Shown piece by piece: positions 1 through 41,607 of a DNA stretch of 41,607 nucleotides (position 1 is its first letter; each line of letters opens with the position of its first letter). The stretch is from a virus. The notes below the pieces were generated by a model. The model had not been told where the DNA came from and ran no database searches. It saw nothing but the letters and a program-made list of their open reading frames with translations. A program made the translations under genes and the position numbers. Where the stretch lies: the IMG/VR virus record IMGVR_UViG_3300037087_000453, positions 1 to 41,607 of that record; one strand, given 5' to 3'.

Positions 1-1
1 C

Positions 2-148
2 CTTAAGTTGTTACGATTTAGGCAAAAATCGATTCAAGAATCATTATAAATTGTGGTTTTAAGCGGATTTCCGTATAATGGAATTATGAAAGAGAAAGAA
101 ATTAGATTCAGACTTCCGCTAGAGCTCTATAAGAGATACAAGATTTTC
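2..148. repeat. Left copy of imperfect terminal direct repeat
   Basis: Bases 2-148 recur at 41461-41607 in the same orientation. The copies differ at positions 14, 16, 21, 23, 33 and 124 of the left copy. Five differences lie in the non-coding part; the sixth (GAG versus GAA, Glu) is silent in the RHH gene. This suggests a circular or circularly permuted molecule whose two ends come from slightly different alleles, rather than random sequencing error. A genuine second diverged locus cannot be excluded. Confidence 0.9.
51..79 (+). promoter_or_regulatory. Promoter of the RHH gene with embedded degenerate operator
   Basis: A perfect -10 TATAAT (74-79) lies 17 nt after a weak -35 TTGTGG (51-56). 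The spacer contains TTAAGCGGATTT, a degenerate copy (56-74, 14 of 19 matches) of the 19-bp palindrome found intact at four other sites. The ATG at 86 lies where transcription should start, so the mRNA is probably leaderless. The overlap of operator and promoter suggests autoregulation; that is an inference. Confidence 0.6.
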
Positions 149-268
149 TGCACTGAGTTGGATTTATCCATCCCTAAGCAGACATGTTCTATCATTGCTA
201 GTTTTCTACAGATACAGGAAGACAACTTAAAAACGGCTAAACATCTGAAGAAGATGATGAAGGAATGA
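86..268 (+). CDS. Ribbon-helix-helix DNA-binding protein, candidate repressor
   Basis: This 60-residue protein begins with a short strand-like stretch (IRFRLPLEL, about residues 6-14) followed by two helices, which fits the Arc/CopG/ParG-type ribbon-helix-helix fold; such proteins bind palindromic DNA as dimers. An upstream GTG at 53 is in frame but lies inside the promoter, so ATG 86 is preferred. There is no SD, and the ATG sits 7 nt after the -10 box, as expected of a leaderless message. The gene heads a plus-strand trio with two membrane peptides. It is the best candidate to bind the dispersed 19-bp palindrome. A second copy of its first about 20 codons is cut by the right end of the window. 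Confidence 0.65.
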   Translation: MKEKEIRFRLPLELYKRYKIFCTELDLSIPKQTCSIIASFLQIQEDNLKTAKHLKKMMKE

Positions 269-270
269 AT

Positions 271-441
271 ATGAGTTGCGCACAAGTTTTGATAGATATA
301 TTTTTGAGTATATTGATGTTTAGCTTAAGTATTGGCTTGTATTTGAATTGTAAGAAGATACAAGCAATTAATCAAGACATCAAGGAGATTAACGAAAAGA
401 GTAAAACTCGTAAGCACCTACCTCATGATTTTGGATTGTGA
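271..441 (+). CDS. Small single-span membrane protein
   Basis: The 56-residue product starts at an ATG 6 nt after AAGGAA and follows the RHH stop by 2 nt. Residues 6-26 are strongly hydrophobic (FLSILMFSLSIGLYL), followed by a charged helical tail rich in Lys, Glu and Asn. The layout (one inner-membrane span and a polar helix) is seen in phage spanin i-subunits and small holins, but nothing specific identifies it. No endolysin was found nearby. Membrane location is confident; function is unknown. Confidence 0.6.
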   Translation: MSCAQVLIDIFLSILMFSLSIGLYLNCKKIQAINQDIKEINEKSKTRKHLPHDFGL

Positions 442-468
442 GTTTTTTCAAACACTAAGGAGTGAGAT

Positions 469-567
469 ATGATTATATTTTTACTAGGATGTTTAGTAGT
501 TTTTGGATTTAAGTGCACTGTTTTAGCTTTAATGTGGCATGGATGCGAAGAAGTAAATAAATTATAA
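469..567 (+). CDS. Very small membrane peptide
   Basis: A 32-residue ORF has a good SD (AAGGAGTG, 457-464) 4 nt before its ATG. Residues 2-23 form one hydrophobic segment with two cysteines, followed by a short polar tail (HGCEEVNKL). It overlaps the 3' end of the convergent virion gene by 6 nt. It could take part in lysis with the preceding membrane protein, but that is conjecture from size and pairing. Confidence 0.5.
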   Translation: MIIFLLGCLVVFGFKCTVLALMWHGCEEVNKL

Positions 568-3147
568 TATTCCAAAAATCATCAAAGTTTTTAGAGTACT
601 TGCGTGCATTCCTACTTTTTTAAAGGCTTTTACAGTAGCAGACTTTCCAGCTATTTCTCTTGAATTTACAAGTAGATCCGCTGCAACATCCTCGCCTAAA
701 ATTTCAGAAAGTAAAGCGTAATTATTTCCTTTATTGATAATGTCGTAAAGTTCATCACCAGTGAATTTTCTTTCAACCCTTCCTTCAAAAAGGATATCTT
801 TCACTTTATGTTGTCCGACTTTTTTAAAAAGAGGTTTCGATAAATTATCTTTAAGTTCTTTCAATCCTGATGGGTTTTCAGTCATTTTCAAAGCTTGTTC
901 AGGTTTGATTTTCATTATTTTTGCTGAAGCTTGCATTTCTTTTGTTGGCTTTACATCAGGTTTAAGAGGTATTTTTACTTCTGTTATTTCACCAACTTTT
1001 CTTTTTTGTTTTTCAAACAATGGAATCTTAGCTTGTGGTAATTCCTTTATTCCTTTTGGACCTTCTGGAATCTCAGCCTTTTTCCCATTGATAACAGGAG
1101 TTCTTCTTTCATGTGCAAAGGCCTCATGAATCGCTCTTTCTTCTTCAGGAGTGATAATCCCTCGGATTCTTTTTAAAGCGTCCTCAAACTTATCTGTATC
1201 AACTTTTCCCCTATTTCCAAAGAAAGGTTTAAGTTCGTTTTCAATAAGTGCTCTCTTATCAGCTTTTGATATTTGTTGACCAGCATTAGAACGGTTCAAA
1301 ATATTATTCACAACAGGATATGTATCAGGATCTAGAGTCTTATTAAATAGCTTTATATAATCATGATTCTTCGTGTCTCTAAATGGACGAATATAATCAT
1401 TGTCATAATCTTTTGCCCATTGTCTATAAAGACTTCTTGACTTTCTGCTAGCATCATAAGCGGCTTGATTTCCAGTATTGATTGCAGCAGATTCTGCGGC
1501 ATCTTCAAGAGTATTAACAAGAGGAGTGAAAATTGCTCTATTGTTTCCATGTTCAAAGTTGAAATCCATGAAATAACGTAATTCTTTTGCTTGATCCTGA
1601 AGAATTTTATTGCTTACTTTATTAAATCCTATCAGGACTCCTTCATCATTGAAAATTCCGATTTTATTTAAAATCTTTTCTGCAATCGTTAAAAGTTGTT
1701 TACGAGGAGGTGATAATTCTGGAATCTGTTTTAATTCATCAATTAATCTAACAAGTTCAAGAGCAAGACCAGAATGTTCTCCTTGTACAGTTTCACCTAA
1801 CTTATCGCTTATAGTATAAGCATCTCTGACCTGTTGATAGTCAAAATTATCATTTGCTCTGATGGCTTTAACATTTTCTAATCCTGATGCACTTTCATTT
1901 CTTGTAACTTCATCACTAAATATTTTCCCAACTTTATTTCTAAGACTTGGATCTTTTTCAACTCCAGGAGCCGGCCTAAATCCAATATTTTCACCTTCAG
2001 CTTTTACACGACCTTTTAAATCAATTTCAGATTCTTTTGGAGTAATTGCATCTTTAACAATTATTTGACGCTCTTTCATCTTCTGAAAAGCTTTCTTATC
2101 TTCTTCATAGGATTTTATTGCTTCTTGATTTTCCTTTTGAATCTGTTCAACTTTAGCTTCATGTTCAGCAGCAACTTGCTTTAATTCATTCTGATATTTC
2201 TGTTTAGCTGTTGTAAAGTCTTCCTCTGACATTTTTTGTTCTTGAGCTTGACGATAAAGATCGTCTTCATGTTTAGCTTTTATATTCTGCATCTTCTGTG
2301 CGAATTCTTTATCATTGGCTTCAACAGCTTCTTGAAGTGCTTGTTTATATTTCTGTTCTGCTGATTTCTGAAGTTCTGGAACAATCTCTTGTTCAAAGAA
2401 TTTATATTGATTAGGATCAAGATCAGCCCCAATAACACCTTCAGAAAGAAGTTTCGCACGCTGTCCAGTTCTTAAAGAATTAAGCCATCTTCCACCACCA
2501 ATTACACCTGAAATCAATGCATGAGTACCACCGAACATAGCTGCTTCTTCTGCAACTTCTCTTCCGCTTATCCCTTCACCTTTGATAGTTTGTTTACCTA
2601 AAGAATGTCCGGCTCCTACTGTTGCACTTTTACTTATATCTAATGCATGACTAATTGCTCTTGCTCCTAATCCTGTCTTTTTTGTTAGTTCTAGTGGAAT
2701 TCCCAAAAGTCCTTTTATTGCATTAAATGGATAAGAGGCAACTTTTAATATTCCTGCAATAGGTGCAGCAGCTCCAACAAATTCACCGATTCCTGAACCT
2801 GCTTCATGTTCTTCAGGTTTTAATCCTGGAATATGTTCAGTTGCGCCTAGTGTTAATCCAGATAGTGCACCCTTAGCAAAACCTTTCAATGGAGAATATT
2901 CTTGAAGTTCCTTCTTCTTTTCTGGAGAAAGTTTTTTATATTCGCTTGGTGTTAGATGAGCATATTGACCAAAATAAGGGTGAGTTTCTTCATCTTCATA
3001 TTGGCTAAAATCAAATGGTTCTTCAACTTTTTTAGGTTCAGGTTCTTCAAACCTCATTTTAGGTTTAACTTCTAAACTTCTTTTAGGATCTGGTTGTTCA
3101 TCATCGAGATAAGATGGATCATAAAGTGAAAAATCAAAATCATTCAT
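562..3147 (-). CDS. Large internal virion / DNA-ejection-type protein
   Basis: The 861-residue product is the last gene of the head-tail block. Residues 1-70 are acidic and disordered-looking; about 90-215 are rich in Gly, Ala and hydrophobic residues (FVGAAAPIAGIL), suggesting membrane interaction; about 235-370 form a long Lys/Glu/Gln coiled coil; the rest is polar and helical. The position after the gp10-like gene and two smaller helical proteins matches P22 ejection genes 7-20-16, and phages of this type use such proteins to move DNA through the envelope. No lytic transglycosylase motif was seen. Its start overlaps the upstream stop by 4 nt. Confidence is good for a virion protein and moderate for ejection. 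Confidence 0.65.
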   Translation of the reverse strand: MNDFDFSLYDPSYLDDEQPDPKRSLEVKPKMRFEEPEPKKVEEPFDFSQYEDEETHPYFGQYAHLTPSEYKKLSPEKKKELQEYSPLKGFAKGALSGLTLGATEHIPGLKPEEHEAGSGIGEFVGAAAPIAGILKVASYPFNAIKGLLGIPLELTKKTGLGARAISHALDISKSATVGAGHSLGKQTIKGEGISGREVAEEAAMFGGTHALISGVIGGGRWLNSLRTGQRAKLLSEGVIGADLDPNQYKFFEQEIVPELQKSAEQKYKQALQEAVEANDKEFAQKMQNIKAKHEDDLYRQAQEQKMSEEDFTTAKQKYQNELKQVAAEHEAKVEQIQKENQEAIKSYEEDKKAFQKMKERQIIVKDAITPKESEIDLKGRVKAEGENIGFRPAPGVEKDPSLRNKVGKIFSDEVTRNESASGLENVKAIRANDNFDYQQVRDAYTISDKLGETVQGEHSGLALELVRLIDELKQIPELSPPRKQLLTIAEKILNKIGIFNDEGVLIGFNKVSNKILQDQAKELRYFMDFNFEHGNNRAIFTPLVNTLEDAAESAAINTGNQAAYDASRKSRSLYRQWAKDYDNDYIRPFRDTKNHDYIKLFNKTLDPDTYPVVNNILNRSNAGQQISKADKRALIENELKPFFGNRGKVDTDKFEDALKRIRGIITPEEERAIHEAFAHERRTPVINGKKAEIPEGPKGIKELPQAKIPLFEKQKRKVGEITEVKIPLKPDVKPTKEMQASAKIMKIKPEQALKMTENPSGLKELKDNLSKPLFKKVGQHKVKDILFEGRVERKFTGDELYDIINKGNNYALLSEILGEDVAADLLVNSREIAGKSATVKAFKKVGMHASTLKTLMIFGIL

Positions 3148-4325
3148 TGAGGAACTCTTGCCCCACCTTTAATTGCTGCACCAACTTGATATGCTGGAAC
3201 TTCGATCTCATTACCTCTAGGGCTAATCAATTTTACTGGGGCACTCATTTCATCATAACGTTCTTCGATTTTTTCTTCATATTGAAGAGGTCTTAATCCG
3301 TTATTTTTGTTTTTAATCTCTTTTGCTATCTGTGACCTTAAAAGTGTTTGATCTGCATATTTCTTTATGATATTTAAAACCGCTTTGTTAGCTGAAGGAG
3401 TCTTTCCAATATCTGGGAGTTTATTTTCGAGCAAAGCTAAATCGGCATCTGATAAACGAACTCCGAATATATCTTTCCAACCTTCTAGAAGTTGAGGAAT
3501 GGAACTTAATAATGTGGATTCATCTTTAGAAAGAAGAGCTTTAGATATTTTATCTCCTACTGTTCCTAAACCAGAAAAAACACTTGCCAAAGATCTAGGG
3601 CCAACTTCTCCTTTTTGAAGAACTTTTTCAATATCTTTTACAGTAGACAATTGTTTTTTTGCTACTTTTGTGTTTTTGATAAGTTCTTTGTCATAATCTT
3701 CAGATTCTTTGTGATATTTATATTCAAGATCCTTAACTTCTTTTTGTTTTCCAATTTCTGCTTTATATTCTTCTGCTGCAATTTCAGATTCTGCTTGAGC
3801 ATTTTCTTTTGAAATACCTGCATCAGTCATCATCTGATATTTTTTAGAAGGAGTTGCTTTTAGAAATTCAGGATCTTTTCTAACATCTTTGATTATTTTT
3901 AACTGATTAGGATCAATCGACTGGCTAGCTTGAGTCTTCTTAGGTTCTTTAGGAGGCCTAGAAGTAATTTCAGCCATCTTAGGATCACTTTCATAAGCTG
4001 ATAATGAGCCAGGTTCAAGATTTCTACTATTTTCAATAGCACGAAGAAGTTGGCGATTTTGAGCCAATTCATCTCCAGTTTTCTTAGAAGATGCTTGTCC
4101 TTTCAATCTTTCAGCCAAAACAGTTTTTTTCAATTCAGGATCTAATCCGGAAATATCTTCCCCAACAAGACTTTGCAATTGCTGATTTTCAAGTTGCTTT
4201 CTTTTTTCTTCTTTATGCTGATCCATCAATTTTTGTCCAGTCTCAAGTCCTCGCCCAATCCCTGCAGACAACTTCTGACCAAATGATTTTTTAGTTGGAC
4301 CTGCTGGTAAAATTTGTATTGGCAT
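3144..4325 (-). CDS. Internal virion protein, second ejection-type protein
   Basis: A 393-residue, highly charged helical protein starts after AGGAGATTAT. The N-terminus has an amphipathic segment (FGQKLSAGIGRGLETG), the middle (about 60-230) is Lys/Glu-rich coiled coil, and the C-terminus ends in a compact region with ISPRGNEIEVPAYQV. It overlaps the next gene by 4 nt, implying coupled translation. By position and composition it resembles the middle member of a P22-like ejection trio; no direct sequence signature was recognised. Confidence 0.6.
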   Translation of the reverse strand: MPIQILPAGPTKKSFGQKLSAGIGRGLETGQKLMDQHKEEKRKQLENQQLQSLVGEDISGLDPELKKTVLAERLKGQASSKKTGDELAQNRQLLRAIENSRNLEPGSLSAYESDPKMAEITSRPPKEPKKTQASQSIDPNQLKIIKDVRKDPEFLKATPSKKYQMMTDAGISKENAQAESEIAAEEYKAEIGKQKEVKDLEYKYHKESEDYDKELIKNTKVAKKQLSTVKDIEKVLQKGEVGPRSLASVFSGLGTVGDKISKALLSKDESTLLSSIPQLLEGWKDIFGVRLSDADLALLENKLPDIGKTPSANKAVLNIIKKYADQTLLRSQIAKEIKNKNNGLRPLQYEEKIEERYDEMSAPVKLISPRGNEIEVPAYQVGAAIKGGARVPQ

Positions 4326-4333
4326 ATAATCTC

Positions 4334-4894
4334 CTAAAATCCTGATCCTACATTATAACCTAATTGAGCTCCTTGTAAAGCCATTGCTGGATTTCCACCA
4401 CTAACAGCTAAACCACCGATTGCTCCAACTCCAGCGCCAAACATTCCACTCCATCCGGATTCCTCTTCTTCAGGCTTTTGAACAAGTGATCTCTCTTTAG
4501 GCCTTAATCCCATCAATTGCTGGCTAATATTATGCATATCCATTATGGCTTGTCTTTGCAGTTCTTGGCGTCTAGATTGGAGATCCTGTTGAAAGTTTGA
4601 GGAAGCGGCTGTTGCTTGATTCTGAAAGCCACTACTATGTCTAGAACTCATGCTTCCTCGACCACCACCACCCATACTAAATCTTGAAGCTAGATTTCCA
4701 AGTTGGCCTTGAAATTGACGATTTGCAGGCGCTTCCATTTCGGTAAATAGAGATTGATCACCACCAGCAAGACGAGATAAATAACTATTCTTCCCAACAG
4801 ATTTAGCACTCTGTCTATAGATTTTCATTTGTTTTCGATCAAAATTCTGTAGTTCTGCTACATCATATCCTTCAGGAATCCTATCGCCTCTCAT
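4334..4894 (-). CDS. Small ejection-type virion protein (gp7-like position)
   Basis: The 186-residue protein has a strong SD (GAGGTGG). It is rich in Gln, Arg and Ser, with a Gly-rich patch (SMGGGGRGSMSSRHSSG, about residues 73-89) and a C-terminal Gly/Ala-rich tail (MFGAGVGAIGGLAVSGG) that could insert into membrane. Such Gly-rich tails are common in podoviral internal virion proteins. It is first of three consecutive helical genes at the end of the virion block. Confidence 0.6.
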   Translation of the reverse strand: MRGDRIPEGYDVAELQNFDRKQMKIYRQSAKSVGKNSYLSRLAGGDQSLFTEMEAPANRQFQGQLGNLASRFSMGGGGRGSMSSRHSSGFQNQATAASSNFQQDLQSRRQELQRQAIMDMHNISQQLMGLRPKERSLVQKPEEEESGWSGMFGAGVGAIGGLAVSGGNPAMALQGAQLGYNVGSGF

Positions 4895-4925
4895 AAACCA
4901 CCTCTTTTTTGTTACTCTATCACAT

Positions 4926-5399
4926 TCAAGGATTTGCGATCCACTCCAAGACTATATTCCCTTTAACAATTGCAGGAGCACCAGCGCCTTTAGTCACAAT
5001 AATCTCAGTATTCGTCACCATAATATTAATCTGATTAGTTGCAGCAATAACATCCACATAAGGCAAATTCTGCCAGTTAGTCCCATCGAAGAACTCACCC
5101 CATACTCTCACAAAGAAAGACACTGAATTGATTGTAATCTCATGAGGAATTGTCAGATGAGCATCATCTACAGAATAAACCTGTCTTAATCCCTGTTGCC
5201 TCTTATTCTGAAATATATACCAATTCTCCCCCGTAACTGTCGAACGGTCAACTGTAAAGAAGCCAATTGTTCGAGTATTAATCGTACGAGCAATCTCAAG
5301 ATAAGATCTATCGATCTCAACAGCAAGTTGTGGAACATCAGCCCGTGGAAAGTTTCTCGATGTCCTAATGAAAGAGCCGCGGTTAATAACATCGTTCAT
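4926..5399 (-). CDS. Conserved-type virion protein, beta-rich
   Basis: A 157-residue protein overlaps the stop of the gp10-like gene by 4 nt. It contains alternating beta-like segments, including GFFTVDRSTVTGENWYIF and INSVSFFVRVWGEFFDGTNW, and no transmembrane segment. Its place between the tail-hub gene and the ejection proteins suggests a tail-tip or closure component. The family was not identified. Confidence 0.55.
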   Translation of the reverse strand: MNDVINRGSFIRTSRNFPRADVPQLAVEIDRSYLEIARTINTRTIGFFTVDRSTVTGENWYIFQNKRQQGLRQVYSVDDAHLTIPHEITINSVSFFVRVWGEFFDGTNWQNLPYVDVIAATNQINIMVTNTEIIVTKGAGAPAIVKGNIVLEWIANP

Positions 5400-8152
5400 G
5401 CTAAACTCATACTTGGGCTTACATCTACTATGAAGCCGTGTAATGTTATTTCAGAGAATTGATTATTTAAACTCACATCTCTCATTTGCGCATCTGAAAG
5501 TGTAAATCCTAATTGAACCGTATCTCCAATGAGTGATGTATTCATTCTATGCCAGATCTGAGCTTGCTGTAATCCTGTAATCATATTTAAGTTTATATTA
5601 GCTGGAGTCAAGCCTAAATTTGTACTTTCAGGGCATGTGAAAACAATTTGAGAATAAATTAAAGAATCGTTTTGAGAACCAAATGATGGATAAATTGGGC
5701 CTGCATTATAGGGACTAAAATCATTCTGACTAAGATAAATCTGAACGGTTATCTGACCTCCTGATGTTCTATCCAATAAATACATTTGAGGGCCAATTCT
5801 TGTCTTTCTTCCTATATTCCATGCAACAGGAAATTGTTTAGTTTGTATGAATGGAACATACATCCTAGTAATATAACCTCCTCCAAAATATGTTCCAGAT
5901 GTGATATTTGGATTAAGAGAAAAAGAATTGACCGTTGGATTTACTACTTGAAATATTTCATCATTAACTTGACTTCCGATAGTGCCAAGACAATCTGAAA
6001 TAATAATATAGTCACCATTATTGAGAGTATGATTAGGACTTGTGACTAAACTACCCGAAAAACTCTGAATAGCAATTGAAGTTGCTTCATTGACATCTTC
6101 TTCTGAGTTTCTTATGACAACAAACCCTTGCTGATTTCCTGCAATAACTATCACCTGACCCGATGTTTGCTGACCTGCATTCCAAGGACTTGTCCATTGT
6201 GTCCAAGAATTATATGGGAGTGTTGCCCAAGTTAATTGAGTACCTGTTTTAAATTGACCATATGTTGTATAGCATTCATTAAAGATGGCAAAAGAACCGT
6301 CTCTATAATTGTAAAATAAAGTCTGATTTGGAAAATTCCAGGTTTGCTGGTTACTAGGATAGGTAAAGTAAACCCATTCGCTTAAAAAATCTCTTTCAGC
6401 TGTAAAACGCTCATTCCCATTATTAAGAATTTTAACTTCGAAAACTTCATCTGGAATCTCAATATCAAATCTTTCAGCTCCTACCTGGCTTGTAATTATA
6501 TATCCACGATTTCCTTTCGACATAATTCCTTTATCCATATTGATAAAAGAAAATGTACTGCTGGTTCCATATTCAGAATTGACAATAAAGAAATCGAATG
6601 GAACGACATCATTTCCAGTAGCAACTAGACGAGTTTGAATGGTGTTACTGAAACCAACGAGAAGGACATCTTCATTAGGAGAAACATAAGTAATCGCTTC
6701 AGATACTCCAGCTGAAAGAAATCCCCCAAACCCTACTTGATCTTCAAACCATGCAGGAGCTGTTGCGGTTTGGTTAATTGGAACCAAAATGGCATTAAAG
6801 ACAGTACTAACATTAAGGGGATCAACGATAGGAGGGCTAGAATTAGGTATAGGACCAAAAGAAGCTGTATAGTAAGGAGTACCATTCTGACTATAAATAA
6901 CCGTATCCTGAAGATAAATAGACCCGCCAGTTGATGCCTGCACAACCGGACCAAAGAATAATAATCTATCCTTGAAAGGAACAATCATCCTGGCTCCAAC
7001 AAGATAATATTTTCTTAATGGAAGATCAGCTATAGAATAAATAAACTCAGATAATGGAGGCATGAAATTTACCCATCCATTACCAGCAAGAAATACCGGA
7101 GTTGTAGCACTTCCATTTGTAGGATCACCATCAAACCATCTCAAACAATCTATTCCGGTATTCGATCGATTTGTCAAATATTGAACAATTCCTGGAGTAT
7201 AAGTATCGGTTGCGACTGCCGCATTTGGTAAAGTAATTGTCACTGTCAATGATGCAGATGTTCCAGTAGTATTTGTGACAAAACCACTTTGAAAATTTAT
7301 GGTTGAAGCATTTTCAGGAGTATCGGAAGTAAATTCATTTAGGAATACAAAATCTCCTATAACAAGAGGGCAATTCGTTATAGTTAGAACGATCGTTGTA
7401 GCAGTTTGAGAATCAAATAAAATTGTGTTTGCTGGAGCAAATTGCATTCCTATGGAACTTGGAACAAATGGAACTTGAATCCCATTGGTTGCCCATAAAG
7501 CACCGGCATAATTCACAGTCCAGAATTGTTGATAATCTTTACCATTCCACGATGTAGGAGTCCAAACATTTTTTCGAACATAACTTCCACTCGATGGTGG
7601 GTTTTTGTAAAAGCTGACATCATTAGCAACTGATGGAATAGTAGTAGCAAGGAGATAAGAATAAACAGTATCAAAAGCTAATGTTCCCTGATTGACATTC
7701 GGATTGAGTTGAAGCACTTCTAATCCCATTACAGGAAGTTGAGGATAATATTGAAAGGAACTTGTTCCAAGAGGAAGAGTTGGACCTGTAAAAGCACCTG
7801 TTGAATAATTAATCGTTCCAGATCCTCCAGTACTTCCAACTAAAGTCCCATTAGGAATTGCAGGTTCTGTCCAAACTTGACCACCTGCACCAGTTAATGA
7901 AATAGATCCTTGAACGACACTTGAATTTGCTTCAAGACCCATCCCAGAAATCAAATTTAAAGTATTTAAACCAGTTGCATTAATGAAACGCTGAAGTTGA
8001 CAAAGAAAAGTCGTTCCTCGTTTTCTTTTGATACGCCCACGCCATTGATAGGCATTCTGAAGAACAGGAAAGCTATCATTGTCAATGACGAAAGGCTCTC
8101 GGTAGGTTTTAAGACCCTTATTAATAGGGCCGACTACAAGTTTTTCGGCCAT
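5396..8152 (-). CDS. P22 gp10-like packaged-DNA stabilisation / tail hub protein
   Basis: The 918-residue protein opens with a pattern typical of the gp10-like family: a PFVIDNDSFPVLQNAYQWRG stretch followed by a basic KRKRG. These proteins close the head-tail channel and keep packaged DNA in the capsid. The body is beta-rich, suggesting a propeller or barrel hub. Around residues 690-745 it carries an HTLNNGDYIIIS motif that recurs in two other virion proteins of this phage. It overlaps neighbours at both ends in a tightly coupled series. Function is inferred from family and order. Confidence 0.75.
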   Translation of the reverse strand: MAEKLVVGPINKGLKTYREPFVIDNDSFPVLQNAYQWRGRIKRKRGTTFLCQLQRFINATGLNTLNLISGMGLEANSSVVQGSISLTGAGGQVWTEPAIPNGTLVGSTGGSGTINYSTGAFTGPTLPLGTSSFQYYPQLPVMGLEVLQLNPNVNQGTLAFDTVYSYLLATTIPSVANDVSFYKNPPSSGSYVRKNVWTPTSWNGKDYQQFWTVNYAGALWATNGIQVPFVPSSIGMQFAPANTILFDSQTATTIVLTITNCPLVIGDFVFLNEFTSDTPENASTINFQSGFVTNTTGTSASLTVTITLPNAAVATDTYTPGIVQYLTNRSNTGIDCLRWFDGDPTNGSATTPVFLAGNGWVNFMPPLSEFIYSIADLPLRKYYLVGARMIVPFKDRLLFFGPVVQASTGGSIYLQDTVIYSQNGTPYYTASFGPIPNSSPPIVDPLNVSTVFNAILVPINQTATAPAWFEDQVGFGGFLSAGVSEAITYVSPNEDVLLVGFSNTIQTRLVATGNDVVPFDFFIVNSEYGTSSTFSFINMDKGIMSKGNRGYIITSQVGAERFDIEIPDEVFEVKILNNGNERFTAERDFLSEWVYFTYPSNQQTWNFPNQTLFYNYRDGSFAIFNECYTTYGQFKTGTQLTWATLPYNSWTQWTSPWNAGQQTSGQVIVIAGNQQGFVVIRNSEEDVNEATSIAIQSFSGSLVTSPNHTLNNGDYIIISDCLGTIGSQVNDEIFQVVNPTVNSFSLNPNITSGTYFGGGYITRMYVPFIQTKQFPVAWNIGRKTRIGPQMYLLDRTSGGQITVQIYLSQNDFSPYNAGPIYPSFGSQNDSLIYSQIVFTCPESTNLGLTPANINLNMITGLQQAQIWHRMNTSLIGDTVQLGFTLSDAQMRDVSLNNQFSEITLHGFIVDVSPSMSLA

Positions 8153-8778
8153 TAATTACCTATTGCCATCCAATAAAATGACTTATAAGCACTTCCTCCA
8201 GTATAATTCCAGCTAAAACCAGTATTACTTACACTTCCTGTTCTTACTGACATTACCTGTGCATTATTAGTTGAACCGTCATTTATTAAAGTCATTTGAA
8301 CGTTAAAACAAGCATTCGGAAAATCAATATTATCTGTATCAAATAATAATGGAGTAGTCGTTCCACTAGGTAAATTACCAGGAGAATCGTCAATAATTCC
8401 CCATTGAAGGATGATTCCCCCAGGCAAAAATGCATAACCATTTTCACTTGCATCTGTTCCTTTAGGTGCTGTAATTTGAGTGATACTATTAGAGCTAGAT
8501 AAAGTCGTACCACTTCTATAAAATAATGCAGCATCAGTCTTACCATTGAATGTGACTATTTTTGTATAAAGTTGACCTATATTTAAAATTTGAGGCGGAT
8601 CTGTTAATTGAGGAACCATATGAATGTCTGTATGATATCCCCCATTGGCTAGATTAAAACCAACATGATCAACATTGATTATTCCAAAAGTGGAATTAGT
8701 ATTTTGTTCCATTATAGGTTGATCGTTCGCAGGTGCATCTGAAGCGAAAGGAATATTTTGGGTATAATTAAAAGTCAT
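8152..8778 (-). CDS. Short tail-fibre-like protein with gp53-like C-terminus
   Basis: The C-terminal about 90 residues resemble the tail-fibre gp53-like domain: YAFLPGGIILQWGI, a FPNACFNVQMTLIN strand pair, then a closing SFYWMAIGN. In other phages this domain ends receptor-binding fibres. I choose ATG 8778 (208 residues) because GGAG lies 7 nt upstream; an in-frame TTG at 8784 would overlap the SD. The gene sits between the adaptor and gp10-like genes rather than in the fibre block, so it may be a tail-attached spike. Confidence 0.65.
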   Translation of the reverse strand: MTFNYTQNIPFASDAPANDQPIMEQNTNSTFGIINVDHVGFNLANGGYHTDIHMVPQLTDPPQILNIGQLYTKIVTFNGKTDAALFYRSGTTLSSSNSITQITAPKGTDASENGYAFLPGGIILQWGIIDDSPGNLPSGTTTPLLFDTDNIDFPNACFNVQMTLINDGSTNNAQVMSVRTGSVSNTGFSWNYTGGSAYKSFYWMAIGN

Positions 8779-8780
8779 AT

Positions 8781-10334
8781 TCAAACTCCAAATGATGATT
8801 GATTAAAACTGCCTTGTGAGAATTGACCGCCAGAATAGATCGTATGCGTTCTTGTCGCTGTCCATTGTCTTTGGCTTCTGATATGCACTAAACTTTCTTG
8901 TTCTTTGAAAAGACGTTCATAAGCATTAAATTGATCCCAATCTCCAACATCAGAAAGGATCTTTCTAGCAGCTCCCCTAGCGATATATTCTGCCATGTAT
9001 CCAAACGGAATTGCAGCAGAACTATTGAAGAAAGCAGCAGGGGTTAGATAAGCATCCAATTCGACAAGATATTGAATATTTGGAGGAGCTCTTAGAGTTA
9101 AAGTATTATTGTAGAATAAGACAGCCCTTGGAATTCCCATCTGATAATAAACGCATTGTCCATTGATTGGCATACCTGCTGGTATTGCTTGTGGGAAGTA
9201 AACGTTTGTTGCAATACCAGTCTGATAATTTATAGTGTTCTGAGTAGTACTATATGAAGGCAAAGGTCCGTTAGTAAGAGGCAAATTTCCATAAGGAGCA
9301 TTTCCGGGTTGCATTAATAGACCATAATTCACATTTCCTAATAAGAACTCACCACTATCTTGAATCACAATACTGGAACCATCAGATCCAATTGATGTGA
9401 AAAAGACTTGAGAACTTACACTTGTGGTAGGAATAGTAGAGATAAGATTAGAAGCACTATCCACAATAGGAGGATCTTGATTATTTCCTGTTGAAATGAT
9501 ACCTGTAATATCAATATGACCTCTTATAATACCTGCACTAGGAGGGTAATTAATCTGAGCGGGAGAATTAGGAAGAAATGGTAAATTAAGTGTATAGGGT
9601 CCAGTGGTTCCATTTCCTGTCCCTGATTGTATTAAAGTTTGATTATAATTTGGCCACATTCCATAGAAAAGCTGTCTTTGCGTATAGAAAGGCATCTCAA
9701 TGCCGTTAATATAAGCCGGACCCATGAAACCTTGATAAACAGGAAACATTGCAACAGAATCATCAATATTGAATGAATTATATGTAAAACTTGCTGCAAC
9801 TGGAACACCTGTACCTGGTAATCCTATTGCTCCAAAATTTAATGTTAGAACACCTGTAGTATAATTTACTGTTCCAGAACTAAATCCAAAAACACCAGTT
9901 ACAAAAAGTAAATTTCCAGCTCCGTTATCTTGGTAAAGAGTTTGATTTCCCAGATCATAATCAAACCATAATTGAATCGTCCCAGGAACTAAAGTGGCTC
10001 CTGGATTTGAAGGGAAAAAAGAACTTAAAAGATTTACTGAATAAATGGCTGTTCCATTAGGAAAAGGCTGAGGACTCAAATTAATAGGCACTTGTATTTG
10101 TGATGAAAGTTGAGATTGTGTGTCATATAAAGGCATATTATACTGATCAACTCCTGGAGCAGTCTGAAACTGATATTTTGTCTTAAGATCAAATAATTGC
10201 ATTGTAGCATCAACATCTATCATCCAAAAACGATTGATGTAATCTACAATAAGAGCGTCCGTGATTGTTGTGTTCGAAGGACTCTTAATAATCCTCCGAA
10301 CGTAAGTGATGACATCTTGAAGCAGGTTTGTCAT
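8781..10334 (-). CDS. Head-to-tail adaptor-like virion protein
   Basis: The 517-residue protein has helical ends around a large beta-rich insert. The N-terminus (VITYVRRIIKSPSNTTITD, then LIVDYINRFW) and the C-terminus (GYMAEYIARGAARKILSDVG, then an ERLFKEQESLV helix) look like a head-completion adaptor, while the middle (about 60-420) is rich in Asn, Gly, Pro and Thr. The start overlaps the previous stop (TAATG). The order capsid, adaptor, gp10-like matches P22-like phages (gp4, gp10). The adaptor call is inference. Confidence 0.6.
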   Translation of the reverse strand: MTNLLQDVITYVRRIIKSPSNTTITDALIVDYINRFWMIDVDATMQLFDLKTKYQFQTAPGVDQYNMPLYDTQSQLSSQIQVPINLSPQPFPNGTAIYSVNLLSSFFPSNPGATLVPGTIQLWFDYDLGNQTLYQDNGAGNLLFVTGVFGFSSGTVNYTTGVLTLNFGAIGLPGTGVPVAASFTYNSFNIDDSVAMFPVYQGFMGPAYINGIEMPFYTQRQLFYGMWPNYNQTLIQSGTGNGTTGPYTLNLPFLPNSPAQINYPPSAGIIRGHIDITGIISTGNNQDPPIVDSASNLISTIPTTSVSSQVFFTSIGSDGSSIVIQDSGEFLLGNVNYGLLMQPGNAPYGNLPLTNGPLPSYSTTQNTINYQTGIATNVYFPQAIPAGMPINGQCVYYQMGIPRAVLFYNNTLTLRAPPNIQYLVELDAYLTPAAFFNSSAAIPFGYMAEYIARGAARKILSDVGDWDQFNAYERLFKEQESLVHIRSQRQWTATRTHTIYSGGQFSQGSFNQSSFGV

Positions 10335-10918
10335 TAGAAAGAGTTCGCCCCCATGAATATAGATTTCTTCGTACTCACTGGAAGAGCATCAAGTCTTTGA
10401 ATAGTTGTATCAACTGCCATCGATCCATAGAATTGACCGGCTCCTGTTGAATCTGTACGTACATGTTCTTGCATTTTCAATCGATGGTAAGTACATCCCT
10501 TAATTTGCTCAGCAAGGTACCTTGGTGCCCATATAGGAGTATTAACAGGAACAATCCATTCTTCAGCTGGCATTCCTGGAAAAGGACGTGTCCAAATGTC
10601 TAGAGTTTCTCCAATGATTTCATGATTTTCAGCGGTAAAATGGACATATTCTTTTTTAAAGTTATAGTCATCACGATATTTCTCATTGAATTTCTCTTTA
10701 CAACCAATCGATTTCTTAGGTTTTAAATAGATATCCTTGGATTTTTCTAAATCTGATTGAGCTATTTTAGTTTGTGGCTCTTGATCAGCTTTTGGAGCTG
10801 CATTCATTCTATCTTGAGTCAACTCCTGCACATTCTTATCGAATGACTCAAATTGCTTCTCAAGTTTGTTCATTTCTGTTTCAGCGATTTTTGGCTTAAC
10901 TTTTTTGTCTTCTGTCAT
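10334..10918 (-). CDS. Virion-operon protein with charged N-terminus
   Basis: A 194-residue protein begins after AGGTTTATA. Residues 1-75 are Lys/Glu/Gln-rich and probably helical or disordered; residues about 95-180 form a compact domain with FPGMPAEEWIVPVNTPIWAP and a TYHRLKMQEH segment. It is coupled to the adaptor gene downstream. Its place between capsid-associated and adaptor genes suggests a structural or assembly role; the family was not recognised. Confidence 0.55.
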   Translation of the reverse strand: MTEDKKVKPKIAETEMNKLEKQFESFDKNVQELTQDRMNAAPKADQEPQTKIAQSDLEKSKDIYLKPKKSIGCKEKFNEKYRDDYNFKKEYVHFTAENHEIIGETLDIWTRPFPGMPAEEWIVPVNTPIWAPRYLAEQIKGCTYHRLKMQEHVRTDSTGAGQFYGSMAVDTTIQRLDALPVSTKKSIFMGANSF

Positions 10919-10925
10919 TATAAAC

Positions 10926-11351
10926 CTATAAGGGTGAGATATTAATGAATGATCCTGGAATAAAAGTTCCTGTATTTACATTACCAGAAGCATTTATATC
11001 CCCGCTATTAATATCTCCAATCGCAAGAATTTGGGGTTGTGTAGGATACGTCGAAGTTTTAAATAAAGTATATGCACTTGAGTCGATATTGATTATCACC
11101 TGATTAGGGTTAGGAATAGAGATCACTAAACCCTGTTGTTCATTAAGTTGATTTGTTCCATTGAAGTAAGGAATGACTAATCTGACACCCTGTCCAATGA
11201 CATAATTATGATTAACTGTGGTTGTCACAAGAGTTGTTTGACCAAGAGTTATGCCGCTGATGAAGAATTGACTTGGCTTATAATATTGCGCATTGATCGG
11301 TACATTGTAATAAGGAGCGACTGGACCTGGAAAAGGACTTGGAAAACCCAT
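10926..11351 (-). CDS. Small virion protein sharing a module with its neighbour
   Basis: The 141-residue protein contains one copy (about residues 38-92) of a beta module, TTTVNHNYVIGQGVRLVIP followed by LN and QVIINID, and then ILAIGDINSG. Both parts also occur in the 391-residue protein encoded just upstream (HNFQVGQEVSFRIP; VIAAGDVNTGG), so the two are partial paralogues. The start follows GAGGTAATAA. It is probably a capsid-surface or tail-attached protein. Confidence 0.6.
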   Translation of the reverse strand: MGFPSPFPGPVAPYYNVPINAQYYKPSQFFISGITLGQTTLVTTTVNHNYVIGQGVRLVIPYFNGTNQLNEQQGLVISIPNPNQVIINIDSSAYTLFKTSTYPTQPQILAIGDINSGDINASGNVNTGTFIPGSFINISPL

Positions 11352-11361
11352 TTATTACCTC

Positions 11362-11386
11362 AAAGAAAGGAGGGGTTTCCCCCTCC
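11362..11386 (-). terminator. Intrinsic terminator after the 391-residue virion gene
   Basis: On the minus strand GGAGGGG and CCCCTCC form a 7-bp GC-rich stem with a 4-nt loop, followed by TTTCTTT. It lies between the stop at 11401 and the next start at 11351, so it may partly reduce expression of downstream virion genes relative to the capsid gene. Confidence 0.75.
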
Positions 11387-11400
11387 ATGTTTATTTAATA

Positions 11401-12576
11401 CTAATTGATAACTAGGTCGTCCTGATAGGCCGTCCAGTATATGACGTTAGTATTAGCCCCGATCAAAGAAGCAGTTGTAAGAACACGTCCAGCACCGTTA
11501 CCAATGACGAATCCTTGGCTAGTGTTATTGACGAATGCACCGACAATTGCAGGTCCATTGATTGTTGGAGCTGCTGAATTATTATAACCACTGAATACTG
11601 ATGGTGATGGATATAAAGGTGAACCAGCAGTAATCTGCACTCCACCTGTATTCACATCCCCAGCAGCAATTACTTGTGGATATTTCAATCCTGGATAACT
11701 TAAATAAGGTTGATTAGGATTGAAAGGTGTGAAACCAGTCAAACTACCAGTAGTGAACAAAGTACTCTGAGATATAGTAAATGTATTCTGAGTAGCAGCT
11801 ATCACATACCAATAAATAGGTGAGCCTGGAATCGGCAAATTAGGCAACGCATTAAGCTGAGTAGTACCCCAAACAGCAGGAATCCTAAATGATACTTCCT
11901 GACCAACTTGGAAGTTGTGGGCAGCAGCAGTTGTGATAACGTTTGTTGTGGTATTAATAGCTGTGATAATTGCTTGTTCTGGGCAATATAAATAAGGATA
12001 CAATACTTCTTTCCACGAACCTACATTACCTGTAGATGTGGCAGTATTGAATGCAGTATAATTTGAACCAGAAGCATTCCAGTTAACGGAGAATGTAGTT
12101 GAATTTGTTACAGTCACTGTCAAAGGAACACCAGCCATTTGCTGCATCCCTGTTGTTGATGTCTGTGCTAAATTCGAAAATATAATCACGTTACCAGAAA
12201 CTAATCCGTGAGCTGTTACAGTTGTAACAACGGCCGGACTTGCAGCTGTAATACTAAAATCAGCACTTGCAACAGAACCATGAGAATAAACAGGTCCATA
12301 TTGTAACAATTGTCCAGCTGCAAAAGAGCTGATACCATTAGTTGCTACAACGTCAAAAATAAGAGCAGGAGTTGCGTTATAACCTTCAACAACTGCTTGC
12401 CCTTGACCCATTGATTGATCCCAGTAGGCTCTAACAACGTTCTGCGAAGTAGCGTTGGTATTAGCCAAAGTGTAGTTTATCAATTCAACTCTGTCTGGTT
12501 GGAAAGGAAGATTAATAACCTGACCAGCACCATTAGATGTAAAGTGACCTTTTGCGAGTCTTGAATATTCAGCCAT
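11401..12576 (-). CDS. Capsid-associated virion protein with two FCCH-like repeats
   Basis: The 391-residue protein follows the capsid gene by 8 nt with a perfect AGGAGG. It carries two related beta modules: about 115-167 (TTVTAHGLVSGNVIIFSN ... TFSVNW) and about 212-270 (TTAAAHNFQVGQEVSFRIP ... TFTIS). The pattern (His, turn, Gly-x-x-V, strand) resembles the E1-FCCH-like domain often annotated in phage virion proteins. Ends are well ordered, finishing IYWTAYQDDLVIN. Strong translation and position suggest a high-copy decoration protein or tail component; this is inference. Confidence 0.65.
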   Translation of the reverse strand: MAEYSRLAKGHFTSNGAGQVINLPFQPDRVELINYTLANTNATSQNVVRAYWDQSMGQGQAVVEGYNATPALIFDVVATNGISSFAAGQLLQYGPVYSHGSVASADFSITAASPAVVTTVTAHGLVSGNVIIFSNLAQTSTTGMQQMAGVPLTVTVTNSTTFSVNWNASGSNYTAFNTATSTGNVGSWKEVLYPYLYCPEQAIITAINTTTNVITTAAAHNFQVGQEVSFRIPAVWGTTQLNALPNLPIPGSPIYWYVIAATQNTFTISQSTLFTTGSLTGFTPFNPNQPYLSYPGLKYPQVIAAGDVNTGGVQITAGSPLYPSPSVFSGYNNSAAPTINGPAIVGAFVNNTSQGFVIGNGAGRVLTTASLIGANTNVIYWTAYQDDLVIN

Positions 12577-12584
12577 AAAACCTC

Positions 12585-13547
12585 CTATATGTTAGTCGAC
12601 AAACGAGTCGATAAAAGGTTTCGGATAGCTGTATCTTGTGTGATTGCTTGCGCTTGAGCAAACTTCACTGCAAGAGTCGCATTTTGGGCCAACATACCAC
12701 TGTAGTATGGGTCACGGTAAATCAAGTTCATTGAAAAACCATCTTGGTTAATGTGGGTCAACGCCTGCTTTCCAAGGACAGTATTGTAATATACGTCGTT
12801 GGCATTAGCAGATGCACCACGAGCAACTGGAGCTTCTGAACTTGTCAGGATACGAGTGTTGTAAACTGAACCATATTCAGATGGCAAAGCAGAAGCGTTT
12901 GTTGGGTAGTTCCATTGTGACAAGAATCCTTGTCCAACGAGTCCATCAAAATCGGTTTGAAGCTCTGTTGAGGACAACATAAAATATGAACTCCTCACCG
13001 GTCCGGTTCCAAAACGATCCATGCCGTTAATACCGGTCATGAACTTATATGCATTGTTTGTATCAAGAGTAGTCGCAACCAAACTAAAATCGGCAATTCC
13101 GAGGTTAGTAGGATTGTCGCCATTAGTTCCAGCACCAGCATTGATCTGAGATGCAGCAGAAACGACGTAATCTCGGAGGATCAAATCTTCTGCTTGGCGC
13201 ATCGCAACAGCTAAACGCTCGGATACCCAGGCTAAAACGCCCTCTTGGTCTTGGAGTATGACCTGTTCATTTATAATGCATCCAGTACCGAAGAATGCCA
13301 TTTGCGCGTCTATAATATCGCGTTGAGGCACTTGAGCAGGAGGATCAATACCTGAGTTACCCAACTGTATAGTTGGAGGTTGTAGTGCGCGTGGGCGCAT
13401 AAAACGACAAGTGGTTCCACCATGAGTGGGCATCGACACTTTGTCGCAAACTGTAATGTAATTCATTGTAGGGGTAGGCACATAAAGCATTGCAGGCGCA
13501 AGCGACTGCAAAATCATTGGGCCTAGATTCCCTGTATTCGTGATCAT
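12585..13547 (-). CDS. Major capsid protein, N4-gp56-like HK97 fold
   Basis: The 320-residue protein has features of the N4 gp56 capsid family: an early strand region (VSMPTHGGTTCRFMRPRAL), a P-domain-like stretch (FGTGCIINEQVILQDQEGVL), a long helix with AVAMRQAEDLILRDYV, and a conserved region ending in TRILTSSEAPVA. Length is within the family range. It follows AAAGGTTGATAA and is preceded by a roughly 160-nt structured leader. It lies downstream of a scaffold-like gene in late-gene order. Capsid identity is fairly secure; the N4-gp56 assignment rests on pattern recognition. Confidence 0.8.
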   Translation of the reverse strand: MITNTGNLGPMILQSLAPAMLYVPTPTMNYITVCDKVSMPTHGGTTCRFMRPRALQPPTIQLGNSGIDPPAQVPQRDIIDAQMAFFGTGCIINEQVILQDQEGVLAWVSERLAVAMRQAEDLILRDYVVSAASQINAGAGTNGDNPTNLGIADFSLVATTLDTNNAYKFMTGINGMDRFGTGPVRSSYFMLSSTELQTDFDGLVGQGFLSQWNYPTNASALPSEYGSVYNTRILTSSEAPVARGASANANDVYYNTVLGKQALTHINQDGFSMNLIYRDPYYSGMLAQNATLAVKFAQAQAITQDTAIRNLLSTRLSTNI

Positions 13548-13561
13548 TTATCAACCTTTTG

Positions 13562-13690
13562 TTGATATTGATACGATATGAGGATCGGTAGACGAGCCTA
13601 GTTACGTCGGTTTTCGATCATATCTGATGAGGGCTGCGAATTCCTCTAACGCGACGTCACATTGACGCAAGTGACTGCGAATCTTCATCT
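13562..13690 (-). promoter_or_regulatory. Structured 5' leader of the capsid gene
   Basis: This gene-free stretch contains successive inverted repeats: GATATGA...TCATATC extended by TCG/CGA, enclosing GACG/CGTC; GAGG/CCTC; and GTCAC/GTGAC. It is less AT-rich than other gaps. A candidate minus-strand promoter lies just upstream, so the hairpins would form the untranslated leader of the capsid mRNA. A role in stability or late control is inferred. Confidence 0.45.
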
Positions 13691-13709
13691 TATGAAAAAG
13701 CGGAATTTA

Positions 13710-13728
13710 ATGTAAAGCGGATTTACAT
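13710..13728. promoter_or_regulatory. 19-bp palindromic operator-like site, copy 1
   Basis: Exact ATGTAAAGCGGATTTACAT: 7-bp inverted arms around a GCGGA core. A degenerate neighbour (AAAGCGGAATTTAA) has its core 17 bp to the left, giving tandem half-copies. The site lies between the capsid gene and the divergent winged-helix cassette, just downstream of a predicted minus-strand promoter, where a bound protein could block late transcription. Confidence 0.75.
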
Positions 13729-13742
13729 GGAAAATGGCAGTA

Positions 13743-13771
13743 TTTTTACTCTAAATTTCGATGTAAAACAA
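13743..13771 (-). promoter_or_regulatory. Candidate promoter for the capsid operon
   Basis: On the minus strand TTGTTT (13766-13771) and TAAAAA (13743-13748) are separated by 17 nt. The predicted start near 13736 would place the 19-bp palindrome within the first 30 transcribed bases. Consensus match is moderate. Confidence 0.35.
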
Positions 13772-13853
13772 CGGGGATTTATTTTAAGTCTTATTTTGGT
13801 AATATGATGCTCGTTTTTGTATTTAACATTAACCTAAAGATATTGGAGGAAGA

Positions 13854-14048
13854 ATGGAAGAATTAGCACAAGTATATTTGACAAAACAACAAGTTCTTAA
13901 AAAATATAAATTTCTATCTGAAAATATGTTAAAAAATCTCTTACACAAGGATCTTGATAATTTTAGAGAAAAAGTTGTACATAAGATAGGAAGAAGGTTA
14001 ATTTTTGATGAGATAGCATTATTAACATATTTTAAAAATAGTAGGTGA
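13854..14048 (+). CDS. Small winged-helix / excisionase-like DNA-binding protein
   Basis: The 64-residue protein starts after GGAGGAAG. It shows a helix-turn-helix pattern (LTKQQVLKKYKFLSENMLKNLL) followed by a wing-like KIGRRLIFDEIALLTYF, as in MerR/excisionase-type domains that recognise DNA and usually end in a helix. It forms a two-gene plus-strand cassette inserted between late genes and flanked by 19-bp palindromes in opposite core orientation. The cellular role is unknown. Confidence 0.55.
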   Translation: MEELAQVYLTKQQVLKKYKFLSENMLKNLLHKDLDNFREKVVHKIGRRLIFDEIALLTYFKNSR

Positions 14049-14054
14049 CTAAAA

Positions 14055-14294
14055 ATGACTAAAAAATCTGTAGCAAATGGATTTATAGATATAATAAATT
14101 CATTAGATCATGAATTTTTAACACCTGACAACTTAGTAGCAATAGGATTATATCGAAACAAAGATGAAGTTAGAAGAGCTCTAATTCGGAAAGATTTTGC
14201 ATGTATTAGAGTAACAAGAAATCGTACATTGATTCCTAAAGATGAGATTATTAAATTCTTGCTTAATGCCTCCAAAAATTATAAATATATATGA
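14055..14294 (+). CDS. Second excisionase-like DNA-binding protein
   Basis: A 79-residue protein follows the previous gene by 6 nt with AGGTG upstream. The order LTPDNLVAIGLYRNKDEVRRAL, then CIRVTRNRTLIPKDEIIKFLL matches a helix-turn-helix with a beta wing and is broadly similar in layout to the preceding protein. Its stop is directly followed by an inverted copy of the 19-bp palindrome. The tandem pair may form a heterodimer or regulate the flanking late genes; that is inference. Confidence 0.55.
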   Translation: MTKKSVANGFIDIINSLDHEFLTPDNLVAIGLYRNKDEVRRALIRKDFACIRVTRNRTLIPKDEIIKFLLNASKNYKYI

Positions 14295-14313
14295 ATGTAA
14301 ATCCGCTTTACAT
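14295..14313. promoter_or_regulatory. 19-bp palindromic operator-like site, copy 2 (core inverted)
   Basis: ATGTAAATCCGCTTTACAT has the same arms as the other copies, with the core on the opposite strand. It abuts the stop codon of the winged-helix gene and lies at a convergent gene end, where there is no promoter to control. This position is typical of a transcription-blocking stoperator. Confidence 0.75.
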
Positions 14314-14314
14314 A

Positions 14315-14347
14315 GATGAAGGGATATAGAGTCCCTTCATTAGATTT
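14315..14347. terminator. Hairpin terminator between convergent genes
   Basis: ATGAAGGGA and TCCCTTCAT form a 9-bp stem with a 7-nt loop, followed on the plus strand by TAGATTTT. It separates the winged-helix cassette from the 3' end of the outer-membrane gene and could act in both directions. Confidence 0.65.
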
Positions 14348-14365
14348 TAAAACATATTATATATT

Positions 14366-14947
14366 CTAGAACATCCTGTGAAGCGACATTCTCACGCTAT
14401 GTGATTTTGCATGAGTTTTACCGCAGAAATAATTATATTCAAGGGCTGTTCCCATTTCAGGATTGATAGTATATTTAACTCCTACAATACCCTGATAAGC
14501 AAAACGACTGTCTTTTAGTTTATCTTCAGTGGATTTGAAATTTGTTTTAATTTTATGTTTCTCTGTGTTCTGACAATATCCTACGCCAACACCAATATAT
14601 GGAGTGAGTTGTTGAGTTTGAAGTTGTGCAATATCATAAAGACCATTCAACATATAAGACCATGAGTGAAATCGATTATATTCTTTGGATAAAACGATAT
14701 CGGTATTACCCATGTTATATTTGGTTCTGAATGTATTGTAACGATAGGCGACTTCTATTTCTGCTCGAATGCCTGATTCGAATATAAATCCATACTTGAT
14801 ACCCCCAAGAGTACCAACTTTTAGACCTCTATTAGATGAATTGGTAGGCTCAATATTATTGATACCTAGATCAATACCGAAATATTGAGAAGCAAAAATT
14901 GGGCTACACAATAAAGAAAATAAGAGAGATAATTTAAATAATTTCAT
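14366..14947 (-). CDS. Outer-membrane beta-barrel protein carried by the phage
   Basis: Starting at ATG 14947 (AGGA 10 nt upstream), the 193-residue protein has a clear signal peptide, MKLFKLSLLFSLLCSPIFA, with likely cleavage before SQ. The mature part alternates amphipathic strands with Gly and aromatic residues (YFGIDLGINN, YGFIFESGIRAEIEVAYRY, YIGVGVGYCQN, FAYQGIVGVKYTI, ALEYNYF) and ends in a terminal Phe, the usual barrel assembly signal. It resembles OmpA/Opa-like small barrels. It lies between scaffold and capsid genes, so it may be made late in infection, perhaps to change the host surface or exclude other phages. It points to a Gram-negative host. Confidence 0.75.
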   Translation of the reverse strand: MKLFKLSLLFSLLCSPIFASQYFGIDLGINNIEPTNSSNRGLKVGTLGGIKYGFIFESGIRAEIEVAYRYNTFRTKYNMGNTDIVLSKEYNRFHSWSYMLNGLYDIAQLQTQQLTPYIGVGVGYCQNTEKHKIKTNFKSTEDKLKDSRFAYQGIVGVKYTINPEMGTALEYNYFCGKTHAKSHSVRMSLHRMF

Positions 14948-15036
14948 TCGAATATCCTGGTTAAAGTTAAAATTTACTGAGGCATGACATAACATACCTC
15001 AGTGGATATTCTCATAAATTATATTTTAAACCCAAA

Positions 15037-15153
15037 CTACTTTTTCTTATGCTCTTTTTTAGGCATTTCTTTTTTCATCCCTTTTTTATTAAGATGAGCT
15101 TCTTTTTCACTATCAGCCATTTTTGATTTAGGTTTTTCTTTAACGTGTGCCAT
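15037..15153 (-). CDS. Lysine-rich small protein
   Basis: A 38-residue ORF follows AAAGGATAGTAT. It is about 40% lysine (KKGMKKEMPKKEHKKK at the C-terminus) with scattered Glu and no hydrophobic segment. It is third in the scaffold group. A nucleic-acid or capsid-interior role is possible from charge alone. Confidence 0.5.
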   Translation of the reverse strand: MAHVKEKPKSKMADSEKEAHLNKKGMKKEMPKKEHKKK

Positions 15154-15168
15154 ATACTATCCTTTAAT

Positions 15169-15300
15169 TTATTTTTTTTTGTTTTTGCCGGCTTTGCTCA
15201 TTGCTATAGCTACGGCTTGACTTTGTTTTTTACCTTCATGCATTTCAGTCTTAATATTAGAACTGATAGTTTTCTTTGAAGAGCCTTTCTTTAGGGGCAT
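15169..15300 (-). CDS. DUF6496-like small phage protein
   Basis: The 43-residue product reads as a classic DUF6496 protein: MPLKKGSSKKTISSNIKTEM, then a GKKQSQAVAIAMSKAGK tail. This family of unknown function is common in tailed phages. The start follows GAGGATATGAT and the gene begins 1 nt after the scaffold stop, so it is co-expressed with capsid assembly genes. Confidence 0.7.
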   Translation of the reverse strand: MPLKKGSSKKTISSNIKTEMHEGKKQSQAVAIAMSKAGKNKKK

Positions 15301-15301
15301 A

Positions 15302-15949
15302 TCATATCCTCAGGTTTTTCTTAAGTTCTAGAAGTTTATCATAAGCTTGTTTCTGTCCAGTTGGACTATAATCCCCTTGAGATGCATATGGAGCAGTTCC
15401 AACACCTGAAGGTTGATAATATGGATTTTTTCTATTAGCATCAATCTTATCTTGTATTGAAGGTGCTTTTTGTTCTGGTTTATCAATACCAAGAGCCTTG
15501 ATATTTTGATAGACTAACTTTTGTCTCTCGAATCCTTCAGGCATTCTTAAAATCGTATCTGCAAGTCTTGGATTCTTTTCAGCAAACTTATCAGCTAGTT
15601 TAAGGACATCATAGAAATCCGAATTGTTCTCAAGCCATGCTTCTTGACGAAGTTCATCTTTAGCCTCATTCTTGGCCACTTCCATAGCTTTCTGAATATC
15701 AGAATGTGTGTTTTGTTGTTGTTTAGCAAGTTTCTTCTCAAGTTTTCTATGATCAACATAAGGTTCATTATCGCTGTCATCAACTTCTGAGGACTGTTTC
15801 AATCTATTTTCTAGTTCTAATCTTGCCTGTCTTTCTTCAGCTAATTTTTTTTCATAACTTTGTTGTAACGCTCTAAAATTTAATTCTTTATCGCTGTTTT
15901 TAGCCTCTACATTATTATTTGAAGCTTGATTATCAGTTGGAATTGACAT
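15302..15949 (-). CDS. Scaffolding-like protein
   Basis: The 215-residue protein is almost entirely charged helix. Coiled-coil Lys/Glu/Arg/Gln stretches occupy about residues 20-110, followed by helical segments (FYDVLKLADKFAEKNPRLAD) and a Pro/Gly-rich linker (NPYYQPSGVGTAPYASQGD) ending in a short basic helix (LLELKKNLRI). A disordered helical body with a basic C-terminal capsid-binding helix is typical of P22-type scaffolds. It precedes the capsid gene, although accessory genes lie between. It starts after AAAGGATATATAGT. Confidence 0.7.
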   Translation of the reverse strand: MSIPTDNQASNNNVEAKNSDKELNFRALQQSYEKKLAEERQARLELENRLKQSSEVDDSDNEPYVDHRKLEKKLAKQQQNTHSDIQKAMEVAKNEAKDELRQEAWLENNSDFYDVLKLADKFAEKNPRLADTILRMPEGFERQKLVYQNIKALGIDKPEQKAPSIQDKIDANRKNPYYQPSGVGTAPYASQGDYSPTGQKQAYDKLLELKKNLRI

Positions 15950-16057
15950 ACTATATATCCTTTGCCCCTTAACGCAGAGCTGCGGTTGGATGTAAGTTAA
16001 TTAAACTAAATAGTTTATATTAGAGCAAGTAAATATCAAATATTTTAATATTATGTT

Positions 16058-16108
16058 TGGGGCTAAAGCAGGTGGTCTGCTGCGGTGAGGCGCTGCATCG
16101 TCGCCCCA
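16058..16108. ncRNA. Predicted three-way-junction RNA element
   Basis: An outer stem TGGGGC/GCCCCA (16058-16063, 16103-16108) encloses GCAG-GTGGT-CTGC (16068-16080) and a 6-bp stem TGCGGT/GCTGCA (16081-16097, two G-U pairs). This GC-rich fold sits in a 178-nt AT-rich gap between the scaffold gene and the plus-strand island. It has no T tract on either side, so it is not a normal terminator. A smaller CGCAG/CTGCG hairpin occurs near 15972. Strand and function are unknown. Confidence 0.45.
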
Positions 16109-16127
16109 TTCGAGGAAAAATAGATTT

Positions 16128-16241
16128 ATGAAATGTGAACGCTGTCAATCCGACTGTATCCTATGCCCTGCTATTTGGCCTTGGAATCCCGAATTTTGGA
16201 TATGTGAGAAATGTGATTCGACTTATTGTTTTGAGGATTGA
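16128..16241 (+). CDS. 37-residue zinc-ribbon microprotein
   Basis: The ORF encodes MKCERC, a second Cys pair region (CILC) and C-x-x-C at 26-29 with another Cys at 34, giving the spacing of a compact zinc ribbon rich in Trp. GAGGA lies 12 nt upstream. It opens the plus-strand small-gene island. Similar cysteine-pair microproteins occur at 23.5 kb and 27.0 kb in this phage. Confidence 0.55.
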   Translation: MKCERCQSDCILCPAIWPWNPEFWICEKCDSTYCFED

Positions 16242-16243
16242 TT

Positions 16244-16351
16244 ATGATGACAATAGTAGTTCTTAGACTTATTGCTTTACTGGAAAAATGTAAATGTGAC
16301 TTGTGTCAAAGTGAAATCAAGAGACTCGAAGAAAAATATCGATTAGATTAG
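16244..16351 (+). CDS. 35-residue small protein with a CxCxxC motif
   Basis: The ORF begins 2 nt after the preceding stop with GAGGA upstream. A hydrophobic start (TIVVLRLIALL) is followed by KCKCDLC and a charged helix (EIKRLEEKY). It may be membrane-associated or metal-binding. Function is unknown. Confidence 0.45.
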   Translation: MMTIVVLRLIALLEKCKCDLCQSEIKRLEEKYRLD

Positions 16352-16363
16352 GTTGAGTATTGA

Positions 16364-16654
16364 ATGTATTATGATGAAGAATTAAATAAATGGGTTCCTT
16401 TTGGTACTTCACCCGTTAAAAATGCTTATTTTAAATTGAGACCTATTATGGAATGGATTAAGTGCTCTGAAAGATTGCCTGAGAATGATAGAGATGTTTT
16501 GATTTACAATCCTAAAGATGGAATAGGAATTGGCGAATTTGATGCGGATGTAGTATCCAACTCAAATAGCGGTTGGGAATCTTATTATGATTGGGCGCCA
16601 TATATGAGTCCTATTTTTTGGATGCCATTGCCGAAACCACCGACGGAGGATTGA
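16364..16654 (+). CDS. DUF551-like protein
   Basis: The 96-residue product contains MEWIKCSERLPENDRDVLIY near residue 29 and ends SPIFWMPLPKPP. This is the diagnostic pattern of DUF551, a phage family of unknown function (W-I-x-V/C-x-E-x-x-P at the start, W-x-P-L-P at the end). An internal ATG at 16448 could start the minimal domain, but the longer frame is open. Its TGA overlaps the next ATG. Confidence 0.7.
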   Translation: MYYDEELNKWVPFGTSPVKNAYFKLRPIMEWIKCSERLPENDRDVLIYNPKDGIGIGEFDADVVSNSNSGWESYYDWAPYMSPIFWMPLPKPPTED

Positions 16655-16887
16655 TGGAATGGATTTCATTCGAAAAAGAAAAACCAAATTCAACCTGCTC
16701 AGCTTATTTTATCTCTGGACATGAGTGGTTTGGTATTGGTATATGGGAAAATGATAAGGGTTGGATAAAAGGATTTATCGGGGAATGGCCTCATGGCGAT
16801 GCAGGAAATTTTCTTGAAGACCATCCATTTTTAAATGATTCGGTTTTATATTGGGCTAAAATTGATGCAAAATATCCTATACGATGA
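16654..16887 (+). CDS. Divergent DUF551-like paralogue
   Basis: ATG 16654 is preferred because CGGAGGATTG precedes it and it overlaps the previous stop (TGATG). The 77-residue protein begins MEWISFEKEKP, like the previous protein, and continues with WFGIGIW and VLYWAKI, but lacks the final W-M-P-L-P. It appears to be a diverged tandem duplicate of the upstream gene. Confidence 0.6.
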   Translation: MEWISFEKEKPNSTCSAYFISGHEWFGIGIWENDKGWIKGFIGEWPHGDAGNFLEDHPFLNDSVLYWAKIDAKYPIR

Positions 16888-16901
16888 AGAGGATTGAGAT
16901 T

Positions 16902-16947
16902 TACGATTAAATCGTATAACTGGAAAGTGAAGTAGACAAATTGTCTA
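16902..16947. promoter_or_regulatory. Two 15-bp palindromes in a 119-nt gap
   Basis: TACGATTAAATCGTA (16902-16916) and TAGACAAATTGTCTA (16933-16947) are each perfect palindromes around a single central A, with centres 31 bp apart (about three helical turns). TTGTCT (16941) and TATGCT (16962) resemble a promoter with a 15-nt spacer. The layout suggests a regulated internal promoter for the downstream genes. An 11-codon frame (17007-17042, MIDQDFIKGKE) precedes the next gene. Confidence 0.4.
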
Positions 16948-17038
16948 ATTAAAAACGAAAGTATGCTGATTAAACTAACATAAATTATATTATCAGACTT
17001 AGATTTATGATTGATCAAGATTTTATCAAAGGAAAAGA

Positions 17039-17113
17039 ATGATATTTAAACTTGAAGTTAATGGAGATCCAAAGAAAGATAGAGAAGCATTACATTTCAA
17101 ATTTCATTTCTGA
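17039..17113 (+). CDS. 24-residue predicted peptide
   Basis: A short frame with AAAGGAAAAGA before the ATG encodes MIFKLEVNGDPKKDREALHF plus four more residues. Nothing identifies a family. The SD and tight spacing to the next gene (9 nt) support translation. Confidence 0.35.
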   Translation: MIFKLEVNGDPKKDREALHFKFHF

Positions 17114-17122
17114 AGGTAAAAA

Positions 17123-17290
17123 ATGACAGACACCGAAAAGCTAGCTATAGCCATTAAAACACTCCAAGGTATATCTAAAATGGCCAGGATTTCATGGGAA
17201 CTAGATTATGATGGCAATTTTGTTTATATCGAAGATTTTGCGAATGAAACTCTCGAACAGATTAAAGGTGAACAATGCGTGAAGAATTAA
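17123..17290 (+). CDS. 55-residue hypothetical protein
   Basis: The ORF starts after GAAGGTAAAAA. The product mixes a helix (EKLAIAIKTLQGISKMARI) with a strand-like region (SWELDYDGNFVYIEDFA) and a final acidic helix. It overlaps the next gene by 16 nt. The family was not recognised. Confidence 0.5.
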   Translation: MTDTEKLAIAIKTLQGISKMARISWELDYDGNFVYIEDFANETLEQIKGEQCVKN

Positions 17291-17403
17291 TCAAATATGT
17301 GATGGCTCAAGCTGATAAAGAGTATTCCGATGATTTCCCCATAGCAAATATCGCAATTTGGATTAATGAGTTTTTTGATAAAATTGAAGGACCCCAATGT
17401 TAG
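17275..17403 (+). CDS. 42-residue hypothetical protein
   Basis: The start ATG lies inside the end of the previous gene after AAGGTGAAC. The product is a mostly helical, acidic peptide (EELIKYVMAQADKEYSDDFP) ending in a Trp/Phe-containing helix. It overlaps the HNH gene by 7 nt in a coupled chain. Function is unknown. Confidence 0.5.
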   Translation: MREELIKYVMAQADKEYSDDFPIANIAIWINEFFDKIEGPQC

Positions 17404-17744
17404 ATCCTCTTTTCAGTAGAATATGTAAAATTTGGTCTCCAGAAATTGACATTAAAATGGCAATTATCGAGAAGAAAAAAGTATTTAAAGAGACAAGGTG
17501 GAAATATACTAAAAGAGGCTACAATTTATCTGAAAGAAATAGAAATATCATTCGTAAAGCCTCTGTAAATCGTTTAATTCATCTGAAAGGTTTGTTAAGA
17601 TATATTTCTTTGCAGGAAAAAAGAGCTGTGAGACATTTCTATAATTGTTGTCCTAAAGATTGTGAAGTCGATCATATAAAACCTATCGAAAAAGGTGGTC
17701 TACATACTATTGAAAATCTAAAATACATTAAGGTAATAAAATGA
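17397..17744 (+). CDS. HNH endonuclease-like protein
   Basis: The 115-residue protein has a basic N-terminal half and a C-terminal HNH motif: CCPKDCEVDHIKPIEKGG, then HTIENLKYI. The D-H pair and N of the ENL supply the expected beta-beta-alpha metal-binding core; the two cysteines before it may bind zinc. It ends soon after the motif, so the usual distal region is short. SD AAGGA precedes the start. It could be a homing enzyme or a nicking enzyme; free-standing HNH genes are frequent in phage islands. Confidence 0.7.
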   Translation: MLDPLFSRICKIWSPEIDIKMAIIEKKKVFKETRWKYTKRGYNLSERNRNIIRKASVNRLIHLKGLLRYISLQEKRAVRHFYNCCPKDCEVDHIKPIEKGGLHTIENLKYIKVIK

Positions 17745-17902
17745 GAAACGCTCAAGCCCTAGAATGCCTCTCACTTGAATGGTTTACAAAACTCGCACAT
17801 CTGCCAATGATTAGTCCTATCATGCTTATGCGTAAGTCTGGCCTTAATTTTGAGAGGTGTGAGAAGATTATTGATAGAATTAGGGAGATGAGGACTAAAT
17901 GA
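17741..17902 (+). CDS. 53-residue hypothetical protein
   Basis: It starts by an ATGA overlap with the HNH stop. The product has several Met, Cys and Leu residues and a basic C-terminal helix (CEKIIDRIREMRTK). No recognised domain. The next gene again overlaps by ATGA, showing strict translational coupling. Confidence 0.5.
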   Translation: MRNAQALECLSLEWFTKLAHLPMISPIMLMRKSGLNFERCEKIIDRIREMRTK

Positions 17903-18042
17903 ACCAACTGCCTCTTCCTGAAAATATTCAAAAATATTTTGAAATAACTCTTTTAGGAAAACCATTTGCATTTATAGATAAAAATGGAAAAATAGTCAGA
18001 GGTTATGAATTTGAAGGAAATAAATATTATGAATCCAAATGA
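17899..18042 (+). CDS. 47-residue hypothetical protein
   Basis: An ATGA overlap and GAGGA define the start. The sequence looks like a small folded beta unit (FEITLLGKPFAFIDKNGKIV) with a Tyr-rich C-terminus. It overlaps the next gene by 14 nt. No family was recognised. Confidence 0.5.
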   Translation: MNQLPLPENIQKYFEITLLGKPFAFIDKNGKIVRGYEFEGNKYYESK

Positions 18043-18256
18043 AATGGATAATGATCTACTTAGTATTGGTGTAATTTCAATTTCAGTCAAACCCAATTAT
18101 AATGAGCCTGCGCAATATTATCTGGATTTAGATGAAGGTCCAAATGGAGGTGGTTGTAAATCCATTGAGATTATTTGTGAGGGACAAAAATTTACTTTTA
18201 CTAAAGAACATATTCATAGATATTTGAAGTACCTTCAACAAGGATGTGGGAAATGA
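18029..18256 (+). CDS. 75-residue hypothetical protein
   Basis: ATG 18029 is chosen because AAGGAAA lies 8 nt upstream; an in-frame ATG at 18005 lacks an SD. The protein has beta-like stretches (GVISISVKP, SIEIICEGQKFTFT), an acidic Gly-rich turn (LDEGPNGGG), and a C-terminal helix (IHRYLKYLQQGC). Function is unknown. Confidence 0.5.
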   Translation: MNPNEMDNDLLSIGVISISVKPNYNEPAQYYLDLDEGPNGGGCKSIEIICEGQKFTFTKEHIHRYLKYLQQGCGK

Positions 18257-18282
18257 ACATGTATGAGAGGAATATTTAAACT

Positions 18283-18474
18283 GTGCGATCACAACTAACA
18301 TGTTCACTTCCATTTCAAAAAATAATCCATTGCAAACCATATCATGTTTATCGCAAAACACAGTTCATGATGTGGCAAGGATATGAATGTACTTACCTTA
18401 AATGGGTAAATCAACATCGTATTACAATGGTCTTCAAAATGACTCATCCTTCACAACTGGAAATTAAAAAATGA
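18283..18474 (+). CDS. 63-residue basic hypothetical protein, GTG start
   Basis: The only upstream start in frame is GTG 18283, preceded by GAGAGGAA. The product is rich in His, Lys, Cys and aromatic residues (FQKIIHCKPYHVYRKTQF, then WQGYECTYLKWV). It overlaps the next ATG by 4 nt (ATGA). The non-ATG start lowers confidence in the exact N-terminus. Confidence 0.45.
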   Translation: MRSQLTCSLPFQKIIHCKPYHVYRKTQFMMWQGYECTYLKWVNQHRITMVFKMTHPSQLEIKK

Positions 18475-18647
18475 ATATAGAGCACTTAAGATTTTATCCT
18501 GAAAACAAAACGGTCTACCATGTCAATAAATATAAAAGCGAAGAAATCCAGCTTATGTTGATTGGTAAAGGATGGAGAATTATCGATGTGATCAAAAAAC
18601 GCCATAAAAAAGTGAATATTGTTGCAACACGTAGATTTACTATATGA
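18471..18647 (+). CDS. 58-residue basic hypothetical protein
   Basis: The ORF is coupled on both sides by ATGA overlaps. It begins MNIEHLRFYPENKTVYHVNK and ends in a strongly basic stretch (IKKRHKKVNIVATRRF), so nucleic-acid binding is plausible from charge. No family was recognised. Confidence 0.5.
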   Translation: MNIEHLRFYPENKTVYHVNKYKSEEIQLMLIGKGWRIIDVIKKRHKKVNIVATRRFTI

Positions 18648-18904
18648 ACCTAACTAACGTCTCAGCCCTATCAATCAATACAACAATCGAGTTTTTACCT
18701 GAGAAGATGGCGCAAATCCAAGAAATGCGATTTAAGATAGATGCTCTTAATATCACGTTAGATAACAGAATACAGATTGTGGCTAGTCTATTGAGGGATA
18801 ATGAGTCTAAACAGGGTCATAGTGAAGTTTCTCCATTGCTTGAGAATCTAATGGAAAAGATGAATGAATTACGTGGAAAGAAGAAAGATGCTTACTGTTG
18901 GTGA
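18644..18904 (+). CDS. 86-residue helical hypothetical protein
   Basis: Residues 15-50 and 60-82 form two amphipathic helices (FLPEKMAQIQEMRFKIDAL; LENLMEKMNELRGKKKD), a likely coiled-coil hairpin. There is no membrane segment. It is coupled to the previous gene by ATGA and overlaps a small alternative frame at 18888. Confidence 0.5.
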   Translation: MNLTNVSALSINTTIEFLPEKMAQIQEMRFKIDALNITLDNRIQIVASLLRDNESKQGHSEVSPLLENLMEKMNELRGKKKDAYCW

Positions 18905-19004
18905 CACAAGTTTATGTCATGTTGATATTGACACAATATTGCAAGGATTTAAAGATGAAATGGCAAATAACAAAAAAAATAATCTTCGATTTCACTCTAG
19001 ATAG
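18888..19004 (+). CDS. 38-residue alternative-frame small ORF
   Basis: ATG 18888 follows AAAGAAGAAAG and opens a frame (MLTVGDTSLCHVDIDTILQG ...) across the junction of two better-supported genes. The composition looks protein-like, but the frame overlaps both neighbours, so it may not be used. It is recorded because the neighbouring frame's upstream extension lacks an ATG. Confidence 0.3.
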   Translation: MLTVGDTSLCHVDIDTILQGFKDEMANNKKNNLRFHSR

Positions 19005-19218
19005 TTCAGAAGCAATTATGTTCACAAAAGGGGGAAGACATGAAAAGGTCTTTATAAAAGAAAATTGCTATGATGATGAAGATAGATTCTTTCCTAATAT
19101 TTCAGAATTTGATGAGATAATTATTAGATTCCAATTAGAAAGAAATGACAAAGGAAGATTTGATTTCATCACAGGAGAAGCAGAAAAACATAAAGAAAGT
19201 GTGAAAAATGAAAGTTAA
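18955..19218 (+). CDS. 87-residue acidic hypothetical protein
   Basis: ATG 18955 has AAGGAT 8 nt upstream; the frame is also open to TTG/GTG codons at 18898-18903. The protein is beta-leaning at the start (ITKKIIFDFTLDSSEAIMF) and acidic in the middle (CYDDEDRFFPNISEFDEIII). It overlaps the next gene by 11 nt. The family was not recognised. Confidence 0.5.
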   Translation: MKWQITKKIIFDFTLDSSEAIMFTKGGRHEKVFIKENCYDDEDRFFPNISEFDEIIIRFQLERNDKGRFDFITGEAEKHKESVKNES

Positions 19219-19723
19219 CATTCTTGAAGCCCACGATAGAAAGAAGCACCTGATCAAAGATCAATCTGAGAATATCTTTAGAGGTGCTGAAGATTGCCTT
19301 AGAAAGAATTCTGATTCCTTATTCTATCAAGATCGATCTCCTTATATCTATATCTTTGCACATCCAAGGACTGCTGATGATGGTGTGAACAAAAGAATGC
19401 TCTGGCAGCCAAGATTATTGAAACCAGAAGCACAAACCAATAGCTATTTGTTTAGGGCTAAATCTCATTCTGATTTGATAGAAGTATGTTGGTTATTGCC
19501 TCCTCAAGATCTTTGGAGACAATATAAAGAAGGAAATATGCTCGAGAATGAAGATGTCATCTGTTCGATAGACAATTATCTATATAATAAGAAACAACTC
19601 GAGGCAAGACATCCTGAGGATTTGCCTGAAGAGAAATGTAAATATATATTAAATGAATTGATCAGAAATAAGAAGTTTGAGAAATTGGTCAAACAATCAG
19701 ATAAGGTGATTAAATTATGGTAA
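19208..19723 (+). CDS. 171-residue hypothetical phage protein
   Basis: This is the largest gene of the island. It has an N-terminal charged helix, a central region with YIYIFAHPRTADDGVNKRML and RMLWQPRLLKPEAQTNSYLF, then LIEVCWLLPPQDLWRQYKEG and a helical C-terminus. The pattern looks like a soluble folded domain with conserved Trp/Pro residues, but I cannot name the family. It overlaps the next gene by 7 nt. Confidence 0.55.
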   Translation: MKVNILEAHDRKKHLIKDQSENIFRGAEDCLRKNSDSLFYQDRSPYIYIFAHPRTADDGVNKRMLWQPRLLKPEAQTNSYLFRAKSHSDLIEVCWLLPPQDLWRQYKEGNMLENEDVICSIDNYLYNKKQLEARHPEDLPEEKCKYILNELIRNKKFEKLVKQSDKVIKLW

Positions 19724-20097
19724 ATGACAAACCATTCATTCAGGATGAGACCTATAAAACATTCTCAGATCCTATGGATGAGGAAAAATTTAAGAAGATG
19801 TTGTGTGATGAAAAAGGAAAACCTGCGTTATTTCAAATTGGTGAAAATAAAGATGGAAGTCTTTTTGCGTCAAAAGAGTTTTCATCCTCCCAAGGATTTA
19901 TAGATCCTAAATTGCCAGAAGATACTTTGGAAGGGTTATATCCTGCAAGTAGAAAATATCAAGAAAAAGTTCATTTTATGAATGATTGTTTAGAAAAATG
20001 TATTCAGCATGAAATTGAACGATTATTACTTCCCACAAGAAAAGAAGTAGAAAAAATTATAAGAATGAAATATCACAAACTCAAGCGAGAGACTTAG
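19717..20097 (+). CDS. 126-residue hypothetical protein ending the island
   Basis: SD AAGGTG precedes the ATG. The protein is acidic and polar with a C-terminal helix containing CLEKCIQHEIERLLLPTRKE and a basic tail. Its 3' end overlaps the convergent minus-strand gene by 17 nt, so the junction has no room for a separate terminator. Function is unknown. Confidence 0.55.
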   Translation: MVNDKPFIQDETYKTFSDPMDEEKFKKMLCDEKGKPALFQIGENKDGSLFASKEFSSSQGFIDPKLPEDTLEGLYPASRKYQEKVHFMNDCLEKCIQHEIERLLLPTRKEVEKIIRMKYHKLKRET

Positions 20098-20272
20098 GAG
20101 GAGTTTTCAACTTCTTAGGGCTAATCTCCTGAAATCCCATACCGTCTCTCATACGCCCAATCTTAGCAGTTATACCAGTTCCATAATAGTCGCCCATTCC
20201 CATTTTAACATTATCGGTATGGGCTTGCTTGTATTTAGGTTGTTTAGCGGCTTTCATTTCTCTTCCACTCAT
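20081..20272 (-). CDS. 63-residue basic virion-operon protein
   Basis: The product contains MGMGDYYGTGITAKIGRMRD, similar to HYGVGIIQPIGHEG in the 108-residue protein encoded nearby, so the two share a Y-G-x-G-I-x-x-x-I-G element. The tail is Lys/Pro-rich (PKKLKTPPKSLA). It overlaps the upstream gene by 29 nt. Its position between portal and scaffold suggests a small virion or assembly protein. Confidence 0.5.
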   Translation of the reverse strand: MSGREMKAAKQPKYKQAHTDNVKMGMGDYYGTGITAKIGRMRDGMGFQEISPKKLKTPPKSLA

Positions 20273-20441
20273 AATATTCTAATGGTGTCATATTCATTGC
20301 ACTTGCTGCTTCTTCCATAGCTTTCATTTCTGCAATACCTTTTATCATGTTTTCTTTAATGACATGAGCCGGTGGTTCAAATTGCTTCAAATATTCATTT
20401 ACTTCAGCAACAGTTGCTGTTAAAGGATCAAACATTTTCAT
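20244..20441 (-). CDS. 65-residue helical protein of the portal-scaffold interval
   Basis: The protein is a helical, acidic-basic mix (VAEVNEYLKQFEPPAHVIKE, then MKAMEEAASAMNMTPLEYYE). It starts by an ATGA overlap with the 32-residue ORF and overlaps the next gene by 29 nt. No family was recognised; expression is probably coupled to its neighbours. Confidence 0.5.
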   Translation of the reverse strand: MKMFDPLTATVAEVNEYLKQFEPPAHVIKENMIKGIAEMKAMEEAASAMNMTPLEYYEWKRNESR

Positions 20442-20536
20442 TGGAGATAGAATCCTCGATCATATCGAGGATATCCTCGATATGATCGATTACTTTTATT
20501 TGTTTTGGGTGCTTTTTTTGAATCCTTTTTATTCAT
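20438..20536 (-). CDS. 32-residue Arg/Tyr-rich basic peptide
   Basis: This short frame links two genes by ATGA overlaps at both ends, strong evidence for real coupled translation. It encodes a Lys-rich start (MNKKDSKKAPKTNKSN) and an Arg/Tyr/Gly segment (RSYRGYPRYDRG). The latter is encoded by a perfect 34-bp palindrome. High positive charge suggests nucleic-acid contact; otherwise unknown. Confidence 0.5.
   Translation of the reverse strand: MNKKDSKKAPKTNKSNRSYRGYPRYDRGFYLQ
20456..20489. repeat. Perfect 34-bp palindrome inside a coding frame
   Basis: The sequence from TCGATCATATC to GATATGATCGA is self-complementary over all 34 positions, centred on GGATATCC. It lies inside the 32-residue ORF and upstream of the next start. 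As RNA it would form a hairpin of about 15 bp near the coupled ATGA junction; as DNA it could be a protein site or cruciform. The minus strand has no T tract after it, so termination is unlikely. Confidence 0.85.
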
Positions 20537-20859
20537 CCTAAATCATCATCCTGTGTTGTATTCATTCTTGTTCTTGGAAGTGCTGCAACAACTGATTTAG
20601 GATTGCCTTCATGACCAATTGGTTGAATGATTCCTACACCATAGTGTGTGCCTGCATTAATGAAGCTGGATGAGCGTTGATCATATTGAGGGCATCTAAA
20701 ATCCCAAGGAGATTTAACCCCATCTTTTGGCTCACATTTTTCATTCTGCTCTTTAATACGTGCAGGATCTTCAAATCCATTCTTAGTATTCTCACGAGTA
20801 GAACGATTCTTTTCGGCAGCTGTGTTTTTAACACTCTGCACTGTCTTTGTGTTCTTCAT
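20533..20859 (-). CDS. 108-residue virion-operon protein
   Basis: The start follows GAGGTAAT. The N-terminal half is charged and flexible (Lys, Asn, Glu), then comes SPWDFRCPQYDQRSSSFINA and a Y-G-x-G-I element shared with the 63-residue neighbour. It lies between portal and scaffold; small proteins here are often minor virion or head-assembly factors. The family was not identified. Confidence 0.5.
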   Translation of the reverse strand: MKNTKTVQSVKNTAAEKNRSTRENTKNGFEDPARIKEQNEKCEPKDGVKSPWDFRCPQYDQRSSSFINAGTHYGVGIIQPIGHEGNPKSVVAALPRTRMNTTQDDDLG

Positions 20860-20880
20860 ATTACCTCGAAGTTGAATATA

Positions 20881-21001
20881 TCTGATAACGCGACTCGAAC
20901 GCGTACTGCCCGCACACTATAAAGCGTTTCAAGGCAAAGGTTGAAATGATTAAGTTTATCACCTTAATCCCTCGTGTCTACCAATTTTTCACCATATCAG
21001 A
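20881..21001 (-). tRNA. tRNA-like RNA, Leu-type arms with enlarged abnormal centre
   Basis: On the minus strand TCTGATA and TATCAGA form a perfect 7-bp acceptor stem. A D arm (GTG-AAAAATTGGTAGA-CAC, like tRNA-Leu) and a T arm (ACGCG-TTCGAGT-CGCGT, matching the TTCRANY loop) are intact. Between them are 69 nt, against about 33 in a normal Leu/Ser tRNA. The start AGGGATTAAG resembles a Leu anticodon arm, but no TCCCT partner follows. Instead there are hairpins GATTAAG/CTTAATC, TTTCAA/TTGAAA and ACGC/GTGT. CCA is not encoded. It could be a degenerate tRNA, a tRNA mimic, or an unusual processed tRNA. Confidence 0.55.
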
Positions 21002-21009
21002 TCTAAATA

Positions 21010-21234
21010 TTAATGAAATTCTTGTGGACCCATTGGGTGCTTCTTAATCTGAGAATTTTGTTTCATCTGGACTTTTTTAATAGCCTCAGTTGTATCCTCA
21101 TAATAAGCTACATGTCCAGAGCCTTCCGCTGAACTTTCATCTTTTGTTTTGTGTGGACCATCAGGAAACACACTATCTTTACCCTTAGACCCGGCCCAAA
21201 AGCCGTGATCATCAATTCTTTGACCCCCTGCCAT
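21010..21234 (-). CDS. 74-residue polar protein after the portal
   Basis: SD GAGGGTAT precedes the ATG. The product is Gly/Lys/Ser/His-rich (HGFWAGSKGKDSVFPDGPHK) with a short C-terminal helix (EAIKKVQMKQN) and looks mostly disordered. It is first of the small genes between portal and scaffold, with the tRNA-like RNA 8 nt beyond its stop. Confidence 0.5.
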   Translation of the reverse strand: MAGGQRIDDHGFWAGSKGKDSVFPDGPHKTKDESSAEGSGHVAYYEDTTEAIKKVQMKQNSQIKKHPMGPQEFH

Positions 21235-21302
21235 ATACCCTCTTTTGAGCCTTTTAGACTCTTGTTGTTATTTTCTTTTTACCACATTATAGCCATATTT
21301 AG

Positions 21303-23447
21303 CTATAAACTTCCTGCTTCTTGCATTTGTTCTTGGCCTTGCATTTGACCTTGATCTTGTTGCTGTCTTGGTTGGCTACTCATAATCTGCTCGATAAATC
21401 TCTTTGAAGCCTCTTGTCTCTCTACATCTTGCCGTGAATTCTTCTCAGTTTCTTCCTCATCATATTTAATTGAATCCAGTTCATTAGACTTAAGGAATGT
21501 CTCGACTTCACCAAACTTCTGAATAGTCTCTAAGAGTTGCGCAAGGGCTGCCATCTTCTCTTTAGAAGCCAATGCATGGTTCTTACTAATCATACTCATA
21601 CGCTCTTCAAACAATCCAATGTTAGATTCACTTCTAGAATCTCTCTCGCGTGCTTGTGATAACTGATTATGAATCTTGGACATCAATTCTTTGAGTTTCA
21701 TCTCTTCAACTGTATGCTGGATATTCTGTGCTTCTGCTTGGACAGCAGCTTGTTGTTGTTCTTGTTGTTGTAAGAATGGTATGATCTCACCTTTTCCAGT
21801 GATATTGAGCTTAGGAATAATCATGGAAGGTGGGAACACTTCACGCTGGAACATTTGGTTAATCTCAATCATTTGAGAAGCTTGTAAGTTTTGTTGAGTT
21901 GGAGTTAAATCAGCTTCTTCAACGATCACTTGATACTTAGCAAAGATCTTTGAGTAGAAATGAGGTGTTGGCTCCTCTCCAATATAAAGACTAACCTTAG
22001 CAGCATTCCAGTTATTTAGGGCTAGTAATAGGAGTTTATCACCTAAAAGTTTATCGGAATAATCCCATTGATCAAAGAACTTCTGGAATACCATCAAATT
22101 GGCAGCTTGCTTGATCATTAGACTAAGAGATGAGGTTTGTTTATCTTGCTGGCCCGCCCAGTTTTCTATGTCTATTCCTGAGGTTCTAAAGATCAAATCA
22201 GACATTTGCTGGGCTAAGGCTAAATCAGACTCAGGAACAGCATTAGGCAATATCTTCTCGACGTCTGTCATCTCATAGCCTTCATTAACTATGACATCAT
22301 AGCCAGGCGAGCCCTTCTTGAGATTATCTTCATTCGCAACAGCTCCGATTTTTCGCTTCCAACCAGAATTAATTGTTGCTGCTGCGATATCATTGTTGAC
22401 TAAAACTTTGTGATTGAATAGAAACTGAGGGTCTCTCATCGGTCTTACTAGAGATCTTACTCTCAAATCATAGTAATTATTATGAGGTTCATAGTTCCAG
22501 AAGTATGGGATCACTGGACAGCCAATATCACCCATTGGGTTTTCACCTTGAAACATTAGCTGATCATTTAAAACGACTGCTAATTTCCAAACAGGTGCAT
22601 CAACTGTCACTAATTCCATATCAGGAATGTTGTAGAGAACTTCGTCTATGTTCTCCATGTCCTTAGCAAAGTCAAAGAACTGATTGCGTGTCTTGCTATA
22701 TAGTTTTTTCTTTTTCCCACGCCATTTGTACCATACATAGGACAATACCATTAGATCATTGCGAGCCATGTTATAGTTTTCAGGCAGGAAATAGAAATTA
22801 CCATATCGTTGAGGAGTGCCAGCCATTGGAGTAACTTGACTAACTTTATCAGGAAAGCGTGATTCAGCTTCATGCTTAGAGATATATTCTTGACACCAAA
22901 TGAACTGCGCATCCGACATATCAGGAGAGCGAAAGTAAGGGTCGATTAGGAATGAATTATATTCCCATATCTTTGTCTTTAAGGCGCCTTGTGCTCCGTC
23001 TTCTGTATAATCAAGGTAAGGTTGCATTAAGCACATACCTGCAACAGCAGCTAGTTCCTTGGCTTTAGACTTCTGTTCATGAATGCAGCCTGCATTAGCC
23101 ACACTTGTGATTAACTTTGTATATTGATCTGTCGTCTTAGGGTCTGCACCTTCCGTTGGAACATATGAGAAATTCTTTCGATGTTGTCTTTCATAACCAG
23201 TGACCATATTCACAGGCTGTTGAATTAGGTTGAAATAATATTGGCCGGATGGTTTATTAGGAGAGAAATTAAAGTAGCGATTGACAAAATTTTGGGCGCC
23301 TGCATAGAACATGGTATCTATATTGCTTTGATTCCATCTAGATTGCTCTATGGGCTGGAATTTGCTATAAAGATTGTCTAGCCATTGGCGGACATTGCCT
23401 TGTGAAGGCTCTAATGCATTATTCCATGGAGGAAAATAAAAGCTCAA
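21303..23447 (-). CDS. Portal protein, P22-like
   Basis: This 714-residue protein has the size and layout of P22-type portals (about 725 residues). Features include VRQWLDNLYSKFQPIEQSRW near the N-terminus, NLIQQPVNMVTGYERQHRKN, the wing region (YDYT-like acidic patches, PMRDPQFLFNHKV), and a C-terminal Gln-rich helical barrel (QQEQQQAAVQAEAQ; then QPRQQQDQGQMQGQ). Portals form the dodecameric DNA channel and dock the terminase. The frame is open to TTG 23495, but TTG 23447 has AAAGGA upstream and lies downstream of a predicted promoter, so I prefer it. A two-gene plus-strand cassette separates it from the terminase. Confidence 0.8.
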   Translation of the reverse strand: MSFYFPPWNNALEPSQGNVRQWLDNLYSKFQPIEQSRWNQSNIDTMFYAGAQNFVNRYFNFSPNKPSGQYYFNLIQQPVNMVTGYERQHRKNFSYVPTEGADPKTTDQYTKLITSVANAGCIHEQKSKAKELAAVAGMCLMQPYLDYTEDGAQGALKTKIWEYNSFLIDPYFRSPDMSDAQFIWCQEYISKHEAESRFPDKVSQVTPMAGTPQRYGNFYFLPENYNMARNDLMVLSYVWYKWRGKKKKLYSKTRNQFFDFAKDMENIDEVLYNIPDMELVTVDAPVWKLAVVLNDQLMFQGENPMGDIGCPVIPYFWNYEPHNNYYDLRVRSLVRPMRDPQFLFNHKVLVNNDIAAATINSGWKRKIGAVANEDNLKKGSPGYDVIVNEGYEMTDVEKILPNAVPESDLALAQQMSDLIFRTSGIDIENWAGQQDKQTSSLSLMIKQAANLMVFQKFFDQWDYSDKLLGDKLLLLALNNWNAAKVSLYIGEEPTPHFYSKIFAKYQVIVEEADLTPTQQNLQASQMIEINQMFQREVFPPSMIIPKLNITGKGEIIPFLQQQEQQQAAVQAEAQNIQHTVEEMKLKELMSKIHNQLSQARERDSRSESNIGLFEERMSMISKNHALASKEKMAALAQLLETIQKFGEVETFLKSNELDSIKYDEEETEKNSRQDVERQEASKRFIEQIMSSQPRQQQDQGQMQGQEQMQEAGSL

Positions 23448-23483
23448 GGGAAGGTCCTTTGACGTAAAACGCTGTAAGATAAG

Positions 23484-23512
23484 AACATACAACAAATATA
23501 TTATTTAAGCAA
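23484..23512 (-). promoter_or_regulatory. Candidate promoter for the portal gene
   Basis: On the minus strand TTGCTT (23507-23512) and TATGTT (23484-23489) are separated by 17 nt. The predicted start near 23477 supports translation from TTG 23447. The 19-bp palindrome lies 4 bp upstream of the -35. Confidence 0.4.
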
Positions 23513-23516
23513 GGGC

Positions 23517-23535
23517 ATGTAAAGCGGATTTACAT
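23517..23535. promoter_or_regulatory. 19-bp palindromic operator-like site, copy 3
   Basis: Exact ATGTAAAGCGGATTTACAT between divergent genes. It ends one base before the ATG of the zinc-ribbon gene and abuts the candidate portal promoter, so a bound protein could affect both directions. Confidence 0.75.
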
Positions 23536-23536
23536 T

Positions 23537-23707
23537 ATGGATTTTAATTGTGAAAAATGTGGGTATGAAAAAAGTTATTCAACACAGTTTGATGCCTATT
23601 ATTGTGCTAAATGCAATGAATGGTGTGAGAAAACATGCTCTGATGTCACATGTATGTTTTGCTCAAATAGACCAGAAAAACCGATTAAGGAGGAAAAATG
23701 GAAATAA
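23537..23707 (+). CDS. 56-residue multi-cysteine zinc-ribbon protein
   Basis: The product carries C-x-x-C pairs at residues 5-8 (CEKC) and 23-26 (CAKC), then C30, C34, C39 and C42 (CMFC), enough for two zinc sites. The ATG begins one base after a 19-bp palindrome and there is no clear SD, so initiation may be leaderless or repressible. It overlaps the acidic-protein gene by 10 nt. Its role is unknown; it may regulate or accompany its acidic partner. Confidence 0.55.
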   Translation: MDFNCEKCGYEKSYSTQFDAYYCAKCNEWCEKTCSDVTCMFCSNRPEKPIKEEKWK

Positions 23708-24129
23708 GTGAAGAAGAAAAGGAATTTATGGATAGTAGAAGCAAAACAGAAAAGAAATTTATGTGCTTGAGAGGAATGACTTTTAATTCAGAAGATGTAC
23801 GTCATCTTCTCTTTGAAATATTGAAAAGATTTAAAGAGGAAGATGATGAGGAGGAGGAGGAAGATATTAGTGACAAAGATATGGTATTAAACATTCACAC
23901 TCGTATTGAAGACATCTACAAAATACTATTAGACCAAGAAGAAGAGGAGGAAGAAGAGAAAGAGGATGATAATGATTTTTTAGGTGCGCCATGTAAATGT
24001 CAAATAACAAATTCAATTATTTTAAGACAACTATATAATGATATGTGTGAAAGAAATGAGCAATTAAAAAGAATTGAAGAAAAGTTTGATCGCTTTGATA
24101 AAACTGTTATTATGCATTTGTTAAAATGA
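23698..24129 (+). CDS. Highly acidic protein, possible DNA mimic
   Basis: Of 143 residues, 43 are Asp or Glu, including two long runs (residues about 47-56 and 80-93). A C-x-C pair follows, and the C-terminus is a coiled-coil-like helix (CERNEQLKRIEEKFDRFDK). SD GGAGG precedes the ATG. Such acidity is typical of phage DNA-mimic anti-restriction proteins, though polyacidic disordered proteins have other roles. It is encoded against the surrounding late genes, between portal and terminase, as a self-contained cassette. It overlaps the terminase 3' end by 9 nt. Confidence 0.55.
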   Translation: MEISEEEKEFMDSRSKTEKKFMCLRGMTFNSEDVRHLLFEILKRFKEEDDEEEEEDISDKDMVLNIHTRIEDIYKILLDQEEEEEEEKEDDNDFLGAPCKCQITNSIILRQLYNDMCERNEQLKRIEEKFDRFDKTVIMHLLK

Positions 24130-25422
24130 ACTCTTCCCACCCTGCCTAAATGGATCTCGCGCAACATCCCAAGTGTTAAAAATCTTGGGGCTATTATCTT
24201 GCTTATACGGGTCATAGACATTGACTTTGTGCGTAGCGATTGCATATCTTAAAGCGTCAACTGTATGGTCATCCTTCTTTAAAGGCTCATCCCATCCCTT
24301 TACAGCTGCTTTCTGGTCCCATACGTAGGTTTCTATCTCTCTGATGGTGTTCTTGCATTCTGAGCATACTACAATCGTTCCACGCTTCATTTCTGATGTC
24401 ATCATGGTTATACCATCGAGAACCTCATTATTGGCGTCAACTGTATGAATCCCACGTCGTCTAAGCTCTGTTTTAAATGCTGCTGCTGATGGGTCGATAT
24501 AGACATTCTTTACGTCGTAGTCTTGCAAGAAGGTTTGCACATCATCGGCAAACTCTGAGTTAGTTTTCTGTCTTTCTCTCTTAACAGGGTCCCAATAATA
24601 TTCCTTCTCAACCCACATCATTTTGCCTTGTTGTGTGTATCGACCAGTAGATATGCCAATAAGAAGGCACACAAAGGGGTTAACTGCTCCATAGTCAATT
24701 GACGCAATCCAGTATTCAGCAGCACGAGGAGGGCGAGGTACAACATGAACTTTAAGATCGAAGAAATCAAAGATAGACCCCTCTGCTAAGCACCATAAAC
24801 CTAGGTAGTTTCGTTTGTAAAATATGCCAGATAATGAATTCTTAAGTCTATCTTTATAAGATTGCTCAAGATATGGATTATCTTCGAGAGTAAAATGCAA
24901 TTGATAGTAGTTTTTGGGGTCTTCTGGTGCTTTATCAATCCATTGCTTGAGTTTGTGTGATGGATGAGCGGGGTTCATCGCTGCAAATCCTCTAGACCAA
25001 GGCTCTGAAAGTCTTGTATCAATCATATCAATGATAGATTCAGGGTAAAGAGTCATCTCATCGCAATAAACAGCGGACATAGTGACACCCTGGAAGTTTC
25101 CTATCGCACCTTCGTCTTTTGCGCCAAGTACTGTGATAATCTTATCTTTGTATAGGAGTTTTTTACCCGACCACGAACAGAATGGCCTATACATTGATAG
25201 CTCTTCCGATTCCAGCAAAAGACGAACCACATTGCGATAAGCTGTATCGAAAGTATGGCCCACAATATAACACTTACTATCCGGGCAACGATGCACAGCG
25301 TGCATAAAAGCAAAAACAGACCCAACGGTTTTACCTGTTCTAACAGAGCCATGGGCTAGATTCCATTTGGATTTACAGTTGCTAATGAATTCTAATTGTT
25401 TCGGAGATAATGGGTCTTGCAT
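24121..25422 (-). CDS. terL: Terminase large subunit
   Basis: The 433-residue protein has a Walker A-like GSVRTGKT (25-32), Walker B VYCDE (118-122), and a C-terminal RNase H-like nuclease with D243 (SIDYGAVNPF), D310 (VYIDPSAAAF) and D385/D389 (DDHTVDALRYA). It is the ATP-driven DNA-packaging motor and headful/cos nuclease of the phage. It is coupled to the small subunit by a TAATG overlap. The length is usual for this family. This is the most secure functional call in the window. Confidence 0.95.
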   Translation of the reverse strand: MQDPLSPKQLEFISNCKSKWNLAHGSVRTGKTVGSVFAFMHAVHRCPDSKCYIVGHTFDTAYRNVVRLLLESEELSMYRPFCSWSGKKLLYKDKIITVLGAKDEGAIGNFQGVTMSAVYCDEMTLYPESIIDMIDTRLSEPWSRGFAAMNPAHPSHKLKQWIDKAPEDPKNYYQLHFTLEDNPYLEQSYKDRLKNSLSGIFYKRNYLGLWCLAEGSIFDFFDLKVHVVPRPPRAAEYWIASIDYGAVNPFVCLLIGISTGRYTQQGKMMWVEKEYYWDPVKRERQKTNSEFADDVQTFLQDYDVKNVYIDPSAAAFKTELRRRGIHTVDANNEVLDGITMMTSEMKRGTIVVCSECKNTIREIETYVWDQKAAVKGWDEPLKKDDHTVDALRYAIATHKVNVYDPYKQDNSPKIFNTWDVARDPFRQGGKSSF

Positions 25423-25817
25423 TATTGATTTTCAGCTTGCTCTTTTTTAGACTGTAAGTATGTAACCATGTCCATCGTATTTTCTAGCTTTGCTTTTTGT
25501 TCTTCGGTTACGACTGAAAGCTTATCTTCATTTCGTTGTCCAAGTCTGTTTTTACCTAGCCAAATTAAGAGTGTATCATTACCAGTATCAGTTAATCCTA
25601 ATGCTTTCTCATATTGTTTATTTCTAATTGCAGCATCGCCATTAGCTCTCTTTTCTTGTAAAAACTCTGTAAAACTCATACCATGCTTTTCTTCAACTCT
25701 CCTGTAGAAAGTGGTAGGATGCATGGCAAAAGTTGCAGCAACCTCAGTGCCTAAACAACCAGCTTTTAGCAAATGATCTACTCTATCCCAATCAATTGGT
25801 ATCTCAGGTCTAGACAT
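25422..25817 (-). CDS. terS: Terminase small subunit
   Basis: The 131-residue protein has an N-terminal helix-turn-helix (LKAGCLGTEVAATFAMHPTT, then FYRRVEEKHG) followed by helices and LLIWLGKNRLGQ, as in phage small terminases that recognise packaging DNA. ATG 25817 is chosen; an in-frame GTG at 25829 adds four residues. Directly upstream of terL, as usual. Confidence 0.85.
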   Translation of the reverse strand: MSRPEIPIDWDRVDHLLKAGCLGTEVAATFAMHPTTFYRRVEEKHGMSFTEFLQEKRANGDAAIRNKQYEKALGLTDTGNDTLLIWLGKNRLGQRNEDKLSVVTEEQKAKLENTMDMVTYLQSKKEQAENQ

Positions 25818-25856
25818 ATTTCCACTCACTGTTTTTTTCTTAATCGTATAAACCTT

Positions 25857-26012
25857 ATGGATTTACGTCAAGATTTATTTTTTCTCATATTTTCATTTCT
25901 TTTTTGTTGTACATTAATTAAAGCATATGCAATAATGTTGTGTATCAAAGCAAGCTCTCTGGTGACTAGCCAACCAAAGCTAGCAGATTGTAGCGGCTGT
26001 GATGATGAGTAA
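25857..26012 (+). CDS. Possible 51-residue membrane peptide overlapping the leader RNA
   Basis: A frame from ATG 25857 encodes a hydrophobic segment (FFLIFSFLFCCTLIKAYAIM) and a short Cys-containing tail. There is no SD. Its second half is the region that forms the conserved leader RNA, and the homologous leader at 31.7 kb does not preserve this frame, so coding is doubtful. Confidence 0.25.
   Translation: MDLRQDLFFLIFSFLFCCTLIKAYAIMLCIKASSLVTSQPKLADCSGCDDE
25907..25936 (+). promoter_or_regulatory. Promoter of the 26.0-26.9 kb operon
   Basis: TTGTAC (25907-25912) and AATAAT (25931-25936) are separated by 18 nt. The predicted start near 25943 coincides with the first base of the conserved leader RNA, as in the twin promoter at 31.7 kb. 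Confidence 0.5.
25943..26004 (+). ncRNA. Conserved structured leader RNA, copy B
   Basis: The element starts TATCAAAGC, which can pair with GCTGTGAT (25996-26003) to close a stem with one A-G mismatch. Inside, CTAGC (25966-25970) and GCTAG (25979-25983) form a hairpin with loop CAACCAAA. The preceding TGGT (25960-25963) can pair with ACCA in the loop, making an H-type pseudoknot. Copy A at 31.7 kb has the same plan with compensatory changes. It precedes the SD of the 26040 gene. Confidence 0.6.
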
Positions 26013-26039
26013 ACTTAACCAACAAATAGGAGTAGAAGC

Positions 26040-26246
26040 ATGATGATTTTATCAAATGACTTAAAAAACGAGTTAATGATGGGATATCTTAGACCATTGA
26101 GCAAAGAGGAGTATTTCAACGTGATAAGTGATAAATATCACGAGGATAATAATGAGAATGCAAATATTATTTTAGATAAATGTGTTGAATATGGCATAGA
26201 GTTAGAGCAAGTTTTAGAATATGCATTAAGGAGGAGTGAGGTTTGA
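26040..26246 (+). CDS. 68-residue hypothetical early protein
   Basis: SD TAGGAG precedes the ATG. The product is helical and acidic (LSKEEYFNVISDKYHEDNNE) with a C-terminal LEQVLEYALRRSEV helix. It is the first gene behind the conserved leader RNA and overlaps the next gene by 4 nt. The family was not recognised. Confidence 0.55.
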   Translation: MMILSNDLKNELMMGYLRPLSKEEYFNVISDKYHEDNNENANIILDKCVEYGIELEQVLEYALRRSEV

Positions 26247-26452
26247 TACCTCACTTTCTAAAATATATGAGATTATCTTATTTTAATGAAAAAAATGAAT
26301 TTATAGAAATTTCTCCTTGTGAATATGAAATAAATCCAAACCAATTCGATTATATAGATTTTATTTTAATAAAAGTTCAGAACGAAGTTTTAAATTTTGA
26401 GATGCTTTACCCCCCTCAAAACAGCATTTTTACGAGTGAGTCAAAAAATTAG
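26243..26452 (+). CDS. 69-residue hypothetical protein, TTG start
   Basis: The start is probably TTG 26243, overlapping the previous stop, with AGGAGTGAGG just upstream. The protein is rich in Asn, Phe, Tyr and Ile (LKYMRLSYFNEKNEFIEISP) and looks beta-leaning. Function is unknown. Confidence 0.45.
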   Translation: MIPHFLKYMRLSYFNEKNEFIEISPCEYEINPNQFDYIDFILIKVQNEVLNFEMLYPPQNSIFTSESKN

Positions 26453-26470
26453 TTTACAAACAAAAAGGGT

Positions 26471-26743
26471 ATGAAAATGAGATTTAACCTTGACGATTTG
26501 ATAGAAGTTATGAAACAAATAATCTATTTAAAAGAAGCGAATGAAATGGCTTCTAAAGAATTATATATGTGGAGAGAAAAATATCTATTTAGCCTTCCTA
26601 AATATGAAGATAAAGAGAAGGGAGCTTATATTTGGAGATGTTTTATGTCTACAACAGCAGAGGAATTTTCAAAGAAATGTCCAGGAGTACATATTGTATA
26701 TTTGGAGGAACAATGGAAGAAAAGCCAACAAGAAAAGAATTGA
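26471..26743 (+). CDS. 90-residue hypothetical protein
   Basis: Two ATGs (26471, 26477) are possible, with AAAAGGGT upstream. The product is mostly helical (NLDDLIEVMKQIIYLKEANE) with a Trp-containing C-terminal part (YIWRCFMSTTAEEFSKKCPG). It overlaps the next gene by 31 nt. The family was not recognised. Confidence 0.5.
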   Translation: MKMRFNLDDLIEVMKQIIYLKEANEMASKELYMWREKYLFSLPKYEDKEKGAYIWRCFMSTTAEEFSKKCPGVHIVYLEEQWKKSQQEKN

Positions 26744-26883
26744 TTGCCATGTTAGATGAGATGAACAAATCATTTGACAATCTACCTATGCATGTTCAAA
26801 TGGGGTTTGTGACAAACTGTGATTTAAATGCAGCTCTCCTTCTCATAGCGGAGATAGTCAGAGTACAAAATGAGGGGGATTAA
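26713..26883 (+). CDS. 56-residue helical protein
   Basis: ATG 26713 is preferred because GGAGGAAC lies directly upstream; longer in-frame starts lack an SD. The product (MEEKPTRKELIAMLDEMNKS ... LLLIAEIVRVQNEGD) consists of two amphipathic helices. Its end overlaps a convergent zinc-ribbon ORF by 26 nt. It closes the operon. Confidence 0.5.
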   Translation: MEEKPTRKELIAMLDEMNKSFDNLPMHVQMGFVTNCDLNAALLLIAEIVRVQNEGD

Positions 26884-27001
26884 TTTTTTTACAGGAATTA
26901 CAAATAAATTTAGGAGGAAATGAAGGGGCGAAAATATCCCATACAGGATTTAAATCATAAATTTTAAATTCTTTTTGACATTTTTCGCATTTATAGCTCA
27001 A
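26858..27001 (-). CDS. 47-residue zinc-ribbon microprotein, TTG start
   Basis: A short minus-strand frame begins at TTG 27001 with AGGA 6 nt upstream. It encodes MSYKCEKCQKEF, a Pro/aromatic centre, and FICNSCKKI, giving C-x-x-C pairs at residues 5-8 and 34-37. The spacing is typical of a single-zinc ribbon. It overlaps the preceding gene and is the last gene of the minus-strand early operon. Confidence 0.5.
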   Translation of the reverse strand: MSYKCEKCQKEFKIYDLNPVWDIFAPSFPPKFICNSCKKINPPHFVL

Positions 27002-27302
27002 GATTAATCCTAATTCTAATATCGCTAGGCTCTCCATTGAAATCTTTGAGAGCTTTAGCGATACATTCTTTTATTATTGCATCATCAGGGTGTACGAAAT
27101 AAGATTCATAGATGAGATATTTAGATCTTAGAGTCTTTTCATCATCCTTGACCGTGATAGTCAATATTGAGCAGTGCGGAGTTTTAGGCGATTCAATTGG
27201 TGGATTAGTTTCAATTCTAAGAATGGCATGCGTAGATTTAATAGGATCACCTGAATCAGGTTGTTGCCAATTGGATTGATCTTCAAATGCATTATATTCC
27301 AT
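26991..27302 (-). CDS. 103-residue hypothetical early protein
   Basis: The protein has a polar N-terminus (EDQSNWQQPDSGDPI), then a beta-rich region (AILRIETN, HCSILTITVKDDEKTL) and a helix-strand end (ECIAKALKDFNG ... IRIRINLEL), suggesting a small alpha-beta fold. Its start abuts the upstream stop. No family was recognised. Confidence 0.5.
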   Translation of the reverse strand: MEYNAFEDQSNWQQPDSGDPIKSTHAILRIETNPPIESPKTPHCSILTITVKDDEKTLRSKYLIYESYFVHPDDAIIKECIAKALKDFNGEPSDIRIRINLEL

Positions 27303-27583
27303 TAGCAGCCTTTCTTTTTCATTTCTTTAGCCTTATCGATAATCTTATCTCTAGATTTATCCTTCTTCAAAACTGCTTTTGTATCTTTTTCAATTTTTTT
27401 GGCTTCTTTGCCTAGCTTTTTATATGCTTTGTCCATCGTTTCTAACCATTCCTTGCTTTCTCTTAGTTTCTGCAATCTTAACAAGTAAATCCAATGATCA
27501 TTAGTGATAATTGGCTCAATTTTTATTTGAAATTCTAGGTCCTGATATTCAGGATAATAATCTCCTAGATATAAAACACTCAT
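27302..27583 (-). CDS. 93-residue lysine-rich early protein
   Basis: The N-terminal part (LYLGDYYPEYQDLEFQIKIE) leads into helices and a strongly basic C-terminus (AVLKKDKSRDKIIDKAKEMK). There is no membrane segment. It overlaps the next gene by 1 nt. Charge suggests nucleic-acid association; the family was not recognised. Confidence 0.5.
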   Translation of the reverse strand: MSVLYLGDYYPEYQDLEFQIKIEPIITNDHWIYLLRLQKLRESKEWLETMDKAYKKLGKEAKKIEKDTKAVLKKDKSRDKIIDKAKEMKKKGC

Positions 27584-27651
27584 CTTTCATTCCTTACGGA
27601 CTTACACAATCCTCAATGATTTCATAGAAAGATGAGTAAAACTATTCATCT

Positions 27652-27753
27652 TCAGACTGTTGAAGGGGGCTCTTTAAAGAGGTAGAAGAATGATATGCAC
27701 AACCCCACAATAAGCCCGCCAAAAAAAACACAAATATAATTTAGATATTCCAT
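27652..27753 (-). CDS. 33-residue membrane peptide
   Basis: The frame encodes MEYLNYICVFFGGLIVGLCI followed by SFFYLFKEPPSTV, a single transmembrane span with a Gly-rich face and short polar ends. It lies immediately downstream of another tiny membrane ORF. The pair could be holin-like or early membrane effectors; the early-operon location argues against simple lysis genes. Confidence 0.45.
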   Translation of the reverse strand: MEYLNYICVFFGGLIVGLCISFFYLFKEPPSTV

Positions 27754-27766
27754 AAATATACCTTTT

Positions 27767-27865
27767 TTAAAGTTCCGATAGAAGATCAATCAAAAAACGG
27801 AGAGCCACAATAATTGCACAAATTATAATTATAATTGCAAAGCAGTCCCATAAAAAATCTTTCAT
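27767..27865 (-). CDS. 32-residue membrane peptide
   Basis: It overlaps the upstream stop by ATGA. The sequence is dominated by an Ile/Ala run (CFAIIIIICAIIVALRFLI) flanked by charged ends. It forms a tandem with the next 33-residue membrane ORF. Function is unknown. Confidence 0.45.
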   Translation of the reverse strand: MKDFLWDCFAIIIIICAIIVALRFLIDLLSEL

Positions 27866-28074
27866 TTGTCATAATCCATCATGATAAACTCATCAAATAC
27901 TTCTTCCATCAACATAATTACATCATCATACGCCTCGACGCGACCTACATTCTTCGACTCAACATCATGTTTTAAATAATGCGTTCGAATTATAAGATCA
28001 TCCTCGATAGATAACTTTCGAAGATAAATCTTGTCCGCAAACCACTGTATTTTTGCGACTAAAGATCTTTCCAT
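27862..28074 (-). CDS. 70-residue acidic early protein
   Basis: ATG 28074 is preferred, with AAGG upstream; a TTG at 28101 would extend it. The product ends in an acidic helical region (AYDDVIMLMEEVFDEFIMMD). It overlaps the preceding ORF by 77 nt in another frame, unusual even here, so one of the pair may be unused or the two may be related by an old frameshift. Confidence 0.45.
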   Translation of the reverse strand: MERSLVAKIQWFADKIYLRKLSIEDDLIIRTHYLKHDVESKNVGRVEAYDDVIMLMEEVFDEFIMMDYDK

Positions 28075-28210
28075 CAGTAAGCCTTGTGTCGAGAGTTGCA
28101 AGAATTGCCAAGCAACTATCTTTTGATGTTAATGTAATATTTTCATTCATGATTTTTTTCTCAAAAATTAAATCGATAATCTGATTGCATGACAATTCTA
28201 TCTTTTGCAT
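27998..28210 (-). CDS. 70-residue hypothetical early protein
   Basis: AGGGGTAT precedes ATG 28210. The sequence (MQKIELSCNQIIDLIFEKKI ... LAILATLDTRLTDGKIF) looks like a small alpha-beta fold. Its last third overlaps the following gene in a different frame. No family was recognised. Confidence 0.45.
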   Translation of the reverse strand: MQKIELSCNQIIDLIFEKKIMNENITLTSKDSCLAILATLDTRLTDGKIFSRKNTVVCGQDLSSKVIYRG

Positions 28211-28216
28211 ATACCC

Positions 28217-28408
28217 CTATGCTACCCTATTTAATAATTTAAGACACTCACCAAGCATATATTCTCGCTCATTCATGGTTAGCCAATTTGCATCTGTTCT
28301 AAATTCAAAAAATCGAGCTCTTCTAGCAGTTAAAAAGTTATTCCATTGATCAGTCATCAAATCTATTTTATGTAAATCTCTTTCGTTAAAACATCTTGGT
28401 TTAATCAT
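28217..28408 (-). CDS. 63-residue helical early protein
   Basis: It overlaps the end of the RusA gene by 8 nt. The product (MIKPRCFNERDLHKIDLMTD, then WNNFLTARRARFFEFR) is basic and helical. The tight packing points to coupled translation with the resolvase. The family was not recognised. Confidence 0.5.
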   Translation of the reverse strand: MIKPRCFNERDLHKIDLMTDQWNNFLTARRARFFEFRTDANWLTMNEREYMLGECLKLLNRVA

Positions 28409-28805
28409 TTTTTTGTTCCTGTTGTAACTCTATTTTGAGACCGTAAATCCTTACGCCCCCATATTCTTGTTTAAATTCCCACTTAATATCTTTTGAACCA
28501 TCTGCCCTTCCTGGTCTTAGTCCAGGGATTAATATAGCTGCAACTGTATCAACAGACCATTTTAAAGCTGTGCGTAAATTATCTTGTTCATCAAGTGATC
28601 GTGGGGCAATTCTCGTTAGAGTTACTGTACAAGGCGGTTTAATTTTCGTATTGCAAATTAAAATTTTAATTACTGATTCCTGTATTTTTTTCCTTTTCCT
28701 TTTTTTTGTCCAGTGTTCGTTCTTATTCCCCTCTGATTCAATGCGTAAGGGAAGATTGTAAAATTCTTTTTCCATAGTTTTTTTATGTTTACTAAATTCC
28801 AGCAT
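28401..28805 (-). CDS. rusA: RusA-like Holliday junction resolvase
   Basis: The 134-residue protein matches RusA-type resolvases: an N-terminal NEHWTKKRKRKKIQ, a strand VTLTRIAPRS, the signature D-E-Q-D-N-L (72-77), a helix with W-S-V-D-T (D86), and a late Asp pair (D102, D106) before a strand. These acidic residues normally bind the catalytic metal. Such enzymes cut Holliday junctions in replication intermediates, fitting the ERF/YqaJ pair elsewhere in this genome. The start ATG directly follows the stop of a 10-codon leader frame. Confidence 0.8.
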   Translation of the reverse strand: MLEFSKHKKTMEKEFYNLPLRIESEGNKNEHWTKKRKRKKIQESVIKILICNTKIKPPCTVTLTRIAPRSLDEQDNLRTALKWSVDTVAAILIPGLRPGRADGSKDIKWEFKQEYGGVRIYGLKIELQQEQKND

Positions 28806-28838
28806 TTATGTAAAGTTAAGTTGGATAAACAACCTCAT
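28806..28838 (-). CDS. Ten-residue leader peptide before rusA
   Basis: A near-perfect SD (AAGGAGG, 28848-28854) precedes ATG 28838. The frame MRLFIQLNFT ends in TAA directly followed by the rusA ATG, with no other good SD for rusA. This suggests rusA is translated by reinitiation or coupling after the leader. Confidence 0.45.
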   Translation of the reverse strand: MRLFIQLNFT

Positions 28839-28871
28839 ATTGTCTATCCTCCTTGAAAATGTTAGAAGCCG

Positions 28872-28904
28872 AAAGGGCCAGCCTCCTAGCTGGCCTTTTC
28901 TTTT
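28872..28904 (+). terminator. Plus-strand intrinsic terminator within the minus-strand operon
   Basis: GGCCAGC and GCTGGCC form a 7-bp stem extended by four more pairs, with a 6-nt loop, then TTTTCTTTT on the plus strand. It lies between the SpoVG-like and rusA genes, which are transcribed the other way; in that direction the tract is only CTTTC. It may stop antisense transcription or act as an mRNA hairpin. Confidence 0.65.
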
Positions 28905-29217
28905 AGAATGGAAATTCTCCTTGCTCCTCTTTGACAGGTTGCACATTCATCTTAGATAAATATTCCTCCACAGAATTTAAAAGATGTCCTTTGAATTTAT
29001 CATCCATATCCTTCTCTTCAAATCCAACATAGCTAAAGTATTTCTTCTTTCCATGAGCTTCATATTGCCTGGATGGCATTCCTACCCATTTCTTGCCACC
29101 TGCATCGAATAATGTGCAGTCCCGAATGACAAAGCCTCCCCATTTGAGAACTTTGACGTTGAACTTAGCTATGAGCGATCCCTTATTGATCAATTCTAAT
29201 TTCTGAATTTCAAACAT
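28903..29217 (-). CDS. SpoVG-like nucleic-acid-binding protein with SSB-like tail
   Basis: ATG 29217 (104 residues) is preferred because AAGGAAA precedes it; an upstream ATG 29277 has no SD. The fold matches SpoVG: opening strands (IQKLELINKGSLIAKFNVKV), GGFVIRDCTLFD, the hallmark VGMPSR, then a C-terminal helix (LLNSVEEYLSK). SpoVG proteins bind nucleic acids. The terminal EEQGEFPF resembles the acidic tip of SSB proteins, so it may serve as phage single-strand binding factor. Confidence 0.6.
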   Translation of the reverse strand: MFEIQKLELINKGSLIAKFNVKVLKWGGFVIRDCTLFDAGGKKWVGMPSRQYEAHGKKKYFSYVGFEEKDMDDKFKGHLLNSVEEYLSKMNVQPVKEEQGEFPF

Positions 29218-29292
29218 AAATCTTTCCTTAAATTTTTCTTTTTCATATAAGTTTGGATGTCTAGTAATAGACTCCATTAGTTGAGTGATGTG

Positions 29293-29324
29293 GGCCTTGC
29301 ATCATCGTGGTGCAAGGTCTTTTC
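29293..29324 (+). terminator. Second plus-strand terminator-like hairpin
   Basis: GGCCTTGCA pairs with TGCAAGGTC (9 bp, one wobble) around a 9-nt loop, followed by TTTTC on the plus strand. It sits between two minus-strand genes. The T tract is short, so it may be an intergenic mRNA hairpin. Confidence 0.5.
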
Positions 29325-29550
29325 AATCCTTTATCCAGACTAATTTCTTTTCTTCTTCATACCCCTTGACAATCTTTGTAAAGGCTTCTTCCATTCTTTT
29401 TTCTGTAGTGAATTCAAAAGAATCATAGTAGTGATCGTCTTGATCGTCCAAGAATGCATAAAAAAAATGAATTCTTAAATCTTCATCTTCCATCCGAATG
29501 GTTGTAACCAAATCCAGGTTAATGATTTGGCTTTGAATTATTAAAATCAT
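29323..29550 (-). CDS. 75-residue acidic early protein
   Basis: The product begins with a hydrophobic strand pair (MILIIQSQIINLDLVTTIRM) and continues with an acidic segment (FLDDQDDHYYDSFEF) and a helix (RMEEAFTKIVKGYEEEKK). It looks like a small folded alpha-beta protein. Terminator-like hairpins flank it on both sides. Confidence 0.5.
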   Translation of the reverse strand: MILIIQSQIINLDLVTTIRMEDEDLRIHFFYAFLDDQDDHYYDSFEFTTEKRMEEAFTKIVKGYEEEKKLVWIKD

Positions 29551-29625
29551 CTTGCCTCCAAAAAACGTTTATAGTAAGATTTGCATTATCTTCATATTGG
29601 ACTCCTATTGGTTAGGGCTGATTGG

Positions 29626-29656
29626 GCTCGAGGGTTAATTCTCTCGAGCTTTTTTT
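29626..29656 (+). terminator. Third plus-strand intrinsic terminator
   Basis: GCTCGAGGG pairs with CTCTCGAGC (9 bp, one wobble) around TTAATT, followed by seven T. It is the strongest of the set, and directly abuts the stop of the minus-strand replication gene. Confidence 0.7.
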
Positions 29657-30440
29657 ATATCCCAAATTTTCTCAGCATATTTGCAAGTTGTTCATCAAAT
29701 CCTTTTTCAATGAATCTTACACTCAGATGAGTAATCCCCCTCTGAAATCCTATAGCATCATTGTCTAAATAGCATTCAGCTCCATTATAAATACTTCCAT
29801 TTTTAAATTTAGCTTGGACCTTCTCTTGATTTGTTTGCTTAGGAAGAATTGCTTGGGATGACTTGTAATTCTTTAGGAATGTCCTGAAAGCTCCTGTGTA
29901 ATCTCTATAGCCTTTAGGTCTATTATTCACACAGTGATCATTGATCGACTGAATTATTTCATGGACTTTATCAACTCCATGCTTCAAGCAAAGCTCCTGA
30001 TATTCATCTTTAGTGAATTCAACATATTTTCCGTAGGAATCAGTCTCTCTCTTCTTTTTTATTTCTTTATTACTATTATCATTTATTACTAGTGCTGCCT
30101 TTTCCAGTTCCGGACTTACCGTGTCCGGCTTTTCCGTTTCCGGCTTTTCAGGAATTTCATAAAGAACATATTCTCCATTATCATATTGACCTTTAACTCT
30201 TTCTTGCTTCCTAACGCAATATCCAAATTTGATTAATTCCTTAAAAGCCGAATAAATAGCATCTCTTCCCTCTTTCAAGACTTCTGCCATTTGAGTGATA
30301 TGAAATTGCCATCCATCAGGCTTACACATGCAATAGGCAAGAAGTCCTTTAGCTTTCAGAGATAGATTTTGATCTTCTAGAAATGTTTTATTTAGCATCA
30401 CATAAGGATGGTCTTTGTCCTTGGAGGTTCTAACTAGCAT
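29655..30440 (-). CDS. Phage replication-initiation-type protein with N-terminal HTH
   Basis: The 261-residue protein starts with a pattern typical of phage replication proteins: YVMLNKTFLEDQNLSLKAKG, then WQFHITQMAEVLKEGRDAIY and a FKELIKFGYCVRKQ wing, a winged-helix domain (about 1-85). A Pro/Glu linker (residues 100-130) leads to a second helical domain with VHEIIQSINDHCVNNRPKGY and YRDYTGAFRTFLKNY, as in DnaD-like or O-like initiators that load the host replisome. No polymerase or helicase was found, so the phage probably depends on host replication enzymes. Confidence 0.65.
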   Translation of the reverse strand: MLVRTSKDKDHPYVMLNKTFLEDQNLSLKAKGLLAYCMCKPDGWQFHITQMAEVLKEGRDAIYSAFKELIKFGYCVRKQERVKGQYDNGEYVLYEIPEKPETEKPDTVSPELEKAALVINDNSNKEIKKKRETDSYGKYVEFTKDEYQELCLKHGVDKVHEIIQSINDHCVNNRPKGYRDYTGAFRTFLKNYKSSQAILPKQTNQEKVQAKFKNGSIYNGAECYLDNDAIGFQRGITHLSVRFIEKGFDEQLANMLRKFGI

Positions 30441-30925
30441 AATACTCCTCCCATAAATCTAAATTTGACATGATCGCAAAGATAATGAAATTCTTCATGG
30501 CAATTTGCACAAATCTCTACAATTTCACTTCCTCCATCTTTTTTTCTAATAGGGTAATGATGTCGAACTAAATTTAATGTTTGAGAGATACACCAAGCAC
30601 ACATATAAATAGAAAGTCCAGATATTATCTTTATAGTTGTAAGTTTTTGAGGTGTTTTTCTTTTGAGATATTCGATGACAATTTCTTCGTCAAAATCACC
30701 CCTAAAAATGAGTTTATGTTCTTCAAGTTCAAAAAGTATTCGATCAAATTGTTTTTCTGAGAAATAAGGAAAATATTTTAAGGCTTCTTTTGGAGTAAAA
30801 TATCCTTTCAATCGCAATTCTTTAAAATGTGATAAAACAATGGCACAATCAAGTCCATATTTGATGGCATCCTCTACAGAAAATTCTCTTAATTGGTTGC
30901 AAGTATCTGAGGCTAAAATAGACAT
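30434..30925 (-). CDS. Winged-helix plus HNH-type zinc protein
   Basis: The first about 100 residues form helices (AIKYGLDCAIVLSHFKELRL, FTPKEALKYFPYFSEKQFD) like a replication-protein winged helix. The C-terminus is an HNH-type finger: CAWC, LVRHHYPIRKKDGG, then ICANCHEEFH. It overlaps the replication gene by 7 nt. It may nick DNA near the origin or act only as a zinc-binding DNA protein. Confidence 0.65.
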   Translation of the reverse strand: MSILASDTCNQLREFSVEDAIKYGLDCAIVLSHFKELRLKGYFTPKEALKYFPYFSEKQFDRILFELEEHKLIFRGDFDEEIVIEYLKRKTPQKLTTIKIISGLSIYMCAWCISQTLNLVRHHYPIRKKDGGSEIVEICANCHEEFHYLCDHVKFRFMGGVLC

Positions 30926-30955
30926 GTCGCTCCTTGATTTTAAGTTGATTAAAAT

Positions 30956-31012
30956 CCAAGAGAAACATAAAATGCATGTATCCAGTTTGCATTTTAGTGT
31001 TGTTTCTCTTGG
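30956..31012. repeat. Long imperfect inverted repeat upstream of the HNH gene
   Basis: CCAAGAGAAACA-TAAAATGCA (30956-30976) pairs with TGCATTTTA (30988-30996) and TGTTTCTCTTGG (31001-31012), with one 4-nt bulge and an 11-nt loop, 21 bp in all. It lies 31 nt upstream of the wHTH-HNH start and directly beside another terminator hairpin. It could be a leader hairpin, an RNase III-type target, or part of an origin. Confidence 0.75.
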
Positions 31013-31047
31013 AAAGGCTCGTTAACTAGACGAGCCTTTTCGCTTTT
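31013..31047 (+). terminator. Fourth plus-strand intrinsic terminator
   Basis: AAAGGCTCGT pairs with ACGAGCCTTT (10 bp) around a 7-nt loop, followed by TCGCTTTT. It directly adjoins the long inverted repeat. The gap 31048-31165 between it and the next hairpin contains no supported gene. Confidence 0.6.
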
Positions 31048-31165
31048 ACAGAACATATTCCTTGATAAAATTTATTTCTACTAAATTCCGAAATCTGCCA
31101 TAAGAAGCTAAGCTTAGTTCAGATGCATCTATGATCTAAGCCGTAACGTTCATCAATGCAAATTT

Positions 31166-31192
31166 AAGAGGGATTAATCCCCCTCTTTTTCT
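31166..31192 (+). terminator. Fifth plus-strand terminator-like hairpin
   Basis: AAGAGGG pairs with CCCTCTT (7 bp) around an 8-nt loop, followed by TTTCTT. It overlaps the 3' end of the minus-strand Cro-like gene. It could end antisense transcripts or, with AATTT on the other side, act weakly in the gene's own direction. Confidence 0.55.
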
Positions 31193-31377
31193 TCTCCTCT
31201 TAAATCTATTACGGTAACTTGTCCTCCTGTCATAATCTCAATCTGATTGGCAAGCTTTATTCCGCATTTAATAACTCCGCGATTGATACCTCGAATGTGA
31301 TTGCGATTCATTCCCAATTGGTCAGCAAATTTGGCTGCTGTCATATGATTAAAATGTAAATAGTCTCTAAGTTTCAT
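31174..31377 (-). CDS. Cro-like / YdaS-type regulator
   Basis: The 67-residue protein has a classic helix-turn-helix: MKLRDYLHFNHMTAAKFADQ, then LGMNRNHIRGINRG as turn and recognition helix, followed by IKLANQIEIMTGGQVTVIDL, a C-terminal strand typical of Cro/YdaS proteins. It lies in the minus-strand early operon just behind the divergent promoter region. The probable target is the AACATTTATGTT palindrome between the two promoters, so it could act as the early-gene switch. Confidence 0.75.
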   Translation of the reverse strand: MKLRDYLHFNHMTAAKFADQLGMNRNHIRGINRGVIKCGIKLANQIEIMTGGQVTVIDLRGEEKEGD

Positions 31378-31627
31378 CGTAAGTTTCTCCGAATAAATGA
31401 TTTGATAATTCTAATAATGCAGCCAAAAGTGTATAACACTCTTCTAAAGAGTTTGGATGACATTGTTTTAAGAAAGCAGTTAATTTTTCTGTACCTTCTT
31501 CGTCGTTAAATGCATTTGCATAAGTATGTAATAATGTAAGGGCTGATAATAAGACAGTTAAACAGCTTGTATCTTGATCTTTAATATATTTCCTAAGACG
31601 ATTTTCTATTTGCAATTTTCTATTCAT
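31367..31627 (-). CDS. 86-residue helical early protein
   Basis: First gene of the minus-strand early operon, with a strong SD (AAAGGAGGATAGGA). The product is all-helical (LTVLLSALTLLHTYANAFND, LEECYTLLAALLELSNHLFG) without a clear membrane span. It overlaps the regulator gene by 11 nt. Function is unknown. Confidence 0.55.
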   Translation of the reverse strand: MNRKLQIENRLRKYIKDQDTSCLTVLLSALTLLHTYANAFNDEEGTEKLTAFLKQCHPNSLEECYTLLAALLELSNHLFGETYDET

Positions 31628-31655
31628 TCCTATCCTCCTTTAATGGATATACTAC

Positions 31656-31684
31656 AATCTACATTTTTAACGATTTTAATGCAA
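31656..31684 (-). promoter_or_regulatory. Early leftward promoter
   Basis: On the minus strand TTGCAT (31679-31684) and TAGATT (31656-31661) are separated by exactly 17 nt. Predicted start near 31649 gives a short leader to the strong SD of the 86-residue gene. It stands back to back with the rightward promoter. Confidence 0.55.
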
Positions 31685-31688
31685 GTGA

Positions 31689-31700
31689 AACATTTATGTT
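31689..31700. promoter_or_regulatory. Operator-like palindrome between divergent promoters
   Basis: AACATTTATGTT is a 12-bp palindrome lying between the two -35 boxes and touching the rightward one. It is a plausible target of the nearby Cro-like regulator; this is inferred from position only. Confidence 0.4.
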
Positions 31701-31728
31701 GCGTTAAATAAGTTGATTGTGCTATATT
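31699..31728 (+). promoter_or_regulatory. Early rightward promoter
   Basis: TTGCGT (31699-31704) and TATATT (31723-31728) are separated by 18 nt. The predicted start near 31734 coincides with the start of the conserved leader RNA, as at 25.9 kb. Confidence 0.55.
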
Positions 31729-31733
31729 TAAGT

Positions 31734-31799
31734 TATCAAAGCGATCATCTCCCTGGTGACTGGCCACCAAACCAGCAGGTTGTAGAGAAAGCTGAGATA
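31734..31799 (+). ncRNA. Conserved structured leader RNA, copy A
   Basis: TATCAAAGC (31734-31742) pairs with GCTGAGATA (31791-31799) except for an internal two-base mismatch. Inside, CTGG (31760-31763) and CCAG (31772-31775) form a hairpin with loop CCACCAAA. TGGTG (31754-31758) can pair with CACCA in the loop as a pseudoknot. Compared with copy B, one stem pair is G-C instead of A-T, and one whole base pair is absent. Flanks CTGGTGACT and TTGTAG are shared. Confidence 0.65.
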
Positions 31800-31819
31800 C
31801 CTAACCAAAAGGAACGTAT

Positions 31820-32008
31820 ATGAATGACTTACAACAACTTATAGAAATAACAAATAGATTATGCACTACATTAACAATGATGTCAGAGAACGAAAGAAAA
31901 TTTGGCTTCGATCTTTGCTATCGCATTGAGCAGTTAAGCTGGGATATGGAAAGATCAGCTAATGAGATGAAGGAGATCAGTGATTATCTCGTTGGAGGTG
32001 TCGCATGA
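31820..32008 (+). CDS. 62-residue helical early protein
   Basis: AAAAGGA (31807-31813) precedes the ATG; this is the first gene behind leader RNA copy A. The protein is helical throughout (LQQLIEITNRLCTTLTMMSE, CYRIEQLSWDMERSANEMKE), suggesting a coiled-coil adaptor. It overlaps the next gene by 4 nt. Function is unknown. Confidence 0.55.
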   Translation: MNDLQQLIEITNRLCTTLTMMSENERKFGFDLCYRIEQLSWDMERSANEMKEISDYLVGGVA

Positions 32009-32202
32009 GCCTCGCTGTTGATGATAGCCCTTTACAGGATGAGTTTATGTTACAGGGATACATGGAAGAAATAAGGTACAAAGTAATCGAGAAGCTTTCG
32101 CCTCTTGAGATTGCTGCACTTTTCCAAGATTTTAAAGAGTTTCAAATTAGATTGAGAGAAGAAAAAGATCTCGCCTATGGCGAATACAACTATGAGGAAT
32201 AG
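32005..32202 (+). CDS. 65-residue acidic early protein
   Basis: It starts by ATGA overlap after GGAGGTG. The product has an acidic N-terminus and two helices (EEIRYKVIEKLSPLEIAALF, DFKEFQIRLREEKD). The family was not recognised. It lies two genes upstream of the recombination pair. Confidence 0.55.
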   Translation: MSLAVDDSPLQDEFMLQGYMEEIRYKVIEKLSPLEIAALFQDFKEFQIRLREEKDLAYGEYNYEE

Positions 32203-32204
32203 AT

Positions 32205-32462
32205 ATGAATAGTCCATGGGAAAAAACGAAAAATCATACTAGATGGAGAAATCAATTCTTATTGCATACTGATCAAAGAGATTATTTAATTTCTTATATT
32301 GAAGATCAAGATGAGACTGCAATCATAACAGAAGATCATAAATATCGAATTCTCAATGGAGATTGGAGAAAAGAATATGAAGATATCTATCAAAATGGTT
32401 TAGAGGCTTGCATAGAATTTTTTAACAATAATGAAAACAGTAAATCAAAATGGAGTGACTAA
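32205..32462 (+). CDS. 85-residue early protein
   Basis: The product is Trp-containing and polar (PWEKTKNHTRWRNQFLLH), followed by an acidic strand-helix part (YLISYIEDQDETAIITED) and an Asn-rich end. Its stop overlaps the ERF start by one base. Function is unknown. Confidence 0.55.
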   Translation: MNSPWEKTKNHTRWRNQFLLHTDQRDYLISYIEDQDETAIITEDHKYRILNGDWRKEYEDIYQNGLEACIEFFNNNENSKSKWSD

Positions 32463-33172
32463 TGAACCAATCAGAAAACATAAATGAGTTAGCAACAGCC
32501 TTGGCCAAGTGCCAGGGTGAAATTACACCCGCCTTAAAAGATTCGAATAACCCTTTTTTCAAAAGCAAGTATGCAGATTTAAACGCTGTGTGGTCAGTTT
32601 GCCGAGAACCTCTTTCTAGGCATGGCCTTTGCGTTATTCAGACTATAGACATGGGAGAGGGTGGAGAACCTATTTTAATCACAACATTAGCCCATTCTTC
32701 AGGTCAGTGGATTAAATCGTTTTCCCCTGTTCCAGTTAAAGAAGAAATAGTAAAAATCGATCCCAATAAAAAAGAAGAAATAGGAAAAATCGGTCCCAAT
32801 AAAAAAGCATACAAAAATGATCCGCAGGCTCTTGGATCAAGTATTACTTATATGCGTCGTTATAATTTGAGTAGTATAGTTGGCATTTCTACCGATGAAG
32901 ATGACGATGGAGAAAAAGCAATGAATCGAAATGCAAAAGACACTAAAGACTCTAAAGAAAAGCCTAAAGTTCCTGATCTTCCTGTCATCAGTTTAGAGGA
33001 ATCTAACAAACTCAAAGAATTGGCCGATTCCTGCGATCCTGAGTACCTTTCTAAGCTTATGGGATATTTGAGCCAGCAAGGTGTTAAAGCCTTCGCTGAG
33101 GTTAAATTAGACATGTACAACAAGATTCTAAATGGCATGATCAAGAATGCGGAACTTTTCTCGGGGAAATAA
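32462..33172 (+). CDS. erf: ERF-family single-strand annealing protein
   Basis: The 236-residue protein has ERF hallmarks: NPFFKSKYADLNAVW (30-44) and DPQALGSSITYMRRYNLSSI (120-139) followed by VGISTDEDDDGEKA. ERF proteins form rings on single strands and anneal complementary ends, as in P22 recombination and circularisation. The linker (about 93-116) contains an 11-residue tandem duplication (32741-32806). The C-terminal about 70 residues are charged and variable. It acts with the YqaJ exonuclease encoded next. Confidence 0.85.
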   Translation: MNQSENINELATALAKCQGEITPALKDSNNPFFKSKYADLNAVWSVCREPLSRHGLCVIQTIDMGEGGEPILITTLAHSSGQWIKSFSPVPVKEEIVKIDPNKKEEIGKIGPNKKAYKNDPQALGSSITYMRRYNLSSIVGISTDEDDDGEKAMNRNAKDTKDSKEKPKVPDLPVISLEESNKLKELADSCDPEYLSKLMGYLSQQGVKAFAEVKLDMYNKILNGMIKNAELFSGK

Positions 33173-33201
33173 AATGCTAAAACTACATATCAAGGATGCA
33201 A

Positions 33202-33792
33202 ATGAAGATTATAGACTTAATTCAAGGCTCAACGGAATGGTTGCAATTCCGTCAGAATCATATTGGGGCTTCGGAAGCCGGCGCAATCCTAGGAGTCAAC
33301 AGATGGAAGACTCAACTTCAAGTATGGGAAGAAAAAGTTTTTGGTTGGTCCGAGCCTATGAATGCGAACATGCAAAGGGGCGTGGAGCTTGAACCACTAG
33401 CCCGAATAGCATTTGAGCTTGAGATGGGTATTAAAGTTGAGCCAATGGTCGCAGAATGCGAGAAGCTGCCCTTCCTTAGCGCATCGTTTGACGGAGTGAG
33501 TAAAGACAGGCAAACAATCGTTGAGATCAAATGCGGCAAAGCAGCGCATAAATTAGCCATGAATGGAGACATTGCCGATTACTATCGCTGCCAACTTCAA
33601 CATCAAATGTACATTGCTGATGTAGAAATGATTTTTTTCTATAGCTTTGATGGTCAAGAAGGTATAACCATAATTGAAGAAAGAGACGATAAGTTTATAA
33701 AAATGATGCTTGAAAAATATTCAACCTTCTGGAATTGTGTCACCAATCTGACACCTCCGGAGGCTAATAATGAATCAGTTAACATTGTTTGA
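33202..33792 (+). CDS. YqaJ-type recombination exonuclease
   Basis: ATG 33202 is chosen because AAGGA lies 5 nt upstream; ATG 33196 overlaps that SD. The 196-residue protein has GSTEWLQFRQNHIGASEAGA (9-28), an early acidic motif (RGVELEP, E62), the PD-(D/E)xK core with D97 (SFDG) and E108-x-K110 (VEIKCGK), and QLQHQ (131-135). It is a lambda-exonuclease-like nuclease that resects ends for the ERF partner. It overlaps the next gene by 23 nt. Confidence 0.85.
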   Translation: MKIIDLIQGSTEWLQFRQNHIGASEAGAILGVNRWKTQLQVWEEKVFGWSEPMNANMQRGVELEPLARIAFELEMGIKVEPMVAECEKLPFLSASFDGVSKDRQTIVEIKCGKAAHKLAMNGDIADYYRCQLQHQMYIADVEMIFFYSFDGQEGITIIEERDDKFIKMMLEKYSTFWNCVTNLTPPEANNESVNIV

Positions 33793-33961
33793 TTTACCAG
33801 TTAATAAAGATTACGAATTTGATAAAATGAAAAAAGAATGGGAAAAGACTCGGCGTTCTTTATATGCCAGGAATGCCGAGCTTACCAAAATAATTCATGA
33901 GATGAATCAAGAATTTCAGATTATCAAGATGAACTTATGCAAAGGAAAGCTCATTGTCTAA
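33770..33961 (+). CDS. 63-residue charged helical protein
   Basis: GGAGG precedes the ATG, which lies inside the end of the exonuclease gene. After a short Leu-rich start (NQLTLFDLPVNKDY) the protein is one long charged helix (KMKKEWEKTRRSLYARNAEL), likely a coiled coil. It may be an accessory factor of the recombination module. Confidence 0.55.
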   Translation: MNQLTLFDLPVNKDYEFDKMKKEWEKTRRSLYARNAELTKIIHEMNQEFQIIKMNLCKGKLIV

Positions 33962-34133
33962 ATATAAAGAAATTAGAGTCGATGGTAGAAAAGTTTATTT
34001 TCATCGGATTTTAATGGCAGAAAAATTAGGACGTCCCCTATTAGCATGTGAGCATGTCTATCATCTTGATGGGGATCCAAGAAATAATGATATTCAAAAT
34101 TTAGTTATAATAAAAAAAACGGAGAGAACATGA
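33954..34133 (+). CDS. HNH homing-type endonuclease, compact
   Basis: A TTG start (33954), overlapping the preceding stop, opens a 59-residue frame with YFHRILMAEKLGRP, then EHVYHLDGDPRNNDIQNLVI. The H...H-x-D-G-N/D...N-x-x-x-N-L spacing is the HNH_3 pattern of phage homing enzymes, and both ends of the core are intact. It ends with an ATGA overlap with the next gene. Short length leaves room for little beyond the catalytic core. Confidence 0.65.
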   Translation: MSKYKEIRVDGRKVYFHRILMAEKLGRPLLACEHVYHLDGDPRNNDIQNLVIIKKTERT

Positions 34134-34387
34134 AATTTGTATTAGCAACATTACTTTTGCCTTTTTCCCCTATGGCATGTGTTAATTGCCAGCAACAAAT
34201 GATAACCGAAAGACAAGCAGCTTATACCCTTTATCTCATGCAAACAGGGCATTTAGACAAGCAATACTACTATGGAAAATATCAGGGTTTAAACTCAGCC
34301 TGTAAAATCTATAACGATATTCACAATATATGCGAAACATATGAGAATGAACAGGCGATTTTTGAATCTGGAATTGGCTTAGATTAA
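34130..34387 (+). CDS. Secreted small protein, possible lipoprotein
   Basis: The 85-residue product starts with a signal-like sequence (MKFVLATLLLPFSPMACVNC); PMAC could serve as a lipobox with Cys 17. The mature part is helical and Tyr/Gln-rich, with four more Cys likely to form disulphides (CQQQMITERQAAYTLYLMQ, CKIYNDIHNICETY). Export suggests an envelope effector or superinfection exclusion. It closes the recombination operon and is followed by a 19-bp palindrome. Confidence 0.6.
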   Translation: MKFVLATLLLPFSPMACVNCQQQMITERQAAYTLYLMQTGHLDKQYYYGKYQGLNSACKIYNDIHNICETYENEQAIFESGIGLD

Positions 34388-34391
34388 GTCA

Positions 34392-34410
34392 ATGTAAAGC
34401 GGATTTACAT
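34392..34410. promoter_or_regulatory. 19-bp palindromic operator-like site, copy 4
   Basis: Exact ATGTAAAGCGGATTTACAT located 4 nt after the stop of the secreted-protein gene and 6 nt before the convergent fibre gene. As with copy 2, it lies at a convergent gene end with no promoter, which favours a transcription-blocking role. Confidence 0.75.
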
Positions 34411-34416
34411 TAAGAT

Positions 34417-36171
34417 TTAAGCTGACATATACCAGCCTGAGAACTCCAATGCGCTCGTATTAGAAAAGTTTGTATCTTGTAGTTGTCCGGAACCTATATT
34501 CGATCCCTGTTCAAATATCAGAAATCTTAATGTTCCTGCTGCCATGAAACCAAATACGCTAGAATATCCAGCGTCAAGAGTGATTGCTGCATCCAAATTG
34601 ACAGCTATATTTGCAGGAAACGTAGAATCACAAGCAGGAAATAACAGGCTTGAATTAATTGTTGCTCCGCCTGTTGAAATTCCTTTTGAGGTTAAAATAA
34701 TTTGCCCGTAAACATAAACCATTTTACCGATTTGAGTGATTGTTCCAAATGTTGAACCAACATTATAAGTTATGCCTGTGGTTCCTCCTCCAAATGCTAT
34801 AAAGGGGGTAAAACTTTGTGTAATCCCTAATGTTTCGGTTACCAGTGTCAAAGTGTTTTGAATAACATTTGACGAACCATTAAAGACGAGAGAATTACCT
34901 TGTAGAGTACCATTTCCTATAATTGCACCCGTTGCATTGGAGCTTGAAAGTGTACAAAATTCTAACAAAGCAGAGGCAGGTGTTAAAATATTGATGCTAG
35001 AAGCAGTTCCAGAATTGAATATACAATTAGAAATTTGATTTAAACCTGACCCTCCAAGAGTATAAGTTTGATTTCCAGCTGAACTTTGTTGAGTCAATCC
35101 TACAAAATCAGAATTTACACTTACAAATGAAGCTGTTCCTGAAGTTGTGATCGCGAAAGCAATGCTTGAATTGTTTATAAGAATTTTTCCGGATGAATTC
35201 GTAGCAGGTGTCATATTGATATTATTCTGATTTAATGGAATCGTGACGCCGTTTGTGATTTTTGTAAATTCAAAAAATATAGCTGTATTGGTATTGGTTC
35301 CAGAGATATTAAAAAACTTTGAATTTGGATTTGAAATATCTCCTTCACAATACATTAATCGGACTGATGAATTAATGTTGTTATTTGTAAAATTAATACC
35401 TACTGCAGTTCCTTGGAAAACAATAGTGCATCTCATAAAGATCAAAACACATTGCACCACTCCTGAAACTGTAATCACTGATGAAGCACTTGAAAAAATT
35501 CTTAATCCTGAAAAAGTAGTAAATCCTTCAACTGAAAAAGTTATGGTTCCTGTCAAATCAACATATCCACCAAAATCGTCATTAAATGCAGCGATATTTA
35601 TTCCACCAATAAGAACTAAGTTTTCATCATAAATTCCAGGTAAAACAAGGATTGTGTCGCCAGAACTTGAAGAATCAATTGCGCCCTGAATTGTGGTATT
35701 GGTTCCATTAATTCCCAATGGGTCTACAATCCATCGAGCAGGAGACATGGGATTGATGGCTATTGAATGGTTAGAAGGATCAGATACAACCGTTGAGAAA
35801 AAATTAGCAGGATTGGAAGTTGATTGTTCTCCAACTTGGCCTGTTAATTGAATATTTCCACTAGAATTTGGTTCAACAGTGCTTGAAGGAGTTATAGGAG
35901 TTGTATTGTCAGATAAAGTTAGAAAGTCTTGTCCAGCATTAAGCAAAATCCAAATAGCAAGAGATTGCCCTGTGACATTAGAAAAACCAGTTAGAATCCA
36001 TTCGCTTGTCTCAGAAAGATTTATCCATCTTTTCTTAACAGGATATTGAAAATCATAAGGAGTTGGATCACGAGTCTGAAAAATCGTGATGAAAGGATCG
36101 GAAGAACTAGTTCCAGTTCCTTGGGTATATCCTTCAACAGGATTTGGGCCATTGCTTTGGTTTGATGACAT
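34417..36171 (-). CDS. Tail fibre with beta-helix, anchor-sharing
   Basis: ATG 36171 is chosen (TAA-A-ATG coupling with the upstream gene). The N-terminus contains EGYTQGTGTS, QTRDPTPYDFQYPVKKRWIN and WILTGFSNVTGQS, an anchor also seen in the large fibre at 41.4 kb. Then comes a right-handed beta-helix start (TIQGAIDSSSSGDTILVLPG IYDENL, written here in two parts) and repeated strands. The C-terminus looks like a compact receptor-binding or trimerisation head. It probably forms one of several alternative fibres on the same baseplate site. Confidence 0.7.
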   Translation of the reverse strand: MSSNQSNGPNPVEGYTQGTGTSSSDPFITIFQTRDPTPYDFQYPVKKRWINLSETSEWILTGFSNVTGQSLAIWILLNAGQDFLTLSDNTTPITPSSTVEPNSSGNIQLTGQVGEQSTSNPANFFSTVVSDPSNHSIAINPMSPARWIVDPLGINGTNTTIQGAIDSSSSGDTILVLPGIYDENLVLIGGINIAAFNDDFGGYVDLTGTITFSVEGFTTFSGLRIFSSASSVITVSGVVQCVLIFMRCTIVFQGTAVGINFTNNNINSSVRLMYCEGDISNPNSKFFNISGTNTNTAIFFEFTKITNGVTIPLNQNNINMTPATNSSGKILINNSSIAFAITTSGTASFVSVNSDFVGLTQQSSAGNQTYTLGGSGLNQISNCIFNSGTASSINILTPASALLEFCTLSSSNATGAIIGNGTLQGNSLVFNGSSNVIQNTLTLVTETLGITQSFTPFIAFGGGTTGITYNVGSTFGTITQIGKMVYVYGQIILTSKGISTGGATINSSLLFPACDSTFPANIAVNLDAAITLDAGYSSVFGFMAAGTLRFLIFEQGSNIGSGQLQDTNFSNTSALEFSGWYMSA

Positions 36172-36172
36172 T

Positions 36173-37072
36173 TTATTGTACAATTCCGTAAAGAGAAAAT
36201 GTTCCTGTGGCTATATTTCCTGCACTACAAGATATTTTAAGGGCATTGACAACGATGCCAGTATTATAAACGCTTCCATTAACACATAATAATCCATCCA
36301 TTCTTGTATGCATTCCCATCATGGATGGATAATAACCAGACGTTAATTGATAAAATGTATATTCGCCAGGTGAACCAGTAGTTGCTGTATTAGCTACGCT
36401 AAGATTTAAAATAACTCCTGTAGTGGCAGAGAAACCAGTATTAAGTCCTGATGCATTGTTATAAGCACTATACATTTCATCTGAGAGATAACCAGTAGTT
36501 ATATAAGAACTACCTCCATTTGATGAATATTGAAGAAGTAAATTAACACTATTATTCGCAGGAACATAATTGCTTATAATTAATTTATAATTATTATAAG
36601 TCGTTGTGATTCCAGTTGTAAAAATAATGCTAGCAGAACCAGAAGCTGTCTGAGTTTGTATGAGAACTAAATTTCCGACTGCTGTTTTAGCTGTAAAACC
36701 AGGAACACCACTTGAATTTGTGGTGAGAACGCTACTATTTGCTGTTGCCAAAGGAGTGATAGCGTTATTACTTGAAGCAACAAGCAATTGGTTTGCACCA
36801 ATCGAAGTAGGATAAGTTGCAAATGTATTAACCCAATTTGTACCATTAGATGTAAGAATTGTTCCGACAGTTGAAGCAGTTGAAGGATAGGTAGCTGTTG
36901 ACCAAAGAGGATCTGCTGAAGCACCACCCGATTGAATAACTTGTCCAGAGGTTCCTGCTACCAATTGATTAACGGCTGCGGTTCCTTCTCCTACCAATAA
37001 TCCATGAAGAGTTAAGGTTGGCTGACCAGTTCCGCCTTTAGGTACGCTTAATGTTGCTGGGGTATAAGCCAT
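36173..37072 (-). CDS. Tail fibre with prophage-type N-terminus
   Basis: The 299-residue protein begins with SVPKGGTGQPTLTLHGLLVG and EGTAAVNQLVAG, a repeat motif widespread in phage fibres, followed by Thr/Ser/Ala-rich shaft repeats and a C-terminal globular region (from about 150; LLLQYSSNGGSSYI, YTFYQLTSGYYPSMMG). SD AAGGATACT precedes the ATG. It belongs to the fibre operon. Confidence 0.7.
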   Translation of the reverse strand: MAYTPATLSVPKGGTGQPTLTLHGLLVGEGTAAVNQLVAGTSGQVIQSGGASADPLWSTATYPSTASTVGTILTSNGTNWVNTFATYPTSIGANQLLVASSNNAITPLATANSSVLTTNSSGVPGFTAKTAVGNLVLIQTQTASGSASIIFTTGITTTYNNYKLIISNYVPANNSVNLLLQYSSNGGSSYITTGYLSDEMYSAYNNASGLNTGFSATTGVILNLSVANTATTGSPGEYTFYQLTSGYYPSMMGMHTRMDGLLCVNGSVYNTGIVVNALKISCSAGNIATGTFSLYGIVQ

Positions 37073-37079
37073 AGTATCC

Positions 37080-38168
37080 TTAAATTATGAAGAAATTGGT
37101 TCCATCGCAATAAAGTGTGATCGCTCCCAAATTAATATTGATCACGAACGTTGGAGAATTGTCTATATTGGCTCCATTTCCACTTACAGTAATGTTATTG
37201 GCGGCTGCCCCTCCGGTCTGATCTTTAATCGTCCATGTTTGACCAGCTACAAGAGCCGCATTTGGCATTGTGATAGTAGAAGGAGCTGAAGTATTCGTTT
37301 GGCCAATGATTGAGTCTGTATTCAGAACTTGGTAATTTCCATTCGCAGCAGTATATTTGCTAATCGATTGTCCTGTTCCAACTGTCACTGTGTTAAATAT
37401 TGGGCCTGGACGAGGGTTTGTAAGAGTATAATTGATATACCAAAGATCAGCATTAAATGTAGGATTTGTCCCTGTTAAGTTGATTGCAGTTACAAAAGGA
37501 GTAATAGGATTTGTAGGAATATTAGTGGTGATAGGAGTGCCGACAAGGACGTTATTGATGAAGAAAGAAACAGACGTTCCATCAGTGTTAATCAAAGCTG
37601 TTAAGGTCACAAAGTTTGTATTAGCAGCAACTGAAGTGTTAACGGTTGTTGTAACGCTATTTTTTGTACAATTGATTGTCCATTGACCGCCATTCACAGC
37701 ATTCGTATATTGAAAGTAAACTCCGTCTACATATGCATCCGTACTTGCTAAAAGAGTTGTTCCATCGGCTAAACCACAAGAGAAACGATAAGTATTTCCA
37801 CCAGAGGAAAGAGAAGACAATTGAACAACCCAAGAATTAGAAATTGCTCCACCGCCGGATGCAAAAGCTCCTGTGTCAGGTCCAGAATTTGACCCTTGTC
37901 TTAAAAAGATTCCCGAAGTTGCTCCCGGCGTAAAATTTTCAATTGCCATAATTCCGGGATTAGTATTTGTACCTGGTGTAGCAGATAAAAAACCTGAACC
38001 ATTAGCTTCCCAAGGCATTTTAGAAGAATGGGTATTATCTCCAAATGTAGAAACGAAATCATCAAATTCTTGTACATTTGCATTAGGCTGAAATGCGCTG
38101 ACAATCGATGTAACTGCACCACCGCCGCCGCCTCCTCCACTTCCGCCATTATAAAATACCTGTGACAT
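37080..38168 (-). CDS. Tail fibre with lectin-like middle domain
   Basis: The 362-residue protein opens with a Gly hinge (GGSGGGGGGGAV), then a beta-sandwich region resembling laminin-G/lectin folds (EFDDFVSTFGDN; YRFSCGLADGTTLL; VSFFINNVLVG), and a C-terminal domain frequent in phage fibres (YQVLNTDSIIG, TITMPNAALVAGQTWTIKDQ, LYCDGTNFFII). A role in receptor binding is likely. Confidence 0.7.
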   Translation of the reverse strand: MSQVFYNGGSGGGGGGGAVTSIVSAFQPNANVQEFDDFVSTFGDNTHSSKMPWEANGSGFLSATPGTNTNPGIMAIENFTPGATSGIFLRQGSNSGPDTGAFASGGGAISNSWVVQLSSLSSGGNTYRFSCGLADGTTLLASTDAYVDGVYFQYTNAVNGGQWTINCTKNSVTTTVNTSVAANTNFVTLTALINTDGTSVSFFINNVLVGTPITTNIPTNPITPFVTAINLTGTNPTFNADLWYINYTLTNPRPGPIFNTVTVGTGQSISKYTAANGNYQVLNTDSIIGQTNTSAPSTITMPNAALVAGQTWTIKDQTGGAAANNITVSGNGANIDNSPTFVININLGAITLYCDGTNFFII

Positions 38169-38174
38169 GAGCGC

Positions 38175-38519
38175 CTAGTTTGTTACAAGATATTGAGAGA
38201 CCAAATAGACTAATCCAACTCCAGCAGTAGCAGATTTACAAAAGATCTGAGTCCCTGCTGGAATTGCAGGAGTTGTAGCGGATGCAATCATGGCTTGGGT
38301 TTCATCATAGATCCAAGCGGATGTTGCAGGAAGAACATCATAATCATTGACACCATCAATCGAAACCGTGACAAGGACATTGCTATTATTTACCATCTTC
38401 AATTTATAAGATGGATATAGAAGAGCTGATCCAACTTTGAAATAAGTTGAAGAACTGGTCATTGTTGCAGTGTCCAATGACCTTAACAATTCCCACGTAA
38501 CACGATTTGTGAATGACAT
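38175..38519 (-). CDS. 114-residue beta-rich protein of the fibre block
   Basis: AGAGGTTTAA precedes the ATG. The protein looks like a single beta domain (LKMVNNSNVLVTVSIDGVND, LPATSAWIYDETQ, GTQIFCKSATAGVG), as in small fibre-associated or baseplate proteins. The family was not identified. Confidence 0.55.
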   Translation of the reverse strand: MSFTNRVTWELLRSLDTATMTSSSTYFKVGSALLYPSYKLKMVNNSNVLVTVSIDGVNDYDVLPATSAWIYDETQAMIASATTPAIPAGTQIFCKSATAGVGLVYLVSQYLVTN

Positions 38520-38741
38520 TTAAACCTCTGGTTTTATTTCATCTGTTACTGGCATAGCCTCAGATGCAGCTTTTGCTTGAGCTTCCATCTGTGCTTTGAT
38601 CTGATCTTCAATGACACCAACATATTTCTGAAATTGGAATATCGCTTCTTTAATATCATTCAAAGGCGAATCATTATCGCATAAAAATTGATAAGTCTTT
38701 TCGCCTACTTTTAGCTCTAATTTTGATATATTCTTTAGCAT
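38520..38741 (-). CDS. 73-residue coiled-coil protein of the fibre block
   Basis: AGGTGACTC precedes the ATG. A short strand pair (LELKVGEKTYQFLCDND) is followed by a long helix (IKEAIFQFQKYVGVIEDQIK ... AQAKAASEA). It may be a fibre chaperone or connector; the family was not recognised. Confidence 0.5.
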   Translation of the reverse strand: MLKNISKLELKVGEKTYQFLCDNDSPLNDIKEAIFQFQKYVGVIEDQIKAQMEAQAKAASEAMPVTDEIKPEV

Positions 38742-38756
38742 GAGTCACCTATGTTT

Positions 38757-38788
38757 AATGTTCAAATAATTTATATCGAATGAACATT
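38757..38788. terminator. Hairpin after the large fibre gene
   Basis: AATGTTCA and TGAACATT form an 8-bp stem around a 16-nt AT-rich loop, between the stop at 38803 and the next start at 38741. There is no good T tract, so this is a weak terminator or mRNA-end hairpin. Confidence 0.35.
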
Positions 38789-38802
38789 ATTATTGCAATG
38801 TC

Positions 38803-41385
38803 TTAAACAGGTCGAACAATAATATAAGCATAAGAGGAGACGTCAGCTGCTAAGACTGTTGCTGTCAGTACTCCAAGTGCTGTTACAGTAAAGCTAGTCG
38901 CATTGCTAATCGTATAGGATAATTCACCAAGTGCAGTCGATGCGTTTACAGCTGTTCTCGTTAAGAAGATCATATCGCCGGTTGCAATGTTTGTATTAGC
39001 AATTGTCTGAGTTCCAGCAGTCAATACACCTGTTCCTCTAAAGTCAGTTGCTGCACCACCTTTCCATTGGAGCATCTTAGCTGAAGTTGCAATGACTAAG
39101 TTACCGCCAGTTACGTTGACGTTTCCTGAACCAGCATTAAGAGTCGTTGTGGAAGTTGTATTGGTAGAACCTACGATCACAGTATTTGCCGCTGCCCCGT
39201 TGGCTATGGTCACTGCGTTAATTCCAGCGCCAGTCGCAATATTAACTGTGGCTCCTGCCGTTGTCGCATTAGCGATAGAAACAGTAGATGCACCAGCACC
39301 ATTTCCGATAAGGACAGAGGCAGTTCCTGATGAACTTCCAAGGGTAATAGCACCTGTTTGAGCCGTACCACCGATTAGGATTGTTCCAGTAGTTGCTGAT
39401 CCTCCAATTGCATAAGTTGAAGTAGCTGCACCACTAAGAACAAAGTTACCAGTTCCAACTCTTTGCGTAATACTTGACGCACCAGTTACAGAGCCGATCG
39501 TAATGACGTTTGCTCCAGCAGAAGTTGCTAGATTGACCGCATTTCCAGCAGTACCAACGTTTGCAATTGAAACTGTAGTTGCTCCGGCTCCCGCACCGAT
39601 TGCAACAATATTAGTTCCTGAAGAGCTACCTAAAGTGATTGTACCTGTTTGAGCAGTTCCACCGATTGTAAAAGTTCCGGTTGTAACAGATGGACCAAAT
39701 GCAAAAGTTGAAGCTGCATTACCATCTAAAGAGAAGTTACCAGTTCCTGCAAGTAGTGTTAAGGAAGAAGCACCATTATTTGATCCAATGGCAACAAGGT
39801 TGGCTCCTGCTCCTGTGGCTATATTAAGTGTTTTACCACCTGTAGAATTTGCCAGGTTAATTGTCTGGGCTCCTGTTCCTCCAAATAGAGTAGCTAAACC
39901 AGTTCCAGCAGCAGTTGACCCAATATTGAATGTACCTGTTGTCATTGCAGTACCGATATTGACAACACCAGCCACTTGAACGTTTGCGATCGAAACTGTA
40001 GTTGCTCCCGCGCCATTTCCAATTAGAATGCTGTTAGTTCCTGAAGAACTACCAAGAGTGAGGGTTCCAGTTTGAGCAGTACCACCAACCGTGATCGTTC
40101 CTGAGGTCATACCCGCGCCAACGTTAACAGCACCACCAACTTGAGCATTTGCTAGATTCAATGTGGTCGCTCCAGCTCCTCCGGCTATGGTCATCGTATT
40201 CGTTGCAGATGATGAACCTAATACTAGATTACCAGTCTGAGCAGTTCCGCCAAGTGTGATAGACCCTGTAGTCATCCCTGCGCCTACATTAACACCACCT
40301 CCAACTTGAACGTTTGCGATATTAAGTGTGGTTGCGCCAGCTCCTCCGGCAATCGTCATTGTGTTAGTTCCAGAAGAAGAACCAAGAACCATGTTACCTG
40401 TCATTGCGGTACCACCGATCGTGATTGTACCAGTTGTCATTCCTGCGCCGACATTAACCGCTCCGGCTGCTTGGCTATTGACTAGATTCAATGTGGTTGC
40501 CCCAGTTCCCGCACCAATGGCTATGATATTAGTTCCAGAAGATGAACCAAGCGTCATGGTTCCAGTCTGTGCTGTTCCACCGATAGTAATCGTGCCACTT
40601 GTGGTACTAGATCCTATTGCGTAAGTTGTAGTAGCTGCACCATTAAGAGTAAAGTTACCTGTTCCAGCTTGCAGTGCTAAAGATGCAGCGCCAGTTAATG
40701 AGCCAATCGTGACCAAGTTAGCTGCGGCATCATTAGCAATTCCAACTGTATTACCACCACCAGTCAAACTAAAGTTTCCTGCGCCTGTTGCAATAGTTAC
40801 TGCACCAGATGAACCACCGATCGTTGTGGCTGCGGTTCCTGTAGCATTAAGGCTAACAGTTCCAACTGCTGTTAAAGCGCCAATTGAAGCTGGTAAAACA
40901 CCATTAGCAAGGGCATAAGCCAAAGTACTTGGTGTTATTGCAACGTTTGTGCTAATAGTACCTGCGGCAGCTTCAGCATTTGTTGCTAATCTTACAATAC
41001 CAAATTGACCTGCATTTGTTGCTGGAGGAACTGCACCAACCACAACATTTGCAATAACAGTTGCAATATCGTTTGTTAAGGATACATAAGCTCCGGCTGG
41101 TGCATTACCATTTTGTAGCTCTGAAAGAGTGCTTGTCCAAACAATACCAGGATTCGTTGTAGAAGAAAGTTCGCCTTCAGGACTTGACCATGTAGCAGAA
41201 AGGATTCCACTTACCGCAGAAAGAGAAAGAAGGACATATTCACCTGTTCCTGAAAAGATCCATCGCTTACCAATAGGATAGCCGGTATCTGTTGAAGTAG
41301 GAGCTCTTGTTTGAATAACTGGTACTTCAACATTCTCTGGTCTTGATCCAAAACCTTGGGTATATAACATTCCGCCTGGCTGCAT
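38803..41385 (-). CDS. Giant repetitive tail fibre
   Basis: The 860-residue protein follows AAAAGGAGAATTTT. Residues 1-70 form an anchor (LYTQGFGSRPENVEVPVIQT; PIGKRWIF; EYVLLSLSAVSG) shared with the beta-helix fibre. About 180-750 is a shaft of Gly/Thr/Ala/Ser repeats with a unit of about 55 residues (GTITIGGTA, LGSSSGTN, IAGGAGATTLNIAN, VNVGAGMT). The C-terminal about 90 residues (WKGGAATDFRGTGVL to AYIIVRPV) are non-repetitive and probably bind the receptor or trimerise. It is the longest fibre and first of the block. Confidence 0.75.
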   Translation of the reverse strand: MQPGGMLYTQGFGSRPENVEVPVIQTRAPTSTDTGYPIGKRWIFSGTGEYVLLSLSAVSGILSATWSSPEGELSSTTNPGIVWTSTLSELQNGNAPAGAYVSLTNDIATVIANVVVGAVPPATNAGQFGIVRLATNAEAAAGTISTNVAITPSTLAYALANGVLPASIGALTAVGTVSLNATGTAATTIGGSSGAVTIATGAGNFSLTGGGNTVGIANDAAANLVTIGSLTGAASLALQAGTGNFTLNGAATTTYAIGSSTTSGTITIGGTAQTGTMTLGSSSGTNIIAIGAGTGATTLNLVNSQAAGAVNVGAGMTTGTITIGGTAMTGNMVLGSSSGTNTMTIAGGAGATTLNIANVQVGGGVNVGAGMTTGSITLGGTAQTGNLVLGSSSATNTMTIAGGAGATTLNLANAQVGGAVNVGAGMTSGTITVGGTAQTGTLTLGSSSGTNSILIGNGAGATTVSIANVQVAGVVNIGTAMTTGTFNIGSTAAGTGLATLFGGTGAQTINLANSTGGKTLNIATGAGANLVAIGSNNGASSLTLLAGTGNFSLDGNAASTFAFGPSVTTGTFTIGGTAQTGTITLGSSSGTNIVAIGAGAGATTVSIANVGTAGNAVNLATSAGANVITIGSVTGASSITQRVGTGNFVLSGAATSTYAIGGSATTGTILIGGTAQTGAITLGSSSGTASVLIGNGAGASTVSIANATTAGATVNIATGAGINAVTIANGAAANTVIVGSTNTTSTTTLNAGSGNVNVTGGNLVIATSAKMLQWKGGAATDFRGTGVLTAGTQTIANTNIATGDMIFLTRTAVNASTALGELSYTISNATSFTVTALGVLTATVLAADVSSYAYIIVRPV
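39240..40660 (-). repeat. Tandem 165-bp repeats encoding the fibre shaft
   Basis: The coding sequence contains serial, diverged copies of a unit of about 165 bp (55 codons), most regular between about 39960 and 40600. Copies differ mainly at synonymous or conservative sites, so the array has been diversified rather than freshly duplicated. Such arrays change fibre length by recombination. Confidence 0.7.
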
Positions 41386-41460
41386 AAAATTCTCCTTTTG
41401 AGGTAAACTTTAATGTAAGTCATTGGGATATAGTTGGATACAAAAATGTTTTCATAAACT

Positions 41461-41607
41461 CTTAAGTTGTTATGGTTTAAGAAAAAATCGACTCAAGAAT
41501 CATTATAAATTGTGGTTTTAAGCGGATTTCCGTATAATGGAATTATGAAAGAGAAAGAAATTAGATTCAGACTTCCGCTAGAACTCTATAAGAGATACAA
41601 GATTTTC
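41461..41607. repeat. Right copy of imperfect terminal direct repeat
   Basis: This copy contains the promoter, operator-like spacer and first about 20 codons of the RHH gene, all intact, ending where the window stops. Compared with bases 2-148 it has six substitutions, one of them silent in the coding part. The gap 41386-41460 between it and the fibre gene holds the fibre SD and no other gene. Confidence 0.9.

Follow-up and report, generated by a model that had tools for sequence, protein, structure and literature searches.

Structured leader RNAs at the early promoters of uncultivated phages

Two leader elements in one viral contig

The window, the whole stretch of DNA analysed here, comprises the 41,607 bases of an uncultivated virus record. 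It carries two related leader elements, each lying between a promoter and a run of small open reading frames (ORFs). Copy 1 heads a recombination operon that faces a divergent Cro-like gene; copy 2 heads a shorter operon, whose first ORF (family c79) is matched by a homologous ORF at the equivalent place in contig G001. The features of the two loci are as follows.

31174–31627, − strand: divergent genes across the promoter region, including a Cro-like HTH protein at 31174–31377; the element is absent on this side
31699–31728, + strand: promoter of the recombination operon, of the same class as those upstream of the family; −35 TTGCGT at 31699–31704, 18-nt spacer, TG at 31720–31721, −10 TATATT at 31723–31728
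31734–31799, + strand: leader RNA copy 1 (model R2, 66.3 bits; covariation; P1 arm-swap)
31820–34387, + strand: copy 1 operon, with three small ORFs, the Erf-like and RecE-like genes and more small ORFs
31820–32008, + strand: first ORF of this operon, one of a related set of 59–62 aa
32462–33172, + strand: Erf-like annealing protein
33196–33792, + strand: RecE-like exonuclease
25908–25936, + strand: promoter of the second operon; TGTACA, 17 nt, extended −10 TGcAATAAT
25943–26004, + strand: leader RNA copy 2 (model R2, 77.3 bits; folding)
26040–26743, + strand: copy 2 operon, with ORFs of 68, 69 and 90 aa

The sequence bears out the placement of both leaders in the original prediction, and the shared blocks, the G-C to A-T change in the hairpin and the added base pair that it described are all present (CTGG/CCAG in copy 1, CTAGC/GCTAG in copy 2). 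Each hairpin encloses an 8-nt loop, CCACCAAA in copy 1 and CAACCAAA in copy 2. Overlooked at that stage was a further pairing: the variable G/A of GCAG(G/A) pairs with the C/T that precedes CTG, giving CCTG...CAGG in one copy and TCTG...CAGA in the other. The pattern TATCAAAGCN{2,14}CTGGTGACT has exactly two matches in the window and none in 100 dinucleotide shuffles of it. An unfiltered covariance-model scan found no third copy in the window, scoring the two at 77.3 and 66.3 bits and the next best site at 12.6. The helices are positioned as follows.

Copy 1, closing stem P1: TATC/GATA, 31734–31737 with 31796–31799; AGC/GCT, 31740–31742 with 31791–31793
Copy 1, inner helix: CTC 31749–31751 with G(T)AG 31782–31785; CCTG 31752–31755 with CAGG 31776–31779
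Copy 1, apical part: bulge GTGA 31756–31759; hairpin P3, CTGG/CCAG, 31760–31763 with 31772–31775; loop 31764–31771
Copy 2, closing stem P1: TATCA/TGATG, 25943–25947 with 26000–26004; also AGC/GCT
Copy 2, inner helix: CTC 25955–25957 with G(T)AG 25990–25993; TCTG 25958–25961 with CAGA 25984–25987
Copy 2, apical part: bulge GTGA 25962–25965; hairpin P3, CTAGC/GCTAG, 25966–25970 with 25979–25983; loop 25971–25978

A family of homologues in uncultivated viruses

Pattern scans of IMG/VR with a hairpin filter, together with the covariance models R1 and R2, extended the pair to 35 distinct copies in 31 viral contigs (the window and 30 others), all uncultivated. The search for homologues with models built from the copies, which had been proposed as a check, thus returned further members that covary. 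Second copies in L053 and G021 came from the covariance model and not from the core pattern. Most contigs, which may be incomplete, have one copy; four have two, on one strand in the window, G001 and G021 and on opposite strands in G012. A second match to R1 in contig G008 was weak (E = 0.27) and was left out of the count. When 80 Erf loci were picked by protein alone and then searched for the leader RNA, it was recovered in 3 of them, L227 (the same as L308) and L234, at 61 and 36 bits, and L228 (the contig already known as L003); the other 77 were without it.

Several further searches returned no members. None of 83 pattern matches in genome contigs passed the hairpin filter, and we take them as chance; a blastn match in a Vibrio phage covers the promoter and TATCAAA only, without the element. 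When 12 elements were concatenated and compared by blastn with 50,697 phage records, five weak matches at E = 4 appeared, all under annotated proteins, and in the host search the strict core pattern was absent from all 369 genomes of one sampled class. The window has no match in Rfam 15 at gathering thresholds, and E-value searches of Rfam with both copies gave only unrelated weak matches (a snoRNA, an sRNA and a lncRNA). We did not meet the family in the main texts of the open-access papers searched. We regard it as a new RNA family, of the known kind 'phage early leader RNA'.

A conserved fold supported by covariation

The family core reads CUC-YCUG-NNGA-CU(n)-loop-(n)AG-CAGR-UU-G(N)AG within the sequence-variable closing stem P1. 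Inside P1 come the CUC/G(N)AG pairing and then a YCUG/CAGR helix, which carries a 5′ bulge of 4 nt (NNGA) and a UU-like 3′ bulge; the apical hairpin P3, with 4–6 bp and usually an 8-nt loop, follows. Across the 35 sequences, 96.2% of core cells are paired, and the covariation score is 0.433, compared with 0.117 ± 0.018 in shuffles (0 of 500 as high) and at most 0.067 in slid controls.

Covariation is strong in the apical hairpin and in the Y-R pair. The apical pairs occur as G-C, A-U, C-G and U-A, with 20 distinct sequences among the 5′ arms of P3; L234 has C-G in place of an otherwise near-invariant U-A. Swapping P3 arms between copies lowers the pairing from 4.7 to 2.8 bp. The arms of P1 likewise pair better with their own partners than with swapped ones (p = 5e-5; for example, TATCAAAAC/GTTTTGATA in L045), and this stem, whose sequence varies freely, is conserved as structure rather than as sequence. 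The Y-R pair is C-G in 29 and U-A in 6 of the 35 copies. Because later search patterns fixed this pair, the copies that they found lend it no independent support; the first 15 sequences, found with patterns that did not force it, have 12 C-G, 3 U-A and no mismatch. The invariance of CTGGTGACT is partly ascertainment as well, since a relaxed pattern gave the bulges UCGA, AUGA, UUGA and GGGA.

Single-sequence folding energies are weak alone (z from −2.4 to +0.5), and the case for an RNA rests on covariation. Although the shuffle tests ignore relatedness, an artefact is unlikely in view of the slid controls and of the variety of hairpin sequences. The homologues and their covariation give strong support to the claim that two early operons have a structured RNA at their +1. 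The pseudoknot between TGGT and ACCA that was proposed with it can form in the two window copies and lacks support across the family, in which the proposed partners are paired at 73.9% against 74.8% in shuffles and the covariation is 0.129 against 0.127. Similarly, the ACCA described before each Shine–Dalgarno sequence (SD) is found in both window leaders and, by eye, is absent from most homologues.

Operons, genes and lineage

Most contigs with the element have many proteins in common, including a P22-type portal, Erf, RecE and the Cro-like HTH protein, and form one lineage with no close cultivated phage; in the search for cultivated relatives and hosts, the capsid protein had no match and the portal only distant ones. 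G012 has few families in common with the other contigs, yet carries two copies. A typical copy heads an Erf/RecE operon divergent from a Cro-like gene, and a second type of copy, in four contigs including the window, heads another small operon. The first genes differ between phages and lie 20–471 nt from the element.

Some observations on these contigs stand apart from the leader itself. Many of the recombination operons start with a related protein of 59–62 aa (M..LqELIetAnrLc...), present in the window and in L308, L309, L310, L316, L174 and L045, and those of other phages with unrelated first genes. The slot beside RecE holds different annealing-type proteins, Erf-like or, by eye, RecT/Bet-like or SSB-like, which fall into one phmmer cluster (seen in the window at 32462–33172 on the + strand and in G002, G003, G005, G017 and G022); an Erf-like and a RecT/Bet-like member have a common C-terminal tail, with 42% identity over 110 aa, which looks like an exchangeable module. 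The tyrosine integrase domain PF00589 was found in none of 22 contigs with the element (G000–G014, G017 and G020–G025), and about half of these 22 carry a Cro-like HTH gene.

Predicted position at the start of early transcripts

A promoter-like sequence stands just upstream of all 35 copies, always in the same orientation. Its −35 is typically of the TTG type, in many cases with TTAAA after it, and its −10 is typically extended, of the form TGnTATATT. The −10 ends 5–7 nt before the element in 31 of the 35, and an A lies at the usual start distance, 7–8 nt past the −10, in every copy. By this spacing P1 would start at the predicted 5′ end of the transcript, so that the RNA would begin inside its own closing stem. 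In the window, the +1 had been predicted at the first base of each element; the predicted start is in fact one base further in (A31735 and A25944), 7–8 nt past the −10.

With a weight matrix trained on the element promoters, 31699–31728 is the top-scoring site of its class in the window. The same contigs carry promoter-like sites of similar score without the element, which is therefore not simply a part of the promoter. Of the 80 Erf loci, 34 were examined for promoters; a promoter of this class scoring above 20 occurs in just three of these, the same three that carry the element. The class itself, TTGnnTTAAAw-N10-TGnTATATT, recurs, for example at 31699–31728 in the window, near 303 (+) in G001 and near 25024 (−) in G006, and also at sites that lack the element.

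Comparison with HK022 put and other leader RNAs

The original prediction likened the two leaders to the put RNAs of phage HK022. HK022 put RNA has two stem-loops in a V shape, with a triple helix in stem I, and occurs twice per genome, at PL and PR, with putL just downstream of an early promoter (PMC9378689). It acts on the transcription complex (PMC9378689), suppressing pausing and termination without a phage protein, and mutations in the β′ zinc-binding domain block it. The analogy holds in several respects: both are leaders of about 65–70 nt at early phage promoters, placed at or close to +1 in an early region with Erf and without an evident partner protein; Erf is encoded further along the strand of putL in HK022 and in the operon downstream of the element here. 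Two copies in a genome, the arrangement of put, are seen here in four of the contigs.

Homology does not hold. The present RNAs form one bulged coaxial hairpin inside a closing stem, unlike the V-shaped, two-stem put with its triple helix. In line with the remark that the sequences differ, R1 and R2 have no match in the HK022 genome at E ≤ 1 and E ≤ 5, and an unfiltered scan of the putL region reaches at most 4.2 bits. By its fold and by the model searches alike, the leader RNA falls outside the HK022 put family. Antitermination is established for put; in the present family it would be the corresponding role.

Two further systems invite comparison. The lambda nut sites (boxA/boxB), which act with N protein, are cis-acting RNA sites of early operons; the present element differs in being a larger, 65-nt fold that starts at +1. 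The ompA leader has a stabilising hairpin with its stem at the very 5′ end; unlike hairpins of that type, the present stem encloses a conserved internal core.

Possible functions

We favour, with a probability of roughly 0.4, a put-like RNA that would act in cis on host RNA polymerase and be made from the +1 of strong early sigma70-type promoters. The hairpin would fold while leaving the polymerase and, as HK022 put RNA does, bind it at the RNA exit region. The early transcription complex would thereby become resistant to pausing or to termination, probably Rho-dependent, and transcription could then run to the end of the long series of small early ORFs and through Erf and RecE. We favour action on the polymerase because the element is independent of the downstream gene and fixed at +1, and because its core resembles a recognition surface. 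The early position, in an Erf/RecE operon opposite a Cro-like gene, and the unrelated first ORFs also speak for it, as does the lack of a visible obligatory phage partner: the only protein family common to all 15 contigs of at least 32 kb is c0, whose members in the window are large ORFs. Against it, the copy 2 operon, at about 1 kb, is short for one that would need antitermination, the fold and sequence are unlike put, and the partner-protein search has low power for small divergent ORFs. Downstream terminators show no enrichment, strong intrinsic terminators being rare inside the headed operons and none being convincing in those of the window, so that antitermination is something we infer.

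The same features bear on other explanations. In essentially every copy P1 starts at +1, and it is the structure of this stem that is conserved, as would suit a stabiliser that buries the 5′ triphosphate end in a helix and blocks 5′-end-dependent decay of early mRNAs, whatever gene lies downstream. A plain 5′ stem would suffice for this, however, leaving the near-invariant CUC-YCUG-..GA-CU/AG-CAGR-U..AG core and the conserved bulges unexplained, and we consider a stabiliser rather improbable. Those near-invariant bases adjoining bulges, which resemble a recognition surface, and the presence of two copies in one genome, which fits a trans-acting factor, could instead mark a site recognised by an RNA-binding protein of the phage or the host, used in nut-like processive antitermination with a partner or in translational control of early mRNAs. 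Yet no small phage protein is conserved alongside the element in these contigs; no N-like or other small early protein was common to all the large contigs (phmmer, E < 1e-4), a search of low power because N-like proteins diverge fast. Nor does the 20–471-nt distance to the first SD or ORF suit a translational operator, and a protein-binding site seems to us slightly less probable than a stabiliser.

A riboswitch-like ligand sensor would share the compact conserved core, the variable peripheral stem and the leader position, but no overlapping terminator or anti-SD platform was seen, the downstream genes are unrelated and two copies head different operons, which makes such a sensor very unlikely. 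P3 is also an inverted repeat near a promoter, as expected of an operator palindrome or of an initially transcribed sequence acting as DNA; within one genome the two copies have different arms with pairing kept, the stacked helices are asymmetric, with bulges and some G-U pairs, and the orientation to the promoter is fixed in 35 of 35 copies, so we give a DNA-level role still less credence. Conservation through a translated peptide frame, which the original prediction had named as a possible refutation, is ruled out as an explanation: 18 of the 35 copies have no stop-free frame, the core length takes all three residues modulo 3 and the changes follow pairing rather than codons. One frame is stop-free in 16 copies, as happens often in short sequences, and the chance that a leader peptide lies behind the conservation is negligible.

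Significance

Of phage RNAs that reprogram RNA polymerase on their own, the literature searched offers HK022 put as the known example. It is possible, though doubtful, that the present family is a second, structurally unrelated class of protein-free antiterminator or anti-pausing RNAs, in an uncultivated podovirus-like lineage and at least one distant phage, binding host polymerase from +1. A separate RNA family with the placement of put but another fold would make it possible to ask directly whether control of polymerase by RNA alone evolved repeatedly, and would also probe what the polymerase recognises. Should it prove to be a stabiliser, it would still be an RNA family not described before, with clear covariation, and would supply promoter and leader as a ready-made cassette. 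The leader family may be a new RNA device for phage control of early transcription.
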